Below the pieces are notes generated by a model. The model worked only from the letters and a program-made list of their open reading frames with translations, did not search any database and had not been told where the DNA came from. From the NCBI RefSeq assembly GCF_024372745.1, contig NZ_VOTZ01000016.1:1-57916 (forward strand): DNA of 57,916 bases, written 5' to 3'. Made by a program: the position numbers and the translations under genes. Origin of the DNA: Methanocalculus taiwanensis (GTDB lineage: Archaea > Halobacteriota > Methanomicrobia > Methanomicrobiales > Methanocorpusculaceae). Of this stretch, positions 1 to 57,916 are shown in pieces (within the stretch, counting starts at the first letter, position 1; each line of letters opens with the position of its first letter).

Positions 1-127
1 TATCCCAAATATCTATTAATCTCTCATTATATAAGGATCTATCGGTCATACGGGCGTATTTTCCGAAAAGTGGGGGTGTGTGATGTGAGTTAAGGAGAGG
101 TCAGGAGAGGGGGTGCTGACCTGTTAC
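1..127. repeat. Left terminal inverted repeat, 127 bp
   Basis: These 127 bases are the exact reverse complement of the last 127 bases of the window (57790-57916). The match stops abruptly: base 128 is G, whereas the mirrored base 57789 predicts T. The segment holds a TATA-like stretch (ATATAAGG near 31-38) and a short direct repeat GGAGAGG near 94-110, but no convincing gene. An exact repeat of 127 bases at both tips is what a de Bruijn assembler with k=127 leaves when a contig ends in a repeat. I therefore read this as part of a longer multicopy genomic repeat rather than as a transposon end. Confidence 0.9.
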
Positions 128-203
128 GAAAAAACACTTCATTGAGCGATATTGTGTCCTTATCCTGGAACTGGCATTATTCTGCTTTGCCTGGAAGGCT
201 TTT

Positions 204-698
204 ATGATCGGTGATACCACCCGTCTTCTCGTTGTTATTGCCTCGATGCTTCTTATCCTTCTCCCCTCACTTTCTGAGCGCCTTCTATCCATCAAGCTGC
301 CGGATGGCACGAAAATGGCAGTTGCTATTGCCCTTCTGTTCCATGTTGCCGGAGGCATCAATCAATATTACTGGATTTATGCACCATATTATGACAAGAT
401 AGCTCATTGCATATCCGGTTTTGCCCTTGGTTTGGTATTATTCTCCTTCTTTCTCTATCTAGCCGGAAAAGGCATCCGGATGCCACTATCCAATGTATAT
501 GCAGGTATTATCCTGCTGGTATTCTGTTTTGGAGTGTTCTGGGAGATAATTGAATTATCAATCGATGCTCTGATTGGATCGACCTATAATCTCGGGGTCG
601 TTGACACCTTTTTTGATATGGCTGGCAATACCCTTGGCTCCCTCGGTGCAGTATTCTATGCCAAATATGTTATGCAATCTATGCCTTCTAACATATAA
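204..698 (+). CDS. Small integral membrane protein, DUF2238/YjdF-like
   Basis: A 164-residue hydrophobic protein with about four to five membrane segments (roughly residues 5-22, 38-55, 68-90, 100-125 and 135-155). The pattern DKIAHCISGF near residue 64 and FWEIIELSIDAL followed by DTFFDMAGNTLG near residues 112-145 resembles the YjdF/DUF2238 family, where acidic and His residues lie at membrane borders. No function is established for that family. The ATG at 204 has only a weak GGAAGG-like sequence upstream. The gene stands alone between the end repeat and tRNA-Thr. Family assignment is from motif memory; that it is a membrane protein is secure. Confidence 0.7.
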   Translation: MIGDTTRLLVVIASMLLILLPSLSERLLSIKLPDGTKMAVAIALLFHVAGGINQYYWIYAPYYDKIAHCISGFALGLVLFSFFLYLAGKGIRMPLSNVYAGIILLVFCFGVFWEIIELSIDALIGSTYNLGVVDTFFDMAGNTLGSLGAVFYAKYVMQSMPSNI

Positions 699-753
699 GT
701 CATCAACTCATGAACAATAATCCAATATTTTTGGTAATTCTAAAAATAAAGGA

Positions 754-827
754 AGCCTCAGCCGTGATTTGAACACGGGACCTGCTGATTACAAGTCAGC
801 CGCTATGCCGGGCTAAGCCACTGAGGC
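754..827 (-). tRNA. tRNA-Thr (anticodon TGT)
   Basis: On the minus strand the sequence folds as a complete cloverleaf. The acceptor stem pairs GCCTCAG with CTGAGGC, the anticodon arm is GCTGA-CTTGTAA-TCAGC giving anticodon TGT (reads ACA), and the T arm is CCGTG-TTCAAAT-CACGG. The discriminator base is U, as is usual for archaeal tRNA-Thr. CCA is not encoded and no intron is visible. A TATA-like sequence on the minus strand (TTATAAGC, about 895-904) lies some 70 bases upstream and may be the promoter. Confidence 0.96.
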
Positions 828-994
828 ACTTTAAACTCAATGAGCATAACAGACGGTGACGGAAGCAACATCTCCAACACAATCGCCTTGAAATGCTTAT
901 AACAATACGCTTGCCTCATTAAAAAGGTCTTCGGAAGGGGGTCCCCTCCCCTCCCCTCTGTATCCCTCTCACCGGGTATGGAGTGCCCCTTCGA

Positions 995-2746
995 TCACCA
1001 GTATAGTCCGATCACCGAGAAGGTAAGGATCGAGAGGATAAAGGCAAGAATCAGCATTCCGAGGCTTAAAGGTGGAATAAAGATCAGCATGGCATTGACG
1101 GTGCTTGCAAACTGTGCGATCCGTTGAGAGCCAAAGATGGTTATGCCCTCGCACCATGTTGTCGCAGATGCAGCCCTGGCAGGTGAAAGATCTTCTAATG
1201 CTTCCAGAACAGCTGCTCTGACATGCGGAACAATCTCAGATGCAGGGATTGAAAGGCCGATTGGATTTTTCCCGCTAACTGTATTGACGACATGGGTATC
1301 AGTTGTCATAATCTCCGATTCATCAACCAGATCAACAATTGCGCGGCGGATCTCCTCTCTCACTCCATGGTGGATATTATTGCCATCAAAGAGAATATAG
1401 GCAGTTTTCGTGGTACCAACCATCATTACTAGCACCTGGATACCAAGATCGCCAAACCCGTCCTCTCTACCAAACGGCAGCTGGTGATGACAGATCCCAA
1501 CAGCAATCGGCAGAAGTGATGCAGCGGCAGCCTCTTCCATAGCGGCAAGTGCTGCCCGATAATATTCGATTCCGAGCGGGGTTGCCGGCAGTACCGGTGA
1601 AGAAACATCAGTCATGCAGTTGTGGGCATCAATAAAGACGACATCACGGAACCAGCGATGCCCTTCGGCCATGATCGCCATCCCGATATTAAAATCGATA
1701 TCCTCGGTCTTTTCAGGTGAACGGGTGGAGATCATCAGTATAGAGTCTGAGAACCGCTGTGTCAGGATCTCAACACTTCCATACCGTTTTCGGATTGGCG
1801 TGCTCCCGCCTTCAGAAAATGTCAGGCTCCTCCGGGACTTTTCAAGTGACTCGATGATAACTTCGGCTTCAGACTCTGAAACCAGGTTGAAGTCATGGGT
1901 GGCACATCCATGTGCAACGAACATTTCGGCATCAAACCTGTCGTGGATAATTTTCGGGAGATTTGCGCTCCCAATCTCACCCATTGGTCCTGGATGGATA
2001 TTTGGTACAGTGAGGACTGCCATCTTCTTATCATAACGCGAAAAGATCAGGCTGGATTGTGGGACTGTCACTTCCTCGCCGATATCCCGGAAGAAATCCT
2101 CCATGGTCTTTGATCCATCTGTCATGTGGGCAATGAAGGCATTCAGGAAACTCAGTCCGGAGATGCCAAATGATCGTTTCAGTGGACGATCAATGAGCCA
2201 TATGAATATCGAGCTACCTATACCGAAGATGATCAAAAGGCCGCCTGCCCACAGGAAGAACTCCCCCCCAAAATAGTAATACCCTGCACACAGGCCAGTA
2301 AGACTCTGGAGTGCCGCAGGAATGATCATTCTCCTGAGCCGGTAATCTGCAACAGCAACAAGGACAAGCATCCTGAGCGAGAGGATCATGCCAAGACCGG
2401 TTGCATAGGTGATTGGGAGATAGAATCCCGAATCTGCACCTATTGCAGCAAAAGCGGTCGTGATCACCCCTATAACAACTGATGCCAGGGCAAGAAGCCC
2501 GGATCTGTTCCAGGTCAGTGTCTTTCCAGACAGGAGGATACTTTGCCGGGTCAGATAAAAAGCAACCAGTGCAGGCAGAGAAAAGCCAATAGATCCAAAG
2601 AACCAGATTGGCTCTTTTGCCTGTATCAGTGCAATGTCGATGAGAAAACCAAGAATGACAATGAGAAGCAGAGATCGTGGCCAGGATGGGGCAGTAAAGA
2701 TGAATCTCGATAGCCGCTCAATCCTGACATCGCCCCCTGTTGTCAT
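995..2746 (-). CDS. DUF2070 family archaeal membrane protein
   Basis: About 583 residues. The N-terminal third (to about residue 195) holds six or seven membrane segments; a long soluble part follows with HPGPMGEIGS near residue 250 and a GCATHDFN motif some 30 residues later, then two C-terminal membrane segments. This architecture and these motifs are typical of the archaeal DUF2070 family, whose function is unknown. I chose the ATG at 2746, two bases after the dph6 stop (TAA CC ATG); a GTG at 2755 in the same frame would overlap dph6 by seven bases. It is the last gene of the minus-strand run that starts with the UPF0212 gene. Confidence 0.85.
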   Translation of the reverse strand: MTTGGDVRIERLSRFIFTAPSWPRSLLLIVILGFLIDIALIQAKEPIWFFGSIGFSLPALVAFYLTRQSILLSGKTLTWNRSGLLALASVVIGVITTAFAAIGADSGFYLPITYATGLGMILSLRMLVLVAVADYRLRRMIIPAALQSLTGLCAGYYYFGGEFFLWAGGLLIIFGIGSSIFIWLIDRPLKRSFGISGLSFLNAFIAHMTDGSKTMEDFFRDIGEEVTVPQSSLIFSRYDKKMAVLTVPNIHPGPMGEIGSANLPKIIHDRFDAEMFVAHGCATHDFNLVSESEAEVIIESLEKSRRSLTFSEGGSTPIRKRYGSVEILTQRFSDSILMISTRSPEKTEDIDFNIGMAIMAEGHRWFRDVVFIDAHNCMTDVSSPVLPATPLGIEYYRAALAAMEEAAAASLLPIAVGICHHQLPFGREDGFGDLGIQVLVMMVGTTKTAYILFDGNNIHHGVREEIRRAIVDLVDESEIMTTDTHVVNTVSGKNPIGLSIPASEIVPHVRAAVLEALEDLSPARAASATTWCEGITIFGSQRIAQFASTVNAMLIFIPPLSLGMLILAFILSILTFSVIGLYW

Positions 2747-2748
2747 GG

Positions 2749-3411
2749 TTACCACAATCCGTTCAGGATCAATTCGCTCCGGCCAGCATTAATTCTGCGA
2801 TTCTCTTCACTCCACCGGATTGGAGCGCTGTAAAATGGGGCGTTCAGCGCTAGCGTCTCGTACTCGCCCCCTTCCCCGGCGATATGTATCCTGTTTCTGC
2901 GTGAGAGCTGCTTGAGTCTCTCTACCAGTTTGGCATCGATGTGGGCGCCAAGTATATCTTCAGTCAGGCCGTCTGCTGCACAGACCACGATGATGGCATC
3001 GAGGCGACGGACCACTTCGTCCATGATCCATTCAGGATCCTTTTGCCAGAGTGGGGAGAAGACATGTAGACTCAGGCTCCGGGCAATCTCACTGACCCGT
3101 TCGTACTGGTATGCAGACTCAATCGCACCAGCGATAATCCCATCAATCCTGAGTTCTGACAATCCTCTTTTGAGATCGATAAGCTCCTCTTCTTTGCGTC
3201 CGTGTGTTTGTATCTCGACATACTCCATTCCACCCCGTTCTGCGATCAGATGGACCGCATCCAGGTTCGATGAATGGAACATATACGAATCCGGGTTTTC
3301 TGGCCTGACACAGACAATATATCCAACTTCAAGCCCCTCATCAAGGGCTAGCTGGATTGCGAGGATGGAGTCCTTCCCTCCTGATGTCAGAGCGGCATAC
3401 ACTGGTTCCAT
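2749..3411 (-). CDS. dph6: Diphthine--ammonia ligase (Dph6-type ATP pyrophosphatase)
   Basis: A 220-residue N-type ATP pyrophosphatase. The PP-loop SGGKDS is at about residues 10-15, GAIESAYQYERV follows mid-protein, and EGGEYETLALNAPF near residue 180 is the C-terminal signature of the Dph6/MJ0570 family. Members amidate diphthine on elongation factor 2 to give diphthamide, using ATP and ammonium. The start ATG shares its A with the TGA stop of the PfkB gene (TGATG), so the two are probably translationally coupled; a GTG one codon upstream is an alternative. Length is normal for the short archaeal form. Confidence 0.88.
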   Translation of the reverse strand: MEPVYAALTSGGKDSILAIQLALDEGLEVGYIVCVRPENPDSYMFHSSNLDAVHLIAERGGMEYVEIQTHGRKEEELIDLKRGLSELRIDGIIAGAIESAYQYERVSEIARSLSLHVFSPLWQKDPEWIMDEVVRRLDAIIVVCAADGLTEDILGAHIDAKLVERLKQLSRRNRIHIAGEGGEYETLALNAPFYSAPIRWSEENRRINAGRSELILNGLW

Positions 3412-4280
3412 CACCCGAAGTATTTCCGCAGCCGCTCCTGCATCTGATCCCAGCTCGGAAGGTTCGTCTGGCAGCCAACCCTCTCAATTACAAAAGAAGA
3501 ACAGACCGTTCCGATACGGCAGCAATCTGTAAGCGGCATCTGTTTCTGGTAGGCTGTCAGGAACCCGGCCCGATACGCATCGCCTGCACCGGTTGGGTCA
3601 ACCAGCGTCACCGGGACTGATGGGATCACCGTGAGCACTCCATCTTCATAGAGCCTGCTCCCGTCTTTTCCCTGGGTGAAGATAGCAACTGGCACCCGTC
3701 CTGAAAGCTCTTCTTCAGTGTGTTTCAGTACTCCTGCCATGATCTCCGCTTCATACCGGTTTGCAAAGAGGATATCGATCGAATCAAGCAGCTGTTCAAA
3801 CTGCTCGGCACTATATTTGTGGATATCCTGTCCGGGATCAAATGAGGCAAAACCCGCACGCTCAGCAACTTTCACATTATATGACGGATCGGCTGTTGCC
3901 ATATGTACAAAGTCAAAGGCAGGTGGATCGGCTTTTGTGAATGCTTCAGATGCCCCCCATTCAAAGAAGGTGATCTGATCTTCTTTTGTATCGGTGAACA
4001 TGCAGGCAAGCGGTGTGTGCGCTTCCTCCTCAATGTAGAAGAACCTGCCCACCTGGTGCGAATCCAGCCATCTGTCATACTCCGTTCCTGCAAAGTCTCC
4101 TCCCACAGCGGAGACGAGCGTAGACTCTCCGCCAAGTACTGCAATGCCGACGGCGATATTTGCTGCCCCGCCGCCGAAGAATATCTGGTGATCAAGGATC
4201 TGTGTCGAGGTGTTTGCATCCGGCAGATGAGGGACACGGAAGATATGGTCTGTCGCCGTATGGCCGACGACATGAATCAT
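3411..4280 (-). CDS. PfkB-family sugar/nucleoside kinase
   Basis: 289 residues with both PfkB signatures: [15 protein letters not shown] at about residues 36-50 and [13 protein letters not shown] near residues 228-240, which supplies the catalytic Asp and the anion hole. Methanogen relatives (for example MJ0406) are broad-specificity nucleoside or sugar kinases; the substrate here cannot be read from the sequence. It overlaps the preceding UPF0212 gene by ATGA and is coupled to dph6 downstream. Confidence 0.85.
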
Positions 4281-4615
4281 ATCTCGATCACTTCCACTAC
4301 CTGGAGTGGAATCTCCCTGAGTGCCTTTCCAATTGTTGCCTTGGCTATCCTCTCAGCATGCTGCTCTGACTCTGCCTTGAAGACTTTCATATCCAGTGTC
4401 AGGCCGACAAGTGCTGTATTTGCCACCATCAGCGCATTATTCAGTTCTTCTTCACAATTTGGGCATGATGTGGCCCCGATCTCAACCTCGACAAATTTTG
4501 CCGTCGGATTGAGCCGCTTTCCAGCCTCGCTGATGGCAATACCGATCGCATCGTCAACGGTTTTGACGTCTTTTACGATCCATGCCGATTCCAGTGTTAC
4601 GTGATAATCTGCCAT
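4277..4615 (-). CDS. UPF0212 (DUF555) family protein
   Basis: 112 residues, starting [14 protein letters not shown], with a conserved [16 protein letters not shown] segment around residues 51-66 and a basic-acidic C-terminal helix. This matches the archaeal UPF0212/DUF555 family, whose function is unknown; the CxxC pair suggests a metal or redox role, which is inference. First gene of a four-gene minus-strand set (UPF0212, PfkB kinase, dph6, DUF2070) joined by overlaps. Confidence 0.88.
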
Positions 4616-4632
4616 ATTTATCCATCTCCAAC

Positions 4633-5160
4633 TTACCAGTAATCCTCATGCATGTGTTCGTGTATGGGCATCCTTTCTGGTGATGCCGCCTGCTCCTTCC
4701 CCTCTCCGATCAGGAGTATCACAACCGGCCGGACATGCGGCGGGATGCCGAGGATCTCTTTCATCTCTTCCTCGTCAAACGCCCCGATCCAGCAGGTGGC
4801 ACGCCTCAATACGTGTGCAGCGAGCATCATATAGGTTCCTGCGATAGTTGCATCCTGAACCGCATATAATATCCCGCGCTCCCCGTACCGTGACATAGAT
4901 CTGACATAGTTTGCGCAGATGACAAAGGCTGTCCCCGCCCCACCAATAAAGTCCTGGCTAAATGCTGCATCTGCTATGGCTTCAAGGAGATCCTCCTGCC
5001 TGCAGATGATCACATCCCATGCCTCCCGGTTGCCTGCAGTCGGGCAGGTTGAAGCAGCCCTGAGGATATACTCAACCTCTTCCCTCGCTATCTGCTCGCC
5101 CGTATAACTCCTGACAGAGCCGCGGGATTGTAGAAAACCAAGAAATTCAGAGGATTCCAT
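4633..5160 (-). CDS. Nitroreductase family flavoprotein
   Basis: About 175 residues from the ATG at 5160, beginning [20 protein letters not shown]. The RGSVRSYT segment is the N-terminal FMN-phosphate binding motif of nitroreductases, [14 protein letters not shown] follows, and [17 protein letters not shown] near the C-terminus is also typical. The open frame runs further upstream to 5262, but that part lies inside the preceding gene and lacks family similarity. It overlaps the upstream unknown gene by 14 bases, implying coupling. The substrate is unknown; methanogens carry several such NAD(P)H or F420-linked oxidoreductases. Confidence 0.87.
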
Positions 5161-5503
5161 GTGAATGAAGCACTTCCCAGGATTCCTGGGCAGCTGTTGT
5201 TGCGGCAGAAACGCCTTCGCCTGCCCGCTCGGTAGCAAGACCGAACTGGCTGCTCTCGGCAAGGCTGATCATCTCGGACAGAGAATGAACCACCTTTCCA
5301 AATGCCGTAATCCCGGTTGCCGCGGATGCCGTCTGTGCATCCGCACGCAGCTCGTCCATGACGGCAATCAACATTCTGCGTGCACCCGGTCGCTCTTCTT
5401 TTGGATAATCCGGCAGTGTCATCAGCATCTTTGAGACCGAGATGATCCCGGTCTTCAGACGTTCAGCATACTGCCAGGAGAGAACTGCATTCCTGACATC
5501 CAT
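5147..5503 (-). CDS. Conserved-looking alpha-helical protein, function unknown
   Basis: 118 residues from ATG 5503, predominantly helical, rich in Ala, Ser and Glu, with no Cys, signal peptide or membrane segment. I do not recognise the family. A TATA-like box on the minus strand (TTTTTATAT at 5527-5535) lies about 27 bases before the ATG and there is no clear Shine-Dalgarno sequence, so the transcript may be leaderless. The 3' end overlaps the nitroreductase start by 14 bases, which makes a two-gene operon likely. Codon use is like the neighbours, so I take it as real. Confidence 0.7.
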   Translation of the reverse strand: MDVRNAVLSWQYAERLKTGIISVSKMLMTLPDYPKEERPGARRMLIAVMDELRADAQTASAATGITAFGKVVHSLSEMISLAESSQFGLATERAGEGVSAATTAAQESWEVLHSHGIL

Positions 5504-5551
5504 ATGGATATACAAGAGGCAAAAGAATATAAAAAGATAGGTAGTCTTCGA

Positions 5552-5833
5552 TTACCGCCTGGATTTCTGTTTGGCGCCCATCATCGTCTTCTTCGAGCGG
5601 CGGATGTGGCGGCGGACACGTGGGTCGACAACATGTCCTCCCCGGCGTCCCCCTCCCCGGCCCTGCTGCTGGGCATTTGCCATCTTCTGCTCAAGCTTCT
5701 TGACGATGGTGTGTCTCTTAAATCTCTGGTTCGGCCCTGGCTTCTTCGCCTCACCACTTTTTTGAGGAACAAGTCTGATCTGTCCCTGGTTTCCTTTTAC
5801 CTGGTGCCAGTTTATACTGCCTGTCTTTCCCAT
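5552..5833 (-). CDS. Small highly basic protein, methanogen-specific type
   Basis: 93 residues, very rich in Lys, Arg, Gly and Gln, starting MGKTGSINWHQVKGNQGQIR. The C-terminal half contains a GRGGGRRGGH stretch and an RVRRHIRRSKK helix, the look of an RNA- or ribosome-binding protein. It resembles small proteins annotated in methanogens as DUF5350, but I am not certain of that name. Single gene, about 50 bases downstream of the gatE start on the same strand side, with its own ATG and no overlap. Confidence 0.65.
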   Translation of the reverse strand: MGKTGSINWHQVKGNQGQIRLVPQKSGEAKKPGPNQRFKRHTIVKKLEQKMANAQQQGRGGGRRGGHVVDPRVRRHIRRSKKTMMGAKQKSRR

Positions 5834-5882
5834 ATGAAACTCCTTATAACTACTGTTTGGCTTTTTGATAAAGATATCTTTT

Positions 5883-7712
5883 TTAGATCATCTTCTTGAT
5901 CGACTGCTTGAGAACATCTGCAACAATCTGCCCGTCTATCCTGCCACGGACTTCTTTCATCACAATACCCATCACCGGTCCAAGCGCGGCCATCCCCCGT
6001 TCGCTGATGAAATCTTTTCGCTCGGCAACAATCCCATCGATCAGGCTTTCAAGGTCATCAACAGAGAATGTCGGCCCTACAGACTGAATTGCCTCTTCAA
6101 GTGGTGCACCCCCGGCCAGGGTGCGGAGGATCTCAGGCACTGCCTCTTTTGCAACTTCTCCATGACCAACGCGGGTGAGGAGTTCAATGATGCTTTCGTC
6201 AGGCACCTCCCCGCAGTCCACGCCATCGCGGGATAGCTCCCGTATGGTAGAGATGAGTGTCCGTGCAGCTAATGAGGGTTTAATTCCGGCTGTAATCGCC
6301 TTTTCAAAGGTTAAAAGCCGGTCTGAGTACGCGATGTGTCGGGCGAGCGCGCTATCAATGCCAAGTTCGCTGCTAAATCGTGCCGCAATGTCGGTCAGCA
6401 GTTCAGGAAGCTCGATTGCATCCATCATCTCACGGCTGATCTCAACAGGCAGCACATCCGTCTCCGGGTACATTCGTGCTGCTCCCGGTAACGGACGCAT
6501 ATACGCCGAGTTCCCTTCAGGGAGCATCTTCCTGGTCTCTTCAGGCACCCCGACAAATGCCATCCCGGCACGCCTGAGTGCAAGCCTGATTGCACATGAA
6601 GCCTGCTCTTCTGTTCCAGAGACGAGGATAACACAGTCTCCTTCATTCGCACCTGTCCGCTTTCGAAGGCCAGCCACCTCTTCTTCGGTTACCCCATAGG
6701 CAGGCAGCTCATCGGTATGGAATATACCGCCGACACCGCACTTCTTTGCATAATCCGACATCTCGCTTCCAAGGCGGCGTCCTGGCTGGATCTCCCTTCC
6801 GACAATCCCGGCAAATCCTTTTAACACGCAAGCCATGATGCAGGGAGCCTTCTTCAGCACCTTTGATTGCGTCGAAGCGAAGAGATCGGAGACGTTGATC
6901 CCATCATCGGGCACTTCTGCACCACGGCTGAGCAGTTCTTCCCTGATCGCAAGCAGGTTCACCTGCCGCAGCACCTCACGGGAGACTACCTCGGGGATCA
7001 GATCGAGTTCCTGTACTCCTTTAATCTCAACGCGGGCACCGTCCCTTATGGAAATATTCACATCCTGCCGGATAGTTCCGATGCCGCGTTTAACCCTTCT
7101 GGTTGATCTGAGGATCATTCCTATATATTCTGCGGTTTTCTTCACCTCTTCAGGTGTATGCATGCAGGGGGCGGTTGTGATCTCAACAAGTGGTATTCCA
7201 AGGCGGTCGAGTGAGAATGTGTTGCCAGTCACCCTCTGGGCAGCTTCCTCTTCAAGGCAGATCGATTCGATCCGGCAGTCCCCGCCGGCAACTCCGTTCA
7301 TCGCAACGAGTGCCGTCCTCTGGAATCCGGTGGTGTTCGATCCGTCGATAACCATCTTCCGCATCACATGAACCTGTGGAATCGGTTTCATCGAGAGGAG
7401 CTTTGCAATAGTGAGCGTAATCAGAAGGGCTTCTGGATTCAAAGGCGTCGGCGGCTCGTCATCATTCTCGACAAGGCAGGTGGTGTCATACGTATAGTAC
7501 GAGAAGAGGCGCATTTGCTTCATCTCTTCTTCTGCTGCACGATCTATGATTCCCATCTCAGATACCGTCGCCCTCAGGTATCTCCGGATCTCACCGTTCC
7601 TCTCTTCAATATTCCTGAGTGAGGTAGGGCACCGGCAGAAGAGTTTCTCGATAGTATCAAGCTGCTGGTGGATCTCAATCCCGGCCATCAGGCCAAGCGC
7701 CTCATAATCCAT
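5883..7712 (-). CDS. gatE: Glutamyl-tRNA(Gln) amidotransferase subunit E
   Basis: 609 residues, the usual GatE length. The GatB/GatE catalytic-cradle domain starts at MAGIEIHQQLDT (about residues 9-20) and a Cys-x-Cys (FCRC) follows at about 27-30. An AspRS-like insert lies mid-protein (roughly 280-410), and the last 150 residues form a YqeY-like tRNA-binding tail. With GatD it converts Glu-tRNA(Gln) to Gln-tRNA(Gln) in the archaeal cytoplasm. It overlaps gatD by 11 bases. Confidence 0.96.
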   Translation of the reverse strand: MDYEALGLMAGIEIHQQLDTIEKLFCRCPTSLRNIEERNGEIRRYLRATVSEMGIIDRAAEEEMKQMRLFSYYTYDTTCLVENDDEPPTPLNPEALLITLTIAKLLSMKPIPQVHVMRKMVIDGSNTTGFQRTALVAMNGVAGGDCRIESICLEEEAAQRVTGNTFSLDRLGIPLVEITTAPCMHTPEEVKKTAEYIGMILRSTRRVKRGIGTIRQDVNISIRDGARVEIKGVQELDLIPEVVSREVLRQVNLLAIREELLSRGAEVPDDGINVSDLFASTQSKVLKKAPCIMACVLKGFAGIVGREIQPGRRLGSEMSDYAKKCGVGGIFHTDELPAYGVTEEEVAGLRKRTGANEGDCVILVSGTEEQASCAIRLALRRAGMAFVGVPEETRKMLPEGNSAYMRPLPGAARMYPETDVLPVEISREMMDAIELPELLTDIAARFSSELGIDSALARHIAYSDRLLTFEKAITAGIKPSLAARTLISTIRELSRDGVDCGEVPDESIIELLTRVGHGEVAKEAVPEILRTLAGGAPLEEAIQSVGPTFSVDDLESLIDGIVAERKDFISERGMAALGPVMGIVMKEVRGRIDGQIVADVLKQSIKKMI

Positions 7713-8928
7713 ATGCCGACCTCCTTACAATCTCACCTTTCTGGCTCTCCTGCATCAGCTTCCGGATCTCACCGGGCTCATCTGTCTGCCCAAGCACCCA
7801 CATCAGTTTTACAAGCGCAGTCTCGGGGAGCATATCCTCTCCTTCGATGACACCGGCCCTGAGAAGGTCGCGGCCCGTATCATAGACCCTGTCGCATACA
7901 CGGCCGCTCAGGCATTGTGTCGTCATCACAACCGTTGTCTGGTTGCGCACAAGTTGGCGTATTCCATCCATTAGGGTGGTTCCGACATGGCCGAGCCCTG
8001 TTCCGGCGATGACAACCCCGCGATATGATGCATATGAATCAAGGATTGCGGGATCCATACCTGGATAATAGGAGAAGAGCGCACATCTCTCCTCCATTGT
8101 ATCATTGAGGACTGGTTCCTGTGCCCCTCTCTGAATAGCATGGGGGGCTGGAGAGACTGCAAGTTCCGGATATGTGATTGTTGCGATAGGTTCAGTCCCG
8201 ATGCTCTGAAAGGCATCCCGGCGTGAGGTATGCATCTTTCTGACTCTTGTTGCACGGTGCAGCGCACAGAAATCATCATGTTCTGTTCCATGCATGCAGA
8301 TGGCAACCTCCCCGAGATCGGCTGAGGCAGCTGCTGCACTGCAGAGTGCATTCATCGCATTATCGCTGCTTGGGCGATCGGCTGACCGCTGTGATCCAAC
8401 AAAGATTACAGGGACCGGTGTATCGAGCATAAAACTCACTGCAGATGCTGAATATGCCATCGTGTCGGTTCCATGGGTGATGATCACTCCACGGACGCCT
8501 GCTTCGATCTCAGCATATATGGTGCGGGCAAGCTCAATCCACATGGAGGGCTTCATATTCTCAGATAGAATTGAGAACGGCTGGCGTGTCCGGTACTGCC
8601 CGACTGAAGCCATCCGGGGTATTGCACGGATGATCTCCTCAGCCGTCGATCTGCTTGTCACCGCGCCTGTCCGATAGTCGACACGGGATGCGATCGTTCC
8701 TCCGGTAGATATGATCGAAAGCTCCGGTAATGTGGAATCCTGTATGATCAAAGGTTCTTCCGCCTTCCTCTCCTGAGCATCCCCGATGAATCTCACATCT
8801 GTTGGAGGCAGGCCGATATTATAGCCAGATGAAAGTTTCAGAACAGCCATGCCATCCCGCTCGGTAATATAAATTGCTTCTACCGTCTCTCCGCCCAGAG
8901 TACATGATACCAGATCCCCGGTTTTCAT
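7702..8928 (-). CDS. gatD: Glutamyl-tRNA(Gln) amidotransferase subunit D
   Basis: 408 residues. An N-terminal SH3-like domain (about 1-70) precedes a type I asparaginase fold with STGGTIASRVDY near residue 92 and ITHGTDTMAYSAS near residue 170, carrying the two catalytic threonines and the Asp. It releases ammonia from glutamine or asparagine for GatE. The ATGA overlap with argH upstream and the overlap with gatE downstream indicate one transcript argH-gatD-gatE. Confidence 0.96.
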   Translation of the reverse strand: MKTGDLVSCTLGGETVEAIYITERDGMAVLKLSSGYNIGLPPTDVRFIGDAQERKAEEPLIIQDSTLPELSIISTGGTIASRVDYRTGAVTSRSTAEEIIRAIPRMASVGQYRTRQPFSILSENMKPSMWIELARTIYAEIEAGVRGVIITHGTDTMAYSASAVSFMLDTPVPVIFVGSQRSADRPSSDNAMNALCSAAAASADLGEVAICMHGTEHDDFCALHRATRVRKMHTSRRDAFQSIGTEPIATITYPELAVSPAPHAIQRGAQEPVLNDTMEERCALFSYYPGMDPAILDSYASYRGVVIAGTGLGHVGTTLMDGIRQLVRNQTTVVMTTQCLSGRVCDRVYDTGRDLLRAGVIEGEDMLPETALVKLMWVLGQTDEPGEIRKLMQESQKGEIVRRSAYGL

Positions 8929-10406
8929 GCTTCAGTCAGCCCCTTTATCATCTGAATGAGCTCTTCTTCTGCATCCTTTGTTGCGTTCTTTCGCATCGTT
9001 ATCATCTCATTATGTTTTTTCAGGAGACCTGAGCGTAATCGGATTGCATACACAATCGCTTCTTCTGCAGGTCCTCCGGCAACCCTTTTCGCGGCAACCA
9101 CGAGTGTGGGATCGAGTGCCTTTCGAATGCGATCCTCCGTCAGTCCCCTTTCTTTGAGCGAGATGCCTGCGATCTCTTTGCCTGCTTCTTCGATTGTAGA
9201 AAGGGTGATCTCTCCAGAGCGGACAGCTCGCCCGACGATATTGTGCGCAGTCCGAAAAGGCAGTCCAAAATCACGAACAAGGGTGTCTGCAAGCTCAGTT
9301 GCTGTTGAAAACCCCCTTTCGCTTTCACGATACATCTTTTCTTTGTCGAATACTGCCGTCTGCACCATCCCGGCAAGAATCTCCATGCTTGCGGCGGTAT
9401 GGGAGATTCCATTCCAGAGGTGGGGTGTCAGCGTCTGGAGATCGCGGTTATAGCTCATGGGGAGCCCTTTCATGCAGATGAGTGCGGACTGGAATGCCCC
9501 TGCGACCGTTCCGGCATGTCCGCGCATAATCTCGGCACAATCCGGGTTCTTCTTTTGCGGCATGATTGAACTGGTAGAGCAGTAGATGTCATCCAGCTCG
9601 ACAAAACCGACAAATGCGCTGCTCCAGAGTATCAGCTCCTCACAGAGCCTGCTCGCATTTGCCATCATGATAGTGAGGGCAGAGAGCACCTCCAGTGCAA
9701 AATCCCTCCCGGACACCGCATCCATTGAGTTGCCGAGGATACAATCAAACCCAAGTAACCTTCTCGTCATCTCCCGGTCAATGGGAAAACCTGTCGAGGC
9801 AAAGGCAGCGGAACCGAGTGGTGAACGGTTGACTCGTGTATATGTGTCAAAGAGCCGCTCGGCATCTCGTGAAAATGCCTCTTCATAGGCGAGAAGGTGA
9901 TGGGCGAGTGTTGTCGGCTGTGCATGCTGAAGATGCGTAAAACCTGGCATCACAGTTTTGGCATGCCCATCTGCGAGATCGATCAGGATCTTCCTGAGAG
10001 AGGATACTGATCCAAGGATCTCAAGTATATCCTCTCGCACCCTGATCCTGAGGCAGGTTGCCACCTCGTCATTTCGTGAACGTGCAAGGTGGAGCCGTCC
10101 TCCGGCATCGATTCCGGCTTCTGCTATCAACTCTCCCTCTATCCCTGCATGGATGTCTTCAAAACGCTCATCATATGCCTCCCCGGGGATGCCATCAGTA
10201 TACATCCTGAGGAGGGCACCAGCGAGGAGTTTCGCATGCTCTGCCGGGATCAGCCCCTGCTGCTTCAGCATAGCAAGGTGGGCCATATCCACCCTGAGAT
10301 CCGGAGAGGCGATTCTCCGATCCGCATCCATTGATGAGAGATACCTGGCTATGAAAGCATTCCGGTTGCCAGAGAGCCTCCCCTCCCGTATCTGGTCGTG
10401 TCGCAT
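8925..10406 (-). CDS. argH: Argininosuccinate lyase
   Basis: 493 residues of the fumarase/aspartase superfamily. The signature SSIMPQKKNPD is at about residues 283-293 with the catalytic Ser, HLARSRNDEV near residue 106, and HLQHAQPTT near residue 158. It cleaves argininosuccinate to arginine and fumarate, the last step of arginine synthesis; argF, the ornithine carbamoyltransferase, is at the other end of the window. First gene of the argH-gatD-gatE operon. Confidence 0.95.
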   Translation of the reverse strand: MRHDQIREGRLSGNRNAFIARYLSSMDADRRIASPDLRVDMAHLAMLKQQGLIPAEHAKLLAGALLRMYTDGIPGEAYDERFEDIHAGIEGELIAEAGIDAGGRLHLARSRNDEVATCLRIRVREDILEILGSVSSLRKILIDLADGHAKTVMPGFTHLQHAQPTTLAHHLLAYEEAFSRDAERLFDTYTRVNRSPLGSAAFASTGFPIDREMTRRLLGFDCILGNSMDAVSGRDFALEVLSALTIMMANASRLCEELILWSSAFVGFVELDDIYCSTSSIMPQKKNPDCAEIMRGHAGTVAGAFQSALICMKGLPMSYNRDLQTLTPHLWNGISHTAASMEILAGMVQTAVFDKEKMYRESERGFSTATELADTLVRDFGLPFRTAHNIVGRAVRSGEITLSTIEEAGKEIAGISLKERGLTEDRIRKALDPTLVVAAKRVAGGPAEEAIVYAIRLRSGLLKKHNEMITMRKNATKDAEEELIQMIKGLTEA

Positions 10407-10528
10407 CCTCTTCCTCTCTGTTATGATGGTACCTGAAAACTGATTATCTCTTCGTAGAAAGCTTTTCGTTTATGTTACTGGTATTCTGGACGTCTCACTC
10501 AGATAGAATCATTTTCTGTAGAAAATAA

Positions 10529-10578
10529 TTGGATATATTATCTTATATGTCCAAATTACAATCCAATAGATTATATAG
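10529..10578 (+). promoter_or_regulatory. Putative promoter and operator of the ABC transporter operon
   Basis: An imperfect inverted repeat runs from TTGGATATA (10529-10537) to TATATGTCCAA (ending 10554). A further half-site TCCAAT is at 10562-10567, next to a TATA box TTATATAG at 10571-10578. The box lies 22 bases before the ATG, so the transcript would be leaderless or nearly so. Repressor control of substrate uptake is a reasonable inference; no regulator gene is adjacent. Confidence 0.5.
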
Positions 10579-10599
10579 TCTACCTCTCCACTCCTACAC

Positions 10600-11820
10600 A
10601 TGAATGCTAAGTTGTTAGCGTCTATAGTAGCTCTTCTTGCACTTGCACTCCTTGTGGCAGGTTGCGTATCAGAAGAAGTACCGGCAACTCCTCCTGAGGA
10701 TGTACAGGGAGAAGTGGGTATCATGTATACAGCAGTTGGGCAGATGCCGATGCTTCTCTCGACCGGGCAGGTGGATGGCTTCATGGTATGGCAGCCTCTT
10801 GTATCTGTAGCGACAGTCTCAGGAATCGGGACTGTGGTCAGTTACTCCCAGGACCTTCCTCCGGCAGGTACCTGGAACGATCATACCTGCTGTGCGCTCT
10901 CTGCACGTGAAGACTTTATTGCAGAAAATACTGATGTTGCAAATGCTATCGCAGCGCTCTTCATTCTTGCCGGAGACTATGTCCGTGATAATCCGGAACG
11001 GACTGCCGAGATCTCTGCCAACTGGCTGTACGGCGGTGCAGACATGACATTTGGTGATGTCACGATCAGCTCCCATGATGTACTGAAAGACTCGATCCCA
11101 ACGATCAGGTTTACAACAGCACACTCTCCCGAATGGCTCAAGAGCAATGATGAATTCATTCTTGCGCTCAAGGATATCGGTTACCTGACCGGAACGCTTA
11201 AGGATGCCTCGAATGAAGAGATCCGGGATATGCTCTTTGACTTTACCTCTTATGAAGCGGGACGGGCAATGGTTGATGCAGGTGAGATTATGACTCCTGC
11301 AAAGCTTACAGAGCCGATATCACTCGGGTATCTCCCCTCCGATCATGATGCCCCCCTCTTTGTTGCTGTCAAGGAGTGGCGTTACTTCAATGACGAATTC
11401 GGTATTGCCCTGAAACCGAGGGCTGATGTCCCCGGCAAAGTGGAAGTTGCGGATCTAATCGTTAATGGCGTCACTGTCGCCGAGGTGAAGCTTGTACTCG
11501 GCGAGGGTGGAGCTCCGCTGATGACGCTCATGTCGACTGACGCGATCCAGATGGCATATGCCGGGACTCCGCCTGCGATTACAGCCATCGACAAGGGAAC
11601 GCCTATTAAGATCCTCTTCCCAACACAGACGGAAGGATCAGGCTTCGTCGTTGCAGCATCTGCACCGGTCACTGACTGGGACTCATTCATCACATGGGTT
11701 GGAAAACGGTCAGCAGAAGGAAAACCAGTTACGATCGCCGCACCGGCCAGAGGCTCGATCCAGGATGTGCAGATAAAATATGCACTTCAGGATAGCGGTG
11801 TGGTGGTGAAAGAAGTCTGA
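10600..11820 (+). CDS. ABC transporter binding lipoprotein (NitT/TauT type) with permuted lobes
   Basis: 406 residues. A signal peptide with lipobox ends LLVAGC (Cys22). Residues 39-230 resemble the C-terminal lobe of SsuA/TauA-type proteins: QMPMLLSTGQVDGFMVWQP at 48-66, then HTCC and a helical tail. Residues 238-406 resemble the N-terminal lobe: ISLGYLPSDHDAPLFVA at 240-256, AYAGTPPAITAIDKGTP at 319-335, GSIQDVQIKYALQDSG at 385-400. In ordinary family members the order is the reverse, and the C-terminal end (VVVKEV) would run straight into residue 39. So the protein appears circularly permuted. It is followed by permease and ATPase genes with overlaps. Substrate unknown. Confidence 0.88.
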   Translation: MNAKLLASIVALLALALLVAGCVSEEVPATPPEDVQGEVGIMYTAVGQMPMLLSTGQVDGFMVWQPLVSVATVSGIGTVVSYSQDLPPAGTWNDHTCCALSAREDFIAENTDVANAIAALFILAGDYVRDNPERTAEISANWLYGGADMTFGDVTISSHDVLKDSIPTIRFTTAHSPEWLKSNDEFILALKDIGYLTGTLKDASNEEIRDMLFDFTSYEAGRAMVDAGEIMTPAKLTEPISLGYLPSDHDAPLFVAVKEWRYFNDEFGIALKPRADVPGKVEVADLIVNGVTVAEVKLVLGEGGAPLMTLMSTDAIQMAYAGTPPAITAIDKGTPIKILFPTQTEGSGFVVAASAPVTDWDSFITWVGKRSAEGKPVTIAAPARGSIQDVQIKYALQDSGVVVKEV

Positions 11821-12581
11821 TGAAATGGTATCTGAAGATTATTCCTCTCCTTTTTATTCTCGTTGCATGGGAGATTGTATCGGTTATATTGAATAATCCG
11901 TTCATTCTTCCAGAACCTGCATCTGTAGCTGCTGTCCTCATGAAACCAACTGCGGATATCCTTGGAAGCGGGAGCATTCTTGAAAACTCCCGCCTCTCCA
12001 TCTGGCGTGTGGCTCTTGGATTTGGGCTTGCAGTGGCTTGCGCGGTACCCGCGGGGATTATTATCGGGCGATATCAGATCATCGAAGATCTGGTGAACCC
12101 GATCATCCAGCTATTCCGCCCGATACCTCCGCTTGCATGGGTTCCTCTTGCGCTGGCCTGGTTTAAAATCGGTCTCCCTTCTATGGTCTTCATCATCTTC
12201 ATCGGGTCGTTCTTCCCTATTCTAATCAATAGTATCGATGGTGTGCGGAGAGTGAACCGGACATGGATCGAGACTGCGTCGATCTATGGGGCAAAAGGAT
12301 GGAAACTCCTTGTATATGTAATCCTTCCGGCAGCAGCTCCTGCCATCTGGACCGGTCTTCGGGTTGGGTTTGGGGTTGCCTGGATGTGTGTGGTTGCAGC
12401 AGAGATGCTCCCCGGCACCACCTCGGGCATCGGGTACCTGATCATGTACTCGTATAACTGGGGGCAGGTGCAGGTGATCATTGCCGGTATGATCATCATC
12501 GGCATCATCGGGATCGGTGTTGACATCCTCTTCCGTGCAGTTGAGAAACGGAAGTTCCAGTGGCAGGAGATGAACAGATGA
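11820..12581 (+). CDS. ABC transporter permease (SsuC/TauC family)
   Basis: 253 residues with about six membrane segments. The cytoplasmic EAA loop reads ETASIYGAKGWKLLVYVILPAA (near residues 150-170), the contact site for the ATPase. WVPLALAWFKIG is typical of the nitrate/sulfonate/taurine branch. The ATG shares the A of the TGA stop of the binding-protein gene, so the two are coupled. Confidence 0.92.
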   Translation: MKWYLKIIPLLFILVAWEIVSVILNNPFILPEPASVAAVLMKPTADILGSGSILENSRLSIWRVALGFGLAVACAVPAGIIIGRYQIIEDLVNPIIQLFRPIPPLAWVPLALAWFKIGLPSMVFIIFIGSFFPILINSIDGVRRVNRTWIETASIYGAKGWKLLVYVILPAAAPAIWTGLRVGFGVAWMCVVAAEMLPGTTSGIGYLIMYSYNWGQVQVIIAGMIIIGIIGIGVDILFRAVEKRKFQWQEMNR

Positions 12582-13336
12582 CGGTTGTTTTGAAAAATGT
12601 CGGCAAAATATTTGCCGCGCGCCAGAAAGAGCCACTCACTGCCATTGATGATATATCTGCCAGTATCTCAAGAGGCGAGTTTCTCTGTATCCTAGGTCCA
12701 TCCGGCTGCGGAAAGACGACGCTTCTCCGGATGATCGGCGGCCTTGACCATCCTACCTCAGGGGAGATTATCGTTGAAGGAACGCCTGTAACAGGACCCG
12801 ATCCCCGGCTTGCAATGATCTTCCAGGAATATTCGCTCTATCCCTGGCGCACTGTCCGTGCAAATGTGGGCTTTGGGCTTCAGATGCGGGGGATTGCAGT
12901 TCCTGAGCGTGAAGAGATCGTCAATCGGTTTATCAGGCTCGTTGGCCTGGAAGGGTTTGGTGATAGTTATCCTTATGAATTATCTGGCGGAATGCGCCAG
13001 CGGGTTGCTGTCGCACGGGCGCTCGCCACCGATCCCGCTGTCCTGCTGATGGATGAACCATTTGGCGCCCTTGATGCACAGACCCGGAACCGGATGCAGA
13101 AAGAGCTCCTCCTGATCTGGGAGAAGACGAAAAAAACGGTGATCTTTGTAACTCACAGCGTGGATGAAGCGGTCTATCTGGCCGATCGGATCATTGTGCT
13201 CTCGCCTCGTCCGGGCCAGATAGCCGGAACCTATGATGTCGACATCCCCCGGCCGCGTGACCGGACCAGTATTGAGTTTGCGACTCTCCGCCGGGATGTG
13301 CTTGAACTGATCGACCGGCTTGACGAACGCCAATAA
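12578..13336 (+). CDS. ABC transporter ATP-binding protein (SsuB/TauB family)
   Basis: 252 residues from the ATG at 12578, which overlaps the permease stop by four bases (ATGA); the in-frame extension to 12560 is not needed. Walker A is GPSGCGKTT (about residues 38-46), the Q-loop is IFQEYSLYPWR, the ABC signature is LSGGMRQR, and Walker B is VLLMDEPFGALD followed by the switch His in THSVDEA. It energises the preceding permease and completes a three-gene importer. Confidence 0.95.
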   Translation: MTVVLKNVGKIFAARQKEPLTAIDDISASISRGEFLCILGPSGCGKTTLLRMIGGLDHPTSGEIIVEGTPVTGPDPRLAMIFQEYSLYPWRTVRANVGFGLQMRGIAVPEREEIVNRFIRLVGLEGFGDSYPYELSGGMRQRVAVARALATDPAVLLMDEPFGALDAQTRNRMQKELLLIWEKTKKTVIFVTHSVDEAVYLADRIIVLSPRPGQIAGTYDVDIPRPRDRTSIEFATLRRDVLELIDRLDERQ

Positions 13337-13396
13337 CTTTTATACCTTATACCATCCATTTTATTAAGCATATTTTCATAGCGAGGAGTTTTTTAC

Positions 13397-13897
13397 ATGG
13401 TACGAAAGCCAGCAAAGATGTACAGAGCCATCTCAAAGAAGGCATATACACGCAGGAAATATATGGGTGGTGTCCCGGGCCTGAAGGTTGTCCAGTTTGA
13501 TATGGGAAACCTCCAGGATGAGTTTCCGGTTTCCCTCCACCTTGAGGTAAAAGAGGCATGCCAGATACGCCATACAGCACTTGAAGCTGCCCGTGTCAAC
13601 ATGAACCGAAGACTGATGAAGGAAGTGGGCAGGAGCAACTTCCACCTGAAACTCCGTGTCTACCCGCACCATGTGCTCAGGGAGAACAAACAGGCAACCG
13701 GCGCAGGTGCAGACCGTGTCTCGGAAGGAATGCGGCTTGCATTTGGCAAAGCTGTCGGGACCGCTGCCCGGGTTCAGGAGAAACAGCGTGTCTTCACCAT
13801 CTGGACATCCCCACAGTATGTTGAAAAAGCAAAATATGCGCTTCTTCATGGCGGGCACAAGCTTCCGACACCTGTCAGTGTTGTTATTGAAGAGTAA
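13397..13897 (+). CDS. rpl10e: Large ribosomal subunit protein uL16 (L10e)
   Basis: 166 residues beginning [20 protein letters not shown], with the archaeal/eukaryotic L10e segment [14 protein letters not shown] near residues 26-39 and [17 protein letters not shown] near residues 92-108. It sits at the central protuberance near the peptidyl-transferase centre. A TATA-like TTTTATACC (13338-13347) and a Shine-Dalgarno GCGAGGAG about 10 bases before the ATG mark its own promoter and ribosome site. Confidence 0.97.
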
Positions 13898-13968
13898 ACA
13901 AAACCTTCTATACCTTTTTTTCTCTGGGTTTTCACGAGTTTTATCATCTTTGCCGTCTAAATAGCGGT

Positions 13969-14808
13969 ATGCATGCCCGTGAATATCAGATACTCAGAGA
14001 AGCTGTGTCGGAGGCTACCCATGCCTGTATCCATGAGGCTGAGGTTTGTCTCCCCCCTGACGTGAAGGCTGCAATTGATGCTGCATACGAGTCAGAAAGC
14101 GATCCGGTTGCACGGGGGGAACTCGCTAATATCCGAGCCAATATCCGGGAGGCTGAGAGGCTTGATATCCCTCTCTGTCAGGATACCGGCATTGCAGTAA
14201 TCTATCTGACAGTACCTCATAGCTGCCCCCTGCATGAAAGGGATCTTATAGATGCCGTCTATGACGGTGTCAGGCGGGCAACCCACTCCGTCCCTCTCAG
14301 GCCAAATGCGGTTGAACCGGTTTTGCGCCAGAACAGCGGTGATAATACCGGTGTTGGAATCCCTCCAATTCATATCAGTGAAGGCCCGGATCTCACTGTT
14401 ACAGCCCTTCCGAAAGGGGCAGGATCAGAGAATGTGTCCCGGATCGGGATGCTCCTCCCATCGCAATCAGGGGAAATACCGGCATTCATCGTCGAAACGG
14501 TGTTGATGGCGGGAGGGCGTCCATGCCCGCCTGTTGTTGTCGGGGTTGGGATCGGTGGGACCTTCGATCTGGCTGCCTCTCTGGCAAAAGAGGCACTCCT
14601 CCTTCCGATAGATACAATGGACGAATATGAAAGAGAGATCCTCAATGCGATAAACAGCCTTGGGATCGGTCCGATGGGGCTTGGTGGAAGTACAACTGCT
14701 CTTGCCGTGAAGGTGAAAAAAGCCCACTGCCATACCGCATCGCTCCCGGTTGCCGTCAATATCCAGTGCTGGGCATGCAGGCGGGCGACACGGAAGGTGA
14801 GTGTATGA
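13969..14808 (+). CDS. Fumarate hydratase class I, alpha subunit
   Basis: 279 residues of the FumA N-terminal family. The segment IPLCQDTGIAVIYL (near residue 65) supplies one [4Fe-4S] cysteine; other candidate ligands are in KAHCHTASLP and the C-terminal CWAC. In archaea and some bacteria the class I enzyme is split in two, and the second half follows directly with an ATGA overlap. It interconverts malate and fumarate and here serves the reductive TCA arm. The homologous tartrate dehydratase subunit TtdA cannot be excluded by sequence alone, but the kor/suc context favours fumarase. Confidence 0.9.
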   Translation: MHAREYQILREAVSEATHACIHEAEVCLPPDVKAAIDAAYESESDPVARGELANIRANIREAERLDIPLCQDTGIAVIYLTVPHSCPLHERDLIDAVYDGVRRATHSVPLRPNAVEPVLRQNSGDNTGVGIPPIHISEGPDLTVTALPKGAGSENVSRIGMLLPSQSGEIPAFIVETVLMAGGRPCPPVVVGVGIGGTFDLAASLAKEALLLPIDTMDEYEREILNAINSLGIGPMGLGGSTTALAVKVKKAHCHTASLPVAVNIQCWACRRATRKVSV

Positions 14809-15353
14809 AGATTAGAACTCCGCTCGGGGATGAGATCCTCACGCTCAGGGCAGGAGACTCTGTCCTCCTCTCTGGCACCATCTATACGGCACGGGACGAG
14901 GCACACCTGAAGATGATGAAAGATGGAATTCCATTTGATCCGGAGGGGGCTGTGATCTATCATTGCGGGCCGGTTATACAGGAGAACCGTATCGTAGCTG
15001 CAGGGCCAACGACATCTGCACGGATGAACAGGCTGACTGTTTTTCTCATCGACGCAGGTATCCGCTGCCTGATCGGAAAAGGTGGTATGGGTAAGGAAGT
15101 TTCCGACTCCCTCAGGGGTCGTGCCGTCTATCTCGCATTTACAGGAGGCTGTGCCGCCCTTGCGGCATCCCATATGAAGCTCACCGGCGTCTTCTATCCG
15201 GAACTTGGTATGGCTGAGGCGATCTGGGTGATTGAGGTTACCGATCTCCCGCTTGTGGTCGGGATTGATGCAGATGGCGGCGATCTCTTCTCGCGGGTGG
15301 ATGCAGAAGCACGAAGACGATACCTGGCATGGAAGCAGGGAGTAGAAGTATGA
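14805..15353 (+). CDS. Fumarate hydratase class I, beta subunit
   Basis: 182 residues from the ATG at 14805, overlapping the alpha-subunit stop by four bases; the longer in-frame version would run back into the alpha gene. The core contains AAGPTTSARMNRL (near residue 66), binding the substrate carboxylates, and LIGKGGMGKEV. It supplies the other half of the active site of the two-subunit enzyme. A 67-base gap with a TATA-like TATATAC separates it from korD. Confidence 0.9.
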   Translation: MKIRTPLGDEILTLRAGDSVLLSGTIYTARDEAHLKMMKDGIPFDPEGAVIYHCGPVIQENRIVAAGPTTSARMNRLTVFLIDAGIRCLIGKGGMGKEVSDSLRGRAVYLAFTGGCAALAASHMKLTGVFYPELGMAEAIWVIEVTDLPLVVGIDADGGDLFSRVDAEARRRYLAWKQGVEV

Positions 15354-15420
15354 TGATTGAATTGATACGCAAGAGCTTATTGAATAACCACACCATTCTA
15401 TATACGAGGGTTTCCATTGC

Positions 15421-15693
15421 ATGAAACTGGTTATCGATGATACACGGTGTAAAGGATGTAACCTCTGCGTGATGGTCTGTCCGTATCATATATTTCAGGA
15501 AGGGCGAACATCTAACAGGCGCGGTATCTTTGTGCCAGAGCTTGATCGGCCGGAGCGATGCACAAACTGTCGTCTTCAACCGCTTTACCAGCGCCGTCTC
15601 TGCGGAGTATGCCAGATGATATGCCCCGATCAGGCGATCAGCTGGTTACATGAGGCACCCTTTGAACCTCATAAGGTGGTGATTGAATATTGA
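15421..15693 (+). CDS. korD: 2-oxoglutarate:ferredoxin oxidoreductase, delta (ferredoxin-like) subunit
   Basis: 90 residues. The first cluster motif CKGCNLCVMVCP is regular (CxxCxxCxxxCP). The second reads CTNC, then ten residues, then CGVCQMICP, giving five cysteines with an insertion after the second. The protein wires electrons between the KorB active site and ferredoxin. Its TGA stop overlaps the TTG start of korA, and the four subunits run korD-korA-korB-korC as in other methanogens. Confidence 0.92.
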   Translation: MKLVIDDTRCKGCNLCVMVCPYHIFQEGRTSNRRGIFVPELDRPERCTNCRLQPLYQRRLCGVCQMICPDQAISWLHEAPFEPHKVVIEY

Positions 15694-16790
15694 CACGCGT
15701 CAGCTTTATGCAGGGAAATGATGCCTGTGCAGAAGGTGCAATAGCGGCTGGCTGCCGTTTCTTTGCCGGGTACCCGATCACTCCGTCATCTGAAGTTGCT
15801 GAACAGATGGCGCGCAAACTCCCAAAAGTTGGAGGTACATTCATCCAGATGGAGGATGAGATCGCGAGCATGGCTGCTATCATTGGAGGAGCATGGACCG
15901 GTGTCCGATCGATGACTGCAACAAGCGGCCCCGGTTTCTCTCTGATGATGGAGAATATCGGGTATGCAGCATTCACCGAAACCCCCTGCGTTATTATTAA
16001 TATCCAGCGTGGAGGTCCTTCAACCGGTCAGCCAACGATGGCTGCACAGGGTGATATGCTTCAGGCAAGGTTTGGATCCCATGGTGATTACAGCGTAATT
16101 GCTCTTGCTCCTTCAACTGTTCAGGAGCTGTTCGATCTCACGGTAAAGGGATTCAACCTCGCAGATCGGTTCCGGGTTCCTGCCTTCCTGATGTCCGATG
16201 AGATCATCGGCCATCTCCGGGAGCGGGTAGAGTTCCCCGATGAGGTTGAGTGTATTCCTCCAAAACCGATCCGGGAGGGTATGCTTCCATTTGAGCCTGA
16301 AGACGATCTTGTACCTGGATTTACCCCGTTTGGGAAAGGCCACCGTGTTCATGTCACCGGTCTGACTCATAACGAGAAAGGATATCCTGCATCCACCGAT
16401 CCCGATCTCCACGAGAAACTTGTAATGCGGCTTGTTGAGAAGGTGGAACGAGCCCGCCATGAGATAGCAGATTATGATATCGTCAATCCTGACGCCGAGA
16501 TAGTCTTTATATCCTATGGTGCGCCGACACGGGCTGTCAGGCAGGCATTTCTGGATGCCCCTGAGAAGTCCTATGGGCATCTAAATCTCAGGATCGTCTG
16601 GCCCTTCCCTGAAGATCTTTTAAAGAAATTCAAAAATGCACGTGTATTTCTGGTTCCGGAGATGAATCTCGGACAGATTGCACGGGAGATTCAGCGGCAT
16701 GTCGATCAGCCCGTTATACCGATTCCGAGGCTTGGAGGCGAGCTCCACATCCCGGCATATCTTTTGAAATGTGCGGAGGAGCAGGAATGA
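15690..16790 (+). CDS. korA: 2-oxoglutarate:ferredoxin oxidoreductase, alpha subunit
   Basis: 366 residues. The start is a TTG at 15690 overlapping the korD stop (TTGA); the next in-frame ATG at 15708 would cut off the conserved beginning TRVSFMQGNDA. AAGCRFFAGYPITPSSEVAE near residues 18-37 is the pyrimidine-domain signature of KorA/VorB. The neighbouring SucCD, which makes succinyl-CoA, supports 2-oxoglutarate as substrate rather than branched-chain keto acids. In methanogens the enzyme runs reductively to make 2-oxoglutarate for glutamate. Confidence 0.93.
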   Translation: MTRVSFMQGNDACAEGAIAAGCRFFAGYPITPSSEVAEQMARKLPKVGGTFIQMEDEIASMAAIIGGAWTGVRSMTATSGPGFSLMMENIGYAAFTETPCVIINIQRGGPSTGQPTMAAQGDMLQARFGSHGDYSVIALAPSTVQELFDLTVKGFNLADRFRVPAFLMSDEIIGHLRERVEFPDEVECIPPKPIREGMLPFEPEDDLVPGFTPFGKGHRVHVTGLTHNEKGYPASTDPDLHEKLVMRLVEKVERARHEIADYDIVNPDAEIVFISYGAPTRAVRQAFLDAPEKSYGHLNLRIVWPFPEDLLKKFKNARVFLVPEMNLGQIAREIQRHVDQPVIPIPRLGGELHIPAYLLKCAEEQE

Positions 16791-17575
16791 GTGTTGAAGA
16801 CTGGTACAGGGTGGATCGCCTTCCCCATATCTTCTGTGCAGGGTGCGGTAACGGAACCATCATCAACTGCACCCTTGAGGCTGTCGAATCGCTTGGATGG
16901 AAGATCGACGAGACCATATTTGTATCCGGGATCGGCTGCTCGTCACGTGCGCCAGGATATATATCGACCGACTCACTCCATACCACCCATGGCAGGGCTC
17001 TCCCCTTTGCCACAGGTGTGAAGATGGCAAAACCAAATTTCAATGTAGTTGTTTTCACCGGTGATGGTGATCTCTCGGCAATTGGAGGGAACCATTTCAT
17101 CCACGCCTGCCGCAGGAATATCGATATCACCGTCATCTGCATGAACAATCAGATCTATGGGATGACAGGAGGCCAGGGGAGCCCATGTACGCCCAAGGGT
17201 GCTCTCTCGACAACCACACCATATGGAATGGACGAAAACCCCTTTGATCTCTGCGAACTGGCAACCGCTGCCGGAGCGAACTATGTTGCACGCTGGACAT
17301 CGTACCATGTGAAAGAGTTGAACCAGGCGATCACCTTCGGCCTTCAGAAACCTGGTCTCTCCTTTATTGAGGTGCTTGTCCAGTGCCCGACAAATTACGG
17401 GAGACGGAACAAGCTCCGTGATGTGCAGTCGATGATATCAGCAATGAAGGATCATGCCCTCCTCAAGGAGAAACGTGACCGCCTGCTTGCAGAAGGAAAA
17501 CCTATTCCGGATGGTATGTTCGTCGTCGGAACGCTGACAGATCGGAATCGCCCGGCTCTTGGGGTGAAACAATGA
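16787..17575 (+). CDS. korB: 2-oxoglutarate:ferredoxin oxidoreductase, beta subunit
   Basis: 262 residues from the ATG at 16787, which overlaps korA by four bases. The thiamine-diphosphate motif FTGDGDLSAIGGNH near residue 86 continues to the conserved CMNNQIYGMTGGQ. FCAGCGNGT near residue 17 carries cysteines that help bind a cluster. It forms the TPP-binding half of the heterotetramer. Confidence 0.95.
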   Translation: MSVEDWYRVDRLPHIFCAGCGNGTIINCTLEAVESLGWKIDETIFVSGIGCSSRAPGYISTDSLHTTHGRALPFATGVKMAKPNFNVVVFTGDGDLSAIGGNHFIHACRRNIDITVICMNNQIYGMTGGQGSPCTPKGALSTTTPYGMDENPFDLCELATAAGANYVARWTSYHVKELNQAITFGLQKPGLSFIEVLVQCPTNYGRRNKLRDVQSMISAMKDHALLKEKRDRLLAEGKPIPDGMFVVGTLTDRNRPALGVKQ

Positions 17576-18111
17576 AATATGATGTATTATTCTCGGGATT
17601 CGGCGGACAGGGGATCATCCTGTCCGCCGTTGTCCTCGGTCGTGCAGCAGCGATGTACGATGGGAAATACGCCGTCCAGTCCCAGAGCTATGGGCCTGAG
17701 GCGCGGGGCGGTGCATCCTCAAGTACTGTGATCATCAGCGACGATCCGATCCAGTACCCAAAAGTCCTCGAACCGACTGTCTATGTGATCATGTCTGAAG
17801 CAGGCTTTCAGAAGTTTGGCGCAGGAGCACCGAAGTCTGCCCTGATGCTGATAGACTCGGGGCTTGTCCAGTCGCGTCCGCAGTGCAGGTGTATTGAGAT
17901 ACCCGCAACCATGAAGGCAAAAGAGGTACTTGGCAAACCGATCGTCGCCAATATTGTCATGCTCGGGGCGCTTGTCTCTGTAACCGGGATCGTTGGTTTC
18001 GAAGCGATGGAGAAAGCGGTTCTTGACAGCGTTCCAAAAGGCACCGAAGAGCTTAACATAAGGGCGCTTGAGCTTGGGCAGGATATCGCACAGAAAGGAG
18101 GAGATGCATGA
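17572..18111 (+). CDS. korC: 2-oxoglutarate:ferredoxin oxidoreductase, gamma subunit
   Basis: 179 residues starting MKYDVLFSGFGGQGIILSAV. The GFGGQGI motif and SYGPEARGGASSS are the marks of the gamma domain of keto-acid ferredoxin oxidoreductases. ATGA overlaps on both sides couple it to korB and sucC, so energy-yielding or consuming steps around succinyl-CoA are expressed as one unit. Confidence 0.95.
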   Translation: MKYDVLFSGFGGQGIILSAVVLGRAAAMYDGKYAVQSQSYGPEARGGASSSTVIISDDPIQYPKVLEPTVYVIMSEAGFQKFGAGAPKSALMLIDSGLVQSRPQCRCIEIPATMKAKEVLGKPIVANIVMLGALVSVTGIVGFEAMEKAVLDSVPKGTEELNIRALELGQDIAQKGGDA

Positions 18112-19196
18112 AACTGCTTGAATATGAAGCGAAAAAGGTATTTTCAACATATAAAATCCCAATTCCGGCAAGTACCCTGATCACCAGTGTCGGTGAGGCA
18201 GCAGATGCCTGTAAAAAAATCGGCGGATCGGTAGTACTGAAAGCACAGGTCGATGTTGGGGGGAGAGGTAAAGCTGGCGGTATCCTGATGGCAACAGCTG
18301 ATGATGCTGAAACCGTTGCCAATGATCTCTTTACCAGGAAGATCAAAGACCTGACCGTAAAGGAGGTGCTTGTTGAAGAGCGTCTCTCTATTCAGAAAGA
18401 ATATTTCGTCTCAATAGCAATTGACCGGAGCAGCCGGTCTCCTGTGATTCTCTTTGCTGAAGCCGGGGGTGTTGAGATCGAGGCAACCGCCGGGGAGAGA
18501 CCTGATGCGGTCAGAAGCGCCCGTGTATCGCCACTATTTGATGAGGTTCCAGGTTTTATCCTGAGGTATCTAACACGTGGATGCGAAAAGGAGATCATCC
18601 CTGTTATATCTGCTCTCTATCGTGCCTTCCGTGAAAAAGATGCACTTCTTGCTGAGATCAATCCGCTTGTCATCACTCCGTCAGGTGTTATTGCAGCCGA
18701 TGCAAAACTAATAATCGATGATAACGCACTTGCCAGGCAGGGGATCACCGAGAACCGTGACCTGACCGAACGCGAGGCAGAGGCCGAGGCACATGGCTTC
18801 TCATATGTCGAGCTGAACGGGTCGATCGGAGTCATCGGCAATGGTGCGGGCCTCACAATGGCAACCCTTGATCTTATTGCCCATCATAAGGGTGCTGCAG
18901 CAAACTTCCTCGATGTCGGGGGTGGTGCAGGATCTGAGCGGGTTATGTATGCTGTACGGCTGGTTGCGTCGGTTCCTGATGTGAAGGTGATAATCGTCAA
19001 TCTTCTCGGCGGGATCACCCGGTGTGATGAGGTTGCCCGAGGAATAATTGCAGCAGGTGTCTCCCAGCAGGTGATCGTCCGGCTAGCCGGAACAAACGAG
19101 GCAGAAGGGCGTGCTCTCCTTGAGGGTGCAGGGTACAGGATGCTTGATACGATGGAAGCAGCAGTTGCTGCTGCTGTTCTGGAGGCATCATCATGA
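18108..19196 (+). CDS. sucC: Succinate--CoA ligase, beta subunit
   Basis: 362 residues with an N-terminal ATP-grasp domain (GGRGKAGGILMA near residues 50-61) and a C-terminal CoA-ligase domain with FLDVGGGAGSERV near residue 267. It activates succinate to succinyl-CoA together with SucD. Slightly shorter than the bacterial protein (about 388), normal for archaea. Confidence 0.95.
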   Translation: MKLLEYEAKKVFSTYKIPIPASTLITSVGEAADACKKIGGSVVLKAQVDVGGRGKAGGILMATADDAETVANDLFTRKIKDLTVKEVLVEERLSIQKEYFVSIAIDRSSRSPVILFAEAGGVEIEATAGERPDAVRSARVSPLFDEVPGFILRYLTRGCEKEIIPVISALYRAFREKDALLAEINPLVITPSGVIAADAKLIIDDNALARQGITENRDLTEREAEAEAHGFSYVELNGSIGVIGNGAGLTMATLDLIAHHKGAAANFLDVGGGAGSERVMYAVRLVASVPDVKVIIVNLLGGITRCDEVARGIIAAGVSQQVIVRLAGTNEAEGRALLEGAGYRMLDTMEAAVAAAVLEASS

Positions 19197-20068
19197 TCTA
19201 CTGTGATAAACAAACACGGATCCTTGTGCAGGGTGCAACCGGAAACCAGGGTGCCTTCCATATCGATCTGATGAACCGGTATGCACAATCTGTCAGCGGT
19301 GCGGGCGTGGTTGCCGGAGTGACTCCGGGGAAAGGCGGCAGGGAGGTCCATGGTGTCCCGGTTTATGATACCGTCCGTGAAGCGGTTGCCATACATGATA
19401 CCGAGGCATCAGTCATCTTCGTTCCGGCGGGTGCTGCGGCAGACTCTATCATGGAGGCAGCTGATGCCGGGATTAAGACGATTGTTACGATCACCGAGCA
19501 TATACCTGTACATGATGTGATGCGTGCTATCGCCTATGCCCGATCCTGCGGTTCAGCTGTCATCGGGCCAAATTGTCCGGGATTGCTCTCTCCCGGCGAA
19601 TGCAGGCTTGGCATCATGCCATCCCCTCTCTTCATGCGGGGGCCGGTTGGGGTGATATCACGGAGCGGTACGCTCACCTATGAGGTTGTGGATGAACTCA
19701 CCCGGGCCGGGATCGGGCAGAGCACGGTTGTTGGGATCGGAGGTGATCCTGTGATTGGCGAGACCTTTGTTGATTGTATCCGGAGATTCAGCGAAGATTC
19801 TTATACAAAGGCTGTTATCCTTATCGGTGAGGTCGGCGGCGCCCTTGAGATAGATGGTGCAGAAGCCGCACTCTCACTGGATCTCCCGATTGTTGCGTAC
19901 ATTGCAGGTGTCTCTGCACCTAAGGAGAAACGGATGGGTCATGCCGGTGCAATCATCGAAGGTGGTGAAGGGGATGCGGCATCGAAGATCGAACGTTTGA
20001 AGGCGATGGGGGTCACGGTTGCAACACGCCCCTCAGAACTTCCGGCATATATCAGCACCCTGTTATGA
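19193..20068 (+). CDS. sucD: Succinate--CoA ligase, alpha subunit
   Basis: 291 residues. The CoA-binding Rossmann segment is VQGATGNQGAFH near residue 13, the canonical GPNCPG occurs near residue 123, and the phosphohistidine is in RMGHAGAIIEGG near residue 247. It pairs with SucC. It overlaps dacZ by four bases (ATGA). Confidence 0.96.
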   Translation: MIYCDKQTRILVQGATGNQGAFHIDLMNRYAQSVSGAGVVAGVTPGKGGREVHGVPVYDTVREAVAIHDTEASVIFVPAGAAADSIMEAADAGIKTIVTITEHIPVHDVMRAIAYARSCGSAVIGPNCPGLLSPGECRLGIMPSPLFMRGPVGVISRSGTLTYEVVDELTRAGIGQSTVVGIGGDPVIGETFVDCIRRFSEDSYTKAVILIGEVGGALEIDGAEAALSLDLPIVAYIAGVSAPKEKRMGHAGAIIEGGEGDAASKIERLKAMGVTVATRPSELPAYISTLL

Positions 20069-20871
20069 GCATAAGTAAAGAAGAAGTGTTAATGGCAGCA
20101 GCCGCGGATCTTGCACGTTCAGTGGATGCAATAGCGATACTATCATTCCTTGACTCCATGCCGATGGAGACGGATATCCCTGTCATCTGGGTAAAGGAGC
20201 ACCAGCCGGATCTGATGATTAAAAAGAGTATGCAGGAGCTCCTCCTCTTCTGTGAGCATCACATACTGGATGCAGTTGTTCAGTATCATCTCAGAACCGA
20301 GGTGTCTCAGGGGAAGATCATCGGAGTATTTCCATTTGCAATTCTTATCTATGATGTAGGGGAGGGGCGGGACTACCTCGATCTTGCTAGTTATGCCGAT
20401 ATTGTCACTCCTGACATCCTCCACTCCGCGCTTGCACTTGCCCTTGAGATTGCACATGAAGGAAGGGAGGGTAGAAACATCGGAACCGCTTTTATTATTG
20501 GCGACGGCTCATCACTGCTTGCCCGATCACATCAGGCAATCCTCAATCCCTATGCAGGCCACCCCCTCTCTGTCTGTGATATCAGGAACCGGGAAAACTG
20601 GGAGAGTGTCAAAGAATTTGCTCAGCTTGATGGCGTCTTCATCATCACAAAAGATGGATACATCACTGCTGCCGGCAGATATATCGATGCGGATTCACGA
20701 GGAGTGAGCCTGCCATCGGGGCTTGGGGGGCGGCATATGGCGACTGCTGCGATTACCCGGGAGATTCCTGCTGTCGGGATCACCGTGTCCGAGAGCGGCG
20801 GTCTTGTCCGGGTTTTCCGGGACGGCGTATGCAGGCTCACGCTGAGGTCTGAGGTGGCGCTGACCAGATGA
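20065..20871 (+). CDS. dacZ: Diadenylate cyclase, DacZ type (c-di-AMP synthase)
   Basis: 268 residues. The last 130 residues are a DisA_N domain: LDGVFIITKDGYITAAGRYI corresponds to the DGA region and GLGGRHMATAAIT to the RHR region. The first 130 residues match the archaeal extension rather than the bacterial DisA helix-hairpin-helix part. Two molecules of ATP are condensed to c-di-AMP, an osmotic and potassium signal in archaea. Two motif positions differ from the textbook forms (DGV for DGA, RHM for RHR); whether this is lineage-typical I cannot check. Translationally coupled to sucD. Confidence 0.85.
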   Translation: MSISKEEVLMAAAADLARSVDAIAILSFLDSMPMETDIPVIWVKEHQPDLMIKKSMQELLLFCEHHILDAVVQYHLRTEVSQGKIIGVFPFAILIYDVGEGRDYLDLASYADIVTPDILHSALALALEIAHEGREGRNIGTAFIIGDGSSLLARSHQAILNPYAGHPLSVCDIRNRENWESVKEFAQLDGVFIITKDGYITAAGRYIDADSRGVSLPSGLGGRHMATAAITREIPAVGITVSESGGLVRVFRDGVCRLTLRSEVALTR

Positions 20872-20931
20872 ACACTGTTAAATCAAATCCGGTCTTTTTT
20901 ATGTACTAATAGTATTCGATTGAGGGTCCTC

Positions 20932-22137
20932 ATGAAACGCACTATAAACGTCGAATCACTGCGGCAGATGCCGATTGAAGAACAGGCTATTGAACTCGTC
21001 GAACGCAAATGCATCGGGCACCCGGACAGTATTGCTGATGGTGTGGCAGAGGCAATCAGCCGTGCGCTCTGCTGTGAATATGAAGATCAGTGCGATGCTG
21101 TCCTCCACCACAACACCGATCAGGGTGAAGTTGTTGCGGGGGCCTCACTACCATCATTTGGGGGGGGTAAGATTGTCCGTCCGATTTACCTGCTCCTGAC
21201 GGGAAGAGCAACAAAATGTTTCGAGGGGAAGGTTATTCCAACCGATGCAACAGCAGTTGAGGCAGCGAGGGATTACCTCAAAGAGACCCTTCCTACCCTG
21301 AATATGGAACGGGATATTATTGTTGACTGCCGTATGGGTGACGGATCAACCGATCTCTGTGATGTCTTCAGAACATGCGGAGGTAATACAGTACCCCGTG
21401 CAAACGACACTTCATTTGGTGTCGGACATGCACCATTTTCTGAAGTTGAACAGATTATCCTTGCTATGGATGAGGAGATCAGCACACGCCTTCGTCCGAA
21501 AAATCCGATTATCGGCTATGATCTCAAGATTATGGGTCTTCGCCATGGAGATCAGATGACTTACACCATCGCCTCGGCGATGGTTGACCGGTACTGCTCA
21601 TCCATCGATGATTACGTCGAGGCAACCGAGTTCATGAAGGAAGAACTTACTACTCTTGCCAGACGCTTTACTCAGCGGAAAGTCTCTGTTGAAGTGAACA
21701 CTGCAGATGATATCAAGAATGAGAGTCTTTTTTTGACTGTCAACGGTACTTCTGCCGAGATGGGAGACGATGGTTCTGTCGGGCGAGGAAACCGTGTGAA
21801 TGGCCTGATCACCCCGAACCGGCCGATGAGTATGGAAGCTGCAAGCGGAAAGAACCCGATCAATCATATCGGCAAGATCTACAATCTCCTATCAACGGAG
21901 ATCGCACAGGAGGCATGTGGAAAAGTTGATGGTATTACCGAGATGTATGTCCGTCTCCTCTCCCAGATCGGACATCCGATCGATTATCCTCTGGTTGCGA
22001 GCGTCCAGATCATCCCCGAAACGGGAGCGGATTTTGGCAGCATCTCCCGTGACGTAGAAGAGATCGTCAATAACCGGCTTGCGAATATTTCAACTATCAC
22101 CGAGAGGGTCATAAAAGGTGAGCTCAAGACCTTCTGA
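20932..22137 (+). CDS. mat: S-adenosylmethionine synthetase, archaeal type
   Basis: 401 residues from ATG 20932, preceded by a GAGGG ribosome site; a TTG at 20920 is an alternative. [20 protein letters not shown] near residues 27-46 and [12 protein letters not shown] are signatures of the archaeal methionine adenosyltransferase, which is only distantly related to bacterial MetK. It makes SAM, needed here by the radical SAM proteins and methyltransferases. Confidence 0.96.
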
Positions 22138-22996
22138 TCTGATTCGTCTGGCAATCCCGAATAAAGGAAGGATAGCAGAACCGATTGCCGCTCTCATCGA
22201 GAAGAGCGGGCTTCATATCAATACCGCAGGGGATCGACGGCTGATCGCGAAAACGGTCGATCCTCATGTGGAGATCCTCTATGTCCGCCCAATCGATATT
22301 CCTGAATATGTTGCACAGGGTGTTGCCGATATCGGAATCACCGGTCTTGATATGGTGGCAGAACGCGGATCAGATGTTCTTGAACTGCTTGATCTGAAGA
22401 TTGGGCATGCACGTCTTGTTGCAGCAGTTCCTGAAGATTCGGGATGCCTGGATATTGGGGATCTTGCAGGGGGCAGGATTGCGACCGAGTTTCCGGGTAT
22501 CACCCGTTCTTATTTTCGAGAACATGGTGTTGATATTTCTATCGTCTCTGTTTCAGGAGCCTGCGAGGCAGCACCCCAGCTTGGCATAGCAGATGCAATC
22601 GTGGATCTGACCAGCTCCGGGACCACGCTCAAAACAAACCACCTCAGGATCGTTGCAGATGTTTTTGAAAGCTCCACCTGGCTTATTGCAAACAAAGTAT
22701 CTTTCAGTGGGCATCGGGAGAAGATCGATGAGATCGTTCTTGCACTAGAGAGTGTGATCCGGGCAAAAGGCCAGTGCTACCTGATGATGAATGTCAGCCG
22801 GGATCGCCTTGATGAGGTGAGATCAATCCTTCCTGGCCTATCCGGCCCTACTGTGATGGAGGTTGCCTCTGATCAGAACCTGGTTGCGGTTCATGTGGTC
22901 GTCTCTGAAGAGCGGGTTTACCAGCTGATTAACATGGTGAAGCGTGCCGGTGCAAAGGATATTCTGGTGATGGATGTCCAGCGAATGATTCCGTGA
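22118..22996 (+). CDS. hisG: ATP phosphoribosyltransferase, long form
   Basis: 292 residues from a GTG start at 22118 inside the end of the mat gene (20-base overlap). [15 protein letters not shown] opens the catalytic domain, [18 protein letters not shown] is near residue 68, and the last 75 residues form the HisG_C regulatory domain that binds histidine. First step of histidine synthesis. The overlap links mat, hisG, hisA and hisB in one operon. Confidence 0.95.
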
Positions 22997-23712
22997 TTAT
23001 TATGGAGATTTTTCCTGCTGTAGATATCCTCGGGGGAAGATGTGTCCAGCTAGTCCAGGGCAGGAGGGAAACTGCTCATGCATATGGCCCTCCGCTCTCC
23101 TCCGCTCTCAGATGGATTGATGAGGGTGCAACAGCACTGCATATCGTCAATCTCGATGGCGCTTTTGGAAGTGCGGGAGCCAATGTGGAGATTATCCGCG
23201 AGCTCATCAGGGAGACAGATGTCTTTCTCCAACTTGGAGGTGGTATACGAACCGAGTCGGATGCAGCCGGATGGCTTGCACTGGGCATCGAGCGTGTCAT
23301 TATCGGAACGGCAGCAGCAGAAGATCCATCTATTGTCAGGCGGCTTTCAGAGGAACATGGAAGCGATCGGATCATGGCTGGGGTGGATGCCCGTGGCGGA
23401 GAGATCGCCATCCATGGGTGGGAGAAGACTGCCGGTGATGCTTCTGCCTGGGCAGAACGGTTTGAAGAGGAGGGTGCAGGTTCCCTCCTTTTCACCAATG
23501 TCGATGTGGAAGGGCTGTGTAAGGGAATCGCCGTTGATCCGATACAAAGGGTTATGAATGCGGTAAACTGCCCTGTAGTCGTCTCTGGGGGGGTCTCAAG
23601 TATAACAGATTTGAGAATACTTCGGGAACTGGGTGTGGCAGGGGCTGTTCTCGGATCAGCTCTCTATAATGGGATGCTCTCGTTCCCTGTGGTTATGGAG
23701 GCGATGAAATGA
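22993..23712 (+). CDS. hisA: ProFAR isomerase (HisA)
   Basis: 239 residues of a TIM barrel. [15 protein letters not shown] holds the N-terminal catalytic Asp and [13 protein letters not shown], with later GGIRTESD and VSGGVSS, the two phosphate sites. The GTG at 22993 overlaps the hisG stop (GTGA); the ATG at 23002 is an equally possible start. It opens the ring in the fourth step of histidine synthesis. Confidence 0.95.
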
Positions 23713-24287
23713 GACGGTCAGATGTTAATCGTGAGACGAAAGAAACGCGAATAACAATCAGCTTTGATCCCGATGGCGGATCCCAGCGGATCCATACGAC
23801 AATTCCTTTCCTGGATCATATGCTCGATTCATTTGGGAGGCATGGGCGATTTGGCCTTATGGTATCGGCAGAAGGCGATACTCAGATAGATCCCCATCAT
23901 ACTGTTGAAGATGTGGGAATTGTCCTTGGGATGGCGATCAAAGAGTCGATCGGAGATGGCAGGGGGATAAACCGGTTTGCAGATGCTGTCATACCGATGG
24001 ACGAGGCCCGTGCAGAGGTGGCGCTTGATTGCGGCGGACGGGGTTATCTCGTCTTTGAAGGTGCATTTGCAGGCAGGGAGACCGGGGGCATTCCAAATGA
24101 TCTCTTTGAACATTTCTTCTCCTCACTTGTTCACCAGGCAGGTATCACTGCCCATATCAGGTTTTGCGGGAGATCAGATCACCATATCTGTGAATCAATC
24201 TTCAAGGCGTTTGGGATTACCCTGCAAGAGGCATTAAAGAAGAGTGATGACGAATCAGGTATTCGAAGTACAAAAGGTCGTTTTTAA
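23709..24287 (+). CDS. hisB: Imidazoleglycerol-phosphate dehydratase
   Basis: 192 residues with the two manganese motifs [14 protein letters not shown] (near residue 61) and [13 protein letters not shown] (near residue 157), and [13 protein letters not shown] near residue 36. Monofunctional form without a phosphatase domain, as expected in archaea. Last gene of the mat-hisGAB operon; it converges on the histone gene. Confidence 0.96.
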
Positions 24288-24304
24288 TTGAAAAGAGGGG
24301 AGTT

Positions 24305-24514
24305 TCAAGCCTCGCTCTTTGCAGCGAGTTCGATGTCTTCCTCTTTGATCGTCTTTCTGCCAGCGTGAAGGGCGTACTGGTTTGCCTTCTTGGTGAGTTC
24401 GGCGATGTATGCTTCTGCTTTGGCAACAAGTGCCTCTGCTGCATCACTGCCGACGCGTTCTGCACCATTCTTCTTTGCAATTCTTACTACAGCTGCAATT
24501 GGTAGGTCTGCCAT
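24305..24514 (-). CDS. Archaeal histone
   Basis: 69 residues starting MADLPIAAVVRIAKKNGAER, a single histone fold of the HMf family: helix 1, a long helix 2 from AAEALVAKAEAYIAELTKKANQYALHAG, and helix 3 from IKEEDIELAAKS. The RKT before helix 3 is the conserved DNA-contact loop. No N- or C-terminal tail. A GGTGGT ribosome site precedes the ATG and a textbook promoter lies upstream. Confidence 0.96.
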   Translation of the reverse strand: MADLPIAAVVRIAKKNGAERVGSDAAEALVAKAEAYIAELTKKANQYALHAGRKTIKEEDIELAAKSEA

Positions 24515-24548
24515 GTAATTACCACCATTGAAAGAGTATATTGTTAAA

Positions 24549-24563
24549 TATTTATAGCTTTCG
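24549..24563 (-). promoter_or_regulatory. BRE and TATA box of the histone gene
   Basis: Reading the minus strand, CGAAAGC (the BRE, 24563-24557) is followed directly by TATAAATA (24556-24549). The ATG is 35 bases beyond the end of the box, so transcription should start near 24524, leaving a leader of about 10 bases that includes the GGTGGT site. This is the clearest core promoter in the window. Confidence 0.8.
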
Positions 24564-24692
24564 TATATTCCGCCCTTTTTTCCCTTCCAATTACCTGTTT
24601 CTCGATGGTGAAGGGTTATTGATAATTTGAGCCTTTTGTTGAAAAATAAGAGTAATTTAGCCTTTTATTTGATATCTGTGTTCATATGGGAT

Positions 24693-25448
24693 TTATTTGT
24701 TTTTTACCAACGATGCAGCGAGCCGGAGGGCATTCCCGTAATTAACAGATGCGCGCGAAGTATCGACGAACGTTACATCGATATTTACGACAGGTGCGCC
24801 ATGTGATCCTCCCAAACCGAGAAGGACGAGTGTCCTGAAGATGAGATTGCCGGAGATACCATCCGGGGCAATCACGATACCGTACTTCCGGGCAGCGTCC
24901 TCAATCAGGATCTCTGAATGAACTCCTCCGGTAAGCCTTGCAAGCAGCTCTGCCTCTGCGAGGCTTCGATCGACATTCACATTTCTCCCGATATCTCCGA
25001 GACGGCCCCCCGAAAGGATTCCGATCGTTGTGTCGATCCCGATCCGTTCTGCGAGTTCCTGAGCATTCCTGGCAAGCTTCAATTTATCTCCGATGGTCCA
25101 CCCCTCATCAATTCCTACCGGAGTGAGCAGAAACTTCCTCTTCTTGGGTGTTTCGAGCACTGCAATCCGCTCAAGATGGTTGACTGAGGCAGCCTCACGG
25201 AGATACCTGAGTGTGGTTCCGGATGGAAGCGTCCCCCGGACCGCTCCGTCGATTGTTCCACTCAGAAGGGCGTCGATAAGCGCTTTTGCAGGATCTGGTG
25301 ATATGTGGTACTGGAGGCCATCGCCGGCACTCACATGTGTCCCATCCGGCGCATAGATTACGACGAAAATCTCGTCTGATACAGCTTCCCGGGCTGCCTC
25401 TACGACTTTGTTGATATCTTCAAAAGCCCCTATTCCGATTTTTCTCAT
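24693..25448 (-). CDS. mtxX: Methanogenesis marker protein 4 (MtxX family)
   Basis: 251 residues from the ATG at 25448, which overlaps the mmp2 stop by four bases. The fold is that of phosphate acetyl/butyryl transferases, with ILSGGRLGDIGRNVNVDRS mid-protein and VIAPDGISGNLIFRTLVLLG near residue 200. This is the family called methanogenesis marker 4, or MtxX after its link with methyltransferase genes; its reaction is not established. Coupling to mmp2 suggests a shared role in methanogens. Confidence 0.85.
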   Translation of the reverse strand: MRKIGIGAFEDINKVVEAAREAVSDEIFVVIYAPDGTHVSAGDGLQYHISPDPAKALIDALLSGTIDGAVRGTLPSGTTLRYLREAASVNHLERIAVLETPKKRKFLLTPVGIDEGWTIGDKLKLARNAQELAERIGIDTTIGILSGGRLGDIGRNVNVDRSLAEAELLARLTGGVHSEILIEDAARKYGIVIAPDGISGNLIFRTLVLLGLGGSHGAPVVNIDVTFVDTSRASVNYGNALRLAASLVKNK

Positions 25449-26449
25449 AATGACTGGCACCAGTCTCTGGATCCCAGAATTCCGTCAAGAGAGAAGTCAA
25501 AGACCTCTGAGCTATTTCCCTGATAGGTGATGGTGAGTTCTTTTGTTGTGTTGATGGTTCCGATGACCCGGGCTGCCATTCCTACATCACGAAACAGCCT
25601 GCATACCTCATCGACATGGTTCTGGTTCGCAGTCAGTATAAAGCCCATTCCGGGGTACATGCGTACCCAGTGTTCGAATGTAATCCCGTGTGCTGCAAGA
25701 TCCGGCATCGGTATTGCATGGAGATCAATGACCGCTCCCTTTCTGCTTACCTCAAGGAGCATCCCAAGGGTCCCGATGATGCCGGGATTCGATATATCCT
25801 TGGCTGAAGTAACAAGATGCCCCTCTCCAAGTGTTTTCATCACTTTTACCTGTGCTCTGAGGGTTGCTCCGTCTTTCATCGTAACAGAGTCCCAGTTCAT
25901 TGCACAGGATGGATGGACGCGCCCATTGAGGTCGATGGCCGCAATCACCGCATCGCCATCTTCTGCTCTGTCACTGTAAATGATCGAATCCAGGGTTGCA
26001 GATCCGAGAACCGCGACATCAATCACATTATATGGGGTATGTGGATGGAGATGCCCGCCGACGATCGGTACGCCAAAGCGGCTCGCTGCATCTGCCATTC
26101 CCCGTGTCACCTCATGCATCAGTTCCTCGTCAGTAAAGGAGAGGATATCAACAAGGGCGAGGGCATCACCTCCCATTGCAGCAATATCGTGAATGTTCAC
26201 GAGGACAGCGCAGAAACCCGACCAGTATGGATCTGCCTCCATCAGTTTGTTCCAGATACCATCTGCGGCAAGGAGGAGGGCATCATCTCCTTTACGGATG
26301 ACGGCTGCATCCTCACCAAACGATGCCACAACATCCGGAGAATCAAGATGTAGAGAGCGGATTATCTCGCCGATAGCATGTTTTCTGGTCACGCCCTCGT
26401 ATTCCCTCACCGCAGTTGCTACTGATTGACTGGAGCAGTTCTTCACCAC
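25445..26449 (-). CDS. Methanogenesis marker protein 2 (AIR synthase-like)
   Basis: About 334 residues of the PurM/HypE/ThiL superfamily: GEDAAVIRKGDDALLLAADGIW near residue 46 and VNIHDIAAMGGDALAL near residue 85 form the ATP and dimer motifs. This is the methanogen-only AIR synthase-related group (marker 2), reaction unknown. No ATG is near the 5' end. I chose the GTG at 26449, which has GGTG seven bases before it and lies about 25 bases from an AATATAG box; a TTG at 26473 is the longest option. Confidence 0.83.
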   Translation of the reverse strand: MVKNCSSQSVATAVREYEGVTRKHAIGEIIRSLHLDSPDVVASFGEDAAVIRKGDDALLLAADGIWNKLMEADPYWSGFCAVLVNIHDIAAMGGDALALVDILSFTDEELMHEVTRGMADAASRFGVPIVGGHLHPHTPYNVIDVAVLGSATLDSIIYSDRAEDGDAVIAAIDLNGRVHPSCAMNWDSVTMKDGATLRAQVKVMKTLGEGHLVTSAKDISNPGIIGTLGMLLEVSRKGAVIDLHAIPMPDLAAHGITFEHWVRMYPGMGFILTANQNHVDEVCRLFRDVGMAARVIGTINTTKELTITYQGNSSEVFDFSLDGILGSRDWCQSL

Positions 26450-26562
26450 AATAAACACCAATATCGATTGCAACTATATTTTTGCCTCATCTGAGATAAT
26501 GTATTTGTTCTGCGTATTGATCCCGGAACCTATTTTCTTCTCGGAAGCTGAATAGATCAGAT

Positions 26563-27942
26563 ATGGACTGGGTGGAGAAGTACCGGCCAAAGACGCTTGC
26601 AGATGTTATTGGCAATCAGTCTGCGGTTCACGAGCTTCTGGAATGGGGGAAGGGATGGACCATACAGAAGAAACCCCTCCTCCTCTATGGCAAACCCGGT
26701 ATTGGAAAGACATCGGCTGCTTATGCGCTGGCGCGTGATCTCGGCTGGGAGATCATCGAGCTGAATGCAAGCGATCAGCGGACAAAAGGGGTGATCGAGC
26801 GGATAGCGGGCAGTTCAAGTACAACTGCCAGTCTGTCCGGAGCTCTGCGGCGGTTAATCCTCCTTGACGAAGCTGACAATCTCGAAGGAAATGCCGATCG
26901 TGGCGGCGCGAAAGCGATTGTGGATATCATCAAAAAATCCCGGCAACCGATTCTGCTTATCGCCAATGACGCCTATGGTGTTGCGCCCGAAATAAGGAGG
27001 CTCTGCGATCAGGTCCAGTTCCGGGCAGTACCTGCACGTACGCTTGCTCCGCACCTGAAATTCATATGCGCAACTGAAGGGCTGGATTGCGATGCAGATG
27101 CGATCCGCATCATCGCCGAGGAGGCACAGGGGGATATCCGTTCTGCTGTCAATATGCTATTTGGCTCTGCTGTCGGAAAGGATCGGATATCTCACTCGGA
27201 TATCCGGGTTCATCAGAAGGATTCCCGCTCCAGCATCTTTGATATGGTTGCAAAAACGCTCTCCGGTTCAACAGATGACAACTCGTTGATTATGCTCTCG
27301 CGTGAGGTTGATGATACTCCAGATGCACAGATCCAGTGGCTGGAATCAGCGGTCATTCAACACCGCGAGGTTTGGAGACGCACACTCTCTCTTTGCTATC
27401 TGTCGCGTGCTGATTCATATCTGGGCAGGACATTCAGCAGGCAGTATTATACACTCTGGAGATATGCATCCGCAATCATGCTCATCGGGACATCTGCTGC
27501 ATCTGCAGGTTCCGGCCTTCGGGTTAAAATCTCCCCGCCTGACCGTTGGAAGCGGATGGGCCTGGCACGCAGGCAGAAGACTATCCGCCTCTCCCTCCTT
27601 AACCGATGCTCACAGGCGTATCACGTCCCTGAGAAGACGGTATCTGATGAGTACCTAACTCCGATAGCCCTCCTTGCAGATGCATCCCCTGACCGCTTTG
27701 TCAGAGCACTCAATCTGGATGCCGATCAGCTCGCACTCCTGATCCACGATAAGGCTCGTGCCTCAGCAATCTTAAAGGAGATCGAGAAACAGGATAAAGA
27801 AGAGGAGAAGAGGAAAGCCGCACAGAAGGTTGCAATGCCAAAGCTTCCTGAAGAGGAGATGGACACGAGTCATAGAGATACTGTTGAAAAAACACCGGAA
27901 AAGAAGAAGACAGAGGCGCAGTCAACGCTCTTCTCTTTCTAA
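26563..27942 (+). CDS. rfcL: Replication factor C large subunit
   Basis: 459 residues. MDWVEKYRPKTLADVIGNQ opens the clamp-loader fold, Walker A is GKPGIGKT at 43-50, Walker B is LLDEADN near residue 102, and sensor 1 is LLIANDAYG. The C-terminal 60 residues are charged and end QSTLFSF, a PCNA-interacting (PIP) box. It loads the sliding clamp with RfcS. Its end overlaps the convergent UPF0146 gene by 21 bases. Confidence 0.96.
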   Translation: MDWVEKYRPKTLADVIGNQSAVHELLEWGKGWTIQKKPLLLYGKPGIGKTSAAYALARDLGWEIIELNASDQRTKGVIERIAGSSSTTASLSGALRRLILLDEADNLEGNADRGGAKAIVDIIKKSRQPILLIANDAYGVAPEIRRLCDQVQFRAVPARTLAPHLKFICATEGLDCDADAIRIIAEEAQGDIRSAVNMLFGSAVGKDRISHSDIRVHQKDSRSSIFDMVAKTLSGSTDDNSLIMLSREVDDTPDAQIQWLESAVIQHREVWRRTLSLCYLSRADSYLGRTFSRQYYTLWRYASAIMLIGTSAASAGSGLRVKISPPDRWKRMGLARRQKTIRLSLLNRCSQAYHVPEKTVSDEYLTPIALLADASPDRFVRALNLDADQLALLIHDKARASAILKEIEKQDKEEEKRKAAQKVAMPKLPEEEMDTSHRDTVEKTPEKKKTEAQSTLFSF

Positions 27943-28335
27943 GGAGACATAGCGGTGAAGGATAACACCACAGTCAATGGTCTCCCCCCCATCCTGGTAG
28001 ATCTCACATCCAAGATGATAGATCAGCAGATCTGATCTGACGGTAGTTGCAAGTGCAATAAGATCCGGCATCATCTCAATTCCCGGCCGTATCGCGTAGA
28101 TACAGTCTGATCCTGTATAATGCCTGAGATTGGGTTGTGTTATATCGTCGATTCCAGACCTGATTCCGGGAACCGCAGGGAATTTCCTTATATCAATGCA
28201 GAGTACTGATCCTCCCCTCTGCTGAATGATTGATGCGGCTATGGTCTTCCCCCCATATCCAACCTCTACGCATCGTTTGTATCTCATCCCGATAAAATGC
28301 CCAATAGTCTCTTCAATATGTTTATAGCCGTTCAT
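27922..28335 (-). CDS. UPF0146 family protein
   Basis: 137 residues; CVEVGYGGKTIAASIIQQRGGSVLCIDI near residues 22-49 looks like the start of a methyltransferase-like Rossmann fold, and YAIRPGIEMMPDLIALA follows. This is the archaeal UPF0146 family of unknown function. Convergent with rfcL and divergent from archaemetzincin, 14 bases apart, so the promoters must overlap. Confidence 0.85.
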   Translation of the reverse strand: MNGYKHIEETIGHFIGMRYKRCVEVGYGGKTIAASIIQQRGGSVLCIDIRKFPAVPGIRSGIDDITQPNLRHYTGSDCIYAIRPGIEMMPDLIALATTVRSDLLIYHLGCEIYQDGGETIDCGVILHRYVSLEREER

Positions 28336-28349
28336 TTCCTAGTTACTGT

Positions 28350-28883
28350 ATGGGGATCGTAATCTATTGGGATTATCGATCTGTTGATGGCATTCAGCTT
28401 CCTGTGCAACGAATCATCTCGGCTGCCATCGGCTACCCCGTCGAGCTTATTCTTGGCGATCACTTCCCTGTTGAAGGATATCATCGTATACGGCGCCAAT
28501 ATGACGGAGGGCGAATCCTCAACCGGATCAGCCTTTTCAAGAGGATGCATGGATTAAATGATTTGTTACTGCTCGTCATTCCTGATGATATCTATGCTGA
28601 TTCATCTGATTTTGTCTTTGGGCTTGCCCGAGAATCAATTGGAAGTGCCGTTGTCTCGACAGCACGTCTCAGGAATGAATTTTATGGGCTTCCAGAGGAT
28701 ATTCATCAGATCATAGAGAGGACTGCCAAGGAAGGTGCTCATGAACTCGGCCATCTCATGGGCCTTCAGCATTGTTTAAAACCCGAATGTATCATGTACC
28801 GGCCGGAGAGTTTAAGCGAGCTTGATCGCAAGGAGAGGTATTTCTGCCCCGATTGCCGCTCTCAGCTTCCTCTCATGAGATGA
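28350..28883 (+). CDS. amzA: Archaemetzincin (zinc metalloprotease)
   Basis: 177 residues. The zinc-binding site HELGHLMGLQHC (HExxHxxGxxHC) is at about residues 131-142, and a structural zinc site follows with C-x4-C (ending LKPECIM) and CPDC near the C-terminus. The fold is the archaemetzincin branch of metzincins; peptidase activity is shown for some members, the physiological role is unknown. Confidence 0.93.
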   Translation: MGIVIYWDYRSVDGIQLPVQRIISAAIGYPVELILGDHFPVEGYHRIRRQYDGGRILNRISLFKRMHGLNDLLLLVIPDDIYADSSDFVFGLARESIGSAVVSTARLRNEFYGLPEDIHQIIERTAKEGAHELGHLMGLQHCLKPECIMYRPESLSELDRKERYFCPDCRSQLPLMR

Positions 28884-28968
28884 ACAAACCTCTATTGGTT
28901 AGAAATCCAAAGATTAATCTCTGAAAGAACGGATAATATACAGTTGTTCTGTTTATGAGGGTTGATTA

Positions 28969-29904
28969 TTGGTCGCTATGAAGGTTCCCTGGTATGCAAT
29001 ATGGGGATATGGTGCACATATCAAGTCGACACCGGGGCTGTTGTATGTACAGAAACGAGCCCAGCAGTCAAGCTACTCCATTGATGCGATAAATCATCTG
29101 CTGCTTGTTGGAGGGCATACTATACAGACTGCAACAATCAATCGTCTCCTTGAGAAGGGCGCGTCGATATCCTTTTTTGACGCCCATGGCACCCCTCTTG
29201 GGACACTCACGCCATTTGGGACAAGTAAGAATGAAGAGACATGGTGCCTTCAGACCTCTGCACCATCTCACCGGTATGTCCTGGAATTTGTTCGATCATC
29301 GATGAAATCCCGTCTTCTCTGGCTTGAAGAGCTTGATAAATCGCTCGAATCCGGCCTGTTTTATCGCGGGGAGCATGATGTCCTGGTGCAGTCCCAGAGT
29401 GAGATCGAGTATCTTGTCCGGATAGAAGAGATACGAAGGCTGCACACATTGACAACTGATATGTACTATGAGATCCTCTCGCGTATGCTTCCTTCAGCGC
29501 TAGATTATCGGAGAAGGACCCGGCGTCCCCATTTTGACCCGGTCAATTCAATGCTCTCATTTGGCTATGCCCTCCTCTTTGGTAATGCATGTGTTGCTAT
29601 CATCGGGGCACATCTAAACCCCGATCACGGTCTCCTGAACCAGGGGGCCGGAGGTCTGGTGTACGATATCATCGAGCCGCTGAAGAGAACAATGGTTGAC
29701 TCAACGGTATTTGAACTGGCAAGGGAGTCAATAACGAAAGCAGATTACGAGTTGAGCCAGACACGTTGTGTTCTTTCTGATGAACTCGTCTCCCGTCTTC
29801 TTGAGCGGTTGTATACCACAATCGATCAGAAGATAATCGATACAAATGTCTACGCATATCTTAATTCTCTTGAGAAAGGAAGGGAATTTTCGTATGTTTT
29901 TTGA
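28969..29904 (+). CDS. Stand-alone Cas1 family protein, metal-site His replaced
   Basis: 311 residues with the Cas1 layout: a beta-rich N-terminal domain (1-85, with LLLVGGHTIQTATINRLLEKG) and a helical domain (95-300). RRPHFDPVNSMLSFGYALL at 186-204 and VYDIIEPLKRTMVD at 231-244 are Cas1 signatures. Of the three metal ligands, a Glu is present near 153-154 and an acidic residue at Glu236, but the His of the usual GFLH is Asn224 (GLLN). No cas2, no other cas gene and no CRISPR array are in the window. The TTG at 28969 has GAGG eight bases upstream; ATG 28978 is the alternative. Confidence 0.85.
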   Translation: MVAMKVPWYAIWGYGAHIKSTPGLLYVQKRAQQSSYSIDAINHLLLVGGHTIQTATINRLLEKGASISFFDAHGTPLGTLTPFGTSKNEETWCLQTSAPSHRYVLEFVRSSMKSRLLWLEELDKSLESGLFYRGEHDVLVQSQSEIEYLVRIEEIRRLHTLTTDMYYEILSRMLPSALDYRRRTRRPHFDPVNSMLSFGYALLFGNACVAIIGAHLNPDHGLLNQGAGGLVYDIIEPLKRTMVDSTVFELARESITKADYELSQTRCVLSDELVSRLLERLYTTIDQKIIDTNVYAYLNSLEKGREFSYVF

Positions 29905-29935
29905 TTTTGAGCCGGGCTCTGAATTTTTTTTGAAG

Positions 29936-30214
29936 TTATAACAATGCTGTGCGTTTGATCGAAAAGTCGGGAAATTCAGTCAGAATATAGTTTTTCTCTT
30001 CGATATCCCTGATGATGGCTCGAGGGCAGCTATAGAGCATTGAGACGAATTTCTCGAGTATAACATCCTCTCCTGTGGCAAGCACATGCACCTTGCCGTC
30101 AGGGAGGTTCTCCACCTCCCCTGTGACGCCAAGGCTGGTTGCAATATGCCTTATACAGGCACGAAACCCGACTTTCTGTACTCTTCCTGTTATGATCAGT
30201 TCAATCGACTTCAT
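29936..30214 (-). CDS. acyP: Acylphosphatase
   Basis: 92 residues from ATG 30214 (a GTG four codons upstream is possible). ITGRVQKVGFRACIR near residue 7 holds the catalytic Arg in the phosphate loop, and GEVENLPDGKVHV the catalytic Asn. Hydrolyses acyl phosphates such as acetyl or carbamoyl phosphate. Convergent with the Cas1 gene. Confidence 0.92.
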   Translation of the reverse strand: MKSIELIITGRVQKVGFRACIRHIATSLGVTGEVENLPDGKVHVLATGEDVILEKFVSMLYSCPRAIIRDIEEKNYILTEFPDFSIKRTALL

Positions 30215-30307
30215 CCAACTGCTCACGATTGGTTCTGTATTCTTATTAGTATTTCATCGGAGAATTCAAAGCGGGTGGTCATCATGCAGGATGATTGAAT
30301 TCCGCCT

Positions 30308-31666
30308 TCAAAGAATGGAGAGGAGGTAGTCCTTCACGTAAGCTGCCCTTTCCGGATTTTTTGATTCTGCATATATCCTGATGAATGGCTCTGTCCCTGA
30401 TGGGCGGATAAGCGCCCAGGCATCGCTCCATCGAACATGGACACCATCTGTTTCGTCAATCTCCTGCCCAATACAGGCTTCCCGTACTTTTGTGAGGAGT
30501 GTATCTGCATCATCTGAGTGGATCTTTTCTTTCACCATTGTATAGGATGGAATCTCTTCGGCAATTGCTGAGATCTTCTTCCCGGAAACTGCAACGAGCT
30601 CTGCCATTGCGGCAGCTGTCATCCCGCCATCCCTGCAGAACTGGTGTTGCGGGAATATCTGACCGCCATTTCCTTCTCCCCCAAATGCCACCATCTGACC
30701 TTCCCCGATTAACTTCAGCATCGTCCGTGCGACGTATATGCTTCCTACCGGGGTATAGGTGGTGGGACATCCGCAGTTGGCTGCCACTTCTTTTATCACA
30801 TCCGAGGTGCTGACGGGTGTTACAACCATGCCCGGGTTTCTGCTGCATGCGGCTCGGGCTAGCATGGCAAACGTCAGGTTCTCGCTCATAAAAGAACCCG
30901 TTTCGTCAACAAAGACTGCCCTGTCTGCATCGCCGTCGTGGGCTACGCCGAATGAAGCTCCTGTTGCAGTGACAGTTTCTGAGAGGAGGGAGAGTCCCTC
31001 GGGACTTGGCTCAGGAAGCCTGCCGGGGAACGTCCCATCAAACCGGCCATTGATGGTGTGAACGATGCAGCCCATCCTGCGGAGGATCTCAGGGCTTGTC
31101 TTTGCGGCTGGACCCGATCCCGGATCAACGACAACAATCATGCCCTTGCAGCAGTCTTTTGGAAAATGTGAGGCTATCCCACTGATATATTCCTCTATCC
31201 TGTGGCTTTCATCGGTTGGCTTACCGACATTCTGCCAGCCTGCAATGTTGACATCTCCTGAAAAGATCAGTGATTCTAGTGCTATTGTTCGGTTGTCATC
31301 CATCTCTGTGCCGTCGCTCTCTATCACCTTCACGCCATTATATTCTGGAGGGTTGTGGGAGGCGGTGATCATTGCTCCTCCGTCATAGTGCTCCCTTACA
31401 AGGTACTGGAGCGCCGGTGTCGGGAGGATGCCGAGATCTATAACGTCGCACCCGGATGCAAGGAGCCCGGAACGCATCGCAGCGGCGAGTGCCTCCCCGG
31501 ATGTTCGTGTATCCATTCCAACAGCCACTCTGCCCTGTATCATCGTCCCAAGAGCAAGCCCGATCTTCATGACAAGCTCCGGGTTCATGTCCTCTCCTAT
31601 GATCCCCCGGACTCCATTTGTTCCAAACAGTACTTTTTTTGGCTCGTTATTCTTCGTCATCATCAT
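30308..31666 (-). CDS. Phosphoglucosamine mutase / phosphomannomutase
   Basis: About 452 residues of the alpha-D-phosphohexomutase family. FGTNGVRG near residue 14 opens the protein, MITASHNPPEYNGVK carries the phosphoserine, VAHDGDADRAVFVD the magnesium site, and LIRPSGTEPFIRIYAE the phosphate-binding loop near the end. Archaeal members are often GlmM, making glucosamine-1-phosphate for UDP-GlcNAc; phosphomannomutase activity cannot be excluded. Three ATGs stand in a row; a GAGAGAG site precedes the first at 31666, inside the end of the upstream gene. Confidence 0.92.
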   Translation of the reverse strand: MMMTKNNEPKKVLFGTNGVRGIIGEDMNPELVMKIGLALGTMIQGRVAVGMDTRTSGEALAAAMRSGLLASGCDVIDLGILPTPALQYLVREHYDGGAMITASHNPPEYNGVKVIESDGTEMDDNRTIALESLIFSGDVNIAGWQNVGKPTDESHRIEEYISGIASHFPKDCCKGMIVVVDPGSGPAAKTSPEILRRMGCIVHTINGRFDGTFPGRLPEPSPEGLSLLSETVTATGASFGVAHDGDADRAVFVDETGSFMSENLTFAMLARAACSRNPGMVVTPVSTSDVIKEVAANCGCPTTYTPVGSIYVARTMLKLIGEGQMVAFGGEGNGGQIFPQHQFCRDGGMTAAAMAELVAVSGKKISAIAEEIPSYTMVKEKIHSDDADTLLTKVREACIGQEIDETDGVHVRWSDAWALIRPSGTEPFIRIYAESKNPERAAYVKDYLLSIL

Positions 31667-32243
31667 CTCTCTCTGTTTCTCTTCCTGCTGTATCATTATT
31701 GTGAATGGATTTCTGTGATCGTTTGTTCAGAAGTATGTTAGCAGAATCGCCGAGCTTTCTCATAATGTCGGTGATCCGATCTTCAATCTCGATCTCATCA
31801 TCGATCTCAAGAGATGTGCCCTCGACTTCAAGAAGAAAGCGGGCGATCTCACTTGATTCAAATAGTATGTCGTCAAGCTCATCGAGGGTGAAGAAACCGC
31901 ACATGGCGCCATAAAAGAATGTAGCGCCGGATTTTCTGACCTTCCGCTTAAAGGAGCTGCGTGCCTGGTTTACTGCCTGCGGAGAATATGGCTCCTGCAT
32001 AAATGGAACCAGATCGGGCAGGTTCTCTCCGATGAAGGTCATCTCAGCACCTGCAGTTGTCTTAAAATCAGAGCAGAGCCTGGCTATTGCCCATTCCCGT
32101 GCAGTTACGTAGGTATGTTTCCGTAAGAACTGGTTGACTTTCCGGTATGTTGCACCATCGACTTTCCGGAATTTTTTGTATTTTGAGATCTCCTCTCTCC
32201 GGCCTTCATCGATCGCTCCTTCTTCCTCATGTGAGTTGCTCAT
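31647..32243 (-). CDS. DUF5806-like archaeal protein
   Basis: 198 residues. The central part, TYRKVNQFLRKHTYVTAREW through FKRKVRKSGATFFYGAMCGFF, matches what I recall of DUF5806 proteins of haloarchaea and methanogens. The ends are strongly acidic, and the tail (RETERDDDDEE) is likely disordered. No catalytic motif is evident and the function is unknown. It overlaps the mutase gene by 20 bases, so the two are co-transcribed. Confidence 0.75.
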   Translation of the reverse strand: MSNSHEEEGAIDEGRREEISKYKKFRKVDGATYRKVNQFLRKHTYVTAREWAIARLCSDFKTTAGAEMTFIGENLPDLVPFMQEPYSPQAVNQARSSFKRKVRKSGATFFYGAMCGFFTLDELDDILFESSEIARFLLEVEGTSLEIDDEIEIEDRITDIMRKLGDSANILLNKRSQKSIHNNDTAGRETERDDDDEE

Positions 32244-32697
32244 CTCAATTACCTCTGTTGCTCTTCTCCTCCCTTGAACCTTTTTCTGTGTCTATTCATG
32301 TCAATGTATGACGGGTTGCAGGGGGTAGGATGGGGAAATTTCTGTGCCATTTAACATATAGCATCATATGGTTTATAGATGGCGATTTGCCTCGAAAAAG
32401 CTCCGATTGAAGCATATTGTTGAATGTATAATTTATTTATTTGCTCATGTGCTTATGTCTGCGAATTGAGGGGGTCTCTCTGTTTATGTGAGGGTGGGGT
32501 GGTATGTTGTCAGATGTGGGTGGACACCGCCTGGGTATGGCGGTGTACATCATCTGCCTGTACCTGACTCCGGCTCTTCTTTTACGTCGGCATAAGGAGA
32601 GTATCTTGTCTTGCCACTGATGACAGGTTAAGACCAGCACTCTCTCAATTCATACTTTTCTAACAATTTCTCATATTTTTCGCGACCGCCTTCGGCG
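32244..32697. other. Non-coding stretch with strong hairpin; candidate structured RNA
   Basis: These 454 bases hold no convincing gene. The clearest element is a hairpin: ACACCGCC (32524-32531), loop TGGGTAT, GGCGGTGT (32539-32546). It is extended by CAGATG on the left and CATCTG on the right across an internal loop. An AT-rich AATTTATTTATTTG near 32430 could be a promoter about 90 bases upstream, and T-rich runs near 32650-32685 could end a transcript of roughly 200 bases. That it is transcribed is inference. Confidence 0.45.
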
Positions 32698-34200
32698 CAT
32701 CAATTCGGTACCATTATTAAGTTACAAGAAAATGGCTCTATGTCGCGTGAATTCGACAAAGAATGTCAAATTGTTGAGAAAAGGGTGGAGGAGCTCTTCC
32801 CCTACCAAAGACTGCATGAACTTGCCCGGGAAACCGGGTTCTGTCAGAGGCTCAGGAAGATACACCCGGTCATCTTCCTTCAGGTGCTCATCTTCTCTGC
32901 TACTCTGCACAAACATCCGACAGTTGCAGAGATATGGAGGAGATATACCTATCTCACCGATTCGGACATTGCCTATTCGAGCTTTATTGCACGATTTGAA
33001 GACTTATCACTGAAATTCATGCAGAGAGTTTTGGATGACTGTATCCATTCACCGGTGAACGGCCTCTCTCTGGAGCTCCGAGAACGATACCGGAAGTTTG
33101 CCACAATCTTCATCCAGGATTCTTCAATTATCAGACTCCATGAGAAACTTGCAGAGAGATTTCCCGCCACCCGCGCCAAAAAGATAGCTGCCGGGATCAA
33201 GGTCAGTTATCTCCTCAATGTCCTCGCAAATAGTCCACAAACCGTCTCTCTTGTTCCTGAACGGACAGCTGAGATCAAGACACTTCGAATCGGTCCCTGG
33301 GTGAAAGGATCACTCCTGCTCATTGATCTGGGATTCTACTGTTATCACTCCTTCTCGAGAATAGACAAATATGGGGGTTATTTTGTGTCCAGAGTCAAGA
33401 AAGACAGCTGTCTCATTATCACACGATTTCACTCACCAGTCACTGCTGCACAACGGGAGATGTTCACCGGCAAGGATCTCAAACATGTCCTTAAAGTCCT
33501 CGGAGGAACCTCTGTTGATGCAACCGTAACCATCACGGTCAGAATGACCGATGGTTGTTCTCACAAGAAACGAAGTGTGCACCAGCAGTTTCGGTGTGTT
33601 GGCCGTGTCCATCCTGAAACGGGGAAATGGCATCTGTACCTGACAAATCTCTCCCATGAAGAGTTTTCAGTTTATGAGATAGCTACTCTGTATGGATTCA
33701 GATGGGAGATTGAATCACTTTTTGACGAGTCAAAGAACGAATGTATGCTCGGGGATGTTCGGGTCACCCGTGAGGGTGCCATCCTGATATTGGTCTGTGC
33801 AGCCCTGATCCGGCAACTCTTGTTGAAACGGATCTATCTGGTGATGAGGTCACTTATGACAGAGTGCCAGAGAGCAAGATTATCTTCGGATCTCTTTGGA
33901 AGAGCGTTTATCGAGCAGATAGGGTCACTCCTTGAGTTGGTTCTTGGATACTGGAATGATGACTGGTCTGACCGGGAGCTGGTGAAAGGATGGCAGAGAT
34001 ATGTTGACCGGCTCAGTCGACATTCCCAGCAGTACCATCCGGCACGATTGATGCGGGATAACGTTCTCTACCGGTAATCTGGATCAGTGCGGCGATCATC
34101 TGCTCTGCGGGTGGTGTTCGTTTGAGCGGATGCTTTCGGTCGTTTTATGGAAAAAATAGGTTAAAATAGCTTATTTTAGTGTTATAGTACCTAAATGATG
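32698..34200 (+). mobile_element. IS4-family insertion sequence, about 1.5 kb
   Basis: The element is bounded by imperfect 17-bp inverted repeats: CATCAATTCGGTACCAT at 32698-32714 and the reverse complement of CATCATTTAGGTACTAT at 34184-34200 (14 of 17 identical). Ends beginning CAT are usual for IS4 relatives such as IS231 and ISH8. One intact transposase gene fills most of it. No matching direct repeats flank the ends (GCCTTCGGCG on the left, TTTATGCGAG on the right), so the target duplication has decayed or one flank was rearranged. Confidence 0.8.
32740..34077 (+). CDS. IS4-family DDE transposase
   Basis: 445 residues, apparently intact. The catalytic residues are Asp127 (IFIQDSSIIRL), Asp196 (LLLIDLGFY) and Glu325 inside YGFRWEIESLFDESK, a perfect YREK signature of the IS4 family: Tyr318, Arg321, Glu325, Lys332 with spacings 2, 3 and 6. 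The long beta-strand insert between the second Asp and the Glu (about 200-315) is also typical. It cuts and joins the ends of its element. With no stop or frameshift the copy may still be active. Confidence 0.93.
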   Translation: MSREFDKECQIVEKRVEELFPYQRLHELARETGFCQRLRKIHPVIFLQVLIFSATLHKHPTVAEIWRRYTYLTDSDIAYSSFIARFEDLSLKFMQRVLDDCIHSPVNGLSLELRERYRKFATIFIQDSSIIRLHEKLAERFPATRAKKIAAGIKVSYLLNVLANSPQTVSLVPERTAEIKTLRIGPWVKGSLLLIDLGFYCYHSFSRIDKYGGYFVSRVKKDSCLIITRFHSPVTAAQREMFTGKDLKHVLKVLGGTSVDATVTITVRMTDGCSHKKRSVHQQFRCVGRVHPETGKWHLYLTNLSHEEFSVYEIATLYGFRWEIESLFDESKNECMLGDVRVTREGAILILVCAALIRQLLLKRIYLVMRSLMTECQRARLSSDLFGRAFIEQIGSLLELVLGYWNDDWSDRELVKGWQRYVDRLSRHSQQYHPARLMRDNVLYR

Positions 34201-35563
34201 TTTATGCGAGATGGTACCGTCCATCATAGTGTCATGCGGGAGCCGGAATGTCGAATTGTCCTTGATCTGTCTCTGTGTATACTGATCTCAAAATTAATTT
34301 TTGCTACTCACGAGGTGTTTTCGTATGAATGCTGAGCCCTTGAAGTGGATTTGTGAAATTAACCTGACAGGAGTGCTTGTCTTGCAGGGATGGGTTGTGG
34401 CAGTATGGCATTGTGGGTTGGAGGGCTGGTGGGGTTGTAGGGTTATGGTGTTGTGACATTGTGAATTGGGCTCCATGGGAAACGGGCATCCTAATCTCAA
34501 CTACGGGATACCGGGGCGGAGACGGCACTTCCGATCAAAGGGGGCTTCTTCTACGGGTGTCCTGTGTTCCCATGATCACTACATTGACGGCATAGCGGGG
34601 TTTCGCATCCTGATGCAGAGGAATGCCGGCCACACTGCCTTATGGGTAGAGGCGAGCTCGTGCCGGTCACTATTGTTTGACCAATAAAAATAAGAAAAGG
34701 ATATACTATATTTCTATATTCATATCAACTGCGAAATCTTCAGGCTTTAAGATTATTAGTGCTAACGAGTAAGAGAAAGTCCTCGTATTACTTAAGGGGG
34801 GGCTATGGTATCGAGTATCAGAACTCCCCGCCGCCCCTGTCCCGTCCGCAGATGCTCCGCAAGGGGATCCTGGTTTGGATATCTGCAGATACAGCGCGGG
34901 AGGGGCCGGAATGCTATGCAGGCTGCCAGAAGCCGATAAATCTTCGATTCTTACGAATCGCCTTTCGGGTTGTTCTGATGAGCAAGGGTTTATAAGCTCC
35001 TTCAGCCAGATCCCTTGCTACTCCGCCCCCCGATACTCGCGCTGCACCTGCTTCAATCACTCCCAATGATCCGGTTGTTGCATCGGGATCTCGAATGGGA
35101 TCAATCCCATGTTCCTAAAAATTCAGTAAAAACCTGGGGATCAGGATTTTGGAGAAGCGTCAAAAAACTGCCGCCAGCCGGCTGGGCAGTACCTTGGGGT
35201 TGTGGTACCTGGTCTCTTGCTGGCTGGTTTGGTTCTTTGAGATCAGATCTCTGCTCTCTCTGCTCTCTTTGTCCTTATGGTGTGCGAGTGGTGAGTGGGG
35301 TGCGGCGGGGCCCGGGTTGTTTCGATGCGGTTGGTTGTTGTGTTGGTGGTCATCTGAAGGCAGCCGGTTGCAAAATGGTCATGCCGGAATTCCATACATC
35401 TCTCCCGGCTTCCATTTGGTTTAAGACGTCTTTCAATTTCTCTTAAAAATACCGTCCTCACATTGGCGATTTCTTCGACTTTTTTTGACTCTCACGATAG
35501 ACTCTATGAAAAAACGGAAAAAATCGATAAAATCAACGATATGGAGATTATTTATATACTCTT

Positions 35564-35607
35564 ATTGACTGAGGTATGGGTGCTCATTGACTGAGGTGCG
35601 GATACTC
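35564..35607. repeat. Tandem 22-bp repeat, two copies
   Basis: Two adjacent 22-base units share ATTGACTGAGGT exactly and differ at four of the following ten positions (ATGGGTGCTC versus GCGGATACTC). Two copies only, no spacer, so it is not a CRISPR. It could be a paired protein-binding site or a remnant of a longer array. Confidence 0.7.
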
Positions 35608-35750
35608 ATCGTCTGTCCGGAAGGTGGGATTCTGTTCCTCTGGAAAAATATGGGTTGATGCGGCCTAGGATCTCGTATCTTAAAAAAGGTTATTATGAGC
35701 TTTATTTCAAATTATGGCTTAAAATTATCGCTATTTCGATGGTGGAAAAG

Positions 35751-35794
35751 ATCACATTTTTTTGCGCAGAATAGGTATTCTGCGTAATTGTGAT
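35751..35794. other. Hairpin with paired outer arms
   Basis: An inner perfect stem CGCAGAAT-AGGT-ATTCTGCG spans 35765-35784, flanked by an outer pair ATCACA (35751-35756) and TGTGAT (35789-35794). A T-run lies in the left internal loop. It could be a binding palindrome or an RNA hairpin; no gene begins right next to it. Confidence 0.55.
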
Positions 35795-36240
35795 GTCATT
35801 ATTATGATAGGAGGCTCCAATTGAGCAGGATTCAGCTCTTCAGGATCTCATGTAATAGCTCTCTCTGGCGGTCTCCCGAAGATGCCCGGCTTGGTGGTTC
35901 CATTTCTGGGTTGGATTCTCCAGGTAATGAATCGATGTTTATTTGGTATGCGGGTGTTGAGTGGGTATCTGGCATGATCTGAATCTGATAGCCGGTTTGT
36001 TTGATCTGTGTGGGTGATTGTGCTTAAGGCAGTTTAGGGATGAATGTATGCTGATGGTTGATTGCATATGATCACATCGTTGGAGGTATCGTTCTTCTCT
36101 GGCTATCTTATTTTCTTCATTCCTTGTTTTAGTCTTTCATTTATCAGGCCTTGATGTCTCGTGATAATGGCTGTACATATTTTTGAATGGCCTTTTTGTT
36201 TTACTTTATACGAACATATGGCCCTATAAACTATATAATG

Positions 36241-36429
36241 CTATATGGATCTAAGTTGATATTTTCCATCTTTTATATGGAGATTTCCATCTTTGATGAT
36301 TAATTTCCGATAATCGTGATCCATCCTGGGAGAAGGCTCTATTAGTTTGATTACATTACCTGAATATTCATGAGCTTCAAAATATTCTGCGCAATATTCA
36401 TATCCCAGGAAAACCATTGATACTATCAT
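36241..36429 (-). CDS. Possible small protein, about 62 residues
   Basis: An open frame from ATG 36429 with balanced, acidic-basic composition (EYCAEYFEAHEYSGNV, then an IKDGNLHIKDGK repeat) that looks more protein-like than neighbouring frames. There is no well-spaced ribosome site, and the start overlaps the divergent recombinase ATG by two bases. It may be the remnant of a longer gene cut off by the recombinase. I do not recognise it. Confidence 0.3.
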   Translation of the reverse strand: MIVSMVFLGYEYCAEYFEAHEYSGNVIKLIEPSPRMDHDYRKLIIKDGNLHIKDGKYQLRSI

Positions 36430-37294
36430 GGCTCCCCGGCAGCGCACATTCTCAGTCTGGATTCCCCGGTTTATGAATCACCTGACGATGCGGAATTATT
36501 CTGCAAAAACAATAGATACATACCGCCGGGTGCTGGATGATTTTTCCTCTTATTCTGCCGGAGTACAATGCTCAGATAATCCGGATGTTGATACAGATGG
36601 GTATGAGGTCACCAATTTCATGGCACAGGCATCAGTGGAACGTGGTCTCTCCGCAACAACGATGAACCGCTATCTCTCAACCCTCAGCTCATTTTACAAA
36701 TTTCTGGTCGGTCAGCAGATCATTGAAACAAATCCGGTTCTCGGGGTTGATCGGCCAAAAATAAAGGATCGGGAGTTATTATATCTCAAACATGCTGATG
36801 TCATTGCCCTTCTGGAGAAGATCGAAGATCAACGGGATCGCCTTCTTATCAGGACGATCTATGCAACCGGTGTGCGGGTCTCCGAACTCTGTGGGATTAT
36901 GATCGGGCATATCGATTTTTCCGGGGGGACGATTCGTATACGGGGCAAAGGAGGAAAGATCCGAACGGTCTTCATCGACCCTGATACTCTTGCAACGATC
37001 CGATCTTTCACAGGCGGAAGAGAGGATGGTCCGCTCTTTTCAGGCCATAAGGGTGCCCCTCTCTCTCCCCGGACCGTCCAGCACATATTCCAAAAATATG
37101 CGCCTTCCGGAATAACTCCTCATAAGATTCGCCATAGCTATGCCAGCGAACTCTATCGGCGATCAAGGAACCTCAGGGTTGTGCAGGAGAACCTTGGGCA
37201 TTCGTCTATTCAGACGACTGAGGTATACCTGCATACGGATATTGAAGAACGGCAGAAAGTGTACCTGGAGCATTTCCCCCTTTCAAATGAGTGA
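36428..37294 (+). CDS. xerA: Tyrosine recombinase, XerA/XerC type
   Basis: 288 residues. The N-terminal SAM-like core-binding domain (to about residue 110) begins FMNHLTMRNYSAKTIDTYRR. The catalytic domain carries Arg in ATGVRVSELCG (near residue 143), a Lys in IRGKGGKIR, HKIRHSYASEL (H-x-x-R, near 235), LGHSSIQTTEVYLH with the second His and the nucleophilic Tyr. This set matches archaeal XerA, which resolves chromosome dimers at dif. It lies beside the IS-bearing non-coding region, so a phage or element integrase is an alternative, but the size and lack of nearby attachment repeats favour XerA. Confidence 0.85.
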   Translation: MAPRQRTFSVWIPRFMNHLTMRNYSAKTIDTYRRVLDDFSSYSAGVQCSDNPDVDTDGYEVTNFMAQASVERGLSATTMNRYLSTLSSFYKFLVGQQIIETNPVLGVDRPKIKDRELLYLKHADVIALLEKIEDQRDRLLIRTIYATGVRVSELCGIMIGHIDFSGGTIRIRGKGGKIRTVFIDPDTLATIRSFTGGREDGPLFSGHKGAPLSPRTVQHIFQKYAPSGITPHKIRHSYASELYRRSRNLRVVQENLGHSSIQTTEVYLHTDIEERQKVYLEHFPLSNE

Positions 37295-37376
37295 CTTTCG
37301 TGATCTGCATTCAATAAAAGCTCTTGATTGGGGATTTTTATGTTGATTCGTGGTATAAAAAAAGATTTGATCTCTA

Positions 37377-37559
37377 TTAATCTGAGAGGAGCTTTCCACT
37401 TTTTGCGATATTATCGCGTGGCAGTTCGTGAAATAGAATGGTTATTGCGGACGGCTCAACCCCAAATGTGTCTGTTATGGTTTTTGTGATCTCAGCAGCA
37501 ACTGTCCGCTTCTGCTCAATGGTTTTCCCCTCAGACATCTGAATGGTTATTATTGGCAT
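37377..37559 (-). CDS. 4-oxalocrotonate tautomerase family protein
   Basis: 60 residues starting MPIITIQMSEGKTIEQKR. Pro2, exposed after removal of Met, is the catalytic base of this family, and the length is that of the hexameric 4-OT type. Residues usually seen as Arg at about 11 and 39 are Lys12 and not clear, so substrate cannot be predicted. Single gene. Confidence 0.88.
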   Translation of the reverse strand: MPIITIQMSEGKTIEQKRTVAAEITKTITDTFGVEPSAITILFHELPRDNIAKSGKLLSD

Positions 37560-37613
37560 GTATATGAAAACGACATCAATTCATAAATGTGTTGCCGTTT
37601 TGGCCATGTCTTC

Positions 37614-38732
37614 TCACCATTTCCTGCTTGTTTTACCATCTATGACCCATTTTCTTGTTGCTGACTGGATATATATTCCGAAGAGTGCACAGATGAGGCC
37701 GGCAACCGTAAAGATGATGATGGATTGTACGCCTCCCCCTGCTGTGATTGGAAACTCAGGTACATTACTAATGGATAAGAGATAGCTGCTTGCCCCATAG
37801 ATGATCGTTCCAATTGCTCCGATGAAGAAGGGAATGATCACAATTTTGGAAAGGTTTTCCTGTTCATGCAGGATACAATCAATAATCTTACCTAAAATTG
37901 CAACAACTCCTGCCCCGACGAACCACCAGACCGATCCATAAATGAAGGAAGCGATAAAAAGGAGAACTCCGGCATCCTGTGGATAATAGACGAGCAGGCT
38001 TGTCAGTCCCATAATGATGGCAATGATTGAGATAAGAACTGCTGATATGTATGCAACAAAGCTGAAGCTCCCCTTCTGAAATGACTGCTGAAGACCTGAC
38101 ACGAGGTATCCGAAGAATTCATCAATTCCAAACCCTTTAAAGAGGAGGTATATCCCAACGGCACCGACGACAATAAAAGTGGCAAGATCCGGCCTTCCCC
38201 ATAGGTATGCCGCAGAATAGAGGAGCATTGCAAGGCCAATTGGTACAAGAACTACCCTGGCAATCTTCGGATCATCAAGGAGTTTTTTAATGATGTAATA
38301 GGTGCCTTCGAGATTGGGCATCTGGGCAACGATGACCCTCCTGACGCTCTCGACAGGTATTCTGGACTGGACGATCGGGAGTATGAAGTCATCCTCTGCA
38401 CCATCCGAAACAAGGATGCAGGCAGTTGCATTCGTTTGAGTAATTATCTGTGAAAGGGCGTTAGCTATCCTTCGATCTCCCTCGAGCATATTCATATGGC
38501 TGCCGCCGATGACAGCAACGATTACATCATCGCCTTTTGCTGTCAGCTCATCATACGTTTTTATTGCCTGAAATATCGCGTTTACATCGGAATCTTCAGG
38601 ATCAACCAGCCCAAGACGTTTTGCCGCTTCAAGGCATGCCTCTCTTCCTATTATCGGGCTCTCAATTCCTGCCTTGTATCCGATATCATCATCGCGATCG
38701 ACGCTGAGAATCAGCGTCTTCCTCGTATCCAT
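37614..38732 (-). CDS. DUF373 family membrane protein
   Basis: About 372 residues from ATG 38732 (an ATG at 38744 is also possible). The N-terminal 150 residues are soluble and start MDTRKTLILSVDRDDDIGYKAG, the hallmark of the archaeal DUF373 family; the rest has about six to seven membrane segments. The DRDDD cluster suggests metal or phosphate binding, but no function is known. Alone on its strand. Confidence 0.87.
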   Translation of the reverse strand: MDTRKTLILSVDRDDDIGYKAGIESPIIGREACLEAAKRLGLVDPEDSDVNAIFQAIKTYDELTAKGDDVIVAVIGGSHMNMLEGDRRIANALSQIITQTNATACILVSDGAEDDFILPIVQSRIPVESVRRVIVAQMPNLEGTYYIIKKLLDDPKIARVVLVPIGLAMLLYSAAYLWGRPDLATFIVVGAVGIYLLFKGFGIDEFFGYLVSGLQQSFQKGSFSFVAYISAVLISIIAIIMGLTSLLVYYPQDAGVLLFIASFIYGSVWWFVGAGVVAILGKIIDCILHEQENLSKIVIIPFFIGAIGTIIYGASSYLLSISNVPEFPITAGGGVQSIIIFTVAGLICALFGIYIQSATRKWVIDGKTSRKW

Positions 38733-38918
38733 TACAGAATACATGAACCTATAAGGATAATAAAGTTGTTTTCTCACGATAGGAAACAAAAGACGGGTTT
38801 AAGACTGAATTTTGGTAGTACTGTTACGATTACGCATTTCGAATATCTATGGCCTTGTGGAGTACAACCACATTTTCTGGCATCATGGAGGATGCATACC
38901 TCAGATAGAAAAAAAAGA

Positions 38919-39779
38919 TTAGATGAGTTTTGATCTCTGGAGGAGGAGGAGGTCATCTGTGGTGAGCTTCTCTCCGCTCTTGAATGAGTTGAAGATCTTC
39001 TCAGCTTCCAGTCTGACCGTCTTATTCTCTTTAACTGTTTTAACCTTCTTGGTTTTTGTCCGCATGCCGCTGATGACTTTGTCATAGTCACGCAGCTCTT
39101 TCTGGCATTCGATGAAGGCTTTATGTTCTGCATCTGCTGACTCCTGTGCCTCAACGAATGCACGGTGTTTTGCATCTGCTTCCTCGCGGGATTTATCGGC
39201 TTTTCTGTAGCAGTCAACCATCAGATCGTGGTGAGTCTGTGCAAGTTCTGCGCTCTCGGTCACCTTGATATGAAGATCGGATGCCTGTTTCCGGAGGTCG
39301 CGTGCTTCCTGCAGCTTTGACCGGATCTCTTTGTTCTGCTCAAGTTCGGCTTCCTGCTCACGAACCTGGCTTTTCATATGTTTTATCTTCTCGACGAGTT
39401 CACGCTCTTTGTCGGAGCTCATCGCCTCGGTCTGCTGTTTGAACTCAAGAAACTCAATCTGACGCTGGATGTCTTTAACCTGGCCTTTCTTTATATTGCC
39501 ATGTTCTTTCTTATATTCCTCAAGCTCTTCAAAAAGGACGTTTGCCTGCTCATTCAGGACATTTCGCTGATCTTTCAGATCAGAGACATCTTTGTTGCTT
39601 GAGTCACGAAGCTCTTTGTGCTTTTGTGCTTCTTCTACAAACTGGCGCGTCTGATTGTTCAACTCATTTCTCTCGCGAGCACACTTACTCGCAAGGGCAT
39701 TGAGTTCATTCCTTCGGTTCTTATGCTGTTCAGATTCAGCAAGAATAGTTTTCCTCTTGTCAACGAGATCGTTCAACAT
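38919..39779 (-). CDS. Archaeal coiled-coil protein (COG1340 type)
   Basis: 286 residues, almost wholly coiled coil from about residue 5 to 225 (Lys/Glu/Gln heptads, no Pro), with a basic segment near 245 (RTKTKKVKTVKENK) and a short C-terminal domain ending LLLLQRSKLI. This matches the archaeal COG1340 group of unknown function; it is sometimes misnamed phosphoserine phosphatase. The ATG at 39779 comes two bases after the stop of a 48-codon gene, so it is probably translationally coupled. A structural or nucleoid role is speculation. Confidence 0.82.
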   Translation of the reverse strand: MLNDLVDKRKTILAESEQHKNRRNELNALASKCARERNELNNQTRQFVEEAQKHKELRDSSNKDVSDLKDQRNVLNEQANVLFEELEEYKKEHGNIKKGQVKDIQRQIEFLEFKQQTEAMSSDKERELVEKIKHMKSQVREQEAELEQNKEIRSKLQEARDLRKQASDLHIKVTESAELAQTHHDLMVDCYRKADKSREEADAKHRAFVEAQESADAEHKAFIECQKELRDYDKVISGMRTKTKKVKTVKENKTVRLEAEKIFNSFKSGEKLTTDDLLLLQRSKLI

Positions 39780-39781
39780 GC

Positions 39782-39928
39782 TCAACAATCCTCAAATGTC
39801 GATACGGGTGCCTCTGGCTGGCAGTGTGGGTTATCGTCATAGCACTCATACAGATCATACTGCATAGCGGGTTTTGGATCTGAAAAAACAGACAGCACCT
39901 TGCCCGAGTGCTGATGCGCATAAACCAT
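39782..39928 (-). CDS. 48-residue protein upstream of the coiled-coil gene
   Basis: A short frame, easily missed, starting MVYAHQHSGKVL and ending VSTFEDC. It has a strong Shine-Dalgarno GGAGGT eight bases before the ATG, far better than most genes here, and its TGA is two bases from the ATG of the coiled-coil gene. The product is acidic with three cysteines (29, 36 and 48) and a YDLYECYDDNPHC core, suggesting metal binding or a redox pair. I do not recognise the family. The ribosome site and coupling are the evidence that it is real. Confidence 0.65.
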   Translation of the reverse strand: MVYAHQHSGKVLSVFSDPKPAMQYDLYECYDDNPHCQPEAPVSTFEDC

Positions 39929-40120
39929 CCTGTTCAACCTCCGATACGAAAAGCCATAATATGCTCATTTCCGGGGGCAGAAGTCCATGCCGGATCCAGA
40001 GGCAGTGATACGACTTTCTATAAGTAAAGGTTAAGGTCGTTATTAAATCTATCGCGCTTTCAGAATGTCTGCTAGTGTGGGGCTTCCGGAGGTAAATAGA
40101 AAAGAAAAATTGGTTGTTAT

Positions 40121-41266
40121 TTACATTACCCAGTCAAGCAGACTTCCTGAACGAGCATCTGCTGTTCCTCGCCCAAGGCTCCTTCCCTGTACAACCGGCT
40201 CGTTTCTGGAGCGTGTTGACTGCATTGAAAGGCTTGGAAGACCGCCAAGTATCTGTGGGCTCTGGACGCCGGTCATAATTGCCATTACGCGGACTTTGCC
40301 TTCATAATCGCTCCTGACGCGCGCACCCCAGATCACATCTGCATGCGGATCCAGCTCATAGGTCAGCTGGCTGGCGATCTCTTCTGCATCATGAAGGGTG
40401 AGGTCGCTACCGCCGGTGATATGGATGAGGCACCCTGTTGCTCCGCGATAATCGATGTCAAGCAGTGGATGGTCAAGGCATTCGCGAACGACACTATCTG
40501 CTTTATTCTGTTGCTTGCTCTCGCCGACGAGCATAACGGCAAGGCCTCCCTTGCTCATTGTTGCACGAACATCTGCATAATCGATATTGATGAGCGAAGG
40601 TTCGGTGATGGTTTCGCTGATTCCCTTGACGGTCTCTGAAATGAGCTGATCCATCACTGAGAATGCCTGCCCGAGCGGGAGGTTCGGGACGAAATTCTTC
40701 AACCGGTTATTGTCAAGGACGATCACCGAATCTGCTGCATTCCGGATTGCTTCCAGGCCCTCTTCAGCTTTCAGCATGCGCGCCTTCTCGACCTGGAATG
40801 GGTAGCTCACCATTGCAACAACGATTGCACCCTGCTCTTTTGCAATCTGTGCTACGACTGGTGCAGATCCTGTTCCGGTACCTCCGCCCATTCCGGCGGT
40901 GACAAAGACGAGATCAGCTGACTCCAGGAGGTTTTCAAGAGTGGGCCTTGCCATCTCTGCTGCGCGTCTTCCGACATCCGGGAAGCCTCCTGCTCCAAGA
41001 CCCTTTGTCAGGGATTTGCCGATAAGGACTCTCTTATCGGACTGGACCATGTCAAGATGTTGTTTATCCGTGTTGATTGCAATCGTCTCAGCGCCATTCA
41101 CCTGCATGTGGTGAAGCCGGTTAACTGTGTTATTGCCTGCGCCGCCACACCCGATGATTACAATACGTGGATTGCCAAGCATTTCGTCATCATCAATGAT
41201 CGATGACTTTACACGGTCTTTCTCAAGTTCAGCGTGTTTTAAAGCTTCATTTATGATTGTCTGCAT
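40121..41266 (-). CDS. ftsZ: Cell division protein FtsZ
   Basis: 381 residues. A 50-residue N-terminal extension, typical of archaeal FtsZ, precedes [17 protein letters not shown] (near 52). The tubulin signature [16 protein letters not shown] is near residue 125 and the T7 catalytic loop [15 protein letters not shown] near residue 230. The GTPase polymerises into the division ring. The gene follows a ribbon-helix-helix gene by 15 bases and probably shares its promoter. Confidence 0.97.
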
Positions 41267-41281
41267 ACTACAACCCCTCTA

Positions 41282-41461
41282 TTAAATTTTTAAAGACGTG
41301 ACCTGATCGCTCTCCCGAATTACCCGATCTCCGTGTCTGGATACAAGTTCCCGTACTGCATATCGCACCGCTTCAGATACTGTAGGGAATTCACCGGCCG
41401 CTACCAGTCTCTCCAGCATCTCGACCTGTTGTCTTGGTAATCGGATTGTGATCCTGTCCAT
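41282..41461 (-). CDS. Ribbon-helix-helix (CopG/NikR-like) DNA-binding protein
   Basis: 59 residues from ATG 41461, with an AGGAG site five bases before it. MDRITIRLPRQQVEMLERLV is the DNA-binding beta strand and first helix, and FPTVSEAVRYAVRELV is the second helix. The position directly ahead of ftsZ suggests joint expression, and palindromic sites in its own leader suggest autoregulation. Confidence 0.88.
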   Translation of the reverse strand: MDRITIRLPRQQVEMLERLVAAGEFPTVSEAVRYAVRELVSRHGDRVIRESDQVTSLKI

Positions 41462-41470
41462 TTTCACTCC

Positions 41471-41512
41471 TGTCAGACAAATGTCATACTTTAATTCGCT
41501 AATTGTCAGACA
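41471..41512 (-). promoter_or_regulatory. Paired TGTCAGACA palindromes, putative operator
   Basis: The 9-base palindrome TGTCAGACA occurs twice, at 41471-41479 and 41504-41512, centres 33 bases (about three helical turns) apart, just before the RHH gene. A further inverted repeat TCTGAT ... ATCAGA lies at 41528-41546. RHH proteins bind short tandem palindromes as dimers of dimers, so the spacing fits an autorepressor controlling RHH-ftsZ. All sites lie downstream of the probable transcription start. Confidence 0.6.
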
Positions 41513-41568
41513 TTAAGCGTACAATCGTCTGATCTAACTAATCAGATGAATGTAGATATATCCTTAAT

Positions 41569-41578
41569 GTATATATAG
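41569..41578 (-). promoter_or_regulatory. TATA box of the RHH-ftsZ operon
   Basis: On the minus strand CTATATATAC is preceded by a BRE-like CGTAAG. It predicts a start near 41545 and an untranslated leader of about 85 bases that contains the repeated palindromes. Confidence 0.55.
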
Positions 41579-41719
41579 CTTACGAATTATCATGAAATTC
41601 ATTTCATTCAGCCCTTTCAGAACCCTTTTATTCAGATCAATGCAAAATTAATTGAGTATGAATCAACCTGCTTTCTTTGAAAATTCCTGTCACATCATCT
41701 CTTCAGGGTGGCTGGTCAT

Positions 41720-42727
41720 ATGAAGATCAAACGTATGCCAAAGAGGCAGATGCATGGTGGAATAATCAGGAAGCTGCGTAAACAGAAGTCTCGGAATGGG
41801 ATACTTGACTTCAGTGCCAGTATGAATCCCTTCCCCCCGCATGTTGAATGGAGGCCTGAGGACTGCGACCTTGGCGATTATCCCGATGATACCTACTCTG
41901 ATCTGAAAGAAGCGATAGGATCGGTCTATTCAAGAGATCCAGATGAGATCACGGTTGGAAACGGCTCTGTGGAACTCATCCGGATATTTGCACAGGTGAT
42001 GGCACCACCCGGCACAACTGCATTTATTGAAAGATCTACATTTGGGGAGTATGCGCAATCGGTCCGCCTTGCCGGCGGGTCGGTGACGGACAATCCTCAT
42101 GAAAGAGTTAATATCAGGTACCTATGCAATCCAAACAATCCGACAGGGACACTCCTCACAAAGCACGTGATTGTGAATCTGCTGGACACATGCAGAGAAG
42201 AAGGTTCATCACTCTTTCTCGATGAGGCATTTATTGATCTCTCTGATCCAAAAGAGAGTCTGGTGAATCACCGGGATCCTGATCTCTTTATTCTCAGGTC
42301 GCTTACAAAGGCATTCTCTGTTCCGGGAATCAGGTTTGGCTTTGGATTTGGTGATCCCGAGCTTATCGAGGCGATCGAGCTGACGCGTCCCCCCTGGACT
42401 GTAAACAGGTATGCAGAGATTTATACAATCGAGGCTATCAGGCACATTCCTGATCTTGAAGAATCACGCAGGAAGATTGCAATAGAACGTGATTTTCTCA
42501 CCAAGTCAATTCGCTCAATCGGACTTGCACCCCACTCTTCGTCAGCAAACTATATTCTTATTGATGCTGGAATGAATTCCTCCGATCTTACGTCCGCCCT
42601 CTTGAATGAGGGTATCCTTGTCAGGGACTGTCGATCATTTGGTCTTCCTGAATCAATACGGGTTGCAGTAAGATCACATGAGGAGAACAGGATTCTCATT
42701 GAGGCTTTATCGATATGCGCGCCTTAA
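41720..42727 (+). CDS. cobD: Threonine-phosphate decarboxylase-like aminotransferase (CobD/HisC family)
   Basis: 335 residues of the class I/II PLP fold. RYLCNPNNPTGTLL is near residue 136, LFLDEAFIDLSD near residue 166, and the PLP lysine is in SLTKAFSVPGIRFGFG near residue 195. HisC and CobD share these motifs; the four-codon overlap with cobY favours CobD, which makes aminopropanol phosphate for cobalamin. HisC activity cannot be ruled out because no other hisC is in the window. The start at 41720 has GGTGG upstream; a GTG at 41708 is in frame. Confidence 0.78.
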   Translation: MKIKRMPKRQMHGGIIRKLRKQKSRNGILDFSASMNPFPPHVEWRPEDCDLGDYPDDTYSDLKEAIGSVYSRDPDEITVGNGSVELIRIFAQVMAPPGTTAFIERSTFGEYAQSVRLAGGSVTDNPHERVNIRYLCNPNNPTGTLLTKHVIVNLLDTCREEGSSLFLDEAFIDLSDPKESLVNHRDPDLFILRSLTKAFSVPGIRFGFGFGDPELIEAIELTRPPWTVNRYAEIYTIEAIRHIPDLEESRRKIAIERDFLTKSIRSIGLAPHSSSANYILIDAGMNSSDLTSALLNEGILVRDCRSFGLPESIRVAVRSHEENRILIEALSICAP

Positions 42728-43362
42728 TTATGGCAGGCGGTGAGGGATCCCGCCTTGGTATGGGGGAAAAGCCACTTGTCAGGATCGCCGGGAGACCGAT
42801 GATCGAGTGGGTTATCGATGCATTTTTGGAAGCTGATATTGATCCGATTGTCGTAACATCGATGAAAACACCCTACACAAAAAACTGGTGCAGGGCAAAC
42901 CAGATCACATTTGTATCCACCGATGGAGAGGGGTATCTGAATGATCTTGCCCGGGCAGTGATGCTCCTTGAAGAAGATGGTGCGATCTTTATCTCCGTAT
43001 CTGACATACCCTGCCTTCGCGCCGATACAATCCGCGCGGTGATGGATGCCTACATCGAGTCCAAATTGCCAGCCTGTTCAACATGGATCCCTGTTTCTTT
43101 CTGTGATCATTTTGGGACAGAACCACGGTACCAGGCAACTATTGAAGGCGTACCGGCAAGCCCGGCCGGGCTCAATATCCTGTATGGTTCATGTATCCAT
43201 GAAGAGCAGCCTGAACTCCAGCTTCTCCTCAATGAACCCGGGCTTGTCTTCAACGTAAATACCAGATCTGAACTTGAAAAGCTTGAAACGCATTTCCATT
43301 CTCTCATGAAAGATTCGCATCAGGCCCACAATACCCCTGATGAATCGTCAGAATGCATATAA
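42715..43362 (+). CDS. cobY: Adenosylcobinamide-phosphate guanylyltransferase
   Basis: 215 residues of the nucleotidyltransferase fold. MAGGEGSRLGMGEKPLVRIAG near the N-terminus (residues 6-26) binds GTP, and SVSDIPCLRADTI holds the metal Asp. In archaea CobY replaces bacterial CobU for assembling the lower loop of cobalamin. A MobA-type role is possible, but the neighbour supports CobY. Cobalamin is needed for the methyl transfer steps of methanogenesis. Confidence 0.82.
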   Translation: MRALIMAGGEGSRLGMGEKPLVRIAGRPMIEWVIDAFLEADIDPIVVTSMKTPYTKNWCRANQITFVSTDGEGYLNDLARAVMLLEEDGAIFISVSDIPCLRADTIRAVMDAYIESKLPACSTWIPVSFCDHFGTEPRYQATIEGVPASPAGLNILYGSCIHEEQPELQLLLNEPGLVFNVNTRSELEKLETHFHSLMKDSHQAHNTPDESSECI

Positions 43363-43384
43363 CGACCACTGCTGACTATTATAT

Positions 43385-44611
43385 ATGAACCATTCGCGGG
43401 AGATTGAGGTAGAGGGTCATATAATTGATTCGGGAATAATGACCCGCGTATTTGACCGCATCATGGATATGGGAGGAGACTTTGAGATCCTCATGTTTGA
43501 TGTCGGGAAGAAGAAGGCCGATCCAAGCTATGCCAGGCTCCGTGTATCTGCTGCCACAGAAGAAAAACTCGATTTAATAACAAGTGAGCTACATCGCCTT
43601 GGTGTTCGGCTGATCGAGGCAGAAAATGTCCGGCTCGTTCCCGCAGAAGCCGACCGTGTAATCCCAAAGGGATTCTACTCAACAACCAATCATCCGACAT
43701 CTGTCCGGTACAACGATGAATGGATTCCTGTTGAGAATATTGAGATGGATGTGTTAATCGTCGTTGATATGGAATCTTCGCGTGCTTTCTGTACTCCGCT
43801 TTCAAAATTACGGAAAGGAGATTACGTGGTGATCGGCGAAGGGGGTGTCCGGGTGAGCTACCCTGAAAGACCCAGGGAGATCGGCATGTTTGAGTTTATG
43901 CATGGACAGGTTTCATCCGAGCGTCCCAGTGAGACGATCGTCAGAAAGATTGCAGAAGAGCTACTCAAAGTAAAATCCCTTGGCCTGAAGGTTGCCATCG
44001 TCGGTGGCCCTGCGATTATCCATACCGGGGCAGGAGATGCCCTCGCCGCCCTCATAAGGGAAGGATATATCGACATTCTCTTCAGTGGAAATGCCCTTGC
44101 CACACATGACATAGAATATAATATCTTTGGGACATCACTTGGAATGAATCTTAAAACCGGTGATCTCGTCACAGGCGGCCACAAGCATCATCTCTACGCC
44201 ATCAGTGAAGTGATGCGTGCAGGCTCGATTGCAGCAGCCGTTGAATCCGGCGTAATAACCGGAGGTATAATGTACGAGTGCGTCAAAGCCGGTATCCCGT
44301 ATGTCCTTGCCGGATCGATCAGGGATGATGGGCCGCTCCCCGATGTGATAACAGATGTCGTGACAGCACAGGATGCGATCCGGGCGCATCTTGGGGATTG
44401 CGGAATGGTGCTGATGATCGGAACGCTCCTTCATTCAGTTGCGGTTGGGAACTGCCTGCCCTCCTATGTGAAGACCATCTGTGTCGATATTAATCCCGCG
44501 TCGGTGACAAAACTGATGGATCGCGGTACCAGCCAGGCGATAGGTGTCGTATCAGATGCAGGGACATTCATTCCTGCTCTCCATGCAGCACTCCAGCAAA
44601 AAAAGAAATAA
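43385..44611 (+). CDS. Archaeal ornithine cyclodeaminase (LOR/SDH family, TIGR00300)
   Basis: 408 residues. The first 100 residues are the LOR/SDH-type N-terminal domain (REIEVEGHIIDSGIMTRVFD). The rest is a dinucleotide-binding domain with VAIVGGPAIIHTGAGDAL near residue 200 and GHKHHLYAISEVMRAGSI near residue 260. The archaeal group TIGR00300 has been shown in Methanococcus to convert ornithine to proline and ammonia with NAD. That explains proline synthesis where the usual genes are missing. Confidence 0.85.
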   Translation: MNHSREIEVEGHIIDSGIMTRVFDRIMDMGGDFEILMFDVGKKKADPSYARLRVSAATEEKLDLITSELHRLGVRLIEAENVRLVPAEADRVIPKGFYSTTNHPTSVRYNDEWIPVENIEMDVLIVVDMESSRAFCTPLSKLRKGDYVVIGEGGVRVSYPERPREIGMFEFMHGQVSSERPSETIVRKIAEELLKVKSLGLKVAIVGGPAIIHTGAGDALAALIREGYIDILFSGNALATHDIEYNIFGTSLGMNLKTGDLVTGGHKHHLYAISEVMRAGSIAAAVESGVITGGIMYECVKAGIPYVLAGSIRDDGPLPDVITDVVTAQDAIRAHLGDCGMVLMIGTLLHSVAVGNCLPSYVKTICVDINPASVTKLMDRGTSQAIGVVSDAGTFIPALHAALQQKKK

Positions 44612-44626
44612 TTCAATAAAAATTTC

Positions 44627-45613
44627 TTATCGTGTGAGCGGCATGCACCAGGGCATCTCATGTTCGAGAACATACCGCCACTCTTCCTTACACGCACATT
44701 CCGTATCAAATACTGCCTCTAACAGGCTCCGATCATAGCTCAGCGAGTATGCATCGATCGCTTTTTTTATCTCACGATCACATTCACCGCAGTTGTGAGG
44801 TCCTCGTGCAAAACCACCTCCAACCGGATCGCAGCTGACATTCTCATCTGTTGAGAGGAGGACATCAAGGGCACTCCAGAGATATGGTGGGCGATATGCC
44901 CCCCGCTTCCAGTAATACTCAAGATCTGTTCTTTTCTGGACTGTGCAGAGATTCATCGACATCAGATCAGAATATGGTGCCGCCTCACGGATAGAGGTCT
45001 TCATATCTGCTATTGCCTCCTTCTCGGTAAGGAAGAGAGGTTTCATCATGAGGTATGACTTGACGCCGACATCTGCCTCATCAGCTGTTTTTGCTGCCCT
45101 TACAAAATCTCCAAATGTCATCCCCTTATCAATACACTTCTCCCTGATCCGATCATCGGTTGTTTCAAGCCCGATTGCAACATAGAGTGGCATCTCATGA
45201 TCACCGCAATCGATCAGGTCGAGAAAAGAACTGATCTCAGGTGATACAATGTATTCTGCACGGGATTCGGCGATGACAATTTTTCCCCGGATCAGCTTTC
45301 CAAGCCTGTCTCTTACCTCAAGTGGTACTTCGTCCTGATCGAAGAAACTCCCCGAGGTAAAGATCTTTACCGCATCGTAGTCAATAGAGCGGTAATTCCC
45401 TTCGATCCAGTTTATCTGGGAAAGCATTCGTTCTGTAAGCTCGTTTTTATCCATTGTATGGTACCGTTCAAACCGGTATCCACACATCCTGCACCTGTTC
45501 CAGCGGCATCCTCCGGACTTCAGAATAATGGTAAGTGTTCTCCTTACCTCGCCCTCTATCCTGTCTTCCCCCATCCATGAAGCGAGGGGCTTCTCAACTG
45601 TTCGGGATACCAT
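44627..45613 (-). CDS. Archaeosine biosynthesis radical SAM protein RaSEA
   Basis: 328 residues from ATG 45613; in-frame ATGs at 45622 and further up are less likely. GGCRWNRCRMCGYRFERY near residue 35 has the C-x4-C-x2-C iron-sulfur motif of this group, and ASRAEYIVSPE-like and GLETTDDRIREKCIDKG follow. With ArcS it turns the lysine-modified preQ0 base in tRNA into archaeosine. CGECDREIKKAI near the end may bind a further metal. Divergent from the surface-protein gene, 30 bases apart. Confidence 0.88.
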   Translation of the reverse strand: MVSRTVEKPLASWMGEDRIEGEVRRTLTIILKSGGCRWNRCRMCGYRFERYHTMDKNELTERMLSQINWIEGNYRSIDYDAVKIFTSGSFFDQDEVPLEVRDRLGKLIRGKIVIAESRAEYIVSPEISSFLDLIDCGDHEMPLYVAIGLETTDDRIREKCIDKGMTFGDFVRAAKTADEADVGVKSYLMMKPLFLTEKEAIADMKTSIREAAPYSDLMSMNLCTVQKRTDLEYYWKRGAYRPPYLWSALDVLLSTDENVSCDPVGGGFARGPHNCGECDREIKKAIDAYSLSYDRSLLEAVFDTECACKEEWRYVLEHEMPWCMPLTR

Positions 45614-45642
45614 TAAAACCATATACTGATTATATCTCGTCC

Positions 45643-46743
45643 ATGAAAAAGATCGCACTTGTATGTATCCTGCTTCTCTTCTGCGTCACGGCAGCAGGAG
45701 CATATAACTTCCAGTTTATCGGGCCGCCGCGAGACTCGGGTAGCATTAACGGGAATGTTGGTGAGGTAATCACCATCAGCGGAATCTCCCAGAATATCCC
45801 TCCGGGCGTTACGATGACTCTCACCGTTACCGGGCCGGGCAGTTATTATATAACCCGAAAAATGGTCGTTCAGGCAGGGGGTGGGTTTTCAACAGAATTT
45901 GATACTACGGGGCTCAGAGAAGGTGATTACAGGTTTGAAATTCAGGCACCTGACTATTACAAGGTTACACAACCGCGGAACTGGTTCCTCTACCACTTAA
46001 CCGATCGGAGCCTCCTCCTGACCATGATATCCCCGGTTCAACAGGAGTACGATGGCTGGCTCTCAGTCAATGGAAAGGTCGAAGGGCTCGGTGATATGGG
46101 GATTGAACTGACAGTCTATGGCCCTTCAGGCACATATTTTGGTCCACAGTGGATATCGACCGATCAGATTGGCAGATTCTATAAGGAGATCTCCATCGAC
46201 AGGGCAGGGATGTATTCTGCCCGTATTGCCGATCGGAGAGGGCTGATCGGAACGGTGCAGATTCAGGTAATCAGGGAGGGGATCGCAACCCCGGCCATCC
46301 CGACAAGCACTCCTCCCCCTACGATCATCTCAGCAAGCGCTTCAGCGTCACGGGAGAGCCCTGCCTTTTTTGTGATGCAGACACAAGCCGGTCCGGCAAC
46401 CCTCAGCACTTCACTTGGGGTTGACTGGGTGATCGAGTATATCGATGAATCCGGAAATAAGCATATCATCAACGAGTATGGGTCTGATCAAGCTGAATCG
46501 TTTATGATTGAAGGAAGAGGAGGCACTGTCCGGATCAGGGCATATCCGGATGGAGATGGGACGGGAACTGTACACCTCTATGGCCAGAACATCGTCTCAC
46601 TGACTGCGAGTACTACTCCCTCGGATGTGTTTGGGGATCTTCAGGCTTCTGGCCAGATGCCCGCAGAAGAGTCTCCGGCGTTTCTCCTTCTGCCCCTTAT
46701 CGCACTTGCGATTCTTATCGCTTGTATGGTGAAGAAACCATAA
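45643..46743 (+). CDS. Surface-exposed membrane-anchored protein
   Basis: 366 residues from ATG 45643. A Sec signal peptide spans about 1-21 (MKKIALVCILLLFCVTAAGA), two beta-sandwich-like repeats follow (about 25-130 and 140-220, each with an XDxxGRF or GGGFSTEFDTTGL turn), then a Pro/Thr/Ser linker near 230. A second beta domain covers 245-335, and a C-terminal membrane anchor ends LLLPLIALAILIACMVKKP. I do not recognise a named family; the layout is common in Methanomicrobiales surface proteins. Cell-envelope location is likely, function unknown. Confidence 0.75.
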   Translation: MKKIALVCILLLFCVTAAGAYNFQFIGPPRDSGSINGNVGEVITISGISQNIPPGVTMTLTVTGPGSYYITRKMVVQAGGGFSTEFDTTGLREGDYRFEIQAPDYYKVTQPRNWFLYHLTDRSLLLTMISPVQQEYDGWLSVNGKVEGLGDMGIELTVYGPSGTYFGPQWISTDQIGRFYKEISIDRAGMYSARIADRRGLIGTVQIQVIREGIATPAIPTSTPPPTIISASASASRESPAFFVMQTQAGPATLSTSLGVDWVIEYIDESGNKHIINEYGSDQAESFMIEGRGGTVRIRAYPDGDGTGTVHLYGQNIVSLTASTTPSDVFGDLQASGQMPAEESPAFLLLPLIALAILIACMVKKP

Positions 46744-46776
46744 TCTCTTATTTCAAAAGAGCATATCTGTATAAGG

Positions 46777-46859
46777 GCCGGGGTAGTCTAGTCCGGAAAG
46801 GCGGTGGCCTTGAAAGCCACTGGTGTTGCACCTCGGGAGTTCAAATCTCTCCCCCGGCG
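46777..46859 (+). tRNA. tRNA-Ser (anticodon TGA)
   Basis: The acceptor stem pairs GCCGGGG with CCCCGGC, the anticodon arm is GTGGC-CTTGAAA-GCCAC with anticodon TGA (reads UCA), a long class II variable arm (TGGTGTTGCACC) follows, and the T loop is TTCAAAT. The discriminator is G, as in other serine tRNAs. No intron and no encoded CCA. Confidence 0.97.
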
Positions 46860-46866
46860 TTTTTTA
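46860..46866 (+). terminator. T-run after tRNA-Ser
   Basis: A run of T directly after the tRNA (TTTTTTA) fits intrinsic archaeal termination on oligo-T. hypC starts 94 bases further on and has its own ribosome site. Confidence 0.5.
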
Positions 46867-46959
46867 TCACTCCTCTCTTCTGTCAATCCTCACTTATTTA
46901 TCAGCCACATTCGTTCTCTTTATCACTTTGAGGATACAAGAGGATCTGAGGAAAGGTTC

Positions 46960-47184
46960 ATGTGTATCGCAGTACCTGCAGAGGTTATTGAGATCAGAGA
47001 TGGCAACATCGGCCTCGTCGACTTCGGCGATCTCCAGCATGAAGTCAGGCTCGATCTTGTTGACGTGAAGGTAGGGGAGTTTGTCCTTGTTCATGTCGGG
47101 TTTGCAATCCAGCGGCTTTCACGTGAGGAAGGACTGGAAACGCGGGAGATATTCCGGCAGGTCTACGAGGCAATGGGTGCCTGA
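46960..47184 (+). CDS. hypC: Hydrogenase maturation protein HypC
   Basis: 74 residues starting MCIAVPAEVIEI; Cys2 is the residue that carries iron-bound ligands and contacts the hydrogenase precursor. GLVDFGDLQHEVRLDLV and VGEFVLVHVGFAIQRLS are the family core. A longer in-frame extension exists but runs into the tRNA. First gene of hypC-hypA-hypE. Confidence 0.95.
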   Translation: MCIAVPAEVIEIRDGNIGLVDFGDLQHEVRLDLVDVKVGEFVLVHVGFAIQRLSREEGLETREIFRQVYEAMGA

Positions 47185-47525
47185 TGCATGAATATGGCAT
47201 AGCCTATGATATCTATGCAACGGCACGCAGAACGGCCCTTGACCATAATGCCATTCATGTCACAAGGATCATAGTGAACTTCGGCAGGATGGCTATGATC
47301 AATCCTGACCAGGTCTCCTTTCTTTTTGAGACCCTTGCGGTCGATGATCCGGTAATGAGTGGAGCAGAGATTGTATGTGAGATCATCCCTCCGAAGACCC
47401 GGTGTGTATGCGGATATGAGGGAGAAGAGATCTATGTCTGTCCGGATTGTGGAAAACTCCCTACACTTATTGCCGGAAAAGAGATCGTTGTGAAGAATAT
47501 CGAGATAGATACAGGTGAAGAATGA
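47184..47525 (+). CDS. hypA: Hydrogenase nickel-insertion protein HypA
   Basis: 113 residues beginning MHEYGIAYDIY; Met1-His2-Glu3 bind nickel. The structural zinc site is CVC ... CPDCG at about residues 73-92. It delivers nickel to NiFe hydrogenases. The ATG shares the A of the hypC TGA. Confidence 0.95.
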   Translation: MHEYGIAYDIYATARRTALDHNAIHVTRIIVNFGRMAMINPDQVSFLFETLAVDDPVMSGAEIVCEIIPPKTRCVCGYEGEEIYVCPDCGKLPTLIAGKEIVVKNIEIDTGEE

Positions 47526-48517
47526 AAGTCAATCTGATGCATGGCGCCGGCGGAGAGGTAATGGGGGAACTCCTCAGGACTCTGACGGCTTTTTCGCATA
47601 ATAATGCCGGTGGTGTTGGTCTTGAATCCCTTGATGATGGAGCTATCATACCCATCAATGGCAGCAATATTGTCCTCACAACCGATTCGCATGTGGTTCG
47701 CCCTCTGTTTTTCCCCGGTGGCGATATAGGTAGGCTATCTGTCTGTGGCACAGTAAACGATCTTGCTGTGATGGGGGCCCGTCCGATAGCCCTCACCTCT
47801 GCGATGATCATAGAGGAGGGTTTTTCTGTTGACGATCTAGCGCGTATAGTCGCCTCAATGGATCAGGCGCTTGGCGAGGCAGGCGCCAGTATTGTGACAG
47901 GTGACACCAAGGTGGTGGAACGGGGCTCTCTTGATGGAATAATCATTAATACCGCCGGTATCGGGATAGCTCTTCGCCCTGTGCGTGACAGCACCCTTCA
48001 GGAAGGAGATCTCATCATAGCTTCAGGCACACTCGGCGATCATGGCATCTCAATCCTCTCCTACCGTGAGGGCTTCGAATTTGGAGAAACACTCCATTCT
48101 GATGTAGCACCGGTCTGGCCGATTATTGAGCGTGCTCTCGCTGCCGGCGACATTCATGCAATGAAGGATCCAACGAGGGGCGGTTTTGCCGCTGCTATCA
48201 ATGAGATGGCACACAAGAGCGGAGTTGGAATTCTTCTTGATGAAGAGAAGGTTCCAATCCGCCGGAGCATCAGATCGGCTGCAGATATTCTTGGAATTGA
48301 TCCCCTTCAGGTGGCAAATGAAGGAAAAGTCATAATGGGTATTGCTCCCGAAGATGCAGATGCTATCCTTTCGGCCATACGATCTCATCCTACCGGTGCA
48401 GATGCAGCAATCATCGGAGAGGTCATTTCCGGTTCACGAGTGGTGATGCAGACCAGTATCGGCGGAGAGCGTTTTATCGAACCACCGCTTGGAGATCCGG
48501 TGCCAAGGGTATGTTAG
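47522..48517 (+). CDS. hypE: Hydrogenase maturation protein HypE
   Basis: 331 residues of the PurM-like fold: NLMHGAGGEVMGELL at the start, DDGAIIPI with ATP-binding Asp residues, CGTVNDLAVMGARPIAL near residue 80. The C-terminal PRVC ends in the cysteine that becomes thiocarbamoylated and then cyanide donor. With HypF (not in the window) it makes the cyanide ligands. Overlaps hypA by four bases and pyrC by seven. Confidence 0.96.
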   Translation: MKVNLMHGAGGEVMGELLRTLTAFSHNNAGGVGLESLDDGAIIPINGSNIVLTTDSHVVRPLFFPGGDIGRLSVCGTVNDLAVMGARPIALTSAMIIEEGFSVDDLARIVASMDQALGEAGASIVTGDTKVVERGSLDGIIINTAGIGIALRPVRDSTLQEGDLIIASGTLGDHGISILSYREGFEFGETLHSDVAPVWPIIERALAAGDIHAMKDPTRGGFAAAINEMAHKSGVGILLDEEKVPIRRSIRSAADILGIDPLQVANEGKVIMGIAPEDADAILSAIRSHPTGADAAIIGEVISGSRVVMQTSIGGERFIEPPLGDPVPRVC

Positions 48518-49773
48518 ATCTTGTTCTGCGGAATGCCACTCTGCCTGATGGCAGGGTGGCAGATCTTGCTTTCCATGAGGGAGCTCTTGTTCATATTGGA
48601 AGTGCAGGAAATGCGGATGAAGACATTCAGTGTGCTGGTCTCCTCTGTATACCGGCAGCAACCGATATGCATGTCCATATGCGTGGCGGGACACAATCTG
48701 CCAAAGAGGACTGGCGTACCGGGACGATGGCTGCCCTCGCCGGAGGGGTTACGCTGGTCGTTGATCAGCCCAATACCCTCCCGCCCCTCATCTCAAAGGA
48801 TCGTTATCTGGATCGAATCCGGGAGGCACAGGCTGGCGCCCTCTGTTCATTCGCAGTGAACGGGGGCGTCTCACCGGGTGTAGACCCAAAACCTCTCTGG
48901 GCCGCAGGCGCCCTGGCATTCGGTGAGATCTTTGCTGCCCCTTCAAGCTATGGTGATGCTCTCACGCTTGAGGAACTGCGTTGCGCACTCCGGGCGATTC
49001 ATTCACTTGGCGCCCTTGCCACCATCCATTGTGAAGAGGTTCTCCCGGGATCTCCTGATACACTTCTGGATCATCATACTATCCGGTCACCTGAGGGTGA
49101 GGTACGATCCCTTCAGCAGATAGGATCAGTAATTCCCACCGGCATGAGGCCGCATATCTGCCATATCAGCTCAGCACAATCGCTTGCAGTTGCGCCAGGA
49201 TCAAAAGAGGTGACACCCCATCACCTCTTCCTCTCAATTGAGCATTTTGAAGAGGACGATACATTTGGTCGGGTCAATCCTCCCCTGCGTCCAGAATCCG
49301 AGAGGCGAGCGCTCTTTTCATCATGGGATGAGATCGATCTGATCGCTTCCGACCATGCTCCTCATACAAAGGAGGAGAAGCTGGTGATGTTTTCTGATGC
49401 CCCCTCCGGTCTCCCCGGGGTCGAAACGATGCTCCCCCTGTTGATGAACGAGGTCTCAAAGGGAACCATAACACTCTCTTCTGTCATAGAGAAGACGGCT
49501 ATTGCACCATGCAGGGTGCTTGGAATCCCGCCAGCAGGTTTTGGAACCGGGGAACGGGCAGATTTTGCATTCTATGCGATGGACCCTGAAATGATAGATC
49601 CAACGAACCTCCATTCGAGGTGCGGCTGGACTCCGTACGAGGGGATGATGGGGGTCTTTCCCTCTCTTGTCATCAGCCGCGGCAGGGTTGCCTATTGTGA
49701 TGGAGAGTACTCGCATGAACCCGGAAACTGGATTCCGGGAAGAGGTTATCATCCATCGGAGCTAATAGAATAA
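48511..49773 (+). CDS. pyrC: Dihydroorotase
   Basis: 420 residues of the amidohydrolase fold. The first metal motif is DMHVHMR near residue 53, followed by the zinc ligands in TIHCEEV and RPHICHIS, and the catalytic ASDHAPHTKEEK near residue 282. The third step of pyrimidine synthesis; pyrE is 5 kb downstream. Co-translated with hypE through a seven-base overlap, an arrangement that mixes unrelated pathways. Confidence 0.95.
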   Translation: MLDLVLRNATLPDGRVADLAFHEGALVHIGSAGNADEDIQCAGLLCIPAATDMHVHMRGGTQSAKEDWRTGTMAALAGGVTLVVDQPNTLPPLISKDRYLDRIREAQAGALCSFAVNGGVSPGVDPKPLWAAGALAFGEIFAAPSSYGDALTLEELRCALRAIHSLGALATIHCEEVLPGSPDTLLDHHTIRSPEGEVRSLQQIGSVIPTGMRPHICHISSAQSLAVAPGSKEVTPHHLFLSIEHFEEDDTFGRVNPPLRPESERRALFSSWDEIDLIASDHAPHTKEEKLVMFSDAPSGLPGVETMLPLLMNEVSKGTITLSSVIEKTAIAPCRVLGIPPAGFGTGERADFAFYAMDPEMIDPTNLHSRCGWTPYEGMMGVFPSLVISRGRVAYCDGEYSHEPGNWIPGRGYHPSELIE

Positions 49774-49973
49774 TGTGCCAATACATTCGCATTCATAGGT
49801 CCCCAGGTGATCCATATGACGTATGTCATGAGATGATCCATGGGACAACCCGTCTGCGAGACAGGCACCACCCGGTGACGGGTTTGATGCGGGAGGAACG
49901 GCAACAGCCACCAGTGACCGAAATCAGTTATCACCGGGTGACATTACCCAACAATACGTATGGCTTCTTATAA
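49773..49973 (+). CDS. Possible 66-residue protein between pyrC and UPF0235
   Basis: The ATG shares a base with the pyrC stop (TAATG) and the frame runs to 49973, 14 bases into the next gene. These overlaps would fit a coupled small gene. The product is His/Arg-rich and resembles nothing I know, and the same DNA forms several hairpins, so it may instead be an untranslated structured leader. Confidence 0.3.
   Translation: MCQYIRIHRSPGDPYDVCHEMIHGTTRLRDRHHPVTGLMREERQQPPVTEISYHRVTLPNNTYGFL
49816..49941 (+). promoter_or_regulatory. Cluster of small hairpins ahead of the UPF0235 gene
   Basis: Three perfect short inverted repeats lie within 126 bases: ATGAC-GTAT-GTCAT at 49816-49829, ACCCG-GTGA-CGGGT at 49870-49883 (a GNRA-type loop if RNA), and TCACC-G-GGTGA at 49931-49941. 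The sequence GGTGA/GTGAC recurs in the last two and near 49806. They could be an RNA structure or repeated protein sites. Confidence 0.4.
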
Positions 49974-50274
49974 GGATGCGCTCAGAATTTCAGGCGATGG
50001 ACTCCTGATATCTCTTGAAGTGCATGCGGGGTCGGGAAGGAATGTATTTCCTGCTGGATATAATTGCTGGCGAAAGGCGATAGGCATTGCCATCACCGCG
50101 CCGCCTGTCGAGGGGCGTGCCAATGCAGCGATCATCGATCTCATATCGCAGGTTATGGGTGTACCTAAATCTGCCGTGAGTATTCTGTCAGGGCACCAGT
50201 CTACGCGAAAGGTGATCCAGATAGCTGGCATGAACAATCTCCGGGCACTAGAAATACTCGAACCGCTTTTTTAA
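49960..50274 (+). CDS. UPF0235 (DUF167) family protein
   Basis: 104 residues. The core SLEVHAGSGRNVF and APPVEGRANAAIIDLISQVMGVPKSAVSILSGHQSTRKVI is the DUF167/YggU fold, with the GRAN motif. Wide-spread, function unknown. The ATG at 49960 has no obvious ribosome site, so coupling to the upstream frame or a leader structure may matter. Confidence 0.9.
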   Translation: MASYKDALRISGDGLLISLEVHAGSGRNVFPAGYNCWRKAIGIAITAPPVEGRANAAIIDLISQVMGVPKSAVSILSGHQSTRKVIQIAGMNNLRALEILEPLF

Positions 50275-50450
50275 CCGAATCAATCAAAACCTCAAAAAAG
50301 CCCCCGAGAACCTCTCATGAGATGCTGTCTGACTAGTATAGTTTCCTTTCAATTGTACCATGGGTTAGTTTAAGTAATGGCAAAACCTTATGAAATATTG
50401 CCTATGATCAAGCGCAGAAAGTATTGCATGATCGATGGAGGTGCGTTTAC

Positions 50451-51767
50451 ATGTATTCACCAGATACGACAAAGTATCTTATTCAGATTCATCTCGAAAC
50501 AGAGGGGGTGGTCGATAAACCCGATGTAGTCGGGGCCATATTTGGCCAGACAGAAGGGTTGCTCGGCGAAGATCTCGATCTGCGGGATCTCCAGAGAACT
50601 GGAAGGGTAGGGAGAATTGATGTCCAGATAGTGAGCAGGCGGGGAGAGACCTCAGGCGATATCTTTATTGCATCATCTCTGGACAGGGCAGAAACCGCTA
50701 TTCTTGCCGCCTCGCTTGAGACTATTGACCGTGTCGGCCCTTGTGTTGCACATGTCCATGTTGAGTGCATAGAGGACATCAGGGTGGCAAAACGGAAGAA
50801 GATTATCGAGCGAGCAAAAGAGCTTCTTCTTGATGCTTTTGAAGAGGATTCAATCGATTCCCAGGATCTTCTTGATGAGGTCCGTGAGTCGATTCGGATT
50901 GAAAAGGTCAGGTCACTTGGTGAAGAGCGCGTTCCGGCTGGTCCCAATGTTGAAGAATCGGATGCAATTATCATTGTTGAGGGGAGAGCGGATGTTCTGA
51001 ATCTCCTCCGGTATGGGATCAAGAATAGTGTTGCCGTGGAAGGAACAAACGTCCCTAAAATCATCGTCAGCCTCTGTGAGAAGAAGACGGCAACAGTCTT
51101 TCTGGATGGAGATCGGGGAGGGGAACTGATCCTGCGGGAGCTTCTCCAGATAGCGGATATCGATTTTGTTGCTTATCCGCCAAGGGGCAAGAGTGTCGAA
51201 GATCTCAGCAGAAAGGAGATCGTCAAAGCCCTGAGAAATAAAGTGCCGGTTGAATATGTACGCGATCAGGTTGAGCGGGATATCCGGAAGGTATCCTTAA
51301 ACCATGAATCACAATCAACCCTCTATCCCTATTCTCCAAATATCTCAGAAGAGAAGGAATCAGACCTCCGAAGCGTAGGGGAACATCCTGTATCTTCTTC
51401 TATTGGAGAAGAGCAGATTCAACCGGTGTCAGGATCAGGTGATGGAACAACTATTCCTGCTGTTTCGATGCCTCCGATCGAGAATGGGGGGAATGCCACA
51501 CTTGGCTGGCATATCGGGGCAATCCGGGGTAGCGGGCTGGGAAGGTTTCTCTCTCCCGATCTCTCGACTATACGGGACTTTCAACCCGGGGAGTTTTGTG
51601 ATCTCCTCAAGGAGTATGGGGCAGAGAGTGCCGGTGTTCTCCTCGATCAGGTCGTAGATCAGAAGATGCTGGATTTTGCAGCCGAAAAGGGATTGGAATT
51701 CATAGCAGCGCGGGAGTTTTTAGGTATTGTGAAAAGACCAACAACTTTACGTATGGTGAACATTTAA
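50451..51767 (+). CDS. dnaG: Archaeal DnaG-like primase
   Basis: 438 residues from ATG 50451, which has GGAGGTG about 10 bases upstream; the in-frame extension to 50424 is not needed. The TOPRIM domain has [19 protein letters not shown] near residue 168 and [12 protein letters not shown] near residue 211 (Glu and Asp-x-Asp metal site). The N-terminal [28 protein letters not shown] segment is typical of archaeal DnaG, which joins the exosome and has primase activity. A variable linker (about 280-345) separates the C-terminal domain. Confidence 0.95.
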
Positions 51768-51841
51768 ATCTATTTAAATTTTGTCTTTTAATCCATACTC
51801 TTTTATTCCCTGCCATCACGATTGTACTTACGGGTGATCCG

Positions 51842-52126
51842 ATGCATAAAGATGAGTTGATCGCACTACACCAGATGTTATCTGATATCAAGGATTACTT
51901 TGAAGAAAAGAGTCCAAATATTACATTTCCACAGTACCAGGCCCTGAAGATCAACCCTTCACAGGTTCATAAGAGCAAACTGGAACATAAATATGCAATC
52001 TTCATTCTTGCAACTGAACTTGCAAATGCAATGAAAGATGCAGAACTTGGGTCTTCCGGCAGAATATCCTCCAGAATGAGGGAGCTTGCTGAGAAGACGC
52101 TCAAAGAGATCGAGTGCGCCCAGTAA
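51842..52126 (+). CDS. UPF0058 family protein
   Basis: 94 residues, all helical, starting MHKDELIALHQMLSDIKDYF, with KINPSQVHKSKLEHKYAIFILATELA in the middle. This is the archaeal UPF0058 family; no function is known. A 74-base gap with AT-rich sequence after dnaG may contain its own promoter. Confidence 0.9.
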   Translation: MHKDELIALHQMLSDIKDYFEEKSPNITFPQYQALKINPSQVHKSKLEHKYAIFILATELANAMKDAELGSSGRISSRMRELAEKTLKEIECAQ

Positions 52127-52142
52127 AAAAATTTAGATTTAT

Positions 52143-52931
52143 TTATTTATTTTCTTCTCTGACAAGGTACTCGGCGATGAGACGGGGTATCGGGGCATCC
52201 ATGCAATGCCAGTTTGGTGTTCCATTCACTTCCAGAACTGTATACCCGCCGTCATCTCTTTTAAGAAGATCGACACCGCAATAATCTATTCCGATAGCGC
52301 GTGCCGCCGCTTCTGCGATCTCCCTCATTGCAGGATCGATCTCAACAGGTGTGCCTGTCCCTCCTTTATGGATATTATGGGTCAGGTGAGGTGACTGGCG
52401 GTATATCGCACCGACCGCATCGTATCCGATGACAAAGACTCGAAAATCACGATCATTTTGGACATACTCCTGAATGTAGTAGGGTGGATCTGCCAGGTCG
52501 GAGACATCTGAGAAGAGAAAGATGCCATCGCCGTCAAACCCGTATACTGGTTTATAGACTGCCTTGCCATGCCTTCCAAGAAATACTTCAATATCTGTTT
52601 TTGAACCGGTAAAGATGGTCTCTGGTGTTGGCACATCATGATGTATCAGGAGGGCGGACGTCAGAACCTTGCTTGCACAGGTAACAATTGCATCCGGTGT
52701 GTTAACAAGCCGGTTTTTTAATGAAAGGGCTTTAAGCTGTTCAAACTCGATACCGTCCTGGCGAATGCCGCAGACCCATATCAGATCCCCCTGGCAGGGA
52801 ATCTGGAATGGATTCAATCCTCGTAATGTGAGAATGTCATAGTCCGCCCCCATCTCATCAAGGGCACTAAGAACCATCTGCGTGGAATTATCTCCTGGCG
52901 TATCGGTTGGCTTTGGGATTATCCTGATCAT
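52143..52931 (-). CDS. RimK-like ATP-grasp ligase, MptN-like
   Basis: 262 residues of the ATP-grasp fold: KAVYKPVYGFDGDGIFLF near residue 135 is the ATP-binding loop and VDLLKRDDGGYTVLEVNGTPNW near residue 217 the metal site. RimK relatives add glutamate to a carboxylate. In Methanocaldococcus the radical SAM protein MJ0619 and MptN (MJ0620, tetrahydromethanopterin:L-glutamate ligase) are neighbours, and here the same pairing occurs 19 bases upstream. That supports MptN, but coenzyme F420 or other substrates remain possible. Confidence 0.75.
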   Translation of the reverse strand: MIRIIPKPTDTPGDNSTQMVLSALDEMGADYDILTLRGLNPFQIPCQGDLIWVCGIRQDGIEFEQLKALSLKNRLVNTPDAIVTCASKVLTSALLIHHDVPTPETIFTGSKTDIEVFLGRHGKAVYKPVYGFDGDGIFLFSDVSDLADPPYYIQEYVQNDRDFRVFVIGYDAVGAIYRQSPHLTHNIHKGGTGTPVEIDPAMREIAEAAARAIGIDYCGVDLLKRDDGGYTVLEVNGTPNWHCMDAPIPRLIAEYLVREENK

Positions 52932-52949
52932 TGTATACTCACTCCCAAA

Positions 52950-54422
52950 TCAATGAGCCTCATCATTAGGTCCAAGTGCGTGCTCTTTCCAGACCTGCTC
53001 CCTCCATATTGGGCCGCTATTGTAGCTGCAAAATGGTATAATCCGCCCATCCGGGGTTGCATAATGGATACAGCAGCGGTTTACCCTGTTTATATCATAA
53101 TTGTAATTATCCATGAAATGCATCGTCCCTATAAAGAGCGCATTCCAGTGGAACTTTCTGAGCGCATCAAAATTCTGGTGGATCAGGGCATTTGTAATCA
53201 GCCCCCAGAAATCAATCCTATCCTGATTATCCTTTTTCATGGTGGTACGGAGGTGATTTACTCCCTCAAGCAGTGTTCGATATTTATTGATGGCTCCTTT
53301 CTGTTTCAACCCTTGTGCGATGGTATCAATCGATTCAAAGAACTCGTCCACATTCACCATCCTGTTCACCGGGACCAGGCCATGGTCGGTGACAAACAGG
53401 TATGTTGCTGCCCCGCAATGAGGATTGGCGGTAAACTGAATCTGCGGGCGGCCGGTATATGATTCGACGAGATCGATGATCGGCTCAACACACGGGATCG
53501 GGTAGAAGTCTTCTGCTTTCAATACACCTTCTGTCTGCTGTTCTATTCCATTGAGAAGATCCGGGATGGTAATCCGCTCCTTCATTATATCATCATTACT
53601 TGCAGCACCGGTGAACGCAACCGGCTGGAAATTCACACCCCTTATTACATCGATATTGTCTGCGGCAAAGCGGATGATTGCGCCTGCTTCATGGTTATTC
53701 TTCCCGCCTATGATTGTCGGCACGAGGACGATCCCGACTTTTTCCCTGCGACAGTTCTCTATGACTTTTTTACTAATCTCAAGAAGGTTATTTGTCTCTT
53801 TGGTAACTCCGTCAAAATGAAGGTATACTGTTGAAACACCAGCACTTTTCAGTTCTGCTACCAGTTTTTCATCCTGTGCAAGCCTGATTCCGTTTGTGGC
53901 GATCTGTACCTGGTTAAATCCGTACTCTTTAGCCTTTCTGACGATCTCGGGGAGATCTTTTCTCATTGTCGGCTCGCCCCCGGAGAGCTGGATGGCTGGT
54001 GGAGGCACAGGCTTCTGTGATCGGAGGAGGAGGAACATCTCCTCTATCTGCTCCATTGAAGGTTCATAGATGAAGCCGCACGCGCGGGCATTTGCAAAAC
54101 AGAAATCACAATTCAGGTTGCAACGGTTGGTGACATCCACATTGGCAAGCAGGGTTCCTGATCTGTGTTCGGAGCAGAGGCCGCAATCATATGGACATCC
54201 TCTTGATTCTTCTTTCTGTATGGAGTTTAACACCCCTGAACCGATCGCATTAAAGGCATCGAATCGGTGGTACATTGCTGAATCTGACCAGTATAATGAT
54301 CTGAAGGGACCATGTTCGGGACAAATACGAGAGATCCATACTGCATTATCTTCATCTGTCAGATCAGCATCAAGCACCTTTTTGCATATCGGGCAGATTC
54401 CTTTTGTCTTTTTAATCAACAT
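52950..54422 (-). CDS. Radical SAM protein of the MJ0619 / tetraether lipid synthase family
   Basis: 490 residues. The SAM-binding cluster motif is CNLNCDFC (C-x3-C-x2-C) near residues 101-108, followed by IQLSGGEPT. Extra cysteines lie in CPICKK and CPEHG (N-terminus) and GCPYDCGLC just before, and near HCGAATY and RCCIHYATPDG, as expected for auxiliary clusters. MJ0619 was first reported as a methanopterin C7/C9 methylase, and the same family was later shown to be the tetraether lipid synthase Tes. The MptN-like gene follows (methanopterin) and carS diverges 78 bases away (lipid), so the context fits both. Confidence 0.8.
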   Translation of the reverse strand: MLIKKTKGICPICKKVLDADLTDEDNAVWISRICPEHGPFRSLYWSDSAMYHRFDAFNAIGSGVLNSIQKEESRGCPYDCGLCSEHRSGTLLANVDVTNRCNLNCDFCFANARACGFIYEPSMEQIEEMFLLLRSQKPVPPPAIQLSGGEPTMRKDLPEIVRKAKEYGFNQVQIATNGIRLAQDEKLVAELKSAGVSTVYLHFDGVTKETNNLLEISKKVIENCRREKVGIVLVPTIIGGKNNHEAGAIIRFAADNIDVIRGVNFQPVAFTGAASNDDIMKERITIPDLLNGIEQQTEGVLKAEDFYPIPCVEPIIDLVESYTGRPQIQFTANPHCGAATYLFVTDHGLVPVNRMVNVDEFFESIDTIAQGLKQKGAINKYRTLLEGVNHLRTTMKKDNQDRIDFWGLITNALIHQNFDALRKFHWNALFIGTMHFMDNYNYDINRVNRCCIHYATPDGRIIPFCSYNSGPIWREQVWKEHALGPNDEAH

Positions 54423-54500
54423 TCTTCACTCACCCGCAATACCTTCAGTGTAAGTATGTGATACAGTATTTTTTAAACCTTCCACCATAGTACATAGGAT

Positions 54501-55058
54501 ATGGGCAGTATCAGTATCATTTCGCTTTTCATCATTGGAATTTCTGCCATATGGATAATGCTACCCGCATATCTCCCCAACCCTGTTGCTGCTGCACTTG
54601 GTGGTGGGAAGCCTATCGATGGAGGACATTGCTGGAGCGATGGAAGAAGGATCTTTGGTGACGGAAAGACGATCAGAGGTCTTATTGTCGGGATTTGTGG
54701 GGGTATTGCAATCGGGCTCATACAGATTCTGATACAGTCATATGCGAATATCGGTTATCTCCCTGCACACACGCTCCTCTCGGTTCTTCTTCTTGCAATC
54801 GGTGCGCTTCTTGGGGATCTCGGAAAAAGTTTTCTGAAGAGGAGAAGGGGTGTCGGGAGAGGTGAGAAGTGGCCGATTGCCGATCAGTTTGATCTCGTAA
54901 TCGGCGCATTTATCCTCGTCTTCATCTTTGATCCCATCTGGGCAATGTCAGTAATCACACTCCCGATAGCTCTTGCAATCCTGATCCTCACCCCGGTCCT
55001 GCACCGGGGAACAAATATTATTGGCTATATACTTGGAATAAAAGAGGTACCATGGTAG
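54501..55058 (+). CDS. carS: CDP-archaeol synthase
   Basis: 185 residues with four to five membrane segments. The cytoplasmic loop GGGKPIDGGHCWSDGRRIFGDGKT (near residues 33-56) followed by GALLGDLGKSFLKRRRGVGRGEKWPIADQFD is the DUF46/CarS signature. It links CTP to digeranylgeranylglyceryl phosphate in the archaeal lipid pathway. The 3' end overlaps pyrE by seven bases. Divergent from the radical SAM gene. Confidence 0.94.
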   Translation: MGSISIISLFIIGISAIWIMLPAYLPNPVAAALGGGKPIDGGHCWSDGRRIFGDGKTIRGLIVGICGGIAIGLIQILIQSYANIGYLPAHTLLSVLLLAIGALLGDLGKSFLKRRRGVGRGEKWPIADQFDLVIGAFILVFIFDPIWAMSVITLPIALAILILTPVLHRGTNIIGYILGIKEVPW

Positions 55059-55564
55059 ACGATATTTCAACTCTCCTGATCCAGTATCATGCGATCGAAT
55101 TTGGGGATTTCAGATTGGCATCCGGTCAGCAGAGTTCCTATTACGTGGATATCAAACAGGCTGTGACAAAACCGGATCTGCTTTCTGCAATCGGACGTAT
55201 AGTCTCAGAAAAGTTTGATTTTGATTGTGTTGCAGGCGTTGCCGTCGGAGGTGTTCCGCTTGCAGTTGCCGTTTCACTTGCATCAGGCAAGCCCTATGCG
55301 ATCATCCGTGCGACAGAGAAGGATCATGGAAAGTCTGCGCGGGTTATTGGAAATGTTTCTGGCAGAAGGGTGCTTCTCATAGAGGATGTCACAACATCCG
55401 GTGGTTCTGCCATATATGGCGTTGAAGAGTTGCGGAGTGCTGGGGCAACAGTTGATCTGGTTGTCACCATTGTCGATCGTGAACAGGGAGCAGAGGAGCG
55501 TCTGCAGGAACTGGGAGTACTACTCACTCCGCTTGCACGGGTGAGTGAACTCCTGAAAAAGTGA
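55052..55564 (+). CDS. pyrE: Orotate phosphoribosyltransferase
   Basis: 170 residues. The PRPP-binding motif [14 protein letters not shown] is near residues 108-121, and [17 protein letters not shown] near residue 20 binds orotate. The fifth step of pyrimidine synthesis. Overlaps carS by seven bases; short archaeal form. Confidence 0.95.
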
Positions 55565-55592
55565 TAGTATATTAGGAGAAGGGTTCAAATAC

Positions 55593-56885
55593 ATGACCAT
55601 GAATTACCTGGTTGTGGGTGGTGGCGGAAGGGAGCACGCACTTGCACGAGCACTCTCCTGCAATCCAGAGTCGGTCCTCTATGCTGTGATGTCCTCAGCA
55701 AATCCTGGTATTACTGCACTCTGCCGTGATTATTTGATCGCAAGCGAGACAGATAGTGATGCAATTGTCAGCTATGCCAGACGACAGCAGATCGACTATG
55801 CGGTGATTGGACCTGAAGCCCCATTACATGCCGGGGTTTCTGATGCCCTGCTTGATTGTGGAATCGGATGCCTTGGACCCACCCGGGCAGCAGCACAGAT
55901 TGAAACCGACAAAGCCTTCTGCAGAAGGCTGATGAAAGAATATCAGATTGATGGATTGCCCGCATATCGCATCTTTTTTGATCCAGAGGAAGCGGCTCTC
56001 TTCATAAATTCTCATGAGGAGGATGTCGTCATCAAGCCCATCGGCCTCACTGGAGGAAAAGGTGTCAAGGTGATGGGAGAACAGGTCGACCGTGCAGGAG
56101 CGTGTGAATATGCCCGTTCCATTCAGGGAGGCATGGTCATTGAGGAGCGGCTCCTCGGTGAGGAGTTTACCCTTATGGCATTTGTAGATGGTAATTCTCT
56201 TGTGCCAATGCCTCTTGTTCAGGATCATAAACGTGCATTTGTTGGCGATACCGGACCAAATACCGGTGGAATGGGATCATACAGCATGCCTGATCATGGA
56301 CTGCCCTTTGTGGAAGGTGCCGAATATGCAGCAGCTCTTAGGATCATGCATGATGTCGTTTCGGCACTGGATCGTTTGGGTGCTCCATATCGTGGAATTC
56401 TCTATGGGCAATTCATGAATACCGCTTCAGGCCCAAAAGTGATCGAATTCAATGCACGGTTTGGAGATCCGGAGGCGATGAATGTCCTATCCATCCTGTC
56501 TTCTGATTTCTCCGAGATCGCTATCCGTGTTGCTGAAGGGGATCTCCGGCAGTCAGATGTGTCTTTTGAGAATAAAGCAACCGTATGTAAATATATGGTC
56601 CCTGCCGGCTACCCTGACAACCCGGTAGGGGGAGATAGAATTGGGCTGCCCAAACAGCATGATGCCCTCCTCTATTATGCGAATGTAGAGGAGAAGGATG
56701 GATATATCAGAACCCGTACATCACGTTCCCTGGCATTTGTTGGCGTCGGGGAGACACTGGAAGATGCTGAACGAATTGCTGAGGCTGCGGCATCCTCGGT
56801 AACCGGAAATATCAGATACAGGCCGGATATCGGAAAAAATACCACTCTAAATGATCGAATCAATCATATGAAGGAACTGCGATGA
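55593..56885 (+). CDS. purD: Phosphoribosylamine--glycine ligase
   Basis: 430 residues with the start motif [18 protein letters not shown]-grasp domain with [14 protein letters not shown] near residue 148, and [13 protein letters not shown] near residue 219, plus [15 protein letters not shown] near residue 288. Second step of purine synthesis. Two in-frame ATGs (55593 and 55599) follow a GGAG site. Overlaps argF by four bases (ATGA). Confidence 0.96.
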
Positions 56886-57790
56886 ACGTCCTCTCAATTC
56901 TTGATCTCTCAACCCATGAGATCTCAACTATCATTGACAATGCAATCCGGCTGAAAGAAGAGCGTAATCTGGGTATCCCTCATCCGCATCTAGCAGGAAA
57001 AACACTCGGGATGATCTTTGAGAAATCATCGACACGAACCCGGATATCATTTGAGGTTGGGATGTTTGAACTTGGAGGATCTGCTCTGTACCTCAATCCA
57101 CGCGACATGCAGCTGGATCGTGGCGAGGCGATTGCAGATACCGCGCGTGTTCTCTCCCGTTATCTCTCTCTTGTGATGATTCGCGCACACAGGCATACCT
57201 CCATAGAGGCATTCTCTGTTGCATCTACAATACCGGTTATTAACGGTCTCTCTGATATCGAGCATCCATGCCAGATATTGGCAGATCTTATGACGCTTAA
57301 GGAGCGATTCGGCAGCCTTACAGGACTGGATATTGCATGGATTGGGGATGGAAACAATGTCTGCAACTCCCTGATCCTCTCATCCATCAGAACCGGGATG
57401 AATGTCCGGATTGCTGTTCCACCCGGGTATGAACCGGATCCGGATTGTGTTGCCAGGGCAGTAGATGAGGGTTCAGTTACCTTCTACAGTTCTCCTCTGG
57501 AAGCAGCGGAGGGTGCTGATGCAATCTACACTGACACCTGGATCTCAATGGGACAGGAGTCTGAGCAGGAAGAGCGGCTGAGAGCATTCCAGAGCTATCA
57601 GGTGAACGCAGCACTACTGAAACGCGCATCTCCTGAATGTATTGTTCTCCACTGCCTCCCGGCACACCGCGGCTGTGAGATCACCGATGAGTTACTGGAT
57701 GGCCCGCAGAGCGCCGTATGGGATCAGGCAGAGAACCGGCTTCATGCACAGAAGGCGCTTCTTCTCTCTCTCTTTAATATAGAAAAATAG
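56882..57790 (+). CDS. argF: Ornithine carbamoyltransferase
   Basis: 302 residues. The carbamoyl-phosphate motif EKSSTRTR is at about residues 44-51, HPCQILADL near residue 125, DTWISMGQE near residue 220, and the ornithine-binding HCLPAHRG near residue 258. It makes citrulline for arginine synthesis; argH is near the other end of the window. The last base of the TAG stop is the first base of the right end repeat. Confidence 0.96.
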
Positions 57791-57916
57791 TAACAGGTCA
57801 GCACCCCCTCTCCTGACCTCTCCTTAACTCACATCACACACCCCCACTTTTCGGAAAATACGCCCGTATGACCGATAGATCCTTATATAATGAGAGATTA
57901 ATAGATATTTGGGATA
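57790..57916. repeat. Right terminal inverted repeat, 127 bp
   Basis: Exact reverse complement of bases 1-127; the match ends at 57790, the last base of the argF stop. Because the copies face each other, the two sides of this contig meet the same repeat in opposite orientation. The repeat itself carries no gene I can identify and no other copy is visible inside the window. Confidence 0.9.

Follow-up and report, generated by a model that had tools for sequence, protein, structure and literature searches.

A catalytically incomplete Cas1-solo group 1 protein is retained across the Methanomicrobiales and is under strong purifying selection

The window analysed here, a 57.9-kb stretch of DNA from Methanocalculus taiwanensis, carries a gene for a Cas1-fold protein (the solo Cas1) between an archaemetzincin and an acylphosphatase gene. 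The locus comprises the following features.

28350..28883, + strand: archaemetzincin gene (Peptidase_M54), tandem upstream neighbour (Pfam; genus alignment)
28888..28968, + strand: upstream region conserved in Methanocalculus, with a CCAAAGATTAATC box and a GAGGG ribosome-binding site (alignment of eight species)
28969..29904, + strand: cas1-solo group 1 gene with TTG start, encoding a catalytically incomplete Cas1-fold protein of 311 aa (ORF, Pfam, structural model, tree and alignment)
29443..29445, + strand: codon of His159, at the catalytic metal-ligand Glu position of other Cas1s (casposase E162; phmmer pairings, joint alignment and casposase numbering, coordinates counted from the ORF start)
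29638..29640, + strand: codon of Asn224, at the ligand His position (casposase H232; joint alignment and casposase numbering)
29665..29676, + strand: codons 233–236, covering the acidic residues Asp233 and Glu236, both still present (casposase D244 and E247; joint alignment and casposase numbering)
29936..30226, − strand: acylphosphatase gene, convergent downstream neighbour (Pfam; locus comparison)

A sequence-only reading of the window had named the same two neighbours, and Pfam confirmed both. Acylphosphatase is the next gene downstream in 92 of the 95 loci that do not come from Methanocorpusculum, and the ends of the two genes often touch; as it is convergent, it is not co-transcribed with the solo gene. 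The upstream and farther genes vary between lineages. Gene order with the archaemetzincin gene amzA, which that reading had proposed to compare, is kept in the Methanocalculus/Methanocorpusculum family (30 of 31 loci) and not across the rest of the order. We found no conserved operon partner order-wide, the archaemetzincin tandem being limited to this one family. The GAGGG ribosome-binding site is located ~8 nt 5' of the TTG start, and both are largely kept across the genus alignment (eight species). The CCAAAGATTAATC box may be an archaeal BRE/TATA-type promoter.

The window holds no PolB gene and no repeats enclosing the gene, and we rejected a casposon at 28969–29904. No terminal repeats flank the gene, as the sequence-only reading had said; the only inverted pair detected, an imperfect one of 33 nt at 24.6/27.8 kb, leaves it outside. 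Three other features were seen in this neighbourhood or its equivalents. A DDE transposase ORF (PF01609; window 32740–34077, + strand) near DUF5806 marks an insertion sequence near the solo locus. At 24693–25460 (− strand), a 255-aa ORF flanked by a histone-like ORF on one side and an AIR-synthase-like gene on the other has relatives in the genus and no Pfam match. A conserved protein of ~1,190 residues, also without a Pfam match, is encoded beside acylphosphatase in numerous Methanomicrobiales (L119:5190–8792, − strand, and its equivalents in ~52 loci).

The product of 28969–29904 matches Pfam family PF01867 (Cas_Cas1) over residues 11–280 (E 2.5e-48) and scores 135 bits against NCBIfam TIGR00287, above the Cas1 equivalog cut-off. 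An AlphaFold2 model, for which ten natural orthologues served as input, reached a mean pLDDT of 84.9 and a pTM of 0.78. Its best structural matches were solved Cas1 proteins, headed by the Archaeoglobus fulgidus Cas1 (4n06, E 1.3e-18), with the Methanosarcina mazei casposase a close second (6opm, E 7.3e-16). The domain matches and the modelled structure show that the Cas1 fold is retained, in agreement with the full two-domain Cas1 layout proposed from the letters.

We examined the metal site in a joint alignment of 120 solo orthologues and 46 CRISPR or casposase Cas1s and in three separate phmmer pairings of the solo protein with 4n06, 7mi4 and 7cr6. Casposase numbering was taken via a 404-residue casposase alignable with 6opm along its entire length. 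All three approaches agree in placing casposase E162, named as an active-site residue (PMC6977970), at His159. This column is Glu in 46 of 46 non-solo Cas1s. The ligand His, H232 in the casposase active site (PMC6977970), corresponds to Asn224, at a column that is likewise His in all 46. The sequence-only reading was therefore right about Asn224 and about the retained acidic Glu236 (casposase E247). Its other Glu, near 153–154, is in the wrong column: E153 and E154 lie 5–6 residues upstream of the catalytic Glu column, in columns that are unconserved in other Cas1s. Since this column is His159, two ligands are missing and not one. The alignments show that two of the four metal-site positions have been lost in the solo Cas1, Glu to His159 and His to Asn224. 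A stand-in role for His220, also tested, was rejected, as its column is among the most variable (47 changes across the 120 orthologues, 91st percentile of column changes).

The two losses differ in age. Position 159 is His in 58 of the 120 orthologues, Ser in 20, Phe in 19, Tyr in 11, Gln in 5 and Glu in 3; position 224 is His in 57, Tyr in 19, Arg in 16, Asn in 8 and other residues in the remainder. His occupies both positions in 28. On the tree of orthologues, presence or absence of Glu at 159 needs at least three changes and that of His at 224 at least 16. On the question posed by the sequence-only reading, Asn224 is not conserved among orthologues: within Methanocalculus (n=8) it occurs in six genomes, and because the other two still have His, we regard it as recent by sequence comparison and not fixed even inside the genus. 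The His-to-Asn change is thus not the key event that it had been taken for; the Glu loss is older and nearly universal. In total, Glu, His or both are missing from the metal site of 119 of the 120 orthologues. Only one (L062, genome G121) combines Glu159, His224, Asp233 and Glu236, and its complete site could be either ancestral-like or reverted. Two deep solo branches (L142 and L144, genomes G047 and G149) keep Glu159, have lost His224 and Glu236 and stand without an acylphosphatase neighbour.

A tblastn-type search of 150 Methanomicrobiales genomes detected the solo gene in 148. The two apparent absences are a genome that is 62% complete (G050) and one (G057) whose contig ends about two bases past the syntenic neighbour, where the gene is expected, so we did not count the latter as a true loss. 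Named carriers are Methanocalculus, Methanoculleus and Methanoregula, and the Methanomicrobiales lineage was checked for two of these genera. In a survey of 393 genomes sampled across the phylum, the best match outside the order reached at most 103 bits, compared with ~217 bits or more for orthologues inside it. Some genomes, Methanospirillum-like ones among them, gave weak Cas1 matches that were considered as further solos; those inspected among L191–L196 proved to be type I-E CRISPR Cas1s. No solo copy was present in the viral contigs or phage records searched, and the plasmid search gave no close solo match, its matches being ordinary CRISPR Cas1s.

In a first tree of 52 solo orthologues, three casposases and 43 other Cas1s (one of which, L200, was later seen to be a casposase), the solos formed one clade apart from both CRISPR Cas1s and casposases (SH-aLRT 99). 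A second tree recovered 120 solo orthologues as monophyletic against eight outgroup sequences (SH-aLRT 100). Placing the protein in a Cas1 tree with casposases, as the sequence-only reading had suggested, assigned it to a distinct clade (SH-aLRT 99–100). The branching of the solo gene tree largely follows genera, which points to vertical descent. We propose that the chromosomal acquisition of this Cas1 predates the last common ancestor of the Methanomicrobiales, and that the protein dropped out of CRISPR adaptation as well as transposition and became domesticated.

Judged by the group's published description, the gene represents Cas1-solo group 1 in Methanocalculus; the group goes back to Makarova et al. 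(2013) as relayed by Krupovic et al. (2014; PMC4046053). The 2014 account sets group 1 aside as unlikely to be active and states that none of its members has the full site (PMC4046053); the group was later termed probably vestigial (PMC9755687). Restriction to the Methanomicrobiales, lack of signs of horizontal transfer, lack of a CRISPR link, an incomplete active site and a separate Cas1-tree clade are common to that description and to our data. We saw no difference in kind, and L062, with its full metal site, departs from what was stated in 2014. A search of the non-subscription literature found no functional study of group 1.

Casposases (Cas1-solo group 2, represented by M. mazei 6opm) share with the solo protein the Cas1 fold and the lack of Cas2, and the two can be aligned position by position. 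Unlike casposases, the solo lacks neighbouring PolB, HNH and HTH genes, carries no HTH extension at its C terminus and does not retain an intact E-H-E site, and it falls in a separate clade. Casposons do occur in the material that we surveyed. L200 (G016:C14:123000–130000) encodes a 415-aa casposase beside a PolB-like ORF and an HTH-like protein, and is a casposon inside the Methanomicrobiales, in a genome that also bears a solo Cas1. Outside the order, L237 (G157:C1:2694000–2708000) is a divergent casposon-like island on a long tree branch, with a Cas1 of 411 aa, a 947-aa PolB-like ORF and an HNH-like ORF.

Cas1 is the hallmark enzyme of immunity by CRISPR, and the solo protein has the fold in common with adaptation Cas1s, with ~26% identity to one CRISPR Cas1 of the order (L155). 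Unlike these, for example the type I-C Cas1 on contig C8 of its own genome, it has no adjacent Cas2 or array, its metal site is broken and it is acidic. The claim that cas2 and CRISPR arrays are lacking holds for the window, where neither was found next to the solo gene and a repeat search detected no long direct repeats; the genome has both elsewhere. Contig C8 carries a type I-C-like cas4-cas1-cas2 locus, separate from the solo gene, and the suggested check for arrays elsewhere revealed one there (32-nt repeat, at least 27 identical units). The sole Cas2 match of the genome is on a contig other than that of the solo gene. On INDEPENDENCE from CRISPR, the solo was the sole Cas1 match in 24 of 61 relatives, 7 of these 24 being 98–99% complete, and we therefore consider it independent of CRISPR. 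Together with the separate clade (SH-aLRT 99) and the conserved context, these findings support the original view of a CRISPR-independent, non-casposon Cas1 at a chromosomal site.

Comparison of the M. taiwanensis gene with its closest congeners gave a dN/dS of ~0.06 (dN 0.07, dS 1.2–1.3), and full-length open frames are present in nearly all genomes. These substitution rates show strong purifying selection at the sequence level. Parsimony over the 120 orthologues yielded a median of 22.5 changes per column; the old Glu column has 20 and the old His column 26, compared with two at Asp233. Nine columns did not change at all: W8, G48, E135, R157, Y166, E168, R172, D244 and R266. Solo Y166 and D244 are common to all Cas1s compared. 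R157 (usually Gly in other Cas1s), E168, R172 and R266 are invariant in solos without being conserved in other Cas1s, and H50, Y167 and C267 come close to this pattern. E135 also looks solo-specific, less securely than R157, E168, R172 and R266 because the alignment to other Cas1s is weak there. As an invariant residue set is kept while the metal site drifts, the best interpretation is that the solo is a pseudo-enzyme serving a different role and not a relic.

The charge of the protein has also changed. The median pI is 6.2 for solos versus 8.9 for CRISPR Cas1s, the median net charges across the region common to both are −4.5 and +4, and the solo was the more acidic protein in 18 of 18 same-genome comparisons. 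The DNA-contact residues of the casposase have been described (PMC6977970). Two of them are kept in 88 of the 120 solos each, R192 as R186 and R250 as Lys239. R191, Y206, K238 and R280 are not conserved; R280 is weak evidence, as is W77, because neither position is conserved in CRISPR Cas1s either. Asp233 also persists as a DNA-related feature. R182 and R183 of the solo are kept in 117 and 119 of the 120 orthologues, respectively, and a local basic patch (R181–R183, R172, R157 and R266) is possible by sequence, the acidic net charge notwithstanding. We conclude that Cas1-like DNA binding has become less likely, since the charge is flipped and several casposase contacts are not kept. Of the earlier proposal of a domesticated, possibly non-catalytic DNA-binding protein, the first two parts are supported (119 of 120 sites incomplete) and the third is weakened.

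Our preferred reading, to which we assign a probability of roughly 0.55, is that the gene encodes a domesticated Cas1-solo group 1 protein that serves as a non-catalytic scaffold or as a ligand or partner binder in a core cellular process. Catalysis would have been lost in the solo lineage while the Cas1 fold stayed, and strong constraint has shifted to residues that are unconserved in other Cas1s. Some of the new invariant residues probably line what used to be the active-site and DNA-end pocket, because R157 is two positions ahead of the old Glu and R266 three ahead of the position of casposase Arg280, which stacks on the DNA end (PMC6977970). The solo would then act by binding a partner protein or a ligand. 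We favour a scaffold or ligand binder over a nuclease, an integrase or a classical Cas1-type DNA binder because the basic charge and most of the DNA-end contacts are gone. More tentatively, the protein may no longer act on DNA at all, a new site formed by R157, E168, R172, R266 and further residues binding a partner protein or small ligand, and the solo itself having become a core component across the order.

Non-catalytic DNA binding, in which a retained Cas1 surface recognizes branched or end-containing DNA and aids repair, replication or nucleoid organization, would account for the kept fold and for the conservation of R182/R183, K239, D190, N193, Y166 and D244. We consider it rather unlikely, as the net charge is now acidic, the target- and end-contact residues of the casposase are largely lost and no gene for replication or repair recurs as a regular neighbour of the solo across the compared loci.

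A nuclease or integrase that is still active through a rebuilt metal site (e.g. His159/His224/Asp233/Asp or Glu236) is improbable. The 28 orthologues with His at both positions, the near-invariance of Asp233 and the canonical set of L062 fit such an enzyme; elsewhere, however, many combinations occur (Ser, Phe, Tyr or Gln at 159; Arg, Tyr, Asn or Ser at 224), both columns change at average rates and the M. taiwanensis protein itself is His159/Asn224. The integrase with an altered metal site put forward by the sequence-only reading is likewise disfavoured, because the orthologues do not conserve any other set of ligands there.

The active-looking type I-C cas4-cas1-cas2 locus and array in the same genome could suggest that the solo regulates or inhibits CRISPR adaptation by mixing with the cell's active Cas1. 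This is highly improbable, given that the solo persists in the 24 genomes without any other Cas1 match, shares so little identity with the one CRISPR Cas1 compared, and that the CRISPR Cas1s of the order fall in several unrelated branches. Descent of the solo as a mere vestige of an ancestral Cas1, the published view of group 1 (PMC9755687), would explain the unconserved catalytic residues and is scarcely credible, contradicted as it is by the selection data: the low dN/dS, full-length frames nearly everywhere, near-universal retention and nine zero-change columns.

The contrast between drift and constraint, the charge flip, the invariant residue set and the near-universality are apparently additions to the published account in the non-subscription literature. 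The label 'vestigial' is at odds with the selection data, and the invariant residues and the charge flip provide specific test points for the function of Cas1-solo group 1. Since the solo scores above the NCBIfam Cas1 cut-off, Methanomicrobiales may be miscounted as having CRISPR adaptation genes. A near-universal, catalytically dead Cas1 outside CRISPR in an order of methanogens would show that the Cas1 fold has been exapted for a cellular job.
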